A DNA stretch of 56,004 nucleotides from Candidatus Accumulibacter meliphilus. GTDB taxonomy: Bacteria > Pseudomonadota > Gammaproteobacteria > Burkholderiales > Rhodocyclaceae. The DNA lies in assembly GCA_003332265.1 (NCBI GenBank), contig QPGA01000008.1, positions 1 to 56,004 of the forward strand, given 5' to 3'. Shown in pieces: positions 1 through 56,004 of the stretch. The position numbers and the translations under genes were made by a program. How positions within the stretch are numbered: position 1 is the stretch's first letter; each line of letters starts with the position of its first letter. Under the pieces are notes generated by a model that worked only from the letters and a program-made list of their open reading frames with translations, made no database searches and was not told the DNA's origin.

Positions 1-104
1 GACTCGCGAAACTCCCGTCTCCCCTCGCGGGAGAAGGGTCAGGGGAAGAGGGAAACGGTCATGACTTTCATGACTTGGGGTGTCCCCACATGTCATGACC
101 GTTA
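1..104 (+). repeat. Dispersed three-hairpin repeat, copy 1 (cut by window edge)
   Basis: This is the right-hand part of a roughly 120-bp element that recurs at 18121, 28207 and 46309. Stem II (CCCGTCTCCC / GGGAGAAGGG, one mismatch) is followed by stem III, a perfect ACGGTCATGAC / GTCATGACCGT pair enclosing about 30 bases. The first stem is lost at the window edge. The last bases of the element (GTTA on the plus strand) contain the TAA stop codon of gatB, so the element sits directly against the 3' end of that gene. Confidence 0.85.
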
Positions 105-1553
105 GCCGAGCTTCTTGCGCAGCAGTGCGTTGACCTGTTGTGGGTTGGCCTTGCCGCGTGTCGCCTTCATCGCCTGGCCGACCAGCGCATTGAAGGCTTT
201 TTCCTTGCCGGCCCTGAATTCGCCGACCATCGCCGCATTGGCCGCCAGTAGTTCGTCAATCAGCGTTTCCAGCGCTCCGCTGTCGGTGATCTGCTGCAGG
301 CCCTGGCTGGCAATGATCTGGTCGGCAGAACTCCCTTCCCCGTTGCAGAGAGCGTCGAACACCTTGCGGGCAATATTCGTGGAGATCGTGCCATCGACGA
401 TGCGTGCGACCATGCCGCCGAGCTGCTCGGGCGAGACCGGTGACTGGCTGATATCCAGTTCTTCCTTGTTCAGACGAGCGGTCAGGTCGACCATCACCCA
501 GTTGGCGCAAGCCTTGGCGCCGGCGCTGCCGGCCGCGGCAACGGCTGTTTCGTAGTACGCGGCGAGTTCGAGCGAGCTGGTCAGGAGCTTGGCGTCGTAG
601 GCCGAGAGTCCGTACTCGGCGGCCAGGCGATCGCGTCGCGCGGCCGGCAGTTCGGGCAGTTGCTGGGCGATCTCGTCGATCCACTGGCGATCGATGATTA
701 GCGGCAGCAGATCGGGGTCCGGGAAGTAGCGGTAATCGTGGGCGTCTTCCTTGGAGCGCATGGCGCGTGTTTCGCCGCTCTGCGGATCGAAGAGAACGGT
801 TGCCTGTTCGATCCTGCCACCGTCTTCGAGGGTCGCGATCTGCCATTGCACTTCGTAGTCGATGGCCTGCTGCATGAAGCGGAACGAGTTCAGGTTCTTG
901 ATTTCGCGCCGGGTACCGAAGTCGGCCTGGCCGACCGGGCGAACCGAAACGTTGGCGTCGCAGCGGAAGGAGCCTTCCTGCATGTTGCCGTCGCAGATAC
1001 CGATCCAGCGTACCAGCGCGTGCAGCGCGCGGGCATAAGCGACGGCTTCGGCCGAAGAACGCATGTCGGGTTCGGTGACGATCTCCAACAGCGGCGTCCC
1101 GGCACGGTTGAGGTCGATTCCCGTCCGGCCGTGGAAGTTCGCCCCCGGGCATTCATGCAAGGACTTGCCAGCGTCTTCCTCGAGGTGGGCGCGGGTCAGC
1201 TTCACCACTCGCTCGTGCTCACCCACCGTGATCGCCAGCTGCCCGCCAACGACCACCGGCAGTTCGTACTGGCTGATCTGGTAACCCTTGGGAAGGTCCG
1301 GGTAGAAGTAGTTCTTGCGCGCGAAAACCGATCGCGGGGCGATCGTTGCGCCGACTGCCAGGCCGAAGCGGATTGCGCATTCGACGGCGCCCTTGTTGAG
1401 TACCGGCAGCACGCCAGGCAGGGCGATATCGACGGCATTGGCCTGGACATTGGGCTCGGCTCCAAAGGCTGTCGAGCTGCCCGAGAAAATCTTCGCTTGC
1501 GTCGACAACTGCGCGTGCGTCTCGATGCCGATGACCACTTCCCATGCTTTCAT
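102..1553 (-). CDS. gatB: Asp/Glu-tRNA(Asn/Gln) amidotransferase subunit B
   Basis: GatB binds misacylated Glu-tRNA(Gln) or Asp-tRNA(Asn), activates the acyl group with ATP and receives ammonia from GatA. The 483-residue product is full length for the family. It opens with the typical [13 protein letters not shown] segment and has the conserved kinase-like core ([16 protein letters not shown], then [19 protein letters not shown]). The C-terminal tRNA-binding YqeY-like tail ends in [11 protein letters not shown]. An in-frame GTG lies directly before the chosen ATG at 1553, so the start could be one codon earlier. It is the last gene of gatC-gatA-gatB, 101 bp after gatA, and its stop codon touches a dispersed repeat. 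Confidence 0.97.
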
Positions 1554-1654
1554 CACTGCTTACTCACTCTTCAATAACGACGCCCGTGGCCAGCGGCCGG
1601 CGGGCGAAAGGGGAGAGCTGGCGCCGCCTGGGCGCACCCACACTCACTGGCGCT

Positions 1655-3124
1655 TCAGGCAAAGCCGGTCGGCTGCTGCAGATGCCAGTCGCTTACCTGC
1701 TGATAGCGGTGGGCGACATTGAGCAGCCGGCTTTCGGTGAAATAGTCGCCGATCAGCTGCAAGCCCGCCGGCAGGCCGCCGGCGAAGCCGCAGGGGATGG
1801 AAAGGGCCGGCAGGCCGGCCAGGTTGACGGCGATGGTGTAGATGTCGGAGAGATACATCTGCACCGGGTCCGCCGCTTTCTCGCCGAGCTTGAAAGCGGT
1901 GCTCGGGCTGGTCGGCCCGAGGATGACGTCGCATTGCTGGAAAGCTTTGGCGAAGTCCTTGGCGATCAGGCGGCGAATGCGCTGGGCCTGCAGATAGTAG
2001 GCGTCGTAGTAGCCGTGCGAGAGAACGTAGGTGCCGATCAGGATGCGCCGTTTGACCTCGGCGCCGAAGCCTTGCGCGCGGCTCTTGCTGTACATCTCGT
2101 TGAGGTCCTGGTACTCGGGAGCCCGGTAACCGTAGCGCACGCCGTCGAAGCGCGCCAGGTTCGAGCTGGCTTCGGCCGGTGCGATCACGTAATACGCGGC
2201 CACCGAAAGCTGCATGCTGGGCAGACTGACAGCGACCGTTTCGGCGCCGAGCTGGCGGTACTCGGCAATCGCCCCTTCGACCAGGTGCATGACTTCCGGA
2301 CTACAGCCATCGTCAAAAAATTCTGCCGGAAGGCCGATTTTCAAACCGGCCAGGGGTCGGGAGCCCGCGGCGGCAGCGAGCTCTCTGCCGTAGTCTTCGC
2401 GCGGGCGTTCGACGCTGGTCGAATCGCGTTCGTCGAAGCCGGCCATGGTGTTGAGCAGGAGCGCGCAGTCGGCGGCCGAATGAGCCAGCGGACCGGCCTG
2501 ATCGAGCGATGAGGCGAAGGCGATCATGCCGTAGCGCGAGACGACGCCATAGGTCGGCTTCATCCCGGTCAGGTTGCACAGCGCCGCCGGCTGGCGGATC
2601 GAGCCGCCGGTGTCGGTGCCGGTGGCCGCCGCTGCCAGGCCCGCGGCGACGGCGGCGGCCGAGCCTCCGGAAGAGCCGCCGGGAACGCGAGTGGCATCCC
2701 AGGGGTTTTTCACCGCTCCGTAGAACGAAGTTTCGTTCGACGAACCCATGGCGAACTCGTCCATGTTGGTCTTGCCGAGCAGCACCGCGCCGGCCGCTTT
2801 GAAGCGCGCGATGACCGCCGCGTCGTAGGGACTGACAAAGTTGCTCAGCATTTTCGATGCGCAGGTCGTCAGCCAGCCCTGGGCACAGAAAATGTCCTTG
2901 TGGGCGATCGGGATGCCGGTCAGTGGGCCACCTTCGCCCTTCGCCAGACGCTCGTCGGCAGCGCCTGCCTGGGCCAGGCTGGTGGCTTCGTCGACGCTGA
3001 TGAAAGCGTTGAGCTGCGGGTTGTGGCGCGCGATGCGGTCGAGGTACTGGCGAGTCAGCTCGACGCTGGAAATTTCTTTCGTGGCCAGCGCCCTGGAGAG
3101 CGCCTGCAGACTGTCGGTGATCAT
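1655..3124 (-). CDS. gatA: Asp/Glu-tRNA(Asn/Gln) amidotransferase subunit A
   Basis: GatA is the amidase subunit that hydrolyses glutamine to supply ammonia to GatB. The 489-residue protein carries the amidase-signature Ser-cisSer-Lys triad: the lysine in PIAHKDIF and the serines in the [14 protein letters not shown] stretch, followed by [13 protein letters not shown]. Its ATG overlaps the gatC stop by 4 bp, indicating translational coupling. Length and motifs are normal. The presence of GatCAB implies that at least one of Gln-tRNA and Asn-tRNA is made by transamidation, which is common in betaproteobacteria. Confidence 0.97.
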
Positions 3125-3417
3125 TCGATGACTTTCGGCACCAGGTACAGGCCGGCCTCGGTTTCCGGCGCGACCTCCTGGAAAGCGTTGCGTTGAGCGC
3201 TCTGGCCCGACTCGGTGACGCGGTCTGCGCGCAGGCGCTGTGCGACATCCTGAGCGTGCGCCATGGGCTCGACGCCTTGCGTGTCGACTGCCTGCATCTC
3301 TTCGATCAGGGAAAAAATTTCGTTGAGCTGGCCGAGCGTGCTCTGCGCCTCGCCGTCGCTGATTTCAATGCGGGCAAGGTGGGCAACGCGGTGGACCTGT
3401 TCTAGGGTGAGCGACAT
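3121..3417 (-). CDS. gatC: Asp/Glu-tRNA(Asn/Gln) amidotransferase subunit C
   Basis: GatC is a small subunit that wraps around GatA and stabilises the GatA-GatB contact. The 98-residue product has the standard start ([21 protein letters not shown]), the [24 protein letters not shown] core and a short C-terminal tail. It is the first gene of the operon and diverges from mreB across about 100 bp. Its stop overlaps the gatA ATG. Confidence 0.95.
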
Positions 3418-4562
<1,145 letters not shown>

Positions 4563-4610
4563 GGTGCGGCGGCCTGAGCGCCGTTGCTTGCCGGCCGCGA
4601 TGATCGATTG

Positions 4611-5543
4611 ATGGACCAACAGCCACCGCCTTTTTTCAAACGCGGGCCGGCCCCGGTCGCGCTGCTCTCGTTCTACGTCTTGTTGTCGATGGCGCTGCTG
4701 GTCGTCGATGCTCGCTTGCAGACGCTCGAGGTAGTGCGCCAGGCGCTGTCGATGTTCACTCACCCGGTGCAGAATCTGGCGCATCTGCCCGCGCAGTTTC
4801 TGGACAATGCGAGCAGCTATTTTGCCAGCGCCGCGAGCTTGCAGAGTGAGAGCGCGCAGTTGCAGCGCGCTCGCCTGGAACAGGCGGCGACGCTGCAGCG
4901 CAGTCTGCACGTCGAGGCCGAGAACGAGCGTTTGCGAAAACTGCTGGGGGTCAAGGAACGGCAGCAGGTCAGTGGTCAGGTCGCACAGATCCTCTATTCG
5001 GCACGCGATCCTTACGCGCGTCGGGTGATCGTCGATAAGGGCCAGCAGGACAGGGTGATCGCCGGGCAGCCGGTGATTGACGATATTGGCATTGTCGGGC
5101 AGGTGACGCGGGTGTTCCCCTTCGTCGCCGAAGTCACCCTGATTACCGACAAGGAGCAGGCGGTGCCGGTGCAGGTCGTGCGTACCGGCATGCGCTCGGT
5201 TGCTTTCGGGCTCGGCAACGGCGAGCTCGAAATGCGTTTCATGCCGCTCAATGCCGACATTCAGAACGGCGATCTGCTGGTGACCTCGGGGCTGGACGGG
5301 ATCTTTCCGCCGGGTTTTCCGGTGGCCAAGGTGGTGCACATCGAAAGTGATACCACCTACACCTTTGCCCAGATCCGCTGTGCCCCCGTGGCCGCTGCCG
5401 AGCATTTCAGCGAAGTGATAGTGCTCGATCCGCGTCCGCCGGTGGCCTTGCCGGAGGAACTGGCGGAGGTAGTCGCCAGCAAGGATAGCAAAGCTTCGAC
5501 GAGAAGCGCGCGGGCGAAAAAGAAGAGCCCGAAAAAGGACTGA
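4611..5543 (+). CDS. mreC: Rod-shape-determining protein MreC
   Basis: MreC is a bitopic periplasmic scaffold that activates PBP2. The 310-residue product has a short cytoplasmic N-terminus, one transmembrane helix at about residues 15-35, a coiled coil at about 60-110 (VEAENERLRKLLGVKE) and two beta domains; GLDGIFPPGFPVAKV is typical. The basic Lys/Ser-rich tail is low complexity. I chose ATG 4611 rather than an upstream in-frame ATG at 4584 because homologues begin just before the membrane helix. It sits between mreB and mreD. Confidence 0.95.
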   Translation: MDQQPPPFFKRGPAPVALLSFYVLLSMALLVVDARLQTLEVVRQALSMFTHPVQNLAHLPAQFLDNASSYFASAASLQSESAQLQRARLEQAATLQRSLHVEAENERLRKLLGVKERQQVSGQVAQILYSARDPYARRVIVDKGQQDRVIAGQPVIDDIGIVGQVTRVFPFVAEVTLITDKEQAVPVQVVRTGMRSVAFGLGNGELEMRFMPLNADIQNGDLLVTSGLDGIFPPGFPVAKVVHIESDTTYTFAQIRCAPVAAAEHFSEVIVLDPRPPVALPEELAEVVASKDSKASTRSARAKKKSPKKD

Positions 5544-5548
5544 ACGCG

Positions 5549-6070
5549 ATGCAGACCAGCTACTCCTCGTCACGTATTCTGCTGCCCGTGCGCCCGTGGT
5601 TCATTGGCTTCAGCCTGTTGCTGGCGCTCCTGCTCAACTTCCTGCCGACGTCGGTTTGGCCGGGGGTGCCGGATTGGCTGGCGCTGGTAATCGTTTTCTG
5701 GAGCGTTCGCGAACCCCGCATGGTCGGTATGGGACTGGCTTTTCTGCTCGGCCTGGCGATGGACGTTGCCGATGCCAGCTTGCTCGGACAGCATGCACTG
5801 GCCTATGTCCTCGCTGCCTACGGCGGCTCGGCGCTGTCGAGACGAATTCTCTGGTTTCCGCTCGGGCAGCAGGCCCTGCAGGTTTTTCCGCTGCTCCTGC
5901 TGGCGCAGTTGGTACCGTTCGCGGTGTGGGCGGTGGTCGGCGCCGAGCTGCCGGGGATGGGCTACTTTCTCGGGCCGTTTCTGGCCACTTTTCTGTGGCC
6001 GCTGCTTACGCTGATCCTGCTCCTGCCGCAGCACCAGCCGGTTGACCGTGATGACAATCGACCGCTGTGA
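5549..6070 (+). CDS. mreD: Rod-shape-determining protein MreD
   Basis: MreD is the integral membrane partner of MreC in the elongasome. The 173-residue protein is almost entirely hydrophobic with about five predicted membrane helices, beginning VRPWFIGFSLLLALLLNFLP, and contains the conserved FLLGLAMDVADASLLGQHAL segment. It starts 5 bp after the mreC stop, and its own stop overlaps the GTG start of mrdA, so the genes are translationally linked. Length is normal for proteobacterial MreD. Confidence 0.94.
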   Translation: MQTSYSSSRILLPVRPWFIGFSLLLALLLNFLPTSVWPGVPDWLALVIVFWSVREPRMVGMGLAFLLGLAMDVADASLLGQHALAYVLAAYGGSALSRRILWFPLGQQALQVFPLLLLAQLVPFAVWAVVGAELPGMGYFLGPFLATFLWPLLTLILLLPQHQPVDRDDNRPL

Positions 6071-8004
6071 AAGGCTGCGGCCGCTTTGCGGCCGCTGCGG
6101 AGTCTGCTGTGCTAGCTAGTCAATCGTCACTGCATGCCTCGGATCGGGAGCTTTCCCGCTTTCATTTTCGGGTCGTGCTGGCGGCGGTCGCGGTGCTGGC
6201 GGCCTTGTCCCTGTTGGGCGCCCGTTTTTACTATCTGCAGGTGCTCCAGCACGATTACTACAGCACCCGCGCCGAGGACAACCGCATTTCGGTGGTGCCG
6301 ATCGTCCCCAACCGAGGGGTCATCGTCGATCGCGCCGGCATCGTCCTGGCACGCAATTACTCGGCCTTCACGCTGGAAATCACGCCGTCGAACGTCGAGG
6401 ATCTGGAAGCGACGATCGATGGCCTGAGCAAAGTGCTTGACATCGAATCGAAGGACAAGCGGCGCTTTCGCAAGCTGCTGGAGGAAGGCAAGAGCTTCGA
6501 AAGCCTGCCCATTCGTACGCGCCTGACCGAGGAGGAAGTCGCGCGCTTTGCGGCCAATCGCTATCTCTTCCCGGGGGTCGAAGTCAAGGCGCGTCTGTTT
6601 CGTCAGTATCCCCAGGGATCGGTCGCCTCGCACGCCATCGGCTACATCAATCGCATCAACAAGCGCGATCTCGAAAAGATCGCCGAGAGCGAGCAGGCAG
6701 CGAACTACAAGGGTACCGACCATATCGGCAAGACCGGCCTCGAACACCACTACGAATTCGCCTTGCACGGCGAGACCGGCTACGAGCAGGTCGAAATCGA
6801 TGCCGGCGGGCGAGCCATTCGCAGTCTGTCGCGTACGCCGCCGGTGCAGGGCAACCACCTGACCCTGACCCTGGACATCAAATTGCAGGAAATCGCCGAA
6901 AAAGCATTTGGTGATCGCCGCGGTGCGCTGGTGGCCATCGAGCCGTCGACTGGCGGTATTCTGGCGCTGGTCTCCAGCCCCACTTTCGACCCGAACCTGT
7001 TCATCGACGGTATTCGCACCGAGGACTGGGATGTGCTCAACAAATCGCGCGACAGGCCGATGCTCAACCGCGCCTTGAACGGCACCTATCCGCCCGGTTC
7101 GACGTACAAGCCGTTCATGGCCCTGGCGGCACTCGAAACGGGAAGGCGCACTGCCGGGCAGACCATTTCCGATCCCGGCTATTTCAACTTCGGTGGTCAC
7201 CATTTCCGGGACGACAAAGTTGGCGGGCACGGCACGGTGGATATGTACAAGTCGATCGTCCAGTCCTGCGACACCTACTACTATCAGCTGGCCACCGACA
7301 TGGGAATCGACGCCATTGCCGGCTTCATGGGCCAGTTGGGATTCGGCCAGCGCACCGGCGTGGACATCGACGGTGAGTCGGAAGGCGTGTTGCCGTCCCC
7401 GGAGTGGAAGAAGCGCCGCTTTCGCCGCCCGGAGCAGCAGAAATGGTATGCCGGCGAGACCGTCTCGATCGGCATCGGCCAGGGTTACAATTCCTACACG
7501 CCGATTCAGCTGGCGCAGGCGACAGCGACGGTCGCCAACAAGGGCGTCATGTACCGCCCCCATCTCGTCAAATACATCACCGACAGCCGCAGCGGCGAAA
7601 AAACGATGATCGAGCCGGAGCCGCTGCGCCGGCTGCCGTGGAAGCCGAAGCATGTCGAGACGATCAAGAACGCGATGGTTGGCGTCAACACCCACGGGAC
7701 CGGTGCCCGCGCCTTCGCCGGCGCCGGCTACACCTCGGGAGGCAAGACCGGTACGGCCCAGGTGTACAGTCTGAAAGGTAGTACCTACAAGGAGTCGGCG
7801 GTGAAGAAGGAGCTGCGTGACCACGCCCTGTTCATCGCCTTTGCACCCGCCGAGGAGCCGAAGATCGCCTTGGCCGTGATCGTCGAAAATGGCGGTTTCG
7901 GAGCCCAGTCCGCGGCGCCGATCGCGCGCATGGTGATTGATTACTATCTGCTGGGCAAGCTCCCCAAGGGCGTGGCTGAGGAAGACGATGTCAAGGAGGA
8001 CTAG
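6067..8004 (+). CDS. mrdA: Penicillin-binding protein 2, elongasome transpeptidase
   Basis: This class B transpeptidase crosslinks lateral-wall peptidoglycan with RodA. The 645-residue protein has a cytoplasmic N-terminus, one membrane anchor at about residues 38-58, a pedimer domain and the transpeptidase domain. Catalytic motifs are intact: S345-T-Y-K348, S400-C-D402 (PBP2 proteins use SxD) and K560-T-G562. The GTG start overlaps the mreD stop; a shorter N-terminus starting within the following 20 codons is possible. It lies 3 bp upstream of mrdB. Confidence 0.97.
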   Translation: MKGCGRFAAAAESAVLASQSSLHASDRELSRFHFRVVLAAVAVLAALSLLGARFYYLQVLQHDYYSTRAEDNRISVVPIVPNRGVIVDRAGIVLARNYSAFTLEITPSNVEDLEATIDGLSKVLDIESKDKRRFRKLLEEGKSFESLPIRTRLTEEEVARFAANRYLFPGVEVKARLFRQYPQGSVASHAIGYINRINKRDLEKIAESEQAANYKGTDHIGKTGLEHHYEFALHGETGYEQVEIDAGGRAIRSLSRTPPVQGNHLTLTLDIKLQEIAEKAFGDRRGALVAIEPSTGGILALVSSPTFDPNLFIDGIRTEDWDVLNKSRDRPMLNRALNGTYPPGSTYKPFMALAALETGRRTAGQTISDPGYFNFGGHHFRDDKVGGHGTVDMYKSIVQSCDTYYYQLATDMGIDAIAGFMGQLGFGQRTGVDIDGESEGVLPSPEWKKRRFRRPEQQKWYAGETVSIGIGQGYNSYTPIQLAQATATVANKGVMYRPHLVKYITDSRSGEKTMIEPEPLRRLPWKPKHVETIKNAMVGVNTHGTGARAFAGAGYTSGGKTGTAQVYSLKGSTYKESAVKKELRDHALFIAFAPAEEPKIALAVIVENGGFGAQSAAPIARMVIDYYLLGKLPKGVAEEDDVKED

Positions 8005-8007
8005 CTG

Positions 8008-9111
8008 ATGCAGGAGTTCCTGGCGCGCCTCTGGCGAGGCCTGGTCGCGCACGTCGACACGCCACTGCTGCTGATTACCCTGATGCTGATGGCTGCCGGG
8101 CTGCCCACCGTCTATAGCGCGACCTATGACGCCAATAGCCACCTCCTGCCGCAGATGCTGAACATGGCGATCGGCTTGTGTGCGATGTGGGCGGTGGCGC
8201 AGCTGCCACCTCAGAAGCTGATGCGTTTCGGTGTGCCGCTGTATCTGGTCGGTGTCGTTCTCCTGATTCTGGTGTTCTTTTTCGGGATCAAGGTCAATGG
8301 CGCACGGCGCTGGTTGTCGCTGGGCTTTACCCGCATCCAGCCGGCGGAACTGCTGAAGATCGCGGTGCCCCTGATGCTCGCCTGGTACTTCCACAAGCAC
8401 GAAGCGGTGCTCAAGTTCCGCCACTACATCGTCGCCAGCCTGCTTCTGTTGGTGCCTTTCGCGCTGATCGCCAAGCAGCCGGATCTGGGAACCGCGATTC
8501 TCGTCGGCGCAGCCGGCTTCTACGTGATCTTTTTCGCCGGTTTGTCATGGCGGGTGATTGTCGGCCTGGTGGCGGTCGCCGGCGCTGCCGCACCGTTTGT
8601 GTGGACCATGCTGCATGACTACCAGCGAAAGCGCATCCTTACCCTGATCGATCCGACGACTGATCCGTTGGGTTCGGGCTACCACATCATCCAGTCGACC
8701 ATCGCCATCGGTTCGGGTGGCAAGCTCGGCAAGGGGTGGCTGGAGGGCACGCAGACCCACCTGGAGTTCATTCCCGAGCGCCACACGGACTTCATCCTGG
8801 CCGTCTTTTCCGAGGAGCGCGGCCTGCTCGGCAACAGCATCCTGCTGCTCCTCTACCTGTTGCTGATTGGCCGCGGGCTGCTGATTGCCGGCAAAGCATC
8901 GACTCTTTTCGGGCGCGTGCTGGCTGGTTCGGTGACCCTGAGCTTCTTCACCTATGTCTTCGTCAATATGGGCATGGTCAGCGGCATCTTGCCGGTGGTC
9001 GGCGTTCCCTTGCCGTTCATGAGTTACGGGGGCACGGCACTGGTGACGCTGTCGGTCGGTATTGGTATGCTGATGAGCATTAACACGCACAGGATGCTGG
9101 TCAGGCCATGA
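8008..9111 (+). CDS. mrdB: Peptidoglycan polymerase RodA (SEDS family)
   Basis: RodA is the SEDS-family glycosyltransferase that polymerises lipid II during elongation, paired with PBP2. The 367-residue product is polytopic, with about ten helices, and contains family landmarks: INGARRWLSLGF-like text (KVNGARRWLSLGFTRIQPAE), KQPDLGTAI (with the catalytic-region Asp) and the C-terminal GVPLPFMSYGGTALVT. It directly follows mrdA, and its stop overlaps the rlpA ATG, the order also seen in E. coli. Confidence 0.97.
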   Translation: MQEFLARLWRGLVAHVDTPLLLITLMLMAAGLPTVYSATYDANSHLLPQMLNMAIGLCAMWAVAQLPPQKLMRFGVPLYLVGVVLLILVFFFGIKVNGARRWLSLGFTRIQPAELLKIAVPLMLAWYFHKHEAVLKFRHYIVASLLLLVPFALIAKQPDLGTAILVGAAGFYVIFFAGLSWRVIVGLVAVAGAAAPFVWTMLHDYQRKRILTLIDPTTDPLGSGYHIIQSTIAIGSGGKLGKGWLEGTQTHLEFIPERHTDFILAVFSEERGLLGNSILLLLYLLLIGRGLLIAGKASTLFGRVLAGSVTLSFFTYVFVNMGMVSGILPVVGVPLPFMSYGGTALVTLSVGIGMLMSINTHRMLVRP

Positions 9112-10202
9112 GGCGAGGAAGGACGGGCTTGTTGGCTGTTCGGGGGGGCTGCGCAGTGCTCGCGCTGTTGGTCCTGCCGCTGCTGCTCACCGCTTGTGGC
9201 GGTTCGCCTGCGCGTTCCTCCGATGCCACTGCCGAGCGCAGCAAAATGGGCCGCAAGTCGGGTGTGGTCCAGAAGCGGGGCGGCGGCTACTACAAGGACG
9301 ATGGCCCCGGCGACGAAATCCCCGACAATCTCGACGACATCCCGGATGCGCAGCCCATCCTGGAGCCATTGCATCGTTTTGCCAACCGGCCGTACGTCGT
9401 TCTCGGCAAAGCCTACCAGCCGAAAACCAGCCTCGAAGCACACCAGCAACGCGGCATTGCCAGCTGGTACGGGAAGAAGTTCCATGGCCAGAAAACGTCG
9501 ATCGGCGAGCGCTACGACATGTTCGCGATGACGGCGGCGCATCCGACCCTGGCGATTCCCTCCTATGTTCGGGTGACCAACGTCGGCAACGGCAAGTCGG
9601 TGGTCGTGCGGGTCATCGATCGCGGCCCCTTCCATGCCGACCGAGTCATCGACCTCTCGTATGCCGCCGCTTACCGCCTGGGTTATGTGGACAACGGCAG
9701 CACTCTGGTGCAGGTCGATTCGATCGTGCCGGATGGCGCGACGAGCATGACTTATGCGCAGGTGATGCCGGCGCCGGTGCAGCGGCAAGCGCTGCTCGCC
9801 GGCGAGCGCGACGAGATTGAACGGCTGGCGGCCAACATGGGCGCGGAGGCCGTAGTGGTGGCATCGCCGCCGCCGGCAGAGGCAGCAATACCGTTACCGG
9901 TGCCTGTAGCAGAGCGGCCGGCGCCGCTTTCGTTCCCTGCCGCAGCGCTGCCGGCCATGCCAGTGGCGCTGTCCGGCGTCTTCCTGCAGCTGGGTGCTTT
10001 CGCCAGTGCTGAAAACGCCGAGAGTCTGCGCGTGCATTTGCTGCGCGAGCTGGACTGGCTCAACGAGGGAATCCAGATCAACGCCGGTGGGGGCATGCAC
10101 CGCGTGCGCATGGGGCCGTATCAAAGCCGCGCCGATGCCGAGAAGGTCGCCGAACGCATTCGTCTGGCGCTGGGTTACAGGCCGACCTTCGTGACGCGCT
10201 GA
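9108..10202 (+). CDS. rlpA: Septal-ring lipoprotein RlpA with SPOR domain
   Basis: RlpA proteins are outer-membrane lipoproteins; in Pseudomonas RlpA is a lytic transglycosylase acting on denuded glycan at the septum. The 364-residue product has a lipoprotein signal with lipobox LLTAC (Cys30). A double-psi beta-barrel domain follows (GIASWYGKKFHGQKTSIGE, then VVVRVIDRGPFHADRVIDLSYAAA). After a Pro/Ala-rich linker comes a C-terminal SPOR domain of about 75 residues (GVFLQLGAFASAENAE to the end) that should bind denuded peptidoglycan. Its ATG overlaps the mrdB stop. A shorter relative without SPOR lies at 16201. Confidence 0.94.
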   Translation: MRRGRTGLLAVRGGCAVLALLVLPLLLTACGGSPARSSDATAERSKMGRKSGVVQKRGGGYYKDDGPGDEIPDNLDDIPDAQPILEPLHRFANRPYVVLGKAYQPKTSLEAHQQRGIASWYGKKFHGQKTSIGERYDMFAMTAAHPTLAIPSYVRVTNVGNGKSVVVRVIDRGPFHADRVIDLSYAAAYRLGYVDNGSTLVQVDSIVPDGATSMTYAQVMPAPVQRQALLAGERDEIERLAANMGAEAVVVASPPPAEAAIPLPVPVAERPAPLSFPAAALPAMPVALSGVFLQLGAFASAENAESLRVHLLRELDWLNEGIQINAGGGMHRVRMGPYQSRADAEKVAERIRLALGYRPTFVTR

Positions 10203-11126
10203 TCAGCTCTCGGTCGGGCCTTCGAGCACCGTCAGGGGACGGAAAACGCCCTGCACGATCTTGCGGCCTTTTTCGAGCTGTATTTCGTGTCCGATGATCT
10301 CCACCGGGATGATCTTGCCGTCGCGGTTGACCACCGTGCTGCGCACCACTGCGGCGCTGCCCTGAGCCGGCGTGAGCAGCTGGCTTGGGTCCAGGCCGTC
10401 GCTGGCGGCATGCAATTCGCTTTGCAGAAGGCCGAGCAGTTGCTGCAGCTGTCGTCCGAACAATTTCTCGGCCTGCGGGTTGGCGTCGAGAATGTGCCCG
10501 GTACTGGCATCCGAAATCAGAATCGCGTCGCGAGCCCCGGCAAACAGCGCCAGTCGCAGGCTGTTCGCATCGCGCAAATCTTCCTCCATTTGCAGCACCT
10601 GATGCTGCACCAGCGCCAGGCTGACCAGGTTGGCCACCGCGTGCGCGAACAGGCGCTGTACCGAAGTCCATGCCGAGTGTGGTCCGACGCGCTCGATACT
10701 CAGTACGCCTTGCAGTTCTCCGTTGACGTGAATTGGCGAGTTGATCAGCGCGCTGATCCCGTTCATCAGCAGGTAGTCCTCGGCGAATGCCCGGGTGCTG
10801 GGATGTTTCATCGCATCATCGGCAACGATTGGCTCGCCCTGCTCCAGCGCCCGGAAGTACTCGGGGTAGCGAAGCGCCTGCAGCGTTACGCCAAGGCTAT
10901 GTCGGTTGCTCGAAAGCTCATAGAGATCAATGCACTCCAGACTTTCCCGTTGGCTGGTCAGCCCCCACAGGCTGACGCGCTCGATGTCGAGTATGCGTCC
11001 CGTCGCCGCAGTGAGTTGTCGCAAGCAGTTGTCCAGGTTGGCGCTGGAAAAGTTGCCTCGCGACAGCTGCGCGAAAGCGCCTTGCAGGTCGAGAGAGCTT
11101 GTGAGAGGTCGGGATGGTGGCAACAT
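10203..11126 (-). CDS. GAF-PAS sensory protein without output domain
   Basis: The 307-residue product has an N-terminal GAF domain (about residues 25-175, including RILDIERVSLWGL and INSPIHVNGELQGVLSIER) and a PAS domain (about 190-300, AILISDASTGHILDANPQAEKLFG). I see no kinase, GGDEF, EAL or HTH segment after the PAS domain, so it probably works through a partner or is a remnant of a longer sensor. Ligand and pathway are unknown. It runs antisense to its neighbours and splits rlpA from dacC, which are usually adjacent in this cluster. Confidence 0.85.
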   Translation of the reverse strand: MLPPSRPLTSSLDLQGAFAQLSRGNFSSANLDNCLRQLTAATGRILDIERVSLWGLTSQRESLECIDLYELSSNRHSLGVTLQALRYPEYFRALEQGEPIVADDAMKHPSTRAFAEDYLLMNGISALINSPIHVNGELQGVLSIERVGPHSAWTSVQRLFAHAVANLVSLALVQHQVLQMEEDLRDANSLRLALFAGARDAILISDASTGHILDANPQAEKLFGRQLQQLLGLLQSELHAASDGLDPSQLLTPAQGSAAVVRSTVVNRDGKIIPVEIIGHEIQLEKGRKIVQGVFRPLTVLEGPTES

Positions 11127-11286
11127 GTGGTCCAGAGAAAGCCACTTTTGAGTCGGCAGGGGTGCCAGGAAACAAGCCTCATCGTACTTGCCGGGAAGCG
11201 GGCGCGCGCGTGCGTTAAATCACGGAAGACGGCATCTTCGGTTGCGCACTGCCCACAAAATGCATGCAGGGCGGCGGCAGAGGGCT

Positions 11287-11295
11287 TGCTATAAT
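11287..11295 (+). promoter_or_regulatory. Extended -10 promoter of dacC
   Basis: A perfect -10 hexamer TATAAT (11290-11295) is preceded by the extended TGN element (TGC at 11287-11289), 25 bp upstream of the dacC ATG. There is no good -35 at 16-18 bp, consistent with an extended -10 promoter. It reads dacC and probably the downstream dat-DUF493-lipB-lipA genes. Confidence 0.7.
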
Positions 11296-11320
11296 CTGCC
11301 CCTTTGCCGTGAGTCTCGCC

Positions 11321-12454
11321 ATGCTCAAGCTACGATCCCTGTTTTCTGCTCTGCTTTGTCTCCCCGTCCTGGCCTTTGCGCAAGCGCTGCCAACGCCGCC
11401 AGCCTTGGCCGCCAAGTCATGGCTATTGGTCGAAATGACGTCAGGCCAGGAACTCGCCGCCCAGGCGCCCGATGAGCGCCTCGAACCGGCGTCTCTGACT
11501 AAATTGATGACCGCTTATCTCACTTTCTCGGCACTCAAGCAGGGAACGCTCAAGCTCGACCAGGAGGTGCTCATTTCGCGCAAGGCGTGGAAGACAGGCG
11601 GTTCCAGGATGTTCGTCCAGGTCGGTAGCGAGGTCAAAGTCGAGGATCTGATCAAGGGCATGATCGTTCAGTCAGGAAATGACGCCTGCGTCGCCTTGTC
11701 CGAGGCCATTGCCGGCGACGAAGAAAACTTCGCACAGATGATGAATCGCGAAGCGCAGCGACTGGGCATGAAGGGCTCCCATTTCCGCAACTCGAACGGC
11801 TTGCCCGATCCCGATCACTACACCACGGCTCGCGACCTGGCAACTTTGGCCGCCGCGTTGATTCGCGATTTCCCCGAGGAGTACGCCAAGTACTACTCCA
11901 TGAAGGAATATACCTATAACAACATCACGCAGCCGAATCGTAACCGTTTGCTGTGGATCGACCCAACGGTCGACGGTCTCAAGACCGGATACACCGTCGC
12001 CGCGGGCTACTGTCTGGTGTCGTCGGCGAAACGCGGTCCGCGTCGCCTGTTGTCGGTGGTCCTCGGCGCGTCGTCTCCGAGCGTACGCATCCAGGAGTCG
12101 CTCAAGCTGCTCAACTACGGTTTTCAGTTCTATGACGGCGTGCAGTTGTATGCCAAGAACGCACCGGTCTCCAACCTGAAAGTCTGGAAGGGCACGGAAG
12201 CCACGGTCAACATGGGCTTTACCGAGGATCTGGTGATTGTTGTGCCGAAGGGCTTTGGTCCGAAGATCCAGACCGAGCTGGTTTCCCAACAGCCTTTGCT
12301 GGCGCCGGTGAGCGTCGGGCAGACGCTGGCGACGCTGAAAGTCAGCGTCGATGGCAAGCCCTACGGCGACTATCCGGTTGTCGCGCTCGAAGCGGTGCCC
12401 CTCGCGGGAATCGTTGGCCGGATGGTGGACACTGTGCGCATGTGGTTCAACTAG
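11321..12454 (+). CDS. dacC: D-alanyl-D-alanine carboxypeptidase (PBP5/6 type)
   Basis: This low-molecular-weight penicillin-binding protein trims the terminal D-Ala from peptidoglycan pentapeptides. The 377-residue product has a cleavable signal peptide (cleavage near residue 20, AFA-QA), the serine peptidase S11 catalytic domain with S58-L-T-K61, S118-G-N120 and K221-T-G223, and the C-terminal PBP5 beta domain, then a short amphipathic end (IVGRMVDTVRMWFN) that likely holds it on the membrane. The ATG at 11321 was chosen over an upstream in-frame ATG because the signal peptide begins there and a promoter lies in between. dacA is an equally fair name. Confidence 0.95.
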   Translation: MLKLRSLFSALLCLPVLAFAQALPTPPALAAKSWLLVEMTSGQELAAQAPDERLEPASLTKLMTAYLTFSALKQGTLKLDQEVLISRKAWKTGGSRMFVQVGSEVKVEDLIKGMIVQSGNDACVALSEAIAGDEENFAQMMNREAQRLGMKGSHFRNSNGLPDPDHYTTARDLATLAAALIRDFPEEYAKYYSMKEYTYNNITQPNRNRLLWIDPTVDGLKTGYTVAAGYCLVSSAKRGPRRLLSVVLGASSPSVRIQESLKLLNYGFQFYDGVQLYAKNAPVSNLKVWKGTEATVNMGFTEDLVIVVPKGFGPKIQTELVSQQPLLAPVSVGQTLATLKVSVDGKPYGDYPVVALEAVPLAGIVGRMVDTVRMWFN

Positions 12455-12487
12455 CAGCGCGCCAGGAGTGATGAAGGGAAACGGCCG

Positions 12488-13363
12488 ATGACGGCGTATC
12501 TCAACGGGCAATTCCTGCCGCTTGATGAGGCCAGGATTTCGCCGCTTGATCGCGGCTTCCTGTTCGGCGACGGCGCCTACGAAGTGATCCCCGTCTATGC
12601 CCGGCGGGCGTTCCGGCTCGAGCAACACCTGGCGCGGCTGCAACGCACTCTGGACGGTATTGCGCTGGCCAATCCGCATAGCGTCGGCGAGTGGCAGGAA
12701 CGCCTGCAACGGGTGATCAGCGCCAGTGAATTCGACGATCAGTCCTTGTACCTGCAGGTGACGCGTGGTGCCGACAGCAAGCGCGAGCAGAGCTTTCCGA
12801 AAGATCTGCCGCCGACGGTCTTCATCTTCTCGACGGCCTTGCCGGTGTTGACTGCGCAACGCGAGAACGGCATTGCCGTTCTCAGTGCGGTCGACAACCG
12901 CTGGCTGCGCTGCAATCTGAAAACCGTCTCGCTGCTCCCCAACGTGCTCCTGCGCCAGCAGGCGATCGATGTCGGTGCCGCCGAAACGATCCTGCTGCGC
13001 GACGGTATCCTCAGCGAGGGGGCAACGTCGAACATTTTCGTGGTCAAGGACGGCGTGCTGCTGGCGCCGCAGAGGGACCAGCGCATGCTGGCCGGAATTA
13101 CCTACGATCTGGTTCTCGAACTGGCGGCAGCCCATGCCATGCCATGCCAGCTTCGCGACATTGCCGACGCCGAATTGCGCGTCGCCGATGAACTGTGGTT
13201 GAGCTCCTCGACCCGCGAAGTCCTGCCGATCACCCGTCTCGACGGTCTCCCGGTCGGCACCGGCAAGCCCGGCCCGGCCGTACGCAGGATGCAGGCCTGG
13301 TACAGCGCCTACCGCGAGCGCGTCGCGCGCGAGGGTGCAGGCGGTGGTCGCGGCGATGTCTGA
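12488..13363 (+). CDS. dat: D-amino-acid transaminase (fold-type IV PLP enzyme)
   Basis: This fold-type IV aminotransferase most likely interconverts D-alanine and D-glutamate using PLP. The 291-residue product begins with ISPLDRGFLFGDGAYEV, typical of the family. The PLP lysine is K145 in CNLKTVSLLPNVL, and phosphate-binding segments LSEGATSNIFVV and SSSTREVLPIT are present. The R/K pattern suits a D-amino-acid transaminase better than branched-chain IlvE, but aminodeoxychorismate lyase activity cannot be excluded. It lies between dacC and the DUF493 gene, an arrangement common in betaproteobacteria, and overlaps the next gene by 8 bp. Confidence 0.88.
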   Translation: MTAYLNGQFLPLDEARISPLDRGFLFGDGAYEVIPVYARRAFRLEQHLARLQRTLDGIALANPHSVGEWQERLQRVISASEFDDQSLYLQVTRGADSKREQSFPKDLPPTVFIFSTALPVLTAQRENGIAVLSAVDNRWLRCNLKTVSLLPNVLLRQQAIDVGAAETILLRDGILSEGATSNIFVVKDGVLLAPQRDQRMLAGITYDLVLELAAAHAMPCQLRDIADAELRVADELWLSSSTREVLPITRLDGLPVGTGKPGPAVRRMQAWYSAYRERVAREGAGGGRGDV

Positions 13364-13625
13364 AGAACGCGACAGCCTGTTCGACTTCCCCTGCGCTTTT
13401 CCGCTCAAGATCATGGGCCTGGCCGACAGCGCCCTGGCCCAGGAAGTGCTCGCGGTCGTGCTGCGACACGCGCCGGATTTCGACGCCGCGACGATGTGCA
13501 TGCGCGCTTCGAGTGGCGGCAAGTACGTCAGCCTGACCTGCACCATCAACGCCACCAGTCGCGCCCAGCTCGACACCCTGTACAGGGAACTAAGCAGCCA
13601 TCCGCTAGTCAAGATCGTCCTATGA
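13356..13625 (+). CDS. ybeD: DUF493 / YbeD-family protein
   Basis: The 89-residue protein is a small ferredoxin-like alpha/beta protein of the YbeD family (FPLKIMGLADSALAQEVLAVV, then [36 protein letters not shown]). Its biochemical role is not established; its conserved place just before lipB suggests a regulatory link to lipoate metabolism. Start ATG 13356 overlaps the dat gene by 8 bp, and its stop overlaps the lipB ATG, so translation is tightly coupled. Confidence 0.88.
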   Translation: MSEERDSLFDFPCAFPLKIMGLADSALAQEVLAVVLRHAPDFDAATMCMRASSGGKYVSLTCTINATSRAQLDTLYRELSSHPLVKIVL

Positions 13626-14335
13626 GCGACGAAGTGCGGCGCCTTGCGTCGTGTGCGGTAGATGCGGTAGATGCGGAAGTTCGCGCCGGCGAGGGCGATG
13701 CCTTGCCGGGCAGCGCTGTGCAGCCCTGGTTGTTGGTTCGTAATCTCGGGCGCGTCGACTACCAGCAGACCTGGCAGGCGATGATCGACTTCACCGCCGC
13801 GCGCAGCGACGAGACCACCGACGAACTGTGGTGCTGCGAGCACCCGCCGGTGTTCACCCTCGGTCAGGCCGGCCGAGCCGAGCACTTGCTGAGCGATGTT
13901 GGCATCCCGCTGGTGAAGAGCGACCGCGGCGGCCAGATTACCTATCACGGTCCTGGCCAGGTGGTGATTTACGTGCTGCTCGACCTGAGTCGGCGGCGGC
14001 TGAAAGTTCGCGAGCTGGTCAGCGCCATCGAGCAGGCGGTGATCGACCTTCTCGCCGCGCACGGGGTGCTGGCCGAAAGGCATGCTGGCGCGCCGGGAGT
14101 CTATGTCGGCGCGGCCAAAGTTGCGGCGCTTGGTTTGCGCGTGCGCAGGAGCTATAGCTATCACGGCGTCAGTCTGAACGTGGACATGGAGTTGTCGCCT
14201 TTTGCCGCGATCAATCCTTGCGGCTATCCGGGTCTGCCGGTTACGCAGACCAGGGACCTCGGCATTTTTCTGACTCCGTCGCAAGCGGCGACGGCGCTGG
14301 CTGACCATCTGGCAGTACAACTGGAGCGCAGGTAA
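13622..14335 (+). CDS. lipB: Octanoyl-ACP:protein octanoyltransferase
   Basis: LipB moves the octanoyl group from acyl carrier protein to the lipoyl domains of 2-oxoacid dehydrogenases and GcvH. The 237-residue product has the conserved [16 protein letters not shown] segment, the catalytic lysine in [12 protein letters not shown] and the catalytic cysteine in INPCGYPG. The first 30 residues are a poorly conserved extension. It sits in the standard order DUF493-lipB-lipA, with lipA starting 3 bp after its stop. Confidence 0.96.
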
Positions 14336-14337
14336 CG

Positions 14338-15327
14338 ATGAGCAATCACGATCAGGACCAGGCGAGCGGCGCAGGCAAGCCGGCCGCCCGGGTCGCCGGA
14401 GTCAAGGAGCGGGGCGAGCTGAAGACGGCGCGCATTCCGATCAAGATCGTTCCGCAGGCGCCGCAGCGCAAGCCGGACTGGATTCGTGTCAAGGCCGGGA
14501 ATGCAACGGGTCGCTTTGGCGAGATCAAGAAAATGCTGCGCGAGCAGAAGCTGCACACCGTTTGCGAAGAGGCCGCTTGCCCGAATATCGGCGAATGCTT
14601 CGGTCGCGGCACGGCGACTTTCATGATTCTTGGCGATGTCTGTACGCGCCGCTGTCCGTTCTGCGACGTCGGCCATGGCAAGCCGCTACCACCGGATGTC
14701 GACGAGCCGGCGCATCTGGCCGATAGCGTTGCCCGCTTGCAGTTGCGCTACGTGGTGATCACCAGCGTCGATCGCGACGACCTGCGCGACGGCGGCGCGC
14801 AGCACTTCGTCGACGTGATCAGCGCCGTGCGTCGCAGCTCGCCGACGACGACCATCGAAACCCTGGTTCCCGATTTCCGTGGGCGTATGGAGATCGCGCT
14901 CGAGGTGCTCGGCAAGTCCTTGCCTGACGTCCTCAACCACAATATGGAAACCGTGCCGCGGCTCTACCGGCAGGCGCGCCCGGGCGCCGATTACGCGCAC
15001 TCGCTGGCCTTCATGAAAGGCTTCAAGGCGCGCTACCCGCAGATTCCGACCAAATCGGGACTGATGGTCGGCCTCGGCGAAACCGACGATGAGATTCTCG
15101 AGGTGCTGCGCGACCTGCGTGCCAACGCTGTCGAAATGCTCACCATCGGTCAATACCTGGCGCCATCCAGCCATCACCTGCCGGTCGCCCGCTACGTGCA
15201 TCCGGATGTCTTCAAGATGTACGAGCAGGAGGCACTGGCGATGGGCTTTACCGGTGCCGCCTGCGGGCCGATGGTGCGTTCGAGCTACTGGGCGGACGTG
15301 CAGGCGGAAAGCGCTGGCGTCGCGTGA
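14338..15327 (+). CDS. lipA: Lipoyl synthase (radical SAM)
   Basis: LipA inserts two sulfur atoms into protein-bound octanoyl groups. The 329-residue product carries both iron-sulfur cluster motifs: the auxiliary cluster CX4CX5C ([12 protein letters not shown]) and the radical SAM CX3CX2C (CTRRCPFC). The conserved RSSY near the C-terminus supplies the unusual serine ligand of the auxiliary cluster. It completes the octanoate-to-lipoate pathway begun by lipB. Confidence 0.98.
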
Positions 15328-15395
15328 ACGCGGGTTCGTCGCGCTCAGGCGGTTGAACCATCGGCGGGCTTGGTCGCTTGCCGGATCCGCAGCGC

Positions 15396-15914
15396 TCAGT
15401 TGTAGCGCATGAAGCGCGTCGGATAGTGAGCTGTGGCCCAGGCCATGAACAGATACTTGGCGGTCTTGCCGATGGCCACCGCGGCCAGAATCCCCAGCGA
15501 CGAGACGTCGGCCAGTGCGCAGAAGAGCAGCGCCGGGGTTTGTGGCATCGGTGAGCCGGCAATGATCAGGACTGCCAGCAGGCCCCAGTCTTGCAGCCAT
15601 CCGCTGGCCCGCTGCCAGACGTCCATGCTCACCAGTTCAGGGTAGCGGGCAGCAATGAATTCCCCGCCCAGGTACTGGAAGATCTCGACCAGCACGGCGG
15701 CTCCACAGCCGCTGGCCAGGCCGCAGAGCAGGCCGAGTGTGCGCCAGCGCCGGGGTGCCAGGAGCACGGCCGGGATCAGTACGGCGACGAAGGGGAAGCT
15801 GAAGGTGATCGTGGTCACAAAAGCGATGGTCGCAACGACCAGCGAATAGTGGCGATAGCCGACGCTGCGCATCAGCAGCGTGCGCAAGCGGTTGGGAAGC
15901 AGATGAGTTTTCAT
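15396..15914 (-). CDS. VTT/DedA-family (YqaA-like) membrane protein
   Basis: The 172-residue product looks like a short VTT (formerly SNARE-associated) membrane protein of the YqaA type. It has about four hydrophobic segments (LVVATIAFVTTITFSFPFVAVLIPAVLLAP, a glycine-rich LGLLCGLASGCGAAVLVE re-entrant region, then ADVSSLGILAAVAIGKTAKYLFMAW). The G-x-x-K-x-x-(K/R)-Y/F pattern near the C-terminus (IGKTAKYLFM) is typical. Family members are linked to lipid scrambling or membrane homeostasis. It converges on lipA. The roughly 290 bp upstream of its start holds no gene I can support. Confidence 0.75.
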   Translation of the reverse strand: MKTHLLPNRLRTLLMRSVGYRHYSLVVATIAFVTTITFSFPFVAVLIPAVLLAPRRWRTLGLLCGLASGCGAAVLVEIFQYLGGEFIAARYPELVSMDVWQRASGWLQDWGLLAVLIIAGSPMPQTPALLFCALADVSSLGILAAVAIGKTAKYLFMAWATAHYPTRFMRYN

Positions 15915-16200
15915 TTGCGCATTTCAGGGTAATGCCGCTTTTCGCTTGCTTGCCCGCCGGCGGCCGCGGCGATCACTGTGCGGCTTGTGCGGGCGCCCGC
16001 GAGCAGGCTATCCTTACGCGTTCGCGCCATTGCTGGTCAGTGGATGCCACCGGGGAGGGAGTTTTCATGCGCCGTTTTGCACAAAGTTGGGATTGTAAGC
16101 GCTCTGCCGATCGCTGCGCAGGTTTTGGCGTCGGCTACCCTTGGCCGCTAGCTGGCAGGCGGCAGCCAGTGCTGCTGGCGCTGGTCAGGGTCAGCGTTCG

Positions 16201-16746
16201 GTGAAGCGGCTGTTCGGGCTGCTCGCCCTGGCCTTGACCTTCGCCGCGTTTTCGGGACTGGCCCTGGGCGAATCATCGACGGTCCTCAAGATGAGTGGTG
16301 AGTGGCCGGAAAAGCCGTCAATCCTGGCCGGTCGGGCGAGTTTCTACGGGAAACGATTTACCGGCCGCAAGACCGCATCTGGCAAGGCCTTTCATCACGA
16401 GAACCTGTCGGCGGCCAGCAATCGCTTCCCGCTCGGTACGCTGGTTGCCGTTCGCCGCCCTTTTTCCGCCTCCTGCGTGGTGGTCAGGATCAACGACCGC
16501 ATGGGCCATCGCGGCCGTGTCATCGACCTGTCGCGGGCCGCGGCCGAGTTCCTGGGAATGGTCGAAGTGGGGGTCACCGATGTGGAAATCGTTCCGCTGC
16601 CAAAACCCTTGCTGGGGCACGAACGTGCTTGCACCCTGGCCTTCCTGCCACCGCCACGCCTGCCCGCCGCAGAAGGTCTGCGCTCGGACAGCGCTGCTGA
16701 CGCCCGGCTTGCCGGGGGCCAGGAGTCGGACAACTTCGGGGACTGA
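16201..16746 (+). CDS. Short RlpA-like double-psi beta-barrel protein
   Basis: The 181-residue product has an N-terminal signal sequence (KRLFGLLALALTFAAFSGLALG) and one double-psi beta-barrel domain related to RlpA (GRASFYGKRFTGRKTASGKAF, then VVRINDRMGHRGRVIDLSRAAAEFLGM). There is no lipobox and no SPOR domain, so it is probably a free periplasmic relative of the RlpA at 9108. I chose GTG 16201 because the signal peptide starts there; an in-frame ATG exists at 16141. The last 40 residues look disordered. Whether it has lytic transglycosylase activity cannot be told from sequence. Confidence 0.8.
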   Translation: MKRLFGLLALALTFAAFSGLALGESSTVLKMSGEWPEKPSILAGRASFYGKRFTGRKTASGKAFHHENLSAASNRFPLGTLVAVRRPFSASCVVVRINDRMGHRGRVIDLSRAAAEFLGMVEVGVTDVEIVPLPKPLLGHERACTLAFLPPPRLPAAEGLRSDSAADARLAGGQESDNFGD

Positions 16747-16883
16747 GATCCGCGAGTGGGCGGGCGCATGCCGGCCACCGTCAAGCGCTGGAGTCGATTG
16801 CACGTAGCGGCGCTTGACCGCGAGTGCCAAGCGCGGGAATACTCGTCGGCAGCGTGCCGGCTTGCTTACCAGAGGAGGGGGCG

Positions 16884-18056
16884 ATGAACGAAGTGCTCAA
16901 GAACCAAGTGCCCGCGAGCGAAGTGCCCAAAGGCAAAAAGTCGGTCGCGCTGTCGGGCGTGGTGGCCGGCAACACGGCGATCTGTTCGGTCGGCCGCAAC
17001 GGCAACGATCTCCACTACCGCGGCTACGATGTCATCGCCCTGGCCGAGCACGCTACTTTCGAAGAAGTGGCCTATCTGTTGCTCTACGGGCGTTTGCCGA
17101 GTCTGAACCAGCTCAACCAGTACCGCAAGAAACTGAAGACCTTGCGCGGGCTGCCGGTGCGGCTGCGACCGGTGCTCGAAAACCTGCCGGCGTCGGCGCA
17201 CCCGACTGATGTGCTGCGCAGCGGCTGTTCGGCGCTGGGTACCATTCTGCCCGAGGCGCAGGATCACAACCCCGGTGGCGCGCGCGAGATCGCCGACCGT
17301 CTGATTGCCAGTTTCGGGTCGATGCTGCTGTACTGGTATCACTGGTCGCATAATGGCCGGCGCATCGAAACGGAGACCGACGACGACTCGATCGCGGCGC
17401 ACTTTCTGCATCTGCTCTGCGGCAAGGCGCCCTCGGCTCTGCACGCCGGCAGCCTCGACAAGTCGCTGGTGCTTTATGCCGAGCACGAGTTCAACGCCTC
17501 GACCTTCACCGCGAGAACCATCGCCGGCACCGGCGCCGACCTCTACGCCGCGGTCAGCGGCGCCATCGGCGCGCTCAGCGGTCCTCGACACGGCGGCGCC
17601 AACGAAGCCGCGTTCGAGATTCAGAGCCGCTACAACGATCCGCAGCACGCCGAGAGCGACATCCGCAGCCGGCTGGCGAGGCGGGAAATCATCATTGGCT
17701 TCGGTCACCCCTTGTACACCATCGCCGACCCGCGCCACAAGGTGATCCGTGCCGTTGCGCAGCAACTGTGCAGCGATGGCGACAATCAGACGCTGTTCGA
17801 CATCGCCAGTGGTATCGAGCAGGTGATGTGGGAGCAGAAACGGATGTTCCCCAATGTCGATTGGTTCTCGGGGGTTGTTTACCACATGTTGGCGGTGCCG
17901 ACACCGATGTTCACGCCGCTGTTCGTGATGGCGCGAACCAGTGGCTGGGCAGCGCACATCATCGAGCAACGCATCGACGGCAAGCTGATTCGTCCGTCGG
18001 CGGAGTACGTCGGGCCGGAGGTGCAGGAATTTGTTCCCCTGGCAGAGCGAAAATAG
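16884..18056 (+). CDS. prpC: 2-methylcitrate synthase
   Basis: PrpC condenses propionyl-CoA with oxaloacetate in the methylcitrate cycle. The 390-residue citrate-synthase-fold protein has [27 protein letters not shown] at the N-terminus, the active-site His regions [15 protein letters not shown] and [14 protein letters not shown], and the catalytic Asp region [12 protein letters not shown]. The short form and the [12 protein letters not shown] text favour 2-methylcitrate synthase over the longer allosteric citrate synthase. Start ATG 16884 follows a strong AGAGGAGGGGG ribosome site. prpD follows after a gap containing a dispersed repeat; prpB is absent from the window. Confidence 0.93.
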
Positions 18057-18120
18057 AGTCTTGTCGCGCGCCTCTGCCAGGCGGCCGGAAAGGCTCCAGC
18101 AGTCGTTGTTTCGTCGTTAA

Positions 18121-18240
18121 TGTGAAAGTCGCCTATGCGACTCACGAACCTCCCTTCTCCCCCTGCGGGAGAAGGGCCGGGAGAAGAGGGGGACGGTCAT
18201 GACTTTCATCATCCGGGGTATCTCGACTGTCATGACCGTT
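18121..18240 (+). repeat. Dispersed three-hairpin repeat, copy 2
   Basis: This is a complete copy between prpC and prpD. Stem I is AGTCGC-CTAT-GCGACT, stem II is CCCTTCTCCC / GGGAGAAGGG with a 5-base loop, and stem III is ACGGTCATGAC / GTCATGACCGT around about 27 bases. It is preceded by TTAA, as copy 4 is. Sequence between the stems (AAGAGGGGG, and ACTTTCAT after the left arm of stem III) is also conserved among copies. Confidence 0.9.
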
Positions 18241-18277
18241 CGTCGGGATAGTCCGGCACGGCACCAGGAGAAGCAAG

Positions 18278-19720
18278 ATGTCGTCACGAATTCCAGATAC
18301 CCGCCCCGATGCGGACCCGCTACTGGTCGCTATCGCCGACTACGTCCTGGACTACAAGATCGAGTCCGCTAGCGCCTTCAATACCGCCCGCTACTGTCTG
18401 ATCGATGCCCTCGGCTGTGGACTCGAAGCGCTCGCCTATCCTGCTTGCAGCAAGCTGCTCGGACCAGTCGTCCCCGGCACAATGGTCCCGCATGGCGCGC
18501 GCGTCCCGGGTACCTCGTTCCAGCTTGACCCGATCCAGGCGGCCTTCAGCATCGGCACGATGATCCGCTGGCTGGACTTTAACGATACCTGGCTGGCGGC
18601 CGAATGGGGCCACCCCTCGGACAACCTCGGCGGCATTCTGGCCACCGCCGACTGGTTGTCACGGACTCGTCTTGCCAGCGGCGAGGCGCCGCTCCAGATG
18701 CGCCAGGTGCTCGAAGCAATGATCAAGGCTTACGAGATTCAGGGCGTGCTGGCGCTGGAGAACAGCTTCAATCGCGTCGGTCTGGATCATGTGCTGCTGG
18801 TCAAGGTGGCCAGCGCGGCGGTATGCACCTGGCTGCTGGGTGGTGGGCGAGCGCAGATCATCAACGCCGTCTCGCAGGCTTTCGTCGATGGTCAGCCGCT
18901 GCGCACCTATCGGCACGCACCAAACACCGGTTCGCGCAAGTCCTGGGCCGCCGGTGATGCGACCGCGCGTGGGGTCATGCTGGCCTTGTTTTCGGTGAAG
19001 GGTGAAATGGGTTATCCGAGTGCGCTGACGGCCAGGACCTGGGGTTTCCAGGAGGCGCTGTTCAAGGGGCAAGCCTTGCGTGTGCCACGACCGTACGGCA
19101 GCTACGTGATCGAGAACGTCCTCTTCAAGATCAGTTTTCCCGCCGAGTTTCACGCCCAGACGGCGATCGAATGTGCGGTGGATTTGCACCCGCAGGTGCG
19201 GGAAGCGCTCGCCGGCATCGACAAGGTCGTCATTCGCACGCACGAATCGGCGCTGCGCATCATCGACAAAAAAGGGGCGCTGCATAATCCCGCGGATCGC
19301 GATCATTGCCTGCAGTACATGGTCGCTTATGCCCTCATCAACGGCGGACTCAATGCTGACGCTTACGAAGACGAAGCCGCGGCAGACCCGCGCATCGACG
19401 CCTTGCGCGCAAAAATCGAGGTCGTCGAAGACCTGCGCTTCTCGGCGGACTACCTGGATCCCGAGAAGCGCTCGATTGCCAACGCGCTACAGGTTTTTTT
19501 CGCCGACGGCAGCCGCACAGAAGAGCTGCTCTGCGAATACCCGCTGGGCCACCGCCGTCGGCGCGCGGAAGGCATTCCGGTGCTGCTCGAGAAGTTCAGG
19601 AAGCATCTGGCACGCCAATATACTGCCGAGCAGCAGGCAGTCATCCTCGAGTCGTCGCTCGACGTACGCGGTCTGGGGACGCTGGCGGTGAACGATTACG
19701 TGGATCGCTATGTCCCGTGA
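18278..19720 (+). CDS. prpD: 2-methylcitrate dehydratase
   Basis: PrpD dehydrates 2-methylcitrate to 2-methyl-cis-aconitate without an iron-sulfur cluster. The 480-residue product is full length for the MmgE/PrpD family ([61 protein letters not shown], then [17 protein letters not shown]). An AGGAGA ribosome site precedes the ATG. It is 221 bp downstream of prpC with the repeat in between, so the two may not be one tight operon. No acnD/prpF pair is seen, consistent with use of the PrpD route. Confidence 0.95.
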
Positions 19721-19778
19721 AGCTTTTGCTGCGCCGTCGGCAGGCATTGGCGAGGCGGTGCACTTGGGAGGAGGGAAG

Positions 19779-19964
19779 ATGAGAGGAAATTTCGCCGCCA
19801 TCGCGCTGATCGTGATTGGCGGACTGGCTCTGGCCAGCAACCTGGGCCTGTTCGACGTCGATCTGGGGCAGTTGCTGCGTACCTGGTGGCCTTTGCTGCT
19901 GATCATTCTGGGCATCGGAATGTTTCTGGCGCCCGGCACCGAGCAGCGGAGAAAACGTGATTAG
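19779..19964 (+). CDS. Small two-helix membrane protein (LiaI/LiaF TM-like, DUF5668)
   Basis: The 61-residue product is two hydrophobic helices separated by a short polar turn (FAAIALIVIGGLALASNLGLF, then LLRTWWPLLLIILGIGMFLAPG) with a basic tail. This is the pattern of LiaI-LiaF-like transmembrane proteins, with the characteristic WWPLLLIILG segment. ATG 19779 is preceded by an excellent GGGAGGAGGGA ribosome site; the reading frame is open further upstream, overlapping prpD, but without a better start. Function is unknown. It ends 12 bp before pssA and may be cotranscribed with it. Confidence 0.75.
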   Translation: MRGNFAAIALIVIGGLALASNLGLFDVDLGQLLRTWWPLLLIILGIGMFLAPGTEQRRKRD

Positions 19965-19976
19965 GCGGGGCGCTCG

Positions 19977-21374
19977 GTGATCGCCGCGCTGCTTGGCCGC
20001 TGGCGCCGCCGAAGCAAGCGTACGCCCGCGCTGGAAGCCTTGCCCTGCATTCCGGTCGTGGCGCAGCGCGTGCTCACTCTGTCTGGCCCGGAAGAGTTTC
20101 GCGAGAAGCTACTGGCCCTGATCGCTGCGGCTCGCGAGCGAATTCTGATCAGCACGCTGTATCTCCAGGACGATGATGCGGGCCGGGAGGTGCTTGCGGC
20201 CCTATATGCCGCCAAGGCCACATGGCCGGCGCTGCAGATCGCGATCTTCGTCGATTGGCACCGCGCCCAGCGCGGCCTGATCGGCAAGGCACGGAGTGCC
20301 GGCAACGCCGCTCTGTATGCGGAAATAGCAGGTCGCCTCGGGCCAGGCGTGCCGATCTACGGCGTACCTGTGCAAAAGCGCGAGCTGATGGGGGTGATGC
20401 ACCTGAAGGGTTTCGTCATCGACGACACTGTTCTTTACAGCGGTGCCAGTATCAATGACATCTACCTGCATCGCCACCAGCGTTATCGGCTCGATCGCTA
20501 TCATCTGATCGACAGTCGCCAAGTCGCCGACAGTCTCGCCGGACTGATGATTGAAGTCCTGCGGCCGGATCCGGCGGTGTGCGTGCTGGACGTCGCGCTC
20601 AGGCCAAAGACCTCGTCGCTGCACCGCGCGATTGGCAATTTGCGGCGAACTCTTGCGCACAGCAGCTACCTCATCGCTGCCGCTCCTGTTTCGGCGCCTG
20701 TTTTCGCGCCGATCGGCGGCGGGCAGGTCGGCATCACGCCCTTGCTTGGCCTGGGCACGCGGGGCAACGCGCTGAATGCGGTGGTGCTGCAGTTGATCGA
20801 ACGTGCCGAGCGCCGTCTGGTCATCTTTACGCCCTATTTCAACCTCCCGCGCTCGGTCCGTCGGGCGATCGACGAAAAGATCAGGCAGCGCTGCCAGGTG
20901 AGCATCGTCGTCGGCGACAAGACGGCCAACGACTACTACATCCCCGTTGACGAGCCCTTCTCGACGATCGGTGCGCTGCCCTACCTCTATGAGGCCAATC
21001 TGCGTCGCTTCTGCAAGACGCATCAGGAGGCCGTCGAGCAGGGTCGTCTCGACCTCTACCTCTGGCGGCACGAGAAGCACAGCTTTCACGTGAAGGGTCT
21101 GCTTGTCGACGACGATTACGCCCTGCTCACCGGCAGCAACATCAATCCGCGCGCGTGGCGTCTTGACCTCGAGAACGGGCTGCTGATTCACGACCCGCAG
21201 CGCTGCCTGCGCGAGCAGCATGAAGCGGAGCTCGAGCGCATCCTGGCGCACGCGCAGCGCCTGGATCACCACCGTGCGCTCGACAGCGTGGATAGCTACC
21301 CGCCGCCGGTCCAGCGCCTGCTCAAGCGCCTGGCTCGTACGCGTACCGATCACCTGGTGAATCAACTCCTCTGA
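19977..21374 (+). CDS. pssA: CDP-diacylglycerol-serine O-phosphatidyltransferase, subclass I (phospholipase D type)
   Basis: This enzyme makes phosphatidylserine, the precursor of phosphatidylethanolamine. The 465-residue product resembles E. coli PssA along its length: VDWHRAQRGLIGKA, VYGVP-type text, the first HKD motif in HLKGFVIDDTVLYSGASIND, CTPYFNLP-like FTPYFNLPRSVRRAI, VGDKTANDYYIP, and the second HKD in HVKGLLVDDDYALLTGSNINPRAWRLDLEN. Both HKD motifs are intact. It starts with GTG at 19977. Betaproteobacteria often use the unrelated CDP-alcohol-phosphatidyltransferase type, so this form is notable. Confidence 0.92.
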   Translation: MIAALLGRWRRRSKRTPALEALPCIPVVAQRVLTLSGPEEFREKLLALIAAARERILISTLYLQDDDAGREVLAALYAAKATWPALQIAIFVDWHRAQRGLIGKARSAGNAALYAEIAGRLGPGVPIYGVPVQKRELMGVMHLKGFVIDDTVLYSGASINDIYLHRHQRYRLDRYHLIDSRQVADSLAGLMIEVLRPDPAVCVLDVALRPKTSSLHRAIGNLRRTLAHSSYLIAAAPVSAPVFAPIGGGQVGITPLLGLGTRGNALNAVVLQLIERAERRLVIFTPYFNLPRSVRRAIDEKIRQRCQVSIVVGDKTANDYYIPVDEPFSTIGALPYLYEANLRRFCKTHQEAVEQGRLDLYLWRHEKHSFHVKGLLVDDDYALLTGSNINPRAWRLDLENGLLIHDPQRCLREQHEAELERILAHAQRLDHHRALDSVDSYPPPVQRLLKRLARTRTDHLVNQLL

Positions 21375-21398
21375 TCGATTCGTCGCCGTGCCGTGGCG

Positions 21399-21429
21399 AA
21401 AAAAAAACAGGGCCGCAGCCCTGCTTTTC
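21399..21429 (-). terminator. Bidirectional rho-independent terminator
   Basis: A CAGGGC-CGCA-GCCCTG hairpin (21408-21423) lies between the convergent pssA and cytochrome c genes. On the minus strand it is followed by nine T residues, a strong terminator for the cytochrome gene; on the plus strand it is followed by CTTTT, a weaker terminator for pssA. Confidence 0.88.
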
Positions 21430-21447
21430 GTACAACCTCTGGATCGC

Positions 21448-22287
21448 TTACTGCTTGGCGGACTTCACGTCGGCATCGACACCGAAGCCCATGGTGTAGC
21501 CCATCGAGACGTGATGGAAACGACCGGTGGCATGGTCGGCGTGGACTGCGACGCCGAAGGGTACGGCCTTGCCTTCGGCCAGAGCACCCGACAGCTTGCG
21601 GGTGAAAGTCACCGTGTAGGTGTCGCCGGACTTGCCGCCTTCGACCTGCACGTTGGCGGTGCCGCCTTCCATCTTGCGGCTATCGCTCACCGAGCCATCG
21701 ACAGCTTTGGCGCCCGGGGCGCTCTTCCACTGCATCAACTCGTAGGCGCCGGTCCGGGTGTACTTGGTTTTCTTGTCGTCACCTTCGGGCATCGTGCGTG
21801 CGTCACCGTGACAGGTTGCCCAGCAACCGACCTGGTCGCCCTTGGGAACCTCGGCGTTGGCGAACATGACCGCCACCTTGACTTCATTTTCCTTGTCGAC
21901 GGGGTCGAAAGCACCCGCCGGTGCCTTGAAGCTTACCCGTACATAGGCGTTTTCCTTGTCATACGCCGACTGGATGGTGACCGGGAAACTCATCGTCTTC
22001 GGCGCGCCCTTGGGTTCGAGTTCCTTGCTCGCCAGGCGCTTCATGTCGAAGTTGAGGCCGCCTTTTTCTTCATGGCAACCGACACAGCTTTCGCCTTTGT
22101 TGATGCCTGTGCGCCCGCTGTGGTCGGACTTTTTCATCACCCATTCGACCGGCGTTACGCCAGCGTGGAAAACCTGAACAGTGCGCTTTGGAACCTTGTT
22201 CCAGTCAGGGGCAGCAGCGTGCGCGAGCTGCGAACCGAAAGCCAGCAAGGCACCGAACAGGGCCAAGGAAACGGTGGTTTTTTTCAT
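21448..22287 (-). CDS. Periplasmic cytochrome c with ethylbenzene-dehydrogenase-type haem domain
   Basis: The 279-residue product has a cleavable signal peptide (AHA-A at about residue 24). A canonical haem site C68-V-G-C71-H72 follows, then a beta-rich domain of the EB_dh/cytochrome c-552 DMSO-reductase-like type holding C155-W-A-T-C159-H160. That second site is a CXXXCH motif, one residue longer than normal. The start at 22287 has a GGAGTG ribosome site; an in-frame ATG four codons upstream is less likely. It follows the NapC-type gene and probably accepts electrons from it. The terminal acceptor is unknown. Confidence 0.82.
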   Translation of the reverse strand: MKKTTVSLALFGALLAFGSQLAHAAAPDWNKVPKRTVQVFHAGVTPVEWVMKKSDHSGRTGINKGESCVGCHEEKGGLNFDMKRLASKELEPKGAPKTMSFPVTIQSAYDKENAYVRVSFKAPAGAFDPVDKENEVKVAVMFANAEVPKGDQVGCWATCHGDARTMPEGDDKKTKYTRTGAYELMQWKSAPGAKAVDGSVSDSRKMEGGTANVQVEGGKSGDTYTVTFTRKLSGALAEGKAVPFGVAVHADHATGRFHHVSMGYTMGFGVDADVKSAKQ

Positions 22288-22398
22288 TTCACACTCCATT
22301 CAGGATTGATACGGTTATCACTGCGCAAGGCAGGCAGAGGATTCCCGCCTGCCCGGTTGGCAGATAAGGTCGACTGTAGCTTGCTTCGGTTGCCGCGA

Positions 22399-23004
22399 CT
22401 AGAAGGTGGCGTCCCCTTCCTCTTCTTCGTCTTCCGGCATGTTCTTCGGCTTGCTGTGCGCGATGCCCTTGTGGCAGTCGATGCAGGTCTGCTTGTCGTC
22501 CTGGCCGATTTTGTGCATCTTGGACGCGCGTGCCTTCTGCTTTTCGATGTCCATCGCCGTGAACGAGTGGCAGTTACGGCACTCGCGCGAGTCGCTGGCT
22601 TTCATGCGCGCCCACTCGTTGGTCGCCAGTTGGAGACGTTTGGCTTCGAACTTCTCCGGAGTATCGATCGTTCCCATGACCTTACCATAGAGTTCGCGGC
22701 TGGCCTGGATCTTGCGTATCATCTTGTGCGTCCAGTCCTTGGGAACGTGGCAGTCGGAGCAGTAAGCGCGCACACCGGTACGGTTGCTGTAGTGGATGGT
22801 CTTCTTGTATTCCTGATAGACGTTGTCTTTCATCTCGTGACAGCCGATGCAGAACTCGAGCGTGTTGGTGGCTTCCATGGCGGTGTTGAAACCACCCCAG
22901 AAGAAAACGCCGGAAACGAAGCCGACCGTCAACAGCGTCAGTAGCGAGTACTTGATGCTTGGCCGTTTGAGTTTTGCCCAGAATCCTGAGCTGTTATCTG
23001 ACAC
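22399..23004 (-). CDS. Tetraheme NapC/NirT-family quinol-oxidising cytochrome c
   Basis: Members of this family are anchored in the cytoplasmic membrane and pass electrons from quinol to periplasmic reductases. The 201-residue product has one N-terminal membrane helix (YSLLTLLTVGFVSGVFFWGG) and four CXXCH sites (CIGCH, CSDCH, CRNCH, CIDCH), and ends in an acidic tail (EDEEEEGD). It is first in a two-gene unit with the EB_dh-type cytochrome 111 bp downstream. A FNR-like box lies about 95 bp upstream. The partner reductase is not in the window, so napC, nirT or another name cannot be assigned. Confidence 0.93.
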   Translation of the reverse strand: MSDNSSGFWAKLKRPSIKYSLLTLLTVGFVSGVFFWGGFNTAMEATNTLEFCIGCHEMKDNVYQEYKKTIHYSNRTGVRAYCSDCHVPKDWTHKMIRKIQASRELYGKVMGTIDTPEKFEAKRLQLATNEWARMKASDSRECRNCHSFTAMDIEKQKARASKMHKIGQDDKQTCIDCHKGIAHSKPKNMPEDEEEEGDATF

Positions 23005-23067
23005 GATACTTCCCTCCCCTTAGACTTTGCTGCGAAACGCCTGCTGGCCAGCGCCGAGGCAGCGCAG

Positions 23068-23110
23068 AGTCTAGCGGAGGAGGGCGCGCCGGCGGTTTGA
23101 TCTAGGTTAA
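23068..23110 (-). promoter_or_regulatory. Candidate FNR/ANR-type site and -10 upstream of the NapC gene
   Basis: TTGAT-CTAG-GTTAA at 23097-23110 matches 8 of 10 positions of the FNR consensus TTGAT-N4-ATCAA. On the minus strand a -10-like TAGACT (23073-23068) lies 33 bp from the box centre, close to the 32 bp expected for a class II activator site. Position and spacing fit oxygen-responsive activation of the two cytochrome genes; binding is inferred. Confidence 0.45.
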
Positions 23111-23169
23111 CAAACCGGGAATTGTCGCCGCCCGGAGGCTTGTTGGCATCGGCAGTGACGGTTTCAGCC

Positions 23170-24387
23170 TCAGGGTTGAACCTGATCGATCAGCAGGCGC
23201 AGGCCCTGGCTGCCGGGTTTGACGCCGTTGAGGGTGCCGAACAGGTCGCCGCTCGAGCTCTGCGCCTTGCCCGCCTTGGCCACCCGTGCCTCGATGCTGA
23301 CGGTCTTGAAATCGGAGAGTTTCTTGCCGCCGGCAAGGGCCATCGAGTCGTCGAAGCGGAAGCGCAGCGGCAGGTCGCCCACGCGGGCTCGTGTCGCGGC
23401 GAGCGGCATGCGCGGACCTTCTTCGGCGCGTGCGAAGACAAACAGCACGTCGTCCGGGCGGGCCTGGCCGGCGACCTCGCCGCTCAGCGTCACTTCGCCG
23501 CTGACTGCACCGCTGCCGCTGGCCACGCTGGCCTGGCCGGCCGGTTCAGCCGAGGCAGGCTGCGTGGCGAGCTGGCGTGCCCGTTCGACGGCTGCTGCGA
23601 GTGCCTTGGACTCTTCCGAGCCGGGTTCGATTTGTGCCAACAAGCGTGCCCAGTAGTCGGCGGCAAGGGCGAACTGCTGTCGGTCGCTGGCGGCGGCGCC
23701 GGCCAGCAGCAAGGCCTGCGGTTCGTTGGGGTCGATCTTCAGCGCGCGTTCGACCAGCTCGGTCGGTTTGCCCTGCAGGTTGCCACCCTGGCTGCGGCTG
23801 AGGACCTCGGCATAATCGGCGAGCAGTTCCGGATTCTGGTCGACCAGTGCACTAGCCCGGCCATAGGCTTCGGCCGCCTGGGGAAAACGCTCCAGGACCT
23901 TGTAGGACCGCGCCAGCATCAGCCAGCCTTTGCTGTCGTCGGGGTTCTCCTTGAGCTTTTCGACCAGCCCCGCAACCATGCCCTCGATCTGTTGCGGCGT
24001 GATCCGCGCCTGTCGCTGCAGCGGGTCGAGCGCTTGTTGATTGCCCAGTAAAGCATAGCCGCCTGCCGCGGCCAGCGGCAGGACGACGAGCAAGGCCAGG
24101 GCCGTCTTGCGGCCCGGGCGGGCCTCGCTCGGCGCGCTTGCCCTTGGCTGAACTTCGTCGAGCAGGCGACGCTGCAACTCGTTCTGTGCCTGCTCGAAAT
24201 CGGCTAAATCAAGCGCGCCGTTGGCGCGCTCGCGCTCGAGTTCGGCGAGCTGGTCGCGGAAAATGGCCAGATTCGCTTCGCGGTGGTCAGCTCCTGCCGA
24301 CGGCTTCGGCGCGCGCAGCAGCGGCGGCAACAGAAGGGCAATAACGGCGACGACAAGCAGCACCGCGAAAAGAATGAAACTGGTCAT
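23170..24387 (-). CDS. ccmI: Cytochrome c maturation protein CcmI
   Basis: CcmI (CycH) binds apocytochrome c and presents it to the haem ligation complex. The 405-residue product has two N-terminal membrane helices (FILFAVLLVVAVIALLLPPLL and TALALLVVLPLAAAGGYALLG), a cytoplasmic loop with a heptad pattern between them, TPR-type repeats at about residues 130-270, and a C-terminal domain of about 100 residues. It is the last gene of the ccm operon, and its ATG overlaps the ccmH stop. The Ala/Gly-rich segment around residue 280 is a linker. Confidence 0.92.
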   Translation of the reverse strand: MTSFILFAVLLVVAVIALLLPPLLRAPKPSAGADHREANLAIFRDQLAELERERANGALDLADFEQAQNELQRRLLDEVQPRASAPSEARPGRKTALALLVVLPLAAAGGYALLGNQQALDPLQRQARITPQQIEGMVAGLVEKLKENPDDSKGWLMLARSYKVLERFPQAAEAYGRASALVDQNPELLADYAEVLSRSQGGNLQGKPTELVERALKIDPNEPQALLLAGAAASDRQQFALAADYWARLLAQIEPGSEESKALAAAVERARQLATQPASAEPAGQASVASGSGAVSGEVTLSGEVAGQARPDDVLFVFARAEEGPRMPLAATRARVGDLPLRFRFDDSMALAGGKKLSDFKTVSIEARVAKAGKAQSSSGDLFGTLNGVKPGSQGLRLLIDQVQP

Positions 24388-24869
24388 GAACGTCCTTGAC
24401 GGGAGTCGTTGTCGTGTAGCAGCGCCTCGGCCTGGAGGTGCTCTGCGGCGCTTAGTGGCGAGTCCGTGATGGCCCGGTCACGGCGGCGCAGGTAACGCAG
24501 CAGCGCCGCGAAGCCAAGGACGAAGAGCACGCCCGGCCCAAACCACAGCAATAGCGTCGTTCCTTTGAGTGGCGGCCGGTAGCGGACGAAGTCACCGTAG
24601 CGGCTGACCATGAACTCCATGATTTCGTCGTCGCTCTTGCCGGCATCGATCAGCGTGCGGATCTCGCGGCGCAGGTCGTTGGCCAGTTCGGCGTGTGAGC
24701 CGGCCAGCGATTCGTTCTGGCAGACCAGGCAGCGCAGCTCCGTGGAAATCGCGATCAGCCGCTTCTCGGTCGCCGGATTCTCGGCGAGCGGCTGCGCTTC
24801 GCCAGCGCATGCCGCGTTAAAGCTGCCGCCGAGCAGCACCAACAGCAGCGCAATCACCAGTTGCCTCAT
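24384..24869 (-). CDS. ccmH: Cytochrome c maturation protein CcmH (thiol reductase)
   Basis: CcmH keeps the apocytochrome haem-binding cysteines reduced before ligation. The 161-residue product has a signal peptide (MRQLVIALLLVLLGGSFNAACA), the invariant LRCLVCQNESLAGS redox motif, and a C-terminal membrane helix (LLLWFGPGVLFVLGFAALLRYL). It overlaps ccmG and ccmI by 4 bp each. Its length fits the CcmH/CcmL type with CcmI encoded separately. Confidence 0.95.
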   Translation of the reverse strand: MRQLVIALLLVLLGGSFNAACAGEAQPLAENPATEKRLIAISTELRCLVCQNESLAGSHAELANDLRREIRTLIDAGKSDDEIMEFMVSRYGDFVRYRPPLKGTTLLLWFGPGVLFVLGFAALLRYLRRRDRAITDSPLSAAEHLQAEALLHDNDSRQGRS

Positions 24870-25450
24870 TTCGAGAGCTCCGCGATCAGCGGCAGAATCG
24901 TGCTCGACAGTGCGTCGGGCGTGATCGGTCCGGTGTGCTTCATGCGGATGATGCCGGCCTTGTCGATGACGTAGGTTTCGGGCACGCCGTAGACGCCGTA
25001 GTCGATGCCGACGCGGCCGTCGATGTCGAGCACCGACAGGGTGTAGGGATCACCATGGGCGGAGAGCCAGGCCCCGGCACGTTCGATGACCATGCCTTTC
25101 TCACTGTCAGGCGCCACTTTGTCGATGTCGATCGCCGCATCGCCGCGGACTTCCTTGTAGTTCAGTCCGACCAGCGGCGCACTATGACGTTTCGCCAGCT
25201 CGACCAGCAGCGGATGCTCCTGTCGGCACGACACACACCACGATGCCCAGACGTTCAGCAGCCAGACCTTGCCGAGCATGTCCCGGGGCGAGAACTGCTC
25301 TTCCGGCGCGTGCAGCCGCGGCAGTGAGAAGGCCGGTGCCGGCTTGCCGACCAGCGGCGAAGGCACGTCGCGGGGGTTGAGGGTCAGCCCGACGCCGAGC
25401 AGGACGACGAGAACGATGAAGCCGACCAGCGGCCAGAGAAAGCGGTTCAT
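24866..25450 (-). CDS. ccmG: Thiol:disulfide interchange protein CcmG/DsbE
   Basis: CcmG is a membrane-anchored periplasmic thioredoxin that reduces CcmH or apocytochrome c. The 194-residue product has an N-terminal anchor (FLWPLVGFIVLVVLLGVGLTL) and a thioredoxin fold with active site WCVSC, followed by the family-specific GLNYKEVRGDA segment and a cis-proline at GVPETYVID. It sits between ccmF and ccmH. Confidence 0.95.
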   Translation of the reverse strand: MNRFLWPLVGFIVLVVLLGVGLTLNPRDVPSPLVGKPAPAFSLPRLHAPEEQFSPRDMLGKVWLLNVWASWCVSCRQEHPLLVELAKRHSAPLVGLNYKEVRGDAAIDIDKVAPDSEKGMVIERAGAWLSAHGDPYTLSVLDIDGRVGIDYGVYGVPETYVIDKAGIIRMKHTGPITPDALSSTILPLIAELSK

Positions 25451-25459
25451 GGCGTTTCC

Positions 25460-27463
25460 TCAGGTGGTTTGCGCGAGCGTCGTAGCGACAGTCGCCGAGC
25501 TGGGGGCCGTAGCACGTGCCTTGATCCGATAACGGCGGTCGCTCATCGCCAATAGCCCACCGAGGGCCATCAGCACGCAGCCGCCCCAGATCCAGTCGAC
25601 GAAAGGCTTGTAGTAGACGCGCACGGCCCACGCTGCTTCGGGTTTGGCCTTGTCGATCGGTTCGCCGAGCGAGACGTAAACGTCGCGCAGAAAACCGCTG
25701 TCGATTGCCGCTTCGGTCATCGGCATCGATGAGGCGACGTAGAAGCGCTTTTCGGGGAAAATTTTCCGGATCACACGCTCGTCCTGGCGCAGATCGATGT
25801 CGCCGACCAGGGCCCGGTAGTTCGGCCCCTGCCTCTCGCGCACGCCGTTGAACATAAAGCTGTAACCACCGACGCTGACCGTATCGCCGATTTCCATCTT
25901 GACGTCTTTCTCTTCCTGGTAGGCGCTGACCATGCTCACCCCGACGATGAAGACGGAGATTCCGATGTGCGCCAGATGCATCCCGAAGAAGCTGCGCGGC
26001 TGCCTGCTTGCCGTACTCAGGAAGGATTGGCCGGCGCGTGTCGACTGGATGCGTTCGACGATGTTGAGCAGGGAGCTGAGAACGATCCAGGTGGCGAGCA
26101 GGAGGCTGAGCGCGACCAGCGGCTTCCACTCGCCGTGCAGGAAAGGCGCCGCGATACCGACCAGTGCCGCGGCGAGAAACGCCCAGCGCAGGGCGTGCGC
26201 GAGTTCGCCGACGCTGGCATGCTTCCAGCGCGCGAACGGCGCGACGCCCATCAGGAAGGCAGCCGGCAACATCAGCGGTACGAAGACGGCGTCGAAGTAG
26301 GGTGGGCCGACCGACAGCTTGCCGGCACCGAGGGCGTCGATGAGCAGCGGATAAAGTGTGCCGAGGAGTACCGAAGCGCAGGCCACGACCAGCAGCACGT
26401 TGTTGGTGAGCAGCAGCGATTCCCGCGAGAGCAGGCCGAAACGGCCGCCGAGACCGACCTTTGGCGCCCGCCAGGCAAACAGGGCCAGCGAGCCGCCGAT
26501 GACCACTACCAGGAAAGCGAGAATGAAGACGCCGCGGCCCGGGTCGGTAGCGAAGGCGTGTACCGAAGTCAGGACTCCGGAGCGGACCAGGAAAGTGCCG
26601 AGCAGCGACAGCGAAAACGCCGAGATCGCCAGGAGTACCGTCCAGTTCTTAAAACTGCCGCGCTTTTCAGTCACCGCCAGCGAGTGCAGCAGCGCCGTGC
26701 CGACCAGCCAGGGCATGAAGGAGGCGTTCTCGACCGGATCCCAGAACCACCAGCCGCCCCAGCCGAGTTCGTAGTAGGCCCACCACGAGCCGAGCGCAAT
26801 GCCCAGAGTCAGGAAAATCCATGCGGCGGTGGTCCATGGTCGCGACCAGCGTGCCCAGGCGGCGTCGAGCTGGCCCGAAAGCAGCGCGGCGATGGCGAAG
26901 GCGAAGGCCACCGAAAAACCGACGTAGCCCATGTACAGCATCGGCGGATGAATGATCAGGCCCGGGTCCTGCAATAGCGGATTGAGGTCGCGCCCTTCCT
27001 CTGCGCCCGGCAGCAGGCGGTCGAAGGGGTTCGAGGTGAGCAGGATGAAGAGCAGGAAGCCGGCGGCCACCAGCCCGAGAACGCCGAGCACGCGCGCGAC
27101 CATGTGCTCGGGAAGCTGCTGCGAGCGCAAGGCGACGGCCAGCGTCCAGAGCACCAGCATCATCACCCACAGCAGCAGCGAGCCTTCATGCCCGCCCCAG
27201 ACCGCGGCGACCCGGTACTGCATGGGTAGCAGGGTGTTCGAATGCTGGGCCACGTAGAGCACCGAGAAGTCGTTCTGCACGAAGGCCGTGGTCAGGCAGC
27301 CGAAAGCGACCGCCAGCAGCAGGGCCTGCGCGACCGCGGCCGGCCGCGCCAGGGCAATCCATTGTTGCCGGCCGGTGTGCGCGCCGATCAGAGGCAGTGT
27401 GCCTTGCGCCAGGGCCACGCAGAGCGCGAGGATCAGTGCGAAGTTGCCGAGTTCAGGGATCAT
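25460..27463 (-). CDS. ccmF: Haem lyase subunit CcmF
   Basis: CcmF takes haem from CcmE and, with CcmH and CcmI, attaches it to apocytochrome c. The 667-residue polytopic protein has the haem-handling WWD motif (GWGGWWFWDPVENASFMPWL) and a large periplasmic C-terminal part. The reading frame stays open for 206 codons upstream, but that part is the antisense-like shadow of ccmE; MIPELGNFALILALCVALAQ at 27463 is the normal CcmF N-terminus. It lies 29 bp after ccmE. Confidence 0.96.
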   Translation of the reverse strand: MIPELGNFALILALCVALAQGTLPLIGAHTGRQQWIALARPAAVAQALLLAVAFGCLTTAFVQNDFSVLYVAQHSNTLLPMQYRVAAVWGGHEGSLLLWVMMLVLWTLAVALRSQQLPEHMVARVLGVLGLVAAGFLLFILLTSNPFDRLLPGAEEGRDLNPLLQDPGLIIHPPMLYMGYVGFSVAFAFAIAALLSGQLDAAWARWSRPWTTAAWIFLTLGIALGSWWAYYELGWGGWWFWDPVENASFMPWLVGTALLHSLAVTEKRGSFKNWTVLLAISAFSLSLLGTFLVRSGVLTSVHAFATDPGRGVFILAFLVVVIGGSLALFAWRAPKVGLGGRFGLLSRESLLLTNNVLLVVACASVLLGTLYPLLIDALGAGKLSVGPPYFDAVFVPLMLPAAFLMGVAPFARWKHASVGELAHALRWAFLAAALVGIAAPFLHGEWKPLVALSLLLATWIVLSSLLNIVERIQSTRAGQSFLSTASRQPRSFFGMHLAHIGISVFIVGVSMVSAYQEEKDVKMEIGDTVSVGGYSFMFNGVRERQGPNYRALVGDIDLRQDERVIRKIFPEKRFYVASSMPMTEAAIDSGFLRDVYVSLGEPIDKAKPEAAWAVRVYYKPFVDWIWGGCVLMALGGLLAMSDRRYRIKARATAPSSATVATTLAQTT

Positions 27464-27492
27464 GAGCTGTCCGAAGGTTGCGTAGGTCTGCG

Positions 27493-27972
27493 TTATTGCG
27501 TGACGGTCTTGCTGGCCGCTGCTGCTGCCGCCTTGTTGGCCGCCGCCCGTTCGTGGGCGTCGCCGACGGCCTTGGCAGCTTCCGGCGGCATGTAGTTTTC
27601 GTCGTGCTTGGCGAGCACTTCGGAGGCGGTGAAGATACCCCCGTCGCCGAGCTTGCCCTGGGCGACGACGCCCTTGCCTTCGCGGAAGAGGTCGGGGAGG
27701 ATTCCCTGGTAGGCAACCGTCATTTCCTTGTCGGTATCGGTGACCACGAAACGCAGGGTGATGCCGTCCGTCTGCCGCTGCAAGGAGCCTTCCTTGACCA
27801 TGCCGCCGATGCGGAAACTCTTGCCGGCCGGTGCTTCGCCGGCGGCGACCTGGGTCGGTGAAAAGAAGAACACCAGATTGCTCTGGAAGGCATTCAGCAC
27901 CAGCAGGGCGACAATGCCGAGAATGGCCAGGCCGCCGACGATCAAGGCAATGCGCTTGTGACGAGGTTTCAA
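27493..27972 (-). CDS. ccmE: Haem chaperone CcmE
   Basis: CcmE binds haem covalently through a histidine in the periplasm and passes it to CcmF. The 159-residue product has an N-terminal membrane anchor ([19 protein letters not shown]), an OB-fold domain, the haem-binding [12 protein letters not shown] motif, and an Ala-rich low-complexity tail. Its ATG overlaps the ccmD stop by 4 bp. Confidence 0.96.
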
Positions 27973-28190
27973 GCTTGACTCCTGTGGGTGTTGCTTGTCG
28001 AGCGATTGGCGACCGACTCGTGCTGCTCGGCGCGGAGTTGGCGTTTGAGGCGCGCGACCAGAGTCTTCCGACCGCGAACAAGCAGCATCGGTTCCGCGAT
28101 CATCAGCACGGCCATGACGCCCACCGAGCCCCAGACGTAGACGGCGTGGTTGCCCATGGCCAGAAATTCGGCAAAGCTGTTCCAGTGCAT
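27969..28190 (-). CDS. ccmD: Haem exporter accessory protein CcmD
   Basis: CcmD is a small membrane protein that helps release holo-CcmE from CcmABC. The 73-residue product has one hydrophobic helix ([22 protein letters not shown]) followed by a basic cytosolic region ([18 protein letters not shown]), the usual CcmD layout. It is separated from ccmC by a 108-bp gap, most of it filled by copy 3 of the dispersed repeat, which is unusual because ccmC and ccmD are normally contiguous. Confidence 0.88.
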
Positions 28191-28206
28191 TTGTTTACTC
28201 CGTACC

Positions 28207-28328
28207 GCGAAAGTCGCGTACGCGACTCACGACGCGCCCTTCTCCCCTCGCGGGAGAAGGGTCAGGGGAAGAGGGGGGAACGGTCACGACTTTCATGATC
28301 AGGGGTGTCTCGACGTGTCGTGGCCGTT
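28207..28328 (+). repeat. Dispersed three-hairpin repeat, copy 3 (overlaps ccmC 3' end)
   Basis: Stem I is AGTCGCG-TA-CGCGACT, stem II is CCCTTCTCCC / GGGAGAAGGG, and stem III is ACGGTCACGAC / GTCGTGGCCGT. Compared with copies 1, 2 and 4, stem III has T-to-C in the left arm and a matching A-to-G in the right arm, which keeps the pair. A second right-arm A-to-G gives a T-G wobble. The right end encodes the last nine residues and stop codon of ccmC on the minus strand. Confidence 0.9.
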
Positions 28329-29069
28329 ACCGCTGAGCAGCGCGCGTACCCAGTCCGTGTGTCGTTCGCGTTCGAGCATGATCGTGCGCACCCGCATCAG
28401 AGCGATGGCGATGCTGTACATCCAGCAGGCCAGCGCGCAGAGCAGCATTCCCCAGAGCATCATGGCGGCCATGCTGGGGGCCTTGGTCAGGCTCACCGAA
28501 GCGCCCTGATGCAGGGTGTTCCACCACTTGACCGAGAAATAGATGATCGGAATGTTCACCACCCCGACCAGGGCCAGGATGGCGCCGGCCTTGTCGGCCC
28601 GGCGCGGGTCGTCGATCGCCGCCTGCAGGGCGATGAAGCCGATGTACAGGAAGAGCAGGATCAGCTCCGAAGTCAGGCGCGCGTCCCACACCCACCAGGT
28701 GCCCCACATCGGCTTGCCCCACAGGGCGCCGGTCCATAGCGACAGGAAAGCGAAGAGCGCGCCGGTCGGCGCCAGCGCCGAGGCCATCATTCCCGAGAGG
28801 CGGATATTGAATGCCAGCCCGATACCGGCCCAGAACGCCATGACCAGGTAGATGAACATCGACAACCACGATGCCGGCACGTGCAGGAAAATGATCCGGT
28901 AGCCTTCGCCCTGCTGCGCGTCGGTTGGCGCGATCAGGAAGCCGATGGTCAGCCCGGCAATGCCGAACAGCGCAGCGAGCGCCCAGAACCAGGGGATCAG
29001 CTTGCCGGCGAGCGGGTAGAAAGTCTGCGGACTGGCGTATTTGTACCAGTTGATTACTCTGTCAGTCAT
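28299..29069 (-). CDS. ccmC: Haem exporter membrane subunit CcmC
   Basis: CcmC, with the WWD haem-handling motif, loads haem onto CcmE. The 256-residue protein has six hydrophobic segments, FLHVPASWLSMF after helix two, and the tryptophan-rich GTWWVWDARLTSEL. It starts immediately after ccmB. The C-terminal NGHDTSRHP and the stop codon are written in the end of a dispersed repeat, so the natural C-terminus was probably replaced or extended slightly; the lost part is a non-conserved tail, and function should be intact. Confidence 0.95.
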   Translation of the reverse strand: MTDRVINWYKYASPQTFYPLAGKLIPWFWALAALFGIAGLTIGFLIAPTDAQQGEGYRIIFLHVPASWLSMFIYLVMAFWAGIGLAFNIRLSGMMASALAPTGALFAFLSLWTGALWGKPMWGTWWVWDARLTSELILLFLYIGFIALQAAIDDPRRADKAGAILALVGVVNIPIIYFSVKWWNTLHQGASVSLTKAPSMAAMMLWGMLLCALACWMYSIAIALMRVRTIMLERERHTDWVRALLSGNGHDTSRHP

Positions 29070-29738
29070 TTATTCCAGGGCAACTCTGAGAGCCGCGGCA
29101 GTGGGCCACGGCGCAAAAAACACGCCGCCCAGCGCGAGAGCGCCAAGCAGCGACAAATGGGCTTGCGGTCCGAGTCCGCTGAGCGTCGCATCGACCGCGC
29201 CGGCACCGAAAATCAGCACCGGAATGTACAGCGGCAAGACCAGCAGCGACAGTAGCACGCCGCCACCACGCACTCCCAGGGTCAGCGCCGCGCCAATGGC
29301 GCCGATCCCGGACAGTGCCGGCGTGCCGATCAGCAGCGAAACGGTCAGCACCAGCAGCGCATCGCTGCTCAGGTCGAACTGAATACCCAGCACCGGTGCC
29401 AGGACGACCAGCGGCAGGCCGGCGACCAGCCAGTGGGCGATAACCTTGCCAAGCACGATCACGCCGAGCGGCTGGGGCGCCAGCGTCAGTTGTTCGAGCG
29501 TGCCGTCGCGGTGATCGTCGGCAAACAGCCGCGGCAGCGAAAGCATCGTCGCCAGCAGTGCGGCGACCCACAACACCCCCGGCGCCATGCGCCGCAACTG
29601 GTCGGGTTCGGGCCCGACACCGAGCGGAAAAAGGCTGACCACAATGATGAAAAAGAACATTGCCGCGACGATGTCGGCCTGCCGGCGCATCGCCAGGCGC
29701 AGGTCGCGGCCGATCACGGCGCGGAGCAATATTAGCAT
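29070..29738 (-). CDS. ccmB: Haem exporter membrane subunit CcmB
   Basis: CcmB is the permease partner of CcmA in the complex that releases haem-loaded CcmE. The 222-residue product has six membrane helices, with family text PLGVGPEPDQLRRMAPGVLWVAALLATMLSL and FADDHRDGTLEQL near the first third. It starts 8 bp after the ccmA stop and is followed immediately by ccmC. Confidence 0.95.
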   Translation of the reverse strand: MLILLRAVIGRDLRLAMRRQADIVAAMFFFIIVVSLFPLGVGPEPDQLRRMAPGVLWVAALLATMLSLPRLFADDHRDGTLEQLTLAPQPLGVIVLGKVIAHWLVAGLPLVVLAPVLGIQFDLSSDALLVLTVSLLIGTPALSGIGAIGAALTLGVRGGGVLLSLLVLPLYIPVLIFGAGAVDATLSGLGPQAHLSLLGALALGGVFFAPWPTAAALRVALE

Positions 29739-29746
29739 CTCCTTAA

Positions 29747-30388
29747 CTACTGCGGCCGCTGCGTGGCATCGCTGTCGCCAAGCCAGAGCTCACGCACCGC
29801 AGCTGCCGGCACGCTTACTGCCTGGTGAGTGGTCAGCACGGCCAGCCCACCGGCCTGCAAATGGGTGCCGATCAGTCCGGCGACCAGTTCGACGGCCGCC
29901 GGGTCGAGCGCCACGTAGGGTTCGTCGAGAACCCATAGCGCACGTTTTTCGTTGACCAGCCGGGCCAGCGCAGCGCGCCGTTTCTGGCCCTGCGAAAGAT
30001 AGCGGCAGGCCAGATCCTCGCGGCCGCGCAGCCCGACCAGGGCGAGGGCGTCCAGGGCCGCGTCCTCGTCAAGCGCCTCCTGCGCCAGCCTGGCCGACGA
30101 CAGCAGGTTCTCGAGCGGCGTCAGTTCTTCCTTGATCGCATTCTGGTGGCCGAGGTAGCACAGTTCGCTGCGAAACTCCTCGCCGAGCTTGCCGATCGGG
30201 CCGCCGCGCCAGCGGATCTCGCCGCTGACCGCTGGCGTCAGGGCGCAGAGCATGCGCAGCAGGCTGGTCTTGCCCGAGCCGTTTTTTCCCTGCACGTAGA
30301 GCATCTCGCCGCCATCGAGCCGAAAGCTGACGCCGGCGAAGAGGCTGCGCTCACCGCGTACGCATTCCAGATTCGAAGCTTCAAGCAT
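29747..30388 (-). CDS. ccmA: Haem exporter ATP-binding subunit CcmA
   Basis: CcmA is the cytoplasmic ABC ATPase of the CcmABCD complex. The 213-residue product has Walker [12 protein letters not shown] near residue 35, the signature LSQGQKRRAALARL, Walker B LWVLDEPYVALD and a switch His in LTTHQAV. It is the first gene of ccmABCDEFGHI and diverges from the hydrogenase operon, sharing the intergenic FNR-type site. Confidence 0.95.
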   Translation of the reverse strand: MLEASNLECVRGERSLFAGVSFRLDGGEMLYVQGKNGSGKTSLLRMLCALTPAVSGEIRWRGGPIGKLGEEFRSELCYLGHQNAIKEELTPLENLLSSARLAQEALDEDAALDALALVGLRGREDLACRYLSQGQKRRAALARLVNEKRALWVLDEPYVALDPAAVELVAGLIGTHLQAGGLAVLTTHQAVSVPAAAVRELWLGDSDATQRPQ

Positions 30389-30431
30389 GCAGAGGGAAAT
30401 CCTGGCAAAAGGCGAGGGCCGGCGAGGCCGT

Positions 30432-30500
30432 ATTGTGAAGGCGGCAGTTTAGCCGCGGATTGACCGAAATCAAAATCGATTCAAAGGCTTTTGCTATGGT
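30432..30500. promoter_or_regulatory. Shared FNR-type box with divergent -10 elements (ccm and hup/hyp operons)
   Basis: TTGAC-CGAA-ATCAA at 30460-30473 matches 9 of 10 positions of the FNR consensus. On the minus strand CACAAT (30437-30432) is centred 32 bp away, facing ccmA. On the plus strand an extended -10, TGC-TATGGT (30492-30500), is centred 31 bp away, facing the hydrogenase operon. Both distances match a class II FNR promoter, in which the box replaces the -35. The arrangement is seen directly; activation by FNR/ANR is inferred. Confidence 0.6.
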
Positions 30501-30518
30501 CTGATGAGACTTTCCGGG

Positions 30519-31538
30519 ATGGTGACGGTGGAACAGGGTGTTCTGCAGCTGGCTCTGACATGGAATGGCAGGCAAATTCTTGCTGCCGGGGTCGCTTCTA
30601 CGCGGCCGCTGGCAGCGCGTGCACTGCGCGGCTTCTCCTTTGCGCGCGTTCTCGAGTTCATTCCCCGCTTGTTCAGTCTTTGTCGCTGTGCGCAGGAGGT
30701 CGCGGCGCGTTTGTGCTTGTCGGCGGCGCGCGGGCAGCGTCCGACGATTGCCGCGACACCCGCCCAGACGCAGGCCGTCGCGCTCGAAGTGATCGGCGAA
30801 CACCTGTGGCGCCTGCTGCTCGACTGGCCGTCGCTGCACGGCGAGCCGTCTCGGCAGAACGAGTTCCTGCTCTGGCGCAAGCAGTTGCTGGGCCTTGCCG
30901 ATGCTGGCGATGGCACGGATGGGCGTGGCGCAGCGGCCTTCGGCGCCCGCTTGCTTGCCTGGCTGGACCATCAGGGCCCGCCGCGCTGCGAGGAGCGCAT
31001 GCTTGCCGCGCCGGTAGCCTTGCTATCGCGCTTGTCGGCCGCCGACTGGGAGTCGCACTTCGGCGATGACGGTTTTGTCGAACGACCCACACTCTCCGGC
31101 GAGCCGGCCGAAACCGGGGTGCTCGCCCGGCAGGCCGAGGATCCCGAGGTGGCGGCACTGCTCAGCGACGGGCGGCGGCTGCAGGCGCGGCTGCAGGCTC
31201 GCTACGCCGATCTGCGCGAGCTGGCGCAGGGATTGACAGAAGCCGAGCAGCGGTCGACCTGGATCGATGTGCTGGAGGTCGCTGAAGGTTGTGGGCTGGC
31301 GCGGGTCGAAACCGCCCGCGGCACCTTGCTGCACCGCGTCGAGCTCGATGGCGACCGGGTTGCGCGCTACGCCATTGTTGCGCCGACCGAATGGAATTTT
31401 CACCCGCAGGGAGCGTTTGTCCGCGAGATGACCGGTCGTCCGGCTGCGACGCGAGCCGAAGCAGCGCTGGCGGCGCGGCGGCTGGCCTTGGCGCTCGATC
31501 CCTGTGTGCCCTTCGCGGTGACGGTCAAGGATGCATGA
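30519..31538 (+). CDS. hoxV: Hydrogenase assembly protein HupK/HoxV
   Basis: HupK/HoxV proteins are degenerate relatives of NiFe-hydrogenase large subunits that act as assembly scaffolds for the Fe(CN)2(CO) unit. The 339-residue product keeps traces of large-subunit motifs: RGFSFARVLEFIPRLFSLCRCAQEVA in place of the first CXXC region, and a C-terminal WNFHPQGAF with ALDPCVPFAVTVKDA in place of DPCxxCxxH, so only part of the cysteine ligand set remains. ATG 30519 is preferred because the predicted transcription start is near 30507; ATG 30504 is the alternative. It overlaps hypA by 8 bp. Confidence 0.82.
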   Translation: MVTVEQGVLQLALTWNGRQILAAGVASTRPLAARALRGFSFARVLEFIPRLFSLCRCAQEVAARLCLSAARGQRPTIAATPAQTQAVALEVIGEHLWRLLLDWPSLHGEPSRQNEFLLWRKQLLGLADAGDGTDGRGAAAFGARLLAWLDHQGPPRCEERMLAAPVALLSRLSAADWESHFGDDGFVERPTLSGEPAETGVLARQAEDPEVAALLSDGRRLQARLQARYADLRELAQGLTEAEQRSTWIDVLEVAEGCGLARVETARGTLLHRVELDGDRVARYAIVAPTEWNFHPQGAFVREMTGRPAATRAEAALAARRLALALDPCVPFAVTVKDA

Positions 31539-31872
31539 GATGTCGCTGGCCATGGCTGTTCTGCAGATTGTCGAGGACGCCGCGTCTGAACAGCGTTTCC
31601 AGCGCGTGAAAACGGTGTTCCTTGAAATTGGCGAACTCGCGGCGGTTGAGCCGGAAGCCATGCGTTTCTGCTTCGACGCCGTGATTCGCGGCACGCTGGC
31701 CGAAGGGGCTGTTCTGAAGGTGATCGAAGTGGCTGGCGAAGGTTTATGTTTTAATTGCCATCAGACGGTGCCGCTTGCGGCCCGTTACGACCCCTGCCCA
31801 GCCTGCGGCGGTTACCCGGTTCAAGCAACCGGCGGTACCGAGATGCGGGTCAAGGAGCTGGAGGTCGAATAA
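31531..31872 (+). CDS. hypA: Hydrogenase nickel-insertion protein HypA
   Basis: HypA delivers Ni(II) to the hydrogenase large subunit with HypB. The 113-residue product begins MHEMSLA, with His2 as the nickel ligand, and has a zinc site made from two CXXC pairs (CFNC and CPAC, 14 residues apart). It overlaps hoxV by 8 bp and is 21 bp before hypB. Confidence 0.96.
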   Translation: MHEMSLAMAVLQIVEDAASEQRFQRVKTVFLEIGELAAVEPEAMRFCFDAVIRGTLAEGAVLKVIEVAGEGLCFNCHQTVPLAARYDPCPACGGYPVQATGGTEMRVKELEVE

Positions 31873-31893
31873 TAATGAAGAAGGAGACAGCAG

Positions 31894-32922
31894 ATGTGTA
31901 CCACTTGCGGTTGCGGTACTGGGGAGACTCGCGTTGCCGGTAGGGTAGTGCCCGGGCAGGAAGAGGTTCAGCAGGCCGCACGCGGACACGCGCCGCCGCG
32001 GTCAACGGAGGCGGGCGGTGGCGGTGCTCAGCGTCGTATGAGCTATGTTGCGCTGGCCGCTGACGGCGAGCACAGCGCACAGGCGCATGGCAGCACCGGC
32101 CACGCGCACCACCATGCACACCCGCATACCCACCTCCGCGCCGACGAAGAGGTGACTGCAGAGGCGACGACCGCCTCGCGTATGGTGCAGATCGAGCGCG
32201 ACATCCTGGCCAGGAACAACGGCTACGCGGCGCAGAATCGGCGTCGTTTCGACGACCAGGGCATCTTCGCTCTGAATCTGGTGTCCAGTCCGGGTTCGGG
32301 AAAGACCAGCCTGCTGTGCCGGACGATTGCGGCGCTGCACGTGAAACTGTCGAAACTGCCGATTGCGGTGATCGAGGGCGACCAGCAGAGCAGCCACGAT
32401 GCCGAACGGATCCGCGCCAGCGGCGCGCCGGCGGTGCAGATCAATACCGGCAAGGGCTGTCATCTGGACGCGCATATGGTTGGCCACGCCGTAGACGAGT
32501 TGGCACCGGCCGATGATTCGCTGCTGCTCATCGAAAACGTCGGCAACCTCGTTTGTCCGGCGGCCTTCGATCTTGGCGAGGCGCACAAGGTGGTCATCCT
32601 TTCCGTGACCGAGGGAGAAGACAAGCCGCTGAAATATTCCGGCATGTTCGCTGCTGCCTCGCTGATGTTGCTGAACAAGATCGATCTGCTGCCGCACGTT
32701 TCTTTCAGCGTCGAGCGAGCCATCGCTTACGCCAGGCAGATCAATCCGCAGCTGCAGGTGATCGAGGTTTCGGCGACCACCGGAGAGGGGCTGGAGCAGT
32801 GGCTGGCCTGGCTGAGCGCAGGCTGCACGGCGCGGCAAGAGAAGAAGCAGGGGACGATGGCCGCGCTGCGGCGCCGCATTGTCGAGCTTGAAGCGCAACT
32901 TACTGCTGCTGCCGGGGGCTGA
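31894..32922 (+). CDS. hypB: Hydrogenase nickel-insertion GTPase HypB
   Basis: HypB is a SIMIBI GTPase that drives nickel insertion. The 342-residue product has the N-terminal high-affinity nickel motif C2-TT-C5-G-C7, a His-rich stretch at about residues 62-80 that may store nickel, the P-loop [11 protein letters not shown], and GTPase motifs ending in [12 protein letters not shown] long variable linker joins the metal motifs to the G domain. It lies in hypA-hypB-hypF order; hypF begins 1 bp after its stop. Confidence 0.96.
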
Positions 32923-32923
32923 C

Positions 32924-35227
32924 ATGACGGAGAACATGGTTTGTCAGAACATCCGCGTCAGTGGCGTTGTCCAGGGCGTCGGTTTTCGCCCCTTTGTCTG
33001 GCGCCTGGCCCGCGAGCTTGGGCTTGGCGGCTGGGTTCGCAACGACTCGCGCGGGGTCGAAATCGAGGTCTGCGGTGCGGCTGAGCAGGTGAAAACTCTC
33101 ATCACCCGGCTGGAGCGCGAAGCGCCACCACTGGCCCGAGTCAGTGCCGTGGTCGCTCGTGATGCAGCGCCGGCAGGGCACGATGGCCGGGACTTCGTGA
33201 TCATTGACAGCCGCAGTGGCCGGGCGGGGACAATGATTGGGCACGATACGGCGGTCTGCCGTGATTGTCTGGCCGAGACCTTCGAACCCAGCAACCGGCG
33301 CTGGCGCTACGCCTTTTCCAACTGTACCAATTGCGGACCGCGCTACACCATCAGTCGCGGCCTGCCCTACGATCGGGTGCGCACCAGCCTCAAGCCGTTT
33401 GTCATGTGCCCGAAATGTCAGCACGAATACCGCAAGCCCGAGGATCGACGCTTTCATGCCGAGGCCAATTGCTGTCCCAAGTGCGGTCCGCAGTTGCGCC
33501 TGGTCGATGCCGAGGCGCAGCCACTGCCGGGCGACCCGCTGGCCGCGACGCTGGCCCTGCTACGCGCTGGGAAAATTGTCGCCATCAAGGGTCTGGGGGG
33601 CTTTCATCTCGCCTGCGATGCCCGCAATGCCGTTGCCGTCGCGCTCCTGCGCGAGCGCAAGCAGCGTGACGAGAAGCCTTTCGTGGTCATGCTCGCCAAC
33701 ACTGCTTCGGCGGCCAAGTTCGTGCAGATGGGAATCGGCGAGCCGGGCTTGCTGGCCCTGCCGACGCGTCCGGCGATCCTGATCAAGAAGCGCGGCAACT
33801 GCGACGCGGCCTTGCCCGGGGTGGCCCCAGGCTTGAGCTGGCTGGGGGTGATGCTGCCTTACACGCCGCTGCAATTCCTGCTTTTTCACGAAGCGGCGAA
33901 CCGTCCGCCGGGCCTGGGATGGCTCGACAGGGCGCAGGATCTGGCCCTGGTGATGACCAGCGCCAACCCCGGCGGCGAGCCGCTGGTGGTCGGCAACAAT
34001 GAAGCCCTGTTACGCCTCTACGGCATTGCCGACGCTTTCCTGATGCACGATCGCGACATCGTCAGCCGTTGCGACGACAGCGTCGCGCGCATTAGCAGCG
34101 GTGGCCTGCAGTTCATCCGGCGGGCACGCGGCTACACGCCGCGGGCGATCAAGTTGCCGATTTCCGGTCCGTCGGTGCTGGCTGTTGGCGGCTGGTTCAA
34201 GAACACCATCTGTGTCACGCGTGGCGACGAGGCTTTCGTTTCGCAACATATTGGCGATCTCGACAACGCCGCGGTCTGCGATTTTCTCGAGGAGAACGTC
34301 GCCCAGATGGTGAAACTGCTGGGCGTCGAACCGGCGATCGTCGCACACGATCTGCACCCGGATTTTCACTCGACCCGCTTCGCGGCTGATTTCGCCGAGC
34401 AACGTCGCCTGCCGCTGCTCGGTGTACAACACCATCATGCGCATGCCGCTGCCGTTCTCGCTGAACACGGCATGCAGGGCAAAGCGCTGGCCTTGTCGCT
34501 GGACGGCGTCGGTGTCGGTACGGATGGCGCCGCCTGGGGCGGTGAATTGTTGCGCGTCGATGGCGACAAGTTCCAGCGCCTGGGTTCGCTGGCACCGCTG
34601 GCGCTTCCCGGCGGCGACCGCGCCGCCAGCGAACCGTGGCGAATGGCCGCCGCAGTACTGCATCGACTCGGCCGCACGCACGAGATCGCCGAGCGCTTTC
34701 CAGGGCAGCAAGCGGCGCCGGCTGTGGCGCAGATGCTGGCGGCCAATGTCAACTGTCCGCCGACATCGAGCATGGGGCGGATCTTCGATGCTGCTGCCGG
34801 TCTGCTCGGGATCAAGGCGGTGATGGCTTACGAAGGCCAGGCGGCGATGTTGCTCGAGGGCCTGGCGCAGCGCTACGGTGAGGTCCTGCCCCTGGATCTG
34901 GGCTGGAAGGTTTTCCAGGGGCGGCTCGATCTGCTGCCCTTGCTGGCTGTGCTGGCCGATGAAAAGAACCCCGAGCGCGGTGCTGCACTGTTTCACGCGA
35001 CGCTGATTGCCGCGCTCGGCGATTGGCTGCGCGTGCTGGTTCCGGGTGAAGAAGCGGTGGTCGGCAGTGGCGGCTGTTTCCTCAACCAGGTGCTGGTCAG
35101 CGGTCTGCGCACGCGCTTGAGTGCGCAGGGGATGCGCCTCGTCGAAGCGCGCCAGGTGCCGCCCAACGACGGCGGCTTGAGCGTCGGTCAGGCCTGGGTT
35201 GCCTTGCAGCACCTGGCCGCTCGCTAG
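32924..35227 (+). CDS. hypF: Carbamoyltransferase HypF
   Basis: HypF uses carbamoyl phosphate and ATP to carbamoylate the HypE C-terminal thiol, the source of the cyanide ligands. The 767-residue product has an acylphosphatase domain (GVVQGVGFRPFVWRLA), two zinc-finger motifs (CRDC/CTNC and CPKC/CPKC), a YrdC-like domain and a C-terminal Kae1-like domain with the metal-binding VQHHHAHAAAVLAEH. I start at ATG 32924, directly after hypB, because homologues begin just before the acylphosphatase domain; an in-frame ATG inside hypB (32879) is unlikely. Confidence 0.96.
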   Translation: MTENMVCQNIRVSGVVQGVGFRPFVWRLARELGLGGWVRNDSRGVEIEVCGAAEQVKTLITRLEREAPPLARVSAVVARDAAPAGHDGRDFVIIDSRSGRAGTMIGHDTAVCRDCLAETFEPSNRRWRYAFSNCTNCGPRYTISRGLPYDRVRTSLKPFVMCPKCQHEYRKPEDRRFHAEANCCPKCGPQLRLVDAEAQPLPGDPLAATLALLRAGKIVAIKGLGGFHLACDARNAVAVALLRERKQRDEKPFVVMLANTASAAKFVQMGIGEPGLLALPTRPAILIKKRGNCDAALPGVAPGLSWLGVMLPYTPLQFLLFHEAANRPPGLGWLDRAQDLALVMTSANPGGEPLVVGNNEALLRLYGIADAFLMHDRDIVSRCDDSVARISSGGLQFIRRARGYTPRAIKLPISGPSVLAVGGWFKNTICVTRGDEAFVSQHIGDLDNAAVCDFLEENVAQMVKLLGVEPAIVAHDLHPDFHSTRFAADFAEQRRLPLLGVQHHHAHAAAVLAEHGMQGKALALSLDGVGVGTDGAAWGGELLRVDGDKFQRLGSLAPLALPGGDRAASEPWRMAAAVLHRLGRTHEIAERFPGQQAAPAVAQMLAANVNCPPTSSMGRIFDAAAGLLGIKAVMAYEGQAAMLLEGLAQRYGEVLPLDLGWKVFQGRLDLLPLLAVLADEKNPERGAALFHATLIAALGDWLRVLVPGEEAVVGSGGCFLNQVLVSGLRTRLSAQGMRLVEARQVPPNDGGLSVGQAWVALQHLAAR

Positions 35228-35239
35228 GGGGAGCCGACG

Positions 35240-35488
35240 ATGTGTCTGGCCTTGCCCTGTCGGATCGTCGAGCTGCGTGCCGGTGAGCAGGCGCTGATCG
35301 ATGTTGCCGGGGTTGGCAAGGAAATCTCGCTGGCGCTGGTCGAAGACGTGGCCGTCGGCGACTACGTCATCGTGCACGTCGGCTACGCGCTGACCCGGCT
35401 CGATCCCGACGAAGCCGAAAAGACCCTGGCCTTGTTTGCCGAGCTGGGTGAAGCTGCGCTCCGGGAGGCGACACCAACGGTCCCCTGA
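35240..35488 (+). CDS. hypC: Hydrogenase assembly chaperone HypC
   Basis: HypC carries the Fe(CN)2(CO) group with HypD and hands it to the hydrogenase large subunit. The 82-residue product starts MCLALPCRIVEL, with the essential Cys2, and has the OB-fold text VGDYVIVHVGYALTRLD. It lies 12 bp after hypF. An 87-bp gap with a tiny open frame separates it from hypD. Confidence 0.95.
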   Translation: MCLALPCRIVELRAGEQALIDVAGVGKEISLALVEDVAVGDYVIVHVGYALTRLDPDEAEKTLALFAELGEAALREATPTVP

Positions 35489-35528
35489 GGGCTGAAAGAC
35501 GCGAGTGTGAAAACGGAAGGGGGTGCGC

Positions 35529-35579
35529 ATGAAAGGGTCGCATGAGGAACGCTCGGACAGCAAAAGCGCCTGCCGATGA
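35529..35579 (+). CDS. Possible 16-codon leader peptide coupled to hypD
   Basis: An ATG at 35529 with a good ribosome site (GGAAGGGGG, 5-6 bases upstream) opens a 16-codon frame whose TGA overlaps the hypD ATG as ATGA. hypD itself has no visible ribosome site. The small frame may therefore serve to bring ribosomes to hypD by translational coupling. The peptide sequence matches nothing I know and may have no role of its own. Confidence 0.3.
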   Translation: MKGSHEERSDSKSACR

Positions 35580-36796
35580 GGTTCGTTGACGAGTTTCGCG
35601 ACGGTGCGCTGGCCCGCGGTCTGGCCGCGGCGATCAGGCAGGCGGCGCGCGCGGATCGCGATTACTCGTTCATGGAGTTCTGCGGCGGGCACACGCACGC
35701 CATCGCCCGCTATGGGGTCACCGATCTGCTGCCGCCCGCGGTGCGTTTGATTCATGGCCCCGGTTGTCCGGTCTGCGTGCTGCCGATCGGGCGCATCGAC
35801 ATGGCGATTCGCCTTGCTCTCGAAGCCGGTGTCACCCTCTGCAGCTACGGCGACCCGATGCGTGTGCCGGCCTCCGCTGGCCTGTCGCTGATCAGGGCGA
35901 AAGCGAAGCTGGGCCGGGGAGCGGGGAGTGTGGGGACTGCGGGGACTGCGGGGACTGCGGCTGCGGGCGGCGAGATTCGCATGATTTATTCGCCCGCCGA
36001 CGCCCTGGCGCTGGCGCAGCAGGATCCCGAGCGGCAGGTGGTCTTCTTCGCCATCGGTTTCGAAACCACGACACCGCCGACGGCGCTGCTCATCAAGCAG
36101 GCGCAGGCGCTCGGCCTGCGCAATTTCTCGGTGCTCTGCTGCCACGTGCTGACGCCTTCGGCGATCGCCAGCATTCTCGAAGCGCCGGAAGTCCGGCGTT
36201 GGGGCACGCTGCCTCTCGACGGCTTCATCGGGCCGGCGCACGTGTCGACGATCATCGGCACCCGCCCCTACGAATTCTTTGCCGAGGAGTACCGCAAGCC
36301 GGTGGTCATCGCCGGCTTCGAGCCGCTCGACGTGATGCAGGCGATCCTGATGCTGATCAAGCAGGTCAATGCCGGCCAGGCGCTGGTCGAGAACGAGTTT
36401 TCGCGTGCCGTCAGCCGCGACGGCAACCGCAAGGCGCAGCAGCTGGTCTCGGAAGTCTTCGAGCTGCGCCGCTCGTTTGCCTGGCGCGGCCTCGGCGAAC
36501 TGCCCTATAGCGCGCTGCGCATTCGCCAGGAATTCGCCGAGTTCGATGCCGAGCGTCGCTTCGCGGTGGCCTATCAGGCGGTCGAAGACCATGCGGCCTG
36601 CGAGTGCGGCGCCGTTCTGCGCGGCGTCAAGCGGCCGCAGGACTGCCGCATTTTCGGCAGCGTGTGTACCCCGGAAAACCCGGTCGGCGCGTGCATGGTG
36701 TCGTCCGAAGGCGCCTGCGCCGCGCACTATTCTTTTGGCCGCTTCGTTGATGTCACCGCGGTTTCTGAAGCTCCTGACTTCGTGGTGGCCCCATGA
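35576..36796 (+). CDS. hypD: Hydrogenase iron-ligand assembly protein HypD
   Basis: HypD is an iron-sulfur protein that, with HypC, holds the iron while CN and CO ligands are attached. The 406-residue product begins with VDEFRDGALARGL, then FMEFCGGHTHAIARYG, HGPGCPVCVLP and PVVIAGFEPLDV, and has the C-terminal [4Fe-4S] cysteine cluster region. A low-complexity insert (GTAGTAGTAAAGG, around residue 120) comes from three copies of a 9-bp repeat and makes the protein longer than the usual 370-380 residues. Its stop overlaps the hypE ATG. Confidence 0.95.
   Translation: MRFVDEFRDGALARGLAAAIRQAARADRDYSFMEFCGGHTHAIARYGVTDLLPPAVRLIHGPGCPVCVLPIGRIDMAIRLALEAGVTLCSYGDPMRVPASAGLSLIRAKAKLGRGAGSVGTAGTAGTAAAGGEIRMIYSPADALALAQQDPERQVVFFAIGFETTTPPTALLIKQAQALGLRNFSVLCCHVLTPSAIASILEAPEVRRWGTLPLDGFIGPAHVSTIIGTRPYEFFAEEYRKPVVIAGFEPLDVMQAILMLIKQVNAGQALVENEFSRAVSRDGNRKAQQLVSEVFELRRSFAWRGLGELPYSALRIRQEFAEFDAERRFAVAYQAVEDHAACECGAVLRGVKRPQDCRIFGSVCTPENPVGACMVSSEGACAAHYSFGRFVDVTAVSEAPDFVVAP
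35932..35958 (+). repeat. 9-bp tandem repeat inside hypD
   Basis: Three perfect copies of GGGGACTGC stand in a row, with degenerate units on each side (GCGGGGAGTGT before, GGCTGCGGG after). Each unit adds Gly-Thr-Ala, so copy-number change would lengthen or shorten a surface loop of HypD without shifting the frame. Confidence 0.9.
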
Positions 36797-37842
36797 ACGG
36801 CGCGCGCAAAGGCTACGTGCGGCCGCTCGACCTGCGCCACGGGGCGGTCGACATGACGCACGGCAGCGGCGGCCGGGCGATGGCACAGCTGATCGAGGAG
36901 CTGTTCGCCAAACATCTCGGCAACGATTTTCTCGGGCAGCGCAACGACGGCGCGGTGATGCCCATACCGCCGGGCCGGCTGGTGATGTCCACCGACGGGC
37001 ATGTCGTTTCGCCGCTCTTCTTCCCTGGCGGCGATATCGGTTGCCTGTCGATCAATGGCACGATCAACGACGTCGCCGTTCTCGGTGCGACGCCGCTTTA
37101 TCTGGCCGCCGGCTTCATCCTCGAAGAGGGCTTGCCGCTCGCCGATCTGCGGCGCATCGTCGAGTCGATGGCGCGCGCCGCCAGCGAAGCCGGGGTGCCG
37201 GTGGTCACCGGCGACACCAAAGTGGTTCAGAAAGGGGCCGGCGACGGCGTGTACATCACCACCACCGGTGTCGGTGTCGTGGCCGAAGGCGAGGATTTCT
37301 CGGGCGACCGTGCGCGAGCCGGCGACCAGATCATCGTTTCCGGCAGCATCGGCGAGCACGGCATGGCCATCATGGCGCAGCGCGAGAGCCTCGGCTTTGC
37401 CGCCCCCATCGTTTCCGACACCGCCGCGCTGCATGGCCTGATCGCCGCCATGCGCGCCAGTGGCGCGGCGATCCGTACCTTGCGCGACCCGACGCGCGGC
37501 GGCGTGGCGACGACGCTCAACGAGATCGCCCGCCAATCCGGCGTCGGCATGATGCTCCAGGAAAGCGCGCTGCCGGTGCAGGCCGAAGTCGCCGCCGCCT
37601 GCGAGTTCATCGGTCTCGATCCGCTCTACGTGGCCAATGAAGGCAAGCTGCTGGCGATCGTCGCGCCGGAAGACGCCGACAAGTTGCTGGCGGCGATGCG
37701 CGCCCATCCGCTTGGCCAGCGCGCGGCGCTGATCGGCAGCGTGCATGCCGACGCGCAGCATTTCGTGCAGATGACCACCGCTTTCGGCGGTCGGCGCATC
37801 GTCGACTGGCTGACCGGCGAGCAGTTGCCGCGCATCTGCTGA
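36793..37842 (+). CDS. hypE: Carbamoyl dehydratase HypE
   Basis: HypE dehydrates its own S-carbamoyl group with ATP to a thiocyanate that supplies CN ligands. The 349-residue PurM-like protein starts with the expected LRHGAVDMTHGSGGRAM segment, has STDGHVVSPLFFPGGDIG and GDTKVVQKG, and ends precisely at PRIC, the cysteine that is modified. The ATG overlaps the hypD stop by 4 bp. Confidence 0.97.
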   Translation: MNGARKGYVRPLDLRHGAVDMTHGSGGRAMAQLIEELFAKHLGNDFLGQRNDGAVMPIPPGRLVMSTDGHVVSPLFFPGGDIGCLSINGTINDVAVLGATPLYLAAGFILEEGLPLADLRRIVESMARAASEAGVPVVTGDTKVVQKGAGDGVYITTTGVGVVAEGEDFSGDRARAGDQIIVSGSIGEHGMAIMAQRESLGFAAPIVSDTAALHGLIAAMRASGAAIRTLRDPTRGGVATTLNEIARQSGVGMMLQESALPVQAEVAAACEFIGLDPLYVANEGKLLAIVAPEDADKLLAAMRAHPLGQRAALIGSVHADAQHFVQMTTAFGGRRIVDWLTGEQLPRIC

Positions 37843-37852
37843 GCGGGCAAGA

Positions 37853-39598
37853 ATGCGCATCCTGATTCTTTGCCATGCCTTCAACAGTCTCAGCCAGCGC
37901 CTGTACAGCGAACTGGCGGCGCGTGGTCACCAGTTGTCGGTCGAGTTCGACATTGCCGACTCGGTTGCCGAAGAAGCCGTCGCCCTGTTTCGCCCAGAGC
38001 TGATCGTCGCCCCCTACCTGCGCCGCGCGATCCCGGCGTCGATCTGGGAGCAGCACTGCTGCCTGATCGTGCATCCCGGCATCGTCGGCGATCGTGGTCC
38101 ATCAGCGCTCGACTGGGCCATTCAGGAGGGCGAGCAGGCCTGGGGAGTCACTGTCCTGCAGGCGACCGGCGAACTCGACGCTGGCCCCGTCTGGGCCAGC
38201 GAAAACTTCCCGATGCGCGTCGCCAGGAAGTCCAGCCTCTACCGCCACGAGGTGACCGAAGCCGCGAGCTGCGCCGTGCTGCGCGCGGTCGAGCGTTTTG
38301 CTGCCGGAAATTTCGTGCCCACGCCGCTCGATCCTGCTGCTGCGGGCGTGCGCGGTCGGGCGCGGCCCCTGATGCGCCAGAGCGATCGCGCCATCGACTG
38401 GCAGCGCGACGACAGTGCGACCATTCTCGCTCGGCTCAACGCCGCCGACGGTTTTCCCGGCGTCGCCGATCAGCTTTTCGGCGCGTCGTGCCGGCTGTTC
38501 GACGCCTGGCCCGAAGACCGGCTGCGCGGCGGTGCACCGGGTGAAGTGATCGCCTGGCGGGAAACGGCGATCCTGCGCGCGACGGTGGACGGCGCGCTGT
38601 GGATCGGGCATGTGCGCCGCGAGGAGGCGGGCAGCGCCAAAGTTGACGCCAAGCCTTTCAAACTGCCTGCAACGCAGGCCTTCGCCGCGCAACTGGCGGG
38701 TATTTCGGAAGCACCGTTGGCCGGCGCAACAAACAACTTCGCCGCGGCCGGCAGAACCTGGCAGGACATCCGCTACGAAGAGGCCGGGTCGGTCGGCTTC
38801 CTGCATTTCGATTTCTACAACGGCGCCATGAGCAGCCGCCAATGCCGGCGCCTGCTGGCTGCCTGGCAGTGGGCGCAGCGGCGGCCGCTCAGCGTCATCG
38901 TCCTGATGGGCGGGCGAGACTACTGGTCGAATGGCATCCATTTGCACAGCATCGAAGCCGCCGCATCGCCGGCCGACGAATCGTGGGCCAACATCAACGC
39001 CATCGACGACCTCGCCGAAGCGATCATTGCGAACGAAAAGCAGCTGAGCATCGCCGCGCTGCAAGGCAATTGCGGCGCCGGTGGCTGCTTCCTGGCACGC
39101 GCCGCCGATCTCGTCTGGGCACGTTCCGGCGTGCTGCTCAATCCGCACTACCGCAACATGGGCAACCTCTACGGCTCGGAGTACTGGACTTACCTGCTGC
39201 CGGCGCGGGTCGGCGTCGAAGGCGCGCAGGCGATCATGCGCAACCGCCTGCCGATGAGCGCCACTGCCGGCGTCGCCGCCGGTTTCGTGGATGCCTGCCT
39301 GGCGGGCGATCCGGAAGCGTTTCGCGTTGACGTTGCGCGGCGTGCGGCCGAACTGGCTGCTGCTCCCGCGCTGGCCGCGCGCCTGCAGGCCAAGCAGGCG
39401 CAGCGCCACGCCGACGAGTTGCTCAAGCCGCTGGCCGGCTATCGCGCCGCGGAACTCGCCGAGCTGCAACGCAACTTCTACGGCTTCGATCCCAGCTACC
39501 ACGTCGCCCGCTACCATTTTGTGCACAAGACGCCGGCCTCGTGGACGCCGCGTCACCTGGCGATTCATCGCGATCTCGGCTGGAGCGTGCCGCGATGA
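37853..39598 (+). CDS. hypX: HypX/HoxX, CO-ligand synthesis protein for aerobic hydrogenase maturation
   Basis: HypX is known to make the active-site CO ligand from formyl-tetrahydrofolate under aerobic conditions. The 581-residue protein has an N-terminal formyltransferase-like domain (ILCHAFNSLSQRLY, LIVHPGIVGDRGPSALDWAI) and a C-terminal enoyl-CoA-hydratase-like domain (VIVLMGGRDYWSNGIHLHSIEAA, then LQGNCGAGGCFLARAADLVWA). Its presence suggests the cell can mature hydrogenase while oxygen is present. It sits in the Ralstonia order between hypE and hoxA, and its stop overlaps the hoxA ATG. Confidence 0.95.
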   Translation: MRILILCHAFNSLSQRLYSELAARGHQLSVEFDIADSVAEEAVALFRPELIVAPYLRRAIPASIWEQHCCLIVHPGIVGDRGPSALDWAIQEGEQAWGVTVLQATGELDAGPVWASENFPMRVARKSSLYRHEVTEAASCAVLRAVERFAAGNFVPTPLDPAAAGVRGRARPLMRQSDRAIDWQRDDSATILARLNAADGFPGVADQLFGASCRLFDAWPEDRLRGGAPGEVIAWRETAILRATVDGALWIGHVRREEAGSAKVDAKPFKLPATQAFAAQLAGISEAPLAGATNNFAAAGRTWQDIRYEEAGSVGFLHFDFYNGAMSSRQCRRLLAAWQWAQRRPLSVIVLMGGRDYWSNGIHLHSIEAAASPADESWANINAIDDLAEAIIANEKQLSIAALQGNCGAGGCFLARAADLVWARSGVLLNPHYRNMGNLYGSEYWTYLLPARVGVEGAQAIMRNRLPMSATAGVAAGFVDACLAGDPEAFRVDVARRAAELAAAPALAARLQAKQAQRHADELLKPLAGYRAAELAELQRNFYGFDPSYHVARYHFVHKTPASWTPRHLAIHRDLGWSVPR

Positions 39599-41055
39599 GC
39601 GCCCTCCCGAAAGCGAAGCTGCCGACGGTGCTGGTCGTCGATGACGAAGTGCGCTCGCAGGAAGCTTTGCGGCGAACGCTGGAAGACGACTTCGAAGTGT
39701 TCACCGCGTCGAGTGCCGAGCAGGCGCAGGGGATCATGGAAAGCGAGTGGGTGCAGATCGTCGTCTGCGACCAGCGCATGCCGCAGATGAGCGGCGTCGA
39801 GTTTCTCAAGAGCGTGCGCAGTCAATGGCCGGACACCCTGCGCATCATCCTTTCCGGCTACACCGACGCCGAGGACATTATCGCCGGGGTCAATGAGGCC
39901 GGCATCTACCAGTACCTGATGAAGCCCTGGCATCCCGAGCAGTTGTTGCTGACCCTGCAGACGGCCGCCAACGTCCATCGCCTGCAGCAGGAAAGCCAGC
40001 GCCTGTCGGTCGAACTGCGCACCGCCGAGCCGGTGCTGGCGCGTCGCGTCGAAGCGAAAAGCCAGCGCGTCAAACGCGAGTTCGGTCTCGACGCGCTGAT
40101 CCGCAGCCCGGAAAGTCCGCTCAATGGTGTCTGCGCGCTGATCGAAAAAATCGCCCCTTTCGACCTCTCGGTGCTGATCAGCGGCGAATCGGGCACCGGC
40201 AAGGAAATGCTGGCCCGCGCCATCCACTACTGCAGCCGGCGGGCCGACAAGGCATTCGTCACCGAGAACTGCGGCGCGCTTCCCGACCAGTTGCTCGAAG
40301 CCGAACTTTTCGGCTACAAGCGCGGCGCGTTTACTGGCGCCTACGAAGACCGCAGCGGCCGCTTCCAGCAGGCCGACGGCGGCACACTTTTTCTCGACGA
40401 AATCGGCGACACCAGCCCGGCCTTCCAGGTCAAGCTGCTGCGCGTTCTGCAGGATGGCGAGTTCCGGCCCCTGGGCGCCAGCCGCCCGCATTCGGTCGAT
40501 GTGCGCGTCGTCGCCGCCACTCATCACGATATCGAGGCCGATGTGCGCGCCGGCAGTTTTCGCGAAGATCTTTACTACCGCCTGGCGACGGTGCCGCTGC
40601 ACGTGCCGGCGCTGCGCGAGCGGGCAATGGACATTCCGCTGCTGGCCGGCCGTCTGCTCGACGCCAGCCAAAAAATGCTCGGCAAGACGGTCGAGGGTTT
40701 CAGCACCGAAACGCTCGCCTGCCTCGCCGCCTACCCCTGGCCGGGCAACGTGCGCGAGCTGCAGAACGAAATCCTGCGCATGCTGGCGCTCTGCGAATCG
40801 CCGCGCCTCGGTGCCGAGCTGCTGGCGCCGCGCATCCTGCGCACCCCGGCCTTCGACCAGCAGCCAGACGATCTGCTCGATCTGATCGCTGTTGATGGCG
40901 GTCTCAAGGAACGCCTCGAAGCGCTCGAAGCGCGGGTGCTCAAGGAGACGCTGATCCGCCATCGCTGGAACAAGTCGCGGGCAGCCAGCGAACTCGGCCT
41001 GTCGCGCGTCGGCCTGCGCCACAAGCTGCTGCGCTACGGACTGGAACGCGGATGA
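39595..41055 (+). CDS. hoxA: HoxA/HupR-type sigma-54 response regulator
   Basis: HoxA activates hydrogenase promoters with sigma-54. The 486-residue product has a receiver domain (VLVVDDEV; phosphorylatable Asp in [12 protein letters not shown]), an AAA+ domain with Walker A GESGTGKE, sigma-54 contact loop GAFTGA and Walker [12 protein letters not shown], and a Fis-type HTH at the end ([25 protein letters not shown]). I start at ATG 39595, overlapping the hypX stop as ATGA; the frame is open further upstream inside hypX. It is followed at once by the H2-sensor genes, but not by its usual kinase gene. Confidence 0.93.
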
Positions 41056-42050
41056 AAGTGCTCTGGCTGCAGGCCGCGGGATGCGGTGGTTGCACGCAGT
41101 CGCTGCTCGGCGCCGAGAATCGGGCCGGCGTGCTGGCGCAATTCGCCGACGCCGGTCTCGAACTGCTTCTCCACCCCGCTCTGTCGGAAGCCAGCGGCGA
41201 CGAGGCGCTCGCCCTGCTGCGGGCTGCCGCCAGCGGCGACCTGCCTTTCGACATCCTCTGCATCGAAGGCGCGCTGCTGCGCGGACCGAACGGCAGCGGT
41301 CGCTTTCAGATGCTCTCCGGCAGCGGCCGGCCGCTGATCGACTGGGTGCGCGAGCTGGCGGCGCAGGCGCGCACCGTCATCGCCATCGGCAGCTGCAGCG
41401 CATTCGGCGGCATCATCTCCTCTGGCGAAAACCTCACCGACGCCTGCGGTCTGCAGTTCGACGGCGATCAGGCGGGCGGCCTGCTCGGCCCCGATTTCCG
41501 GGCCGCTGCCGGCCTGCCGGTGATCAATGTTGCCGGCTGCCCGGTGCATCCCGGCTGGGTCGTCGATACCCTGCTGGCACTGGCGCTAGGGGCGTTTTCC
41601 GAAAGCGACCTCGATCCCTGGCAGCGACCGCGTTCCTACACCGAGCAACTGGTGCACCACGGCTGCCCGCGCAATGAGTACTACGAATTCAAGGCCAGCG
41701 CCCAGAAACTCTCCGATCTTGGCTGCCTGATGGAGAACATGGGCTGCAAAGGCACGCAGGCCAACGCCGACTGCAACCTGCGGCCGTGGAATGGCGTCGG
41801 TTCCTGCGTGCGCGGTGGCTTTCCCTGCATCTCGTGTACCGAACCCGGTTTCGAAGAACCCGGCCATCCGTTCATGGCAACGCCCAAAATCGCCGGCATC
41901 CCGATCGGCTTGCCGATCGACATGCCCAAAGCCTGGTTCGTCGCCCTCGCCGCCTTGTCCAAGTCGGCGACGCCGCGGCGAGTGCGCGAGAATTCGCGCT
42001 CCGATCATCCGGTGATCCTGCCGGGAACCAGAAAAAGCGGGCCAAAGTGA
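41052..42050 (+). CDS. hoxB: Regulatory (H2-sensing) NiFe-hydrogenase small subunit
   Basis: HoxB/HupU is the iron-sulfur subunit of the cytoplasmic H2-sensing hydrogenase. The 332-residue product begins directly with WLQAAGCGGCTQSLLGAE and has no Tat signal peptide, which separates it from membrane-bound uptake hydrogenase small subunits. Cluster ligands are present: CGGC at the proximal site, GSCSAFGG, AGCPVHPGW, and CNLRPWNGVGSCVRGGFPCISC for the medial and distal clusters. Its start and stop overlap hoxA and hoxC by 4 bp each. Confidence 0.93.
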   Translation: MKVLWLQAAGCGGCTQSLLGAENRAGVLAQFADAGLELLLHPALSEASGDEALALLRAAASGDLPFDILCIEGALLRGPNGSGRFQMLSGSGRPLIDWVRELAAQARTVIAIGSCSAFGGIISSGENLTDACGLQFDGDQAGGLLGPDFRAAAGLPVINVAGCPVHPGWVVDTLLALALGAFSESDLDPWQRPRSYTEQLVHHGCPRNEYYEFKASAQKLSDLGCLMENMGCKGTQANADCNLRPWNGVGSCVRGGFPCISCTEPGFEEPGHPFMATPKIAGIPIGLPIDMPKAWFVALAALSKSATPRRVRENSRSDHPVILPGTRKSGPK

Positions 42051-43525
42051 GCCGCCGCCTGAGCATCGGTCCCTTCAATCGCGTCGAAGGCGACCTCGAA
42101 GTGACTCTCGATATCGCCGACGGACGCGTCGCCTCGGCGCAGGTCTGCTCGTCGCTTTACCGCGGCTTCGAGCAGATTCTGATCGCCAAGCACCCGCTCG
42201 ACGCCTTGGTCATCGTGCCGCGCATCTGCGGCATCTGCTCGGTGTCGCAGTCGGCTGCCGCCGCTGCCGCACTTGCCGACGCGACCGGTCTGCAAATGCC
42301 GGTCAACGGCCGCCTGGCAAGCCAGCTGATTCTTGCCTGCGAAAACCTGGCCGATCACCTGACGCATTTCTACCTGTTCTTCATGCCCGACTTCGGGCGC
42401 GCCGCGTATCGCCGTCGCCCCTGGCACGCGCAGGCCGAAAAGCGTTTCAAGGCCGACGTCGGCGAAGCCCTGCGCGAGGTGCTGCCGGCGCGCGCCGACT
42501 GGCTGCGCCTGATGGGCTACCTGGCCGGCAAATGGCCGCACAGCCTGGCCCTGCAGCCTGGCGGCACGACGCGTGCGATCACCGCCACCGAGAAAGTCCG
42601 CCTGCTCACCGTGCTGCGCGAGTTCCGCGCCTTTCTGAGCCGCTGCGTTTTCGGCGACACGCTCGAGAACGTCGGCGCCCTGCGCAGCGCCGGGCAGCTC
42701 ACTGCCTGGGCGCAGGGGAGGGCAGCCGACTTTCCGCGCTTCCTCGACATCGCCGCCGATCTTGGGCTGGAGCGCATCGGACGCGGCAGCGACACTTTTC
42801 TCAGTTACGGCGCTTACGCCCAGCCAGAGCAAGAAGGCCAGCAAGACCGCGATGGTCAGCATCTCTTCGCCCGTGGCGTCTGGCGCGACGGCGCCCAGGC
42901 TTTCGACGAAGCCCTGATCAGCGAAGACGTCGCGCACGCCTGGCTGTTCGGCGAGCAGCCGCTGCACCCACGCCAGGGCGAGACGCGCCCGCTGGTCGCC
43001 GACTTTGCCGACCAGCCCGGCGCCTATACCTGGTGCAAGGCACCGCGCTACGACGCTCGTGTCGCCGAAACCGGTGCGCTCGCCCGGCAGATGGTCGATG
43101 GCCAGCCGCTGCTACGCGCGCTGGTCACCGCCAACGGTGGCAGCGTCCTGGCACGAGTCGTCGCCCGGCTATTCGAAATCGCCCTCGTCGTACCGGCGAT
43201 GGAAAGCTGGGTACGTGCACTGACGCCCGGCGAGCCTTTCTGCAATCAGTGGCAGCTACCCGATCAGGCCACTGCCGTCGGTCTCGTCGAAGCCGCCCGC
43301 GGCGCCCTCGGTCACTGGTTGCAGATCGAAGGCGGCAAGATTGCCCGCTACCAGATCATCGCCCCGACCACCTGGAACTTCTCGCCGCGCGATGCTGGCG
43401 GTGTGCCCGGCGCGCTCGAGCAGGCGTTGGTCGGCCTGCCGGTGGGTGAGGGTGAAAGCATGCCGCTCGTCGTGCAGCACGTCGTGAGGTCGTTCGATCC
43501 CTGCATGGTGTGCACCGTGCATTGA
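42047..43525 (+). CDS. hoxC: Regulatory (H2-sensing) NiFe-hydrogenase large subunit
   Basis: HoxC/HupV holds the NiFe site of the H2 sensor. The 492-residue product starts at GTG 42047, overlapping hoxB as GTGA. Metal ligands are C61-G-I-C64 in RICGICSVSQS and C486-M-V-C489 in the C-terminal DPCMVCTVH. The chain ends exactly at the His, so no peptide needs to be removed by an endopeptidase, as is characteristic of sensor hydrogenases. The reading frame is open far upstream in hoxB, but no family member begins there. The usual downstream hoxJ is absent. Confidence 0.94.
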   Translation: MSRRLSIGPFNRVEGDLEVTLDIADGRVASAQVCSSLYRGFEQILIAKHPLDALVIVPRICGICSVSQSAAAAAALADATGLQMPVNGRLASQLILACENLADHLTHFYLFFMPDFGRAAYRRRPWHAQAEKRFKADVGEALREVLPARADWLRLMGYLAGKWPHSLALQPGGTTRAITATEKVRLLTVLREFRAFLSRCVFGDTLENVGALRSAGQLTAWAQGRAADFPRFLDIAADLGLERIGRGSDTFLSYGAYAQPEQEGQQDRDGQHLFARGVWRDGAQAFDEALISEDVAHAWLFGEQPLHPRQGETRPLVADFADQPGAYTWCKAPRYDARVAETGALARQMVDGQPLLRALVTANGGSVLARVVARLFEIALVVPAMESWVRALTPGEPFCNQWQLPDQATAVGLVEAARGALGHWLQIEGGKIARYQIIAPTTWNFSPRDAGGVPGALEQALVGLPVGEGESMPLVVQHVVRSFDPCMVCTVH

Positions 43526-43612
43526 AAAAAATGCGTGGAATCAGTTGCTGAGCGGCATTCTCCATTCGGCCGTGATTCGTGCGTTGCGCCCACACCGTCG
43601 CCAGGGGTGCGA

Positions 43613-43642
43613 TTGACAGCGCTTTATGGCGGTCAATATACT
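43613..43642 (+). promoter_or_regulatory. Sigma-70 promoter upstream of the NnrU gene
   Basis: TTGACA (43613-43618) is a perfect -35, followed after 18 bp by TATACT (43637-43642). The predicted start near 43649 leaves a leader of about 160 bases before the NnrU ATG. I see no clear riboswitch or coding sequence in the leader. Confidence 0.7.
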
Positions 43643-43809
43643 TTCGCCGGCGTTGCCGGATTCCTTGTTCGTGCCGGCCAGAAAATCTCTCTCCAGCGAT
43701 CAGGCGCCAACCAGTTCGCGGCCAGGGGCCAGGCGCTACGGCGTGGCGCTTGCAGCGAAGACCATGCGCCTGTTTCACTTTCACACTTCTCCTCTTCCTC
43801 TATCTCGCC

Positions 43810-44388
43810 ATGACCACTCTAATTCTCGGCCTCGTGATTTTTCTCGGTGTGCATTCGGTGCGCATCTTCGCCGACGACTGGCGCAGCGGGGTGCGTGCGC
43901 GCATCGGCGCGAACGCCTGGAAGGGCGGCTACTCGCTGCTCTCTCTGCTCGGCTTTGCTCTGTTGGTCTGGGGTTATGGTCAGGCGCGGCTCGATCCCGT
44001 GCTGCTGTGGAGTCCGATGATCGGGACGCGCCATTTCGCGGCACTCCTGATGCTGCCGTCGTTCATCCTGCTGGCCGCTGCCTATGTGCCGCGGAACGGG
44101 ATCAAGGCACGGGTGCACCATCCGATGGTGCTGGCGGTCAAGATCTGGGCGTTGGCGCACCTGCTGGCCAACCACACGCTGGCCGATCTGATCCTTTTTG
44201 GCAGCTTGCTGCTCTGGTCGGTGCTCGATTTCCGCTCGTCACGGCAGCGCGATCGCGCCGCTGGCACTGTCTATCCGGCCGGCACCCAGTCCGCCACTGT
44301 CGTCACCGTAGCGGTGGGGGCGGTGGCCTGGGCCGTGTTTGCGTTTTGGGCGCACGCCTGGCTGTTTGACGTGCGACCGTTCGGCTGA
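43810..44388 (+). CDS. NnrU-family membrane protein
   Basis: The 192-residue product is an integral membrane protein with about five hydrophobic segments, beginning LILGLVIFLGVHSVRIFADDWR, which together with VWGYGQARLDPVLLWSP and HPMVLAVKIWALAHLLANHTLADLILFG is typical of the NnrU family. NnrU genes are often found near denitrification genes, but the biochemical role is unsettled. Start ATG 43810 fits the family N-terminus; upstream in-frame codons are not conserved-looking. It is likely monocistronic and convergent with the barrel gene. Confidence 0.85.
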   Translation: MTTLILGLVIFLGVHSVRIFADDWRSGVRARIGANAWKGGYSLLSLLGFALLVWGYGQARLDPVLLWSPMIGTRHFAALLMLPSFILLAAAYVPRNGIKARVHHPMVLAVKIWALAHLLANHTLADLILFGSLLLWSVLDFRSSRQRDRAAGTVYPAGTQSATVVTVAVGAVAWAVFAFWAHAWLFDVRPFG

Positions 44389-44461
44389 AGCGCCTGCGCT
44401 TAGAGCATAGGGAGCCGCAACCGATTCCCTTCTGCCCAGCAGCGAGGATCTGCGAAACCGC

Positions 44462-45382
44462 TCAGAAGCGGTGGGAGACGGTTAGCCCGATCGCCGGTGC
44501 GCTGTTGTACTCGTCGCTGTAGACGTCGTGGCCGCCGGCGTTGTCTACCGTCAGCTTGCCGTTGACGAATCCCGCGGCATAGAAGTCGGCGCGGGTGGAT
44601 TTGTCGATGCTATATGACAGCCGCGCGAAGAGTGGAATGAAGCGGTTTTCGCCTATGCCGCCGGGTACCGGACCGTCGTCGTTCAGACGGAAGCGATACG
44701 AGCGGTAGGAGCCGCCACCGCCGACTTCCCAGCGCTCGGAAAGCGCGTAGGCAAGCTCCAGTCCGGCGCCGCCTGCCGGTCCAGCCTGTAGCGGGTTGCC
44801 CAGACGCAGACGGTCGCTGATCTTCCAGTTGACGAGCAGGAAGGGGAAAACCTTGTTTTCGTCGATCTGGCGAAAGACTCCCAGGCCGAAGCCGAGCACG
44901 AGATCCGGAGAGACAGTCCGGGTGGCGGTCAGCAGCGCGCCGTAGTTCAGCGAGTCGCTGGCTTTGGCGCCGGATTCGCCGCTCCATTCAACGCTCGGGC
45001 TGAAGCCCAGCCGCCAGTCGGGAGCGATGGCGTAGGAGAGATTCAGGCCGACCAGCGGCGCGTTCAGCCGCGACCACGGTGCGCGGCCAGCGAAGGCTGC
45101 TGGCTTATCCCAGTTCCAGTCCTGATAATCGTAGCGCAGGCTGAAGCCGGCAGCGACCTGCGGCGTGAACTGACGCGTGACGTTGCCGCCGATCTGCACG
45201 CCGGCCCAGTGAAAACTACCACTGTGATCGAGGTTGGTGTCGAATTGATTGATCCCGGTGATTGATCCCGAGGCTCTCACCTCGCCCGGCTGCAAGCTCT
45301 GGGCGAAAACCGGGGTGGCAAGGAATGCAGCTGCGATCAGCGCCGTCAGGCCGACGATTGATGTGCTGGGGTGATACGGCAT
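44462..45382 (-). CDS. Outer-membrane beta-barrel protein of unknown role
   Basis: The 306-residue product has a cleavable signal peptide (IAAAFLATPVFA-QS, about residue 28) followed by repeating amphipathic beta-strands with alternating aromatic residues, and it ends in Phe (GLTVSHRF), the usual BAM recognition end. The layout suggests a barrel of about 12-14 strands. I do not recognise a substrate; it resembles the DUF6268-type barrels. It diverges from the lipocalin gene across 257 bp that hold two operator-like palindromes. Confidence 0.75.
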   Translation of the reverse strand: MPYHPSTSIVGLTALIAAAFLATPVFAQSLQPGEVRASGSITGINQFDTNLDHSGSFHWAGVQIGGNVTRQFTPQVAAGFSLRYDYQDWNWDKPAAFAGRAPWSRLNAPLVGLNLSYAIAPDWRLGFSPSVEWSGESGAKASDSLNYGALLTATRTVSPDLVLGFGLGVFRQIDENKVFPFLLVNWKISDRLRLGNPLQAGPAGGAGLELAYALSERWEVGGGGSYRSYRFRLNDDGPVPGGIGENRFIPLFARLSYSIDKSTRADFYAAGFVNGKLTVDNAGGHDVYSDEYNSAPAIGLTVSHRF

Positions 45383-45524
45383 TTGAGTGGCTCCGATGCT
45401 GGGAAGGGTAAAACCGCGGCGATTGTGGCGGCCAACTCGATGCTGCGCATGTCCAGGTGGAAAGCGCCCATCACGGCATTGCCGGCTGTTCCGGGGGAGT
45501 GAGTAGATTGACAGGAAAGTTATA

Positions 45525-45612
45525 TTGACCAGGACAGATTATCTACATAAAGCCAGATAGTAGCGGATATATCGCCTTTTTGCCACTTGTTGTGTAAAAT
45601 TGTCCAGGACAA
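45525..45612 (+). promoter_or_regulatory. Pair of operator-like palindromes upstream of the lipocalin gene
   Basis: TTGTCC-A-GGACAA (45600-45612) is a perfect 6-1-6 palindrome. TTGACC-A-GGACAG (45525-45537) is a near copy whose centre lies 75 bp upstream, about seven helical turns. The downstream copy overlaps a -10-like TAAAAT (45595-45600), which would suit repression. The regulator is unknown. Confidence 0.45.
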
Positions 45613-45639
45613 CAATGCTTTCAAAGTGAGGTTCTAGCG

Positions 45640-46206
45640 ATGAGTTACTTCCCGCTTCCAGCCGGCGCCCACCATCGGTGGGCGGGTCTGTTGCTACTTT
45701 TCCTGTTTGGATTGGGTGCCTGTTCAACGGCACCACCCGTCGGCATGACCCCAGTGACGCCCTTCGATCTGACGCGCTACGAAGGAAAGTGGTACGAGCT
45801 GGCGCGGCTTGACCATTCGTTCGAACGTGGACTGAGCGATGTCAGTGCCACCTATCGCGCCCAGCCGGATGGCAGCGTCGAAGTGATCAACCGCGGCTAC
45901 GACAGCGAGCGCAAGGACTGGCAGCAGGCAGTCGGGCGAGCCTTGTTCACGGGCGACCCGAATCGTGCCTCGCTCAAGGTGTCGTTTTTCGGGCCCTTCT
46001 ACGGCGGCTACCATGTCGTCGCTCTGGACCAGGAGGACTACCGCTGGGCGATGGTCGCCGGGCCGAATCGTGACTATCTCTGGATACTCGCTCGGGAGAA
46101 GCAAATCTCGGCGGACCTTCGTGATCGCCTGCTCAGCCAGGCGAGGACGCTTGGCTTCGCTGTCGAGCAGTTGATCTGGGTCGATCAGACGCGCCAGGAT
46201 GGTTAG
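45640..46206 (+). CDS. blc: Lipocalin-family outer-membrane lipoprotein (Blc-like)
   Basis: The 188-residue product has a lipoprotein signal with lipobox LFGLGAC, then the bacterial lipocalin fold: first-strand motif YEGKWYELARLDHSFERGL, VSATYRAQPDGSVEVINRGY, and the second conserved region YHVVALDQEDYRWAMVAGPNRDYLWILAR. Blc proteins bind lysophospholipids or fatty acids and are linked to envelope stress. Length is normal. It is followed by two different repeats before gyrB. Confidence 0.9.
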   Translation: MSYFPLPAGAHHRWAGLLLLFLFGLGACSTAPPVGMTPVTPFDLTRYEGKWYELARLDHSFERGLSDVSATYRAQPDGSVEVINRGYDSERKDWQQAVGRALFTGDPNRASLKVSFFGPFYGGYHVVALDQEDYRWAMVAGPNRDYLWILAREKQISADLRDRLLSQARTLGFAVEQLIWVDQTRQDG

Positions 46207-46259
46207 CGTAGTGCTGCACTCCTGATGAGACTTTCGGCAACCATCTCACACCCACCCAC

Positions 46260-46300
46260 CGTCATTGCGAGGAGGCGAAGCCGACGCGGCAATCCGGAGG
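46260..46300 (+). repeat. GTCATTGCGAGG-type intergenic repeat
   Basis: The segment reads CGTCATTGCGAGGAGGCG then AAGCCGACGCGGCAATCC. The two ends, ATTGC...GCAAT, are inverted. Elements of this general form (GTCATTGCGAG...GCAATC) are scattered in many bacterial genomes. Only one copy is in the window, directly beside copy 4 of the three-hairpin repeat. Confidence 0.6.
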
Positions 46301-46308
46301 TGGTTTAA

Positions 46309-48929
<2,621 letters not shown>

Positions 48930-49285
48930 GTATTCTCGGCTGTGAAGTCATCTATGGTGACTCACAGAGATCGGGAAAAAGCTCCGTTGAGCTCGGCTTT
49001 CGTTGCTCACGGTCTGCAGAAAGAGGCGGCCAGCTGTGGGCAACAAGCTCTTCGGCCTAGTGGTCGTTAGACGGAGAAGAGCCAGAAATGCTTTACGCAT
49101 CAACCGGAAAGCCGTCTGAGAAAGTAGGTTCAAGCGGCTAGGCGCTGCCAGCCACACCTCGTATAATTCCGACACCGGAGTTGTGGCTGCAACAACGAAA
49201 TCGTGGTGGTCTATGTGTAAGCATCGTCGTCTTCCGACGATGGCACGTCGTCCATACAATCTGATCTTGGAGAAGGTACACAATT
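48930..49285. other. Intergenic region between gyrB and an unknown gene
   Basis: This 356-bp stretch has no gene I can support. It holds a remnant of the three-hairpin repeat (48941-48966), a weak hairpin AGCTC-CGTT-GAGCT (48980-48993) followed by CGGCTTT that could act as a poor gyrB terminator, and an isolated TATAAT (49162-49167) without a recognisable -35 that may serve the next gene. A 111-codon minus-strand frame covers most of it but looks non-coding. Confidence 0.6.
48941..48966 (+). repeat. Remnant of the three-hairpin repeat (stem I only)
   Basis: TGTGAAGTCATCTATGGTGA followed by CTCACAG is close to the TGTGAAAGTCGCCTATGCGA CTCAC start of copy 2, including the inverted AGTCA...TGACT arms. 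Stems II and III are missing. It begins 12 bp after the gyrB stop. Confidence 0.5.
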
Positions 49286-50050
49286 ATGACGATACATCTC
49301 TACTTTTCGCTGGTCCCCGAAGCCCTGATCGCGTCCATGCTGGAACCGGAGGAGTTCGGGCAATACTACTCAACCGGGCATAGCTATAAATCCAAGGGGC
49401 AAGCGATCTTCTTCGAGGTCGATGTGAACTTTCGTCATGAGTTCTTCAACATCGATGAGGGCTTGAAGCGCTGTGTCGCGCACCCTGATGGTACCCCCAA
49501 GAACTCGGTTTATATTTCCGTGTACCGAGTACTTGAGCACATTCCGGTGAGCGCTCTCGGCAAACTGTATCTGGGCACCGCCTACGGCCAGACGCTTGGC
49601 TTGAGCCGCTCCGATTCGCTGCCGGCGAAAGGGAAGGGTTTACACATGTACCAGGATCTGGCGCCGATCAACAGCCTGGTGGTGAGCGCTCAGGACCCGA
49701 AGACTTACTATGAAAGTATCACCAGCCAGCCAAACAAGTTCATTCGCTTCCCAGGCCTGTGCTTTGTCGAGTTGAGCCTGGGCGCACTGGCGACGGATCC
49801 CGGCGCCGGTGCCATTGGCGATTTGCCGTACTCTTTTGTTCACCATCTGCGCGAGGCTTTGCTGGAAGTGGATCCAAGCGGCAAGCAAAGCAAGCTGGTG
49901 CATCGGGTGCACTCACTTGAGTTCCCCTACCGGATGATCAAAAACGGTATCTATATGGGTAACGGCACTGATCTGGTGTTTTACGAAATTCCGTCACATG
50001 AGACCTTGCGTCAGGACCACAGCCAGTGGTGGCGCTCCTGCAATCTGTAA
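49286..50050 (+). CDS. Conserved-looking hypothetical protein, 254 residues
   Basis: I do not recognise this protein. It starts MTIHLYFSLVPEALIASMLEP and ends SQWWRSCNL. It has no signal peptide or membrane helix, mixed alpha/beta composition, and several compact motifs that look conserved (YISVYRVLEHIP, DLPYSFVHHLREALLEVDP, LEFPYRMIKNGIYMGNG). A GGAGAAGG ribosome site precedes the ATG, and a strong terminator follows its stop, so it is probably a single-gene unit. Codon use resembles the neighbours. It lies between gyrB and the tandem phosphofructokinase gene, but nothing ties it to either. Confidence 0.75.
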   Translation: MTIHLYFSLVPEALIASMLEPEEFGQYYSTGHSYKSKGQAIFFEVDVNFRHEFFNIDEGLKRCVAHPDGTPKNSVYISVYRVLEHIPVSALGKLYLGTAYGQTLGLSRSDSLPAKGKGLHMYQDLAPINSLVVSAQDPKTYYESITSQPNKFIRFPGLCFVELSLGALATDPGAGAIGDLPYSFVHHLREALLEVDPSGKQSKLVHRVHSLEFPYRMIKNGIYMGNGTDLVFYEIPSHETLRQDHSQWWRSCNL

Positions 50051-50065
50051 TGCCGTCTAGCAGGA

Positions 50066-50100
50066 AGCCGAGATGGACGACCATTTCGGCTGTTCTTTTA
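50066..50100 (+). terminator. Rho-independent terminator after the 254-residue gene
   Basis: An 11-bp stem, AGCCGAGATGG / CCATTTCGGCT (one G-T pair), encloses the loop ACGA and is followed by GTTCTTTTA. It begins 15 bp after the stop codon. Confidence 0.9.
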
Positions 50101-50533
50101 GCGCAACGCGCAAGCCGGCGGAAACAAGGCCTTTTTCAGGCCTGCAGCGCTGGCAGCGCTTTGCGGAATCGCGCGGAAGGTAATGGGTGCCGGGAAGACA
50201 AGCAGCAAAGGCGGCTCACGCCGTGAGATACGGCTGCCGCTCGTGTGCAACTCGTTCTGCGTTTTGGAAAGGTTCCTGGGCTTCTGCAGCCACGAACGAC
50301 GGGTAGGGCGCACGCACGCGGAATTCTACCGGGCGAAAAATATCCAGTTCATTCCCAAGTATGCGAATAGTCTGTTGTTTGAATTGGCCGTTGGCATGAT
50401 TCATACCATAGGTGGCCGCCTGAGCCTTTTATTTTCAGGCGGCGAAGGACCATTTCCCCCACTAGCAGTGTGTAATCCGGCTTGCACGTCGGCACCGTTC
50501 GGCGCGCAGGGAGCATGGTCCCTGAATTCCGCG

Positions 50534-50609
50534 TCTCACCCCCAGCCCTTTCTTACTCAGTGAGGCGAAGGGAGATAGTGAGTCGCCTACTCGACGACTT
50601 GCACATTAA
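50534..50609 (-). repeat. Diverged inverted copy of the three-hairpin repeat
   Basis: Read on the minus strand this gives TTAATGTGCAAGTCGTCGAG TAGGCGACTCAC, matching the TTAATGTGAAAGTCGC...GCGACTCAC start of copies 2 and 4. A decayed stem II (CTCCCTTCGCC...AAGAAAGGGCT) and a C/G-rich end follow. Stem III is absent. It lies 22 bp upstream of the phosphofructokinase ATG. Confidence 0.6.
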
Positions 50610-50631
50610 CAGTTGAAGGAAGGTCGTATCC

Positions 50632-52905
50632 ATGGTCACCAATCTCTCGATTAGCATTGGCGTGCTGACCAGTGGCGGCGATGCCCAAGGCATGAATGCC
50701 GCAGTGCGCGCGGTAGTCCGCGCGGCGTTGCACCGGGGCGTGGGAGTGCACGCAATTCTTGAGGGCTATCAGGGCATGGTGGATGGCGGCGACCGCATTC
50801 GCTCACTCTCCTGGGACGATGTCGGCAGCATTCTACACCGGGGGGGAACGATCATCGGGACAGCCCGCTGCCCGGCGTTTCGCGAGCGCGACGGCCGGCT
50901 GACCGCAGCCAGAAACCTGCTCCAGCACGGAATCGACCGGCTGGTGGTGATCGGCGGCGACGGCAGCTTGACAGGTGCCAACTTGTTTCGGCAGGAGTGG
51001 CCGAGTCTCTTGGCAGAACTGGTCCAGCGCGGCGATATCGACCAGATCACCGCGCAACGTCACCCGGCACTGATGATTACCGGCTTGGTCGGCTCTATTG
51101 ACAACGACATGGTCGGCACCGACATGACCATCGGCGCCGATACAGCGCTGCACCGAATCGTCGAGGCCATTGACGCCATTAGCAGCACGGCCGCCAGCCA
51201 CCAGCGCACATTCGTGGTCGAGGTGATGGGCCGCCACTGTGGCTATCTGGCCCTGATGAGTGCGATCGCCGGCGGTGCGGACTATGTCCTGATCCCGGAA
51301 AGCCCGCCGCCAGACGACTGGCAGGAGGAGATGTGCGAGCGTTTGCGCAGCGGTCGGGCGGCCGGTCGCCGCGATAGTATTGTCGTTGTCGCCGAAGGGG
51401 CGTGCGACAAGGAAGGCCAGCCGATCACTAGCGAGCAGGTGCGGCAGGTACTCCAAGACCGGCTTGGTGAGGACACGCGTGTGACTATTCTCGGCCACGT
51501 TCAGCGCGGCGGAACGCCAAGCGCCTTCGATCGTTGCATGAGCACACTGGTCGGCCACGCCGCCGTTCAGGAGCTGTTGTCGGCCACCGAGGACAGCGAA
51601 CCGCAAATGGTTGGTATGCGCTACAACCGGGTACGACACGCGCCCTTGATGCTGTGCGTGGAACAAACTCAAACCGTGGCTCGAAAAATTGCCGAGCATG
51701 ACTATGCGACAGCAATGGAGTTGCGCGGCAGTAGTTTTACGGAGATGTTTCATACTTTCAAGGCGATGGCTGGCGCGCCGCCGAGTGTGAAACCGCCGGT
51801 TCGCCGGCGCCGGCTAGCTGTGTTGCACGGCGGTGGGCTTGCGCCAGGGATGAATACCGCGGCGCGCGCCGCCGTTCGGCTCGGGCTGGATCGCGGCCAC
51901 ACGATGCTCGGAGTGCGTGGCAGTTTCGAGGGTCTGCTGGCCGGCCGGATCGACGAGCTAAGTTGGGGCGACGTAGAGGGGTGGGCGGCCATGGGCGGCG
52001 CCGAACTAGGTACCACCCGGCAGGCGCCGACCGTCGAGCAGCTGTATACCGTGGCGCGCGCGCTAGAAAGTCACCGCATAGACGGTTTGCTGATCATCGG
52101 TGGCTGGCTGGCCTACCGAGTCGCGCATAATTTGTACCGCGAGCGAGAGCGCTATCCGGCCTTCAAGATTCCGATGATTTGTCTGCCCGCGAGCATTGAC
52201 AACAACCTGCCCGGTTCCGAGCTGAGCATTGGCGCCGACACTGCTCTCAACGCCATCGTTGAGGCTCTCGACCGCATCAAGCAGTCGGCGATGGCCGCGC
52301 GGCGTTGCTTCGTGGTCGAAGTAATGGGCCGCTACTGCGGCTACCTGGCGCTGATGAGTGGTCTGGCAAGCGGCGCCGAGCGCATCTATCTGCCCGAAGA
52401 AGGGGTCTCGCTCAAGGACCTGCAAGCCGACGTCGAACGGATGATCGAGAGCTTTCACGGCGGTCGGCGTTTCTACCTCACGATTCGTAACGAACGTGCA
52501 AACGCCCAGTACACGACCGATTTCATGTGCCGGCTGTTCGAGGAGGAAGGCCACGGCCTGTTCGACGTGCGCCAGGCGATCCTGGGTCATGTCCAGCAGG
52601 GGGGTAACCCCTCCCCGTTCGACCGCGTGCTGGCCACCCGCTTGGCGGCCCATTGTATCGATTTTCTGACCGATGAACTGCAGCGCGGTTCGGCCGCCGG
52701 GGCCTATATTGGCCTGGTCGAAGGCAAGGTGATGATCTCTGCGATCAACCGTATGCATGACGTCGTCGATCTGCAACATCGGCGGCCGATGCAGCAATGG
52801 TGGCTAGATTTGCAGCCGGTCATGCGGACCATGGCGCGGCCGAAAGTGGAAGCTGGGGATGGTTCCCCTGACCTCCTCGCGGCGGGAAAAGCCACTGCCG
52901 CATAG
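50632..52905 (+). CDS. pfkA: Tandem-domain (eukaryote-type) ATP-dependent 6-phosphofructokinase
   Basis: The 757-residue protein is two phosphofructokinase domains in tandem, joined near residues 380-400. The N-terminal domain is complete: VLTSGGDAQGMNAAVRAVVR, G108-G-D-G-S112 for ATP/Mg binding, and catalytic I156-D-N-D159 in GSIDNDMVGTDMTIGADTAL. In the C-terminal domain the equivalents are G490-G-W-L-A494 and I522-D-N-N525, so the catalytic Asp and nucleotide motif are lost while sugar-binding parts (VEVMGRYCGYLALMSGLASGAE) remain. This is the division of labour of animal and fungal enzymes: one catalytic half and one allosteric half. It converges on pyrF. Confidence 0.93.
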   Translation: MVTNLSISIGVLTSGGDAQGMNAAVRAVVRAALHRGVGVHAILEGYQGMVDGGDRIRSLSWDDVGSILHRGGTIIGTARCPAFRERDGRLTAARNLLQHGIDRLVVIGGDGSLTGANLFRQEWPSLLAELVQRGDIDQITAQRHPALMITGLVGSIDNDMVGTDMTIGADTALHRIVEAIDAISSTAASHQRTFVVEVMGRHCGYLALMSAIAGGADYVLIPESPPPDDWQEEMCERLRSGRAAGRRDSIVVVAEGACDKEGQPITSEQVRQVLQDRLGEDTRVTILGHVQRGGTPSAFDRCMSTLVGHAAVQELLSATEDSEPQMVGMRYNRVRHAPLMLCVEQTQTVARKIAEHDYATAMELRGSSFTEMFHTFKAMAGAPPSVKPPVRRRRLAVLHGGGLAPGMNTAARAAVRLGLDRGHTMLGVRGSFEGLLAGRIDELSWGDVEGWAAMGGAELGTTRQAPTVEQLYTVARALESHRIDGLLIIGGWLAYRVAHNLYRERERYPAFKIPMICLPASIDNNLPGSELSIGADTALNAIVEALDRIKQSAMAARRCFVVEVMGRYCGYLALMSGLASGAERIYLPEEGVSLKDLQADVERMIESFHGGRRFYLTIRNERANAQYTTDFMCRLFEEEGHGLFDVRQAILGHVQQGGNPSPFDRVLATRLAAHCIDFLTDELQRGSAAGAYIGLVEGKVMISAINRMHDVVDLQHRRPMQQWWLDLQPVMRTMARPKVEAGDGSPDLLAAGKATAA

Positions 52906-52915
52906 GAGGCTTTTT
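52887..52915 (+). terminator. Bidirectional terminator between pfkA and pyrF
   Basis: AAAAGCC (52887-52893) pairs with GGCTTTT (52908-52914), followed by a further T. The stem overlaps the last codons of the phosphofructokinase gene. As both arms carry A or T runs, it can act in both directions for the two convergent genes. Confidence 0.65.
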
Positions 52916-52939
52916 GGTGCACCGCGTTGCTGGAGAACT

Positions 52940-53752
52940 CTAGCGATAGGTGTTGATCGCGTCGCGAGTGGCCATGGCCACTCGCCGTGCCGCGGCGGCG
53001 AAATCTTCTTCGTTGCCGGCATAGAGGATGGCGCGCGAGGAATTGATCAGCAGGCCGTCGCCCGTTGCCGTGCAGCCGGCGCGGACGGTACCTTCGATGT
53101 CGCCGCCCTGGGCGCCGATTCCCGGCACGAGCATGGGCATGTTGCCGGTAAGCTCGCGGACGCGGGCGATTTCGCCAGGGAAGGTGGCGCCGACGACGAG
53201 CGCGCACTGGCCGCTCTGGTTCCAGCTGCCGCTGACCAGGCGGGCGAGGCGCTCGTAGAGCTTTTCACCACCCACGTCGAGGAATTGCAGGTCGCTGCCG
53301 CCGGGGTTCGAGGTTCGGCAGAGCAGGATGATGCCCTTGTCGCCGTAAGCTAGATAGGGTTCGATGGAGTCGCGTCCCATGTAGGGGTTGACGGTCAGCG
53401 CGTCCGCTTTGAAGCGTTCGAAGGCTTCGATGGCGTATTGCTCGGCGGTACTGCCAATGTCGCCACGCTTGGCATCGAGGATTACCGGTATCGTCGGGTG
53501 GGCGCTGTGGATGTGGGCGATCAGTGCTTGCAGCTGGTCTTCGGCGCCCTGGGCCGCGAAATAGGCGATCTGCGGTTTGAAGGCGCACACCAGATCGGCG
53601 GTGGCGTCGACGATTCCTTTGCAGAAAGTGAAAATGGCGTCAGGCTGGCCGCGCAAGTGGGCCGGGAAGCGCGCTGGGTCGGGGTCGAGGCCGACGCACA
53701 GCAGGCTATTGCGGTCCTGCCAGGCGGCGTTGAGGGCGTGCATGAAGTTCAT
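52940..53752 (-). CDS. pyrF: Orotidine 5'-phosphate decarboxylase (type 2)
   Basis: PyrF decarboxylates OMP to UMP, the last step of pyrimidine synthesis. The 270-residue product belongs to the longer type 2 subfamily ([18 protein letters not shown] start). The catalytic Lys-Asp network is in [18 protein letters not shown], with [15 protein letters not shown] and the phosphate-binding [10 protein letters not shown]. It is a single gene converging on pfkA and diverging from the kinase-like gene. Confidence 0.96.
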
Positions 53753-53875
53753 CGGATGATCATCGCTGGTAAGAAAAACTGCATTCTAACGGCCACGACT
53801 CGATCAGATGGCGGCGATCCTGCCTTGCCTTCGGCGAAAAAGGTAGACTCTGAGTCTTTTGAGTACGGAGGCAGC

Positions 53876-54487
53876 TTGAAGACACTGGAGCACGACGTCT
53901 ACCTTGCCATGCGCGCCGGGGCGGTCGTTCTTGAGGCAGACGGTTTTGGCGACAAGGTCTTGCGGCTTGCTGACGGGACGATCCTCAAGCTCTTTCGCCG
54001 CAAGCGCCTGTTCTCGTCGGCAGCCTGGTCGCCCTATGCACAACGCTTTGCCGACCATGCCGAGGCTCTCCACCAGCGCCATATTCCAGCACCGGTGATC
54101 ATCGCTGTGTGGCGAATTCCTTCGATTGAGCGCGATGCTGTGCACTACCAGCCGCTGGCCGGGAAGACACTGCGTGCAATGCTGCGCGAGGGCCTCGACC
54201 CGGCGATCGAGCCGGGCTTGAAAGCGGCGTTCACGGATTTCATCATTCGTCTGCATGAAGCCGGCGTGTATTTTCGCTCCTTGCACCTCGGCAACGTGGT
54301 TTACACGCCCGATCAGGAATTCGGGCTGATCGACATTTCCGACGCGCGCATTGGGACGCGCTCGCTGAGCAAGCAGCTACGCGCGCGCAACCTTCGCCGC
54401 TTGCAGGGCATCGACGGAGAGAGCGACTGGGTGGACTACTCCGTGGTGATGAACGGCGCTTTACAAGGCAGGCCTCGAACCCTATAA
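53876..54487 (+). CDS. LPS-kinase-like protein (Kdo/toluene-tolerance kinase family)
   Basis: The 203-residue product resembles small kinases of the lipopolysaccharide/InaA group: a beta-rich start with VLRLADGTILKLFRRKR (probable ATP-binding lysine), and the catalytic loop FRSLHLGNVVYTPDQEFGLIDISDAR, which matches the HxxN...D pattern of eukaryote-like kinases. I start at TTG 53876, which has a GGAGG ribosome site 5 bases away; the frame is open further upstream, overlapping pyrF in antisense, without a better start. ATG 53909 is the alternative. The substrate may be lipid A core sugar. Its stop codon overlaps the promoter of the tRNA genes. Confidence 0.75.
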   Translation: MKTLEHDVYLAMRAGAVVLEADGFGDKVLRLADGTILKLFRRKRLFSSAAWSPYAQRFADHAEALHQRHIPAPVIIAVWRIPSIERDAVHYQPLAGKTLRAMLREGLDPAIEPGLKAAFTDFIIRLHEAGVYFRSLHLGNVVYTPDQEFGLIDISDARIGTRSLSKQLRARNLRRLQGIDGESDWVDYSVVMNGALQGRPRTL

Positions 54488-54488
54488 T
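54460..54488 (+). promoter_or_regulatory. Strong promoter for tRNA-Ala and tRNA-Glu
   Basis: TTTACA (54460-54465) and a perfect TATAAT (54483-54488) are 17 bp apart. Transcription should begin near 54495, just before tRNA-Ala. The discriminator GCGCGC is GC-rich, as in stringently controlled stable RNA promoters. The -10 contains the TAA stop codon of the upstream gene. Confidence 0.85.
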
Positions 54489-54504
54489 GCGCGCTTCTTT
54501 CGCG

Positions 54505-54580
<76 letters not shown>

Positions 54581-54605
54581 GCAAGGCGAAAGATGTCAGT
54601 TCCGG

Positions 54606-54681
54606 GTCCCCATCGTCTAGAGGCCTAGGACACTACCCTTTCACGGTAGGTACCGGGGTTCGAATCCCCGTGGGGACGCCA
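54606..54681 (+). tRNA. tRNA-Glu (anticodon TTC)
   Basis: This is a 76-base cloverleaf with an encoded CCA. Acceptor GTCCCCA pairs with TGGGGAC, the anticodon stem is CTACC/GGTAG with loop CTTTCAC, and the T-arm is CGGGG-TTCGAAT-CCCCG. It lies 25 bp after tRNA-Ala, and both are probably processed from one transcript. Confidence 0.98.
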
Positions 54682-54949
54682 GCGCTACTGCAGTTCTTGC
54701 AGGCGCCACGCACAACGAGGTCGAGGCTTTGCTTGCCGCATACCGGGAAACCTGGGCAGCCATCGCGTGCTCGGTTTTGGGCGCCAAATCCATAGCTTAC
54801 GGCGGCGAGTGCGTCGCTATTGACTCGGCAGTTGTCCGCTGATCACCAACAATGGTGTCCGCGGCGTGCTTTTCCGTAGCAGCGAGCGCGGCCGAAAGAT
54901 ATCAATATTCTTGCCAAAGTCCAGCGATTCCAGTAACTTGGGCGCTCAC

Positions 54950-55032
54950 GTTGGGGGTGCCACGCTGCTAGGGTGTGGCTGAGAGAGTCCCTTCGAACCT
55001 GTACGGGTCATGCCGTCGTAGGGAAGCGGAGC
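54950..55032 (+). promoter_or_regulatory. TPP riboswitch (THI element) upstream of thiC
   Basis: The segment has the conserved landmarks of the thiamine pyrophosphate aptamer in order: GGGGTGC at the P2 start, GGCTGAGAG, CCCTTCGAACCTGTACGGGT and TCATGCCGTCGTAGGGAAGC. Thiamine pyrophosphate binding should lower thiC expression. Downstream, CCTTGCA (55096-55102) can pair with TGCAAGG (55140-55146), covering the ribosome site of thiC. A GCGCAC/GTGCGC hairpin (55031-55054) follows the aptamer. The 268 bp between tRNA-Glu and the aptamer show no gene. Confidence 0.95.
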
Positions 55033-55153
55033 GCACCATGTTTGCTTTGTGCGCAGGGTGATAGCCTTCACTCCGTCTCGCTCGTCTTGCCGACCCCTTG
55101 CACGCTGCACGTTTGCGTAGCGCTTTTGCCTTACCCCTCTGCAAGGAAACACC

Positions 55154-56004
55154 ATGAACGCTAACGAGAAGTTCATCGCCGCTGACGCTCACGTCGACCA
55201 GGCTGCCATCCAGCCATTGCCGAATTCCCGCAAGTTCTACGTCACCGGTAGCCGCGCTGATCTACGCGTGCCGATGCGCGAAATTTCTCAGGCCGATACC
55301 GATACCGCTTTCGGCGGGGAGAAAAACCCGCCGATTTATGTTTACGACTGCTCGGGACCGTACTCCGATCCGCAGGCGACGATCGATATCCGCCAGGGCC
55401 TGCCGGCGCTGCGCGCGCAGTGGATTGCCGAGCGTGGTGATAGTGAGGCGCTCGGCGGCCTGAGTTCTGATTTCGGGCGTGTTCGCGCCGCTGATGCGGC
55501 GCTCGACGACTTGCGTTTTCCTGGCCTGCAGCGCCGCCCGCTACGCGCCCGGGGTGGCGCCAACGTCAGCCAGATGCATTACGCGCGGCGTGGCATCATC
55601 ACTCCGGAAATGGAATACGTCGCCATTCGCGAGAACAACAATCGCCGCGCCTACATCGAGCAATTGCAGGCTTCCGGGCCTCAGGGCGAACGTTTCGCCG
55701 AGATTCTCTGCCGTCAGCATCCTGGCAACAGTTTCGGCGCCAGTATTCCGGAGGAGATCACGCCGGAGTTCGTGCGTTCGGAAGTGGCTCGTGGGCGAGC
55801 GATCATTCCCTGCAACATCAATCACCCGGAAAGCGAGCCGATGATCATCGGTCGTAACTTCCTGACCAAGATCAATGCCAATATCGGCAATTCGGCGCTG
55901 GGTTCGAGCATTCAGGAAGAGGTCGAGAAGATGACGTGGTCGATCCGCTGGGGCGGCGACACGGTGATGGATCTATCGACTGGAAAGAACATTCACGAAA
56001 CGCG
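55154..56004 (+). CDS. thiC: Phosphomethylpyrimidine synthase ThiC (5' part, runs off window)
   Basis: ThiC is a radical SAM enzyme that rearranges 5-aminoimidazole ribotide to the pyrimidine moiety of thiamine. The first 283 codons are present and open. They show the ThiC N-terminal domain ([60 protein letters not shown]) and the start of the catalytic barrel ([57 protein letters not shown]). The C-terminal cysteine motif lies beyond the window. An AAGGA ribosome site precedes the ATG, and the gene follows a TPP riboswitch. Confidence 0.97.

Follow-up and report, generated by a model that had tools for sequence, protein, structure and literature searches.

The locus considered here raises the question of what a geneless repeat of about 120 bp, built of three successive hairpins, is and how it has spread. 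The window, i.e., the whole analyzed stretch of 56,004 nucleotides from Candidatus Accumulibacter meliphilus (contig C88, QPGA01000008.1), contains several copies of this short element, for which the earlier note had left open a non-autonomous mobile element, a structured RNA or DNA signal and a protein-binding site. Comparison of the sequences points, with a probability of about 0.8, to a non-autonomous satellite, similar to a MITE, of an IS110-family insertion sequence of the bridge-RNA type. At the level of sequence, the short element and such IS110s have their ends, core dinucleotide and target classes in common and form mixed arrays, and the sites of the element are polymorphic between strains; we infer mobilization in trans, expression of a bridge RNA and a circular intermediate.

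Structure and abundance of the short element

Four near-complete copies with the order stem I, stem II, stem III, reported in the earlier note, were all found on the plus strand of the window, with cmsearch scores of 151.1, 142.5, 129.9 and 106.2 bits. Copy 1 (1..104, 106.2 bits) is 5' truncated and has lost stem I, since the window starts at the first base of contig C88; the converging ORF 102-1556(-) uses the final TTA of this copy as its stop codon. Copy 2 (18117..18240) is a complete short form, composed of a TT core, AATG...GACCG and a second TT core, with stem I at 18122..18145, stem II (CCCTTCTCCC/GGGAGAAGGG) at 18152..18176 and stem III, with the loop motif TTTCAT..GGGG, at 18193..18239, all on the plus strand; a motif related to stem II is also found solitary elsewhere. 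Copy 3 (28203..28329) and copy 4 (46305..46431), the latter being the top-scoring copy in the window, are also complete; the extents given for copies 2, 3 and 4 are approximate and include the flanking TT. The diverged inverted copy previously placed at 50534-50609 was recovered on the minus strand as a degraded left half, the copy having probably belonged to the long form (50536..50609, profile E 1.3e-6; covariance model 21.9 bits, where palindromic copies reach 24.6 bits on the wrong strand). A proposed stem I remnant at 48941-48966 was absent both from the profile matches (E up to 0.01) and from the covariance-model matches (E up to 10) and is not counted.

The short element is geneless, and DNA folding gave z-scores of -3.06 to -5.66 for three copies, one of them on both strands. 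A search of the window against Rfam at gathering thresholds gave no match to the element; the only matches, a TPP riboswitch and two tRNAs (tRNA-Ala and tRNA-Glu) at 54505-55041, are all ordinary.

The genome (4.70 Mb, 120 contigs, 91% complete) contains about 300 copies of the element. When an 18-base motif from stem III was searched for at a tolerance of three mismatches, 303 matches (153 + 150) were obtained, versus none for the reversed motif, used as a control; in 400 kb of contig C1, 30 profile matches were found, 20 of them full length, versus none in the reversed sequence. A strand skew was observed on the same contig (L314-L333), with 23 plus and 7 minus copies, tandem copies counted. 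A 40-base pattern of the element was found in at least 70 stretches of named records, all of them from Candidatus Accumulibacter among the matches listed. Within the genus, 23 of 28 genomes, including this one, contain at least one match, and first-look candidates range from none to 299 per genome. In the wider family, matches were detected in 22 of 150 genomes and in 17 of 68 sampled genera, a count that includes Accumulibacter and some genera represented by the stem II motif alone.

Full copies, measured from TTAA to the end of GACCGTT, are mostly 118-122 bp long. A long form of ~190-205 bp, with a central block of ~75 bp that probably holds further hairpins, is present in several genomes of the genus (L057, L063, L064, L066, L111, L137 and others). 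Among 50 copies from the genus, stems I-III are paired in 96.5% of cells, and seven pairs are changed on both sides versus 1.9 in shuffled data; the paired T-to-C and A-to-G change noticed earlier in stem III of copy 3 is real and falls in columns 90/125 of alignment A1. In the covariation test that the earlier note had proposed, 47 cells with changes in both partners were counted over 35 copies from the wider family, versus 11.5 +/- 5.3 in shuffled data, and the covariation score is 0.176 versus 0.095 shuffled and 0.03-0.07 slid, in an alignment (A4, 35 rows) that was fitted to the structure model and for this reason leans to structure. Alignment A4 replaced A3 (44 rows), in which eight loci have no good right module and one row is an overlapping reverse match, and was used instead of the MAFFT alignment A2, in which the 5' arm of stem III is misaligned across genera.

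Double changes are confined to stems II and III, while stem I varies one-sidedly; the loop motif of stem III is mostly kept. The earlier suggestion of selection on a folded structure is supported across genera for stems II and III, stem I having no double changes. Since hairpin template switching could mimic paired changes without selection, structure-based selection on stems II and III, as read from the alignments, is likely rather than proved.

Stem II seems to be a repeat module in its own right, with a wide distribution. A motif similar to it occurs solitary, without stems I and III, in L345, L348, L352 and in the Aeromonas record NZ_AP026896.1. Stem II resembles the solitary CCCTCTCCC..GGGAGAGGG repeats of Proteobacteria, which have neither stems I and III nor IS110 ends.

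Insertion sites, core dinucleotide and arrays

The flanks were read for 88 full copies of this genome. The 64 non-tandem left flanks read T (92%), T (97%), A (97%) and A (94%), and in the 62 non-tandem right flanks GTT is followed by A (92%) and then by G (73%) or A (21%). The commonest pair is TTAA on the left and TTAG on the right. Empty sites were readable in relatives in eight cases, a number that excludes the candidates L155 and L096 and the scarred sites, all of them unreadable. A single TT is present at six of the eight (18117, read as gtcgTTcgtcg in G017; 28203, empty in G017 and G009; L111; L158; L016:389; and L107), and the filled versions of these six sites carry TT, or a worn GT or TC, on both sides. 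At the other two, namely, the site of copy 1 and a site common to G009 and G015, relatives read TC, CT or GC. Accordingly, the inserted unit appears to be AATGTG...GACCG, with TT (AA on the opposite strand) at both borders.

The element is present or absent at the same positions in different strains, and this polymorphism, together with the existence of an autonomous relative with the same ends (see below), supports the option of a non-autonomous mobile element. The check for target-site duplications that had been advised revealed no ordinary duplication, only the 2-bp core, and no terminal inverted repeats. The features of a classical DDE-type MITE were not found: the ends TTAATGTGAAAG and GACCGTTAG share at most 7 of 13 positions in inverted orientation (by eye), and a multi-base target-site duplication is absent, the flanks differing beyond TT. 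Where relatives have the full element, L049, L084 and L176 (the copy 1 site of G026) retain no more than a short scar similar to GTCATGACCGTT, suggesting that such scars are deletion remnants.

An integron cassette with an attC site was also considered and rejected. The crossover in integron attC sites occurs at G^TT, with G before TT, and the base before TT is G in 30% of the 64 left flanks.

When genes were predicted by a simple method based on codon usage, 3 of 66 sites fell within a gene, and 59 sites could be classified as lying between two genes. The gene that terminates on the right has the right-end TTA as its stop codon in 11 of 39 cases, and on the left the TAA serves in this way in 7 of 23. 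The rarity of sites within genes, the many copies at gene 3' ends, the compensatory changes that stems II and III show across genera and the conserved loop motif of stem III would suit a cellular structured RNA or DNA signal (terminator-like, a stabilizer of mRNA 3' ends or a protein site), spread and kept as useful to the host. Such an origin is quite unlikely in view of the candidate numbers, which vary from none to 299 per genome within one genus, of the polymorphic sites and of the boundaries, which are explained by the ends and core of IS110. Later use of a mobile short element by the host is compatible with the data.

Adjacent full copies are arranged head to tail in all 21 unique pairs (26 before removal of duplicates). 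A tandem partner is the best match in 9 of 42 comparisons, and the mean identity of partners is 0.906 versus 0.885 for random pairs (p 0.049); local duplication alone was rejected as the source of the arrays on the basis of the former value, though partners are slightly more alike than random. The upstream copy outscores the downstream copy against the profile in 18 of 23 pairs (Wilcoxon p 0.001) and looks the younger of the two. Since partners are mostly not the closest copies and the upstream copy looks younger, new copies appear mostly to insert beside old ones in one orientation. Inverted junctions are present among partial or nested copies (L172, L133:15420).

IS110 elements with the same ends

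The profile of the right module of the element matches the left end of 13 distinct copies among 51 IS110 loci (E 4.5e-6 to 0.0066); in the loci centred on the DEDD domain, the match lies ~240-300 bp upstream of it. The earlier note had recognized no named family with this architecture; the link to IS110 was first made in the present analysis.

The same profile gave one match only in 30 loci of Y1 transposases, and this match is a true copy of the element. Movement by an HUH Y1 transposase of the IS200/IS605 or RAYT type, which would read the end hairpins as folded DNA, could account for the hairpins near both ends without clear inverted repeats and for the one-way insertion beside a short fixed motif, and Y1 genes are present in 25 of 28 Accumulibacter genomes. 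Nevertheless, it is very improbable. The ends of the element are shared by 0 of the 30 Y1 loci scanned, one of which has an ordinary element copy; the element-rich genome G012 is without Y1, and the element-rich G009 has one weak partial match only. In G010, the insertion strand showed no relation to the replichore (63 of 101 copies with no more than one mismatch, a symmetric terminus being assumed); a dif search found nothing. Y1 transposases were rejected as the partner, being present in most genomes yet not tracking the copy number, with none of the 30 loci having the ends of the element.

Read in gene sense, the matching IS110s begin with AACGGTCATTGC...CCCCGGATNATGAAAG, with small variation, and their left flank ends with CT or TT in all but one copy (L289, CC). 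The right end of type A is CTTTCACATTAA in 7 of the 10 copies read, with one or two deviating bases in each of L284, L285 and L289; the right end of type B is CTTTCACGGTAA. The short element, on the same strand as IS110, begins with AACGGTCATGAC...CCCCGGATCATGAAAG, has the spacing of type A and ends with CTTTCACATTAA. In copy 2 of the window, stem I plus the preceding bases reads ...CTTTCACATTAA on the opposite strand, as in the right end of type A, and stem III on the opposite strand resembles the IS110 left end AACGGTCAT...CCCCGGATNATGAAAG. Gapless comparison of the left ends of one typed pair of IS110 and element showed 30 of 39 positions to be identical, versus a mean of 9.9 and a maximum of 20 in 20,000 shuffles. 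The element and IS110 alike are bordered on either side by AA, which reads TT on the window strand. The IS110s are ~1.55 kb long (1.75 kb for L289), with an ORF of 406-408 aa where intact; the one ORF tested (L302, genome G011) contains PF01548 and PF02371, i.e., the RuvC-like DEDD and Tnp domains.

DNA of type A IS110 gave 13 matches in this genome, 9 of them longer than 180 bases, and left or right ends of IS110 are present at three contig ends, which would be a common picture for multicopy elements in a draft assembly. No complete recombinase gene of this type is readable in this genome, where the copies L425, L427, L428 and L429 are partly N, and its two PF01548 matches are other IS110s. 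In the element-rich genomes G009, G004 and G012, PF01548 gave no match; IS110 DNA is represented by short pieces only in G009 and G004 and is absent from G012. Genomes G001 and G014 contain IS110 and few short elements. Presence of IS110 judged by PF01548 alone does not track the copy number of the element, and the link to IS110 came from the ends. The tally of IS110 DNA in 26 of 28 genomes is overstated, since in other genomes the short element itself probably accounts for some of the matches, those of 28-41 bases. Among 12 genomes of other genera (G061 for the stem II match only), IS110 was found in 4, and 0 of 5 loci have these ends. Where an intact partner is missing, activity may be past or due to another recombinase.

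Mixed head-to-tail arrays of IS110 and the short element were found at seven places: at five of them (C34, C106 and C45 of this genome; C2 and C39 of G015), all distinct, a short element is immediately followed by the IS110 left end, and in L288 and L306 a short element comes after the IS110 right end. Other arrangements were observed around these elements. In G015:C110 (L284/L397), IS110s of type A and type B lie ~130 bp apart in the same orientation, with different donor motifs; a match to group II intron domains D1-D4 (RF02003; L287:2263-2380, minus strand) lies directly beside an IS110 left end; and L033:915-1497 (G000:C25) is an insert of ~580 bases in an element just after stem II, presumably similar in sequence to a group II intron at its 3' end.

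A different IS110 with an ORF of 439 aa (L306:975-2407) is inserted in a short element just after stem II and, being located inside the element, was rejected as the autonomous partner. Its junction, GGGGAAGAG followed by CAACTG, recurs in L243:2914-2982 (G000:C88 near 118.9 kb), and IS110s of this type seem to use the short element as a landing site. Both this junction and the occurrence of the repeat in genera without any IS110 found to have these ends would agree with the reverse likeness, i.e., that IS110 copies captured the ends of an older repeat or only insert into it as a landing pad. This is unlikely, as copies of types A and B carry the ends themselves at unrelated sites, CCCCGGATNATGAAAG is located internally in IS110, with the type A spacing as in the element, and the donor-like motifs described below mostly match the right ends of their own IS110.

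Guide-like motifs, proposed movement and significance

In the IS110 family, the left end gives rise to a bridge RNA, two loops of which pair with the target and the donor, and the core dinucleotide belongs to both the target and the donor pairing (PMC11208160; for the bridge RNA of the family, see also PMC11208158). The left end of the IS110s studied here, ~253 nt long, contains ..CTAACG or ..TTAACG and, ~53 nt further on, a donor-like motif. The target-guide-like motif, located at about position 105-110, is ..GCTAACG, ..CTTTAACG or ..GCCTAACG; the donor-like motif is GCGCACACATTAA (with variants) or GCGCACGGTAA. The latter motif equals the right end of the same copy in 10 of 13 copies read. 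In type A, it is identical to the copy's own right-end 8-mer (CACATTAA) in 4 of 7, with one base off in L285 and L287 and two in L289; in type B (G011), it is identical (CACGGTAA) in 6 of 6, these being near-identical copies of one lineage. A third kind of IS110, L304, has CACGGTAA in both the donor-motif and the right-end places.

The target-guide-like base at -2 coincides with the insertion-site base at -2 in 20 of 21 copies (14/0/1/6, Fisher p 1.3e-4), the sites being separate insertions but the guides falling into few lineages. In this set, copies with the same 40-base junctions were merged, 2 of 23 copies had no readable target guide, and copies that failed the left-end motif were left out; L439, one of the latter, agrees with the -2 rule outside the count. 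Only 10 of 2000 shuffles were as good as the own guide-target pairings. Agreement is 0.95 at -2 and 1.0 at -1, where the base is invariant, and 0.19-0.43 further out. Copies with a ..CTTT guide are located on ..CACATT, the right end of the short element, in 4 of 7 merged cases versus 0 of 14 others. A right target guide was not found in the IS110 left ends, and the MFE folds of these ends vary between copies, the loops being placed by sequence rather than by structure. The targets of the short element belong to the same two classes as those of IS110, namely, CT-AA and TT-AA.

In the proposed scheme, the short element, on the strand opposite to the window, would have kept both IS110 ends, the left one (AACGGTCAT...CCCCGGATNATGAAAG) being folded as hairpin III and the right one reading ...CTTTCACATTAA, without the recombinase gene and the guide loops. 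The recombinase and bridge RNA of IS110, acting in trans, would recognize these ends as a donor, and recombination at the core dinucleotide, AA on this strand and TT on that of the window, would insert the element in one orientation. Guides programmed for CT would direct copies to sites after CT-AA, mostly at gene 3' ends, where CTAA stop codons lie, and guides programmed for TT would direct them to the right end of earlier copies, giving rise to head-to-tail arrays; on targeting of TT-AA, the younger copy would lie upstream as read on the window strand. Folding of the left end as a hairpin may assist the recombinase or protect the ends. Movement of the element as an IS110 donor in trans is chemically reasonable, since a 22-bp donor of IS621 was recombined with bridge RNA supplied in trans (PMC11208160).

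A fuller reading, slightly more likely than not, is that an RNA-guided recombinase has acquired a satellite in nature: a donor of ~120 bp, geneless and guideless, would have reached ~300 copies by means of borrowed bridge RNAs, IS110s of the same genome would have two target programs (CT-AA at gene ends and ..CTTT-AA, often the right end of the satellite), and host and satellite would build mixed arrays through retargeting of the guide.

Similar to IS110 with bridge RNA, as represented by the IS621 passages of PMC11208160, the element has IS110-like ends, apparently flanked on each side by a core of 2 bp, is without clear inverted repeats and shows one-way insertion that appears to be sequence-guided, and its partner here has PF01548 and PF02371 (one ORF) and a long non-coding left end. 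Unlike IS110 itself, it lacks both a recombinase gene and guide motifs, and its length is ~120 bp versus 1.55 kb. MITEPsy1 (PMC3189936) and MITEPye1 (PMC11578231), as presented in the matched text of these papers, are likewise short and geneless and carry insertion-sequence ends, but have terminal inverted repeats and direct target repeats, both absent from the element; their authors refer MITEPsy1 to ISPsy2 (IS5?) (PMC3189936) and MITEPye1 to IS1182 (PMC11578231). REP/RAYT repeats (PMC3733652) share with the element the high copy number, intergenic location and palindromic structure, whereas the element is longer and modular and shows no link to a Y1 gene here. By eye, its consensus contains neither a GTAG nor a CGTC tag. 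The matched text of a 2024 review of prokaryotic MITEs (PMC10969869) does not include IS110. In a literature search covering sources other than subscription papers, preprints and ISfinder, no IS110 satellite, described as a MITE, miniature or non-autonomous element, was found among the papers listed, and the matches listed for repeats of this kind in Accumulibacter contained nothing on the element.

Short geneless derivatives of insertion sequences are well known, and bridge-RNA recombination, described in 2024, is pursued as a genome-writing tool; the connection of such a derivative with IS110 is new here. A satellite of this kind would bear on the natural movement of foreign DNA by bridge-RNA recombinases and on the evolution of their guides. 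If the element is such a satellite, each genome would offer hundreds of natural donor-target outcomes, two natural target programs for comparison and a minimal natural donor. The same reading would explain a repeat that is present at assembly contig ends and at many gene ends in an important wastewater organism.
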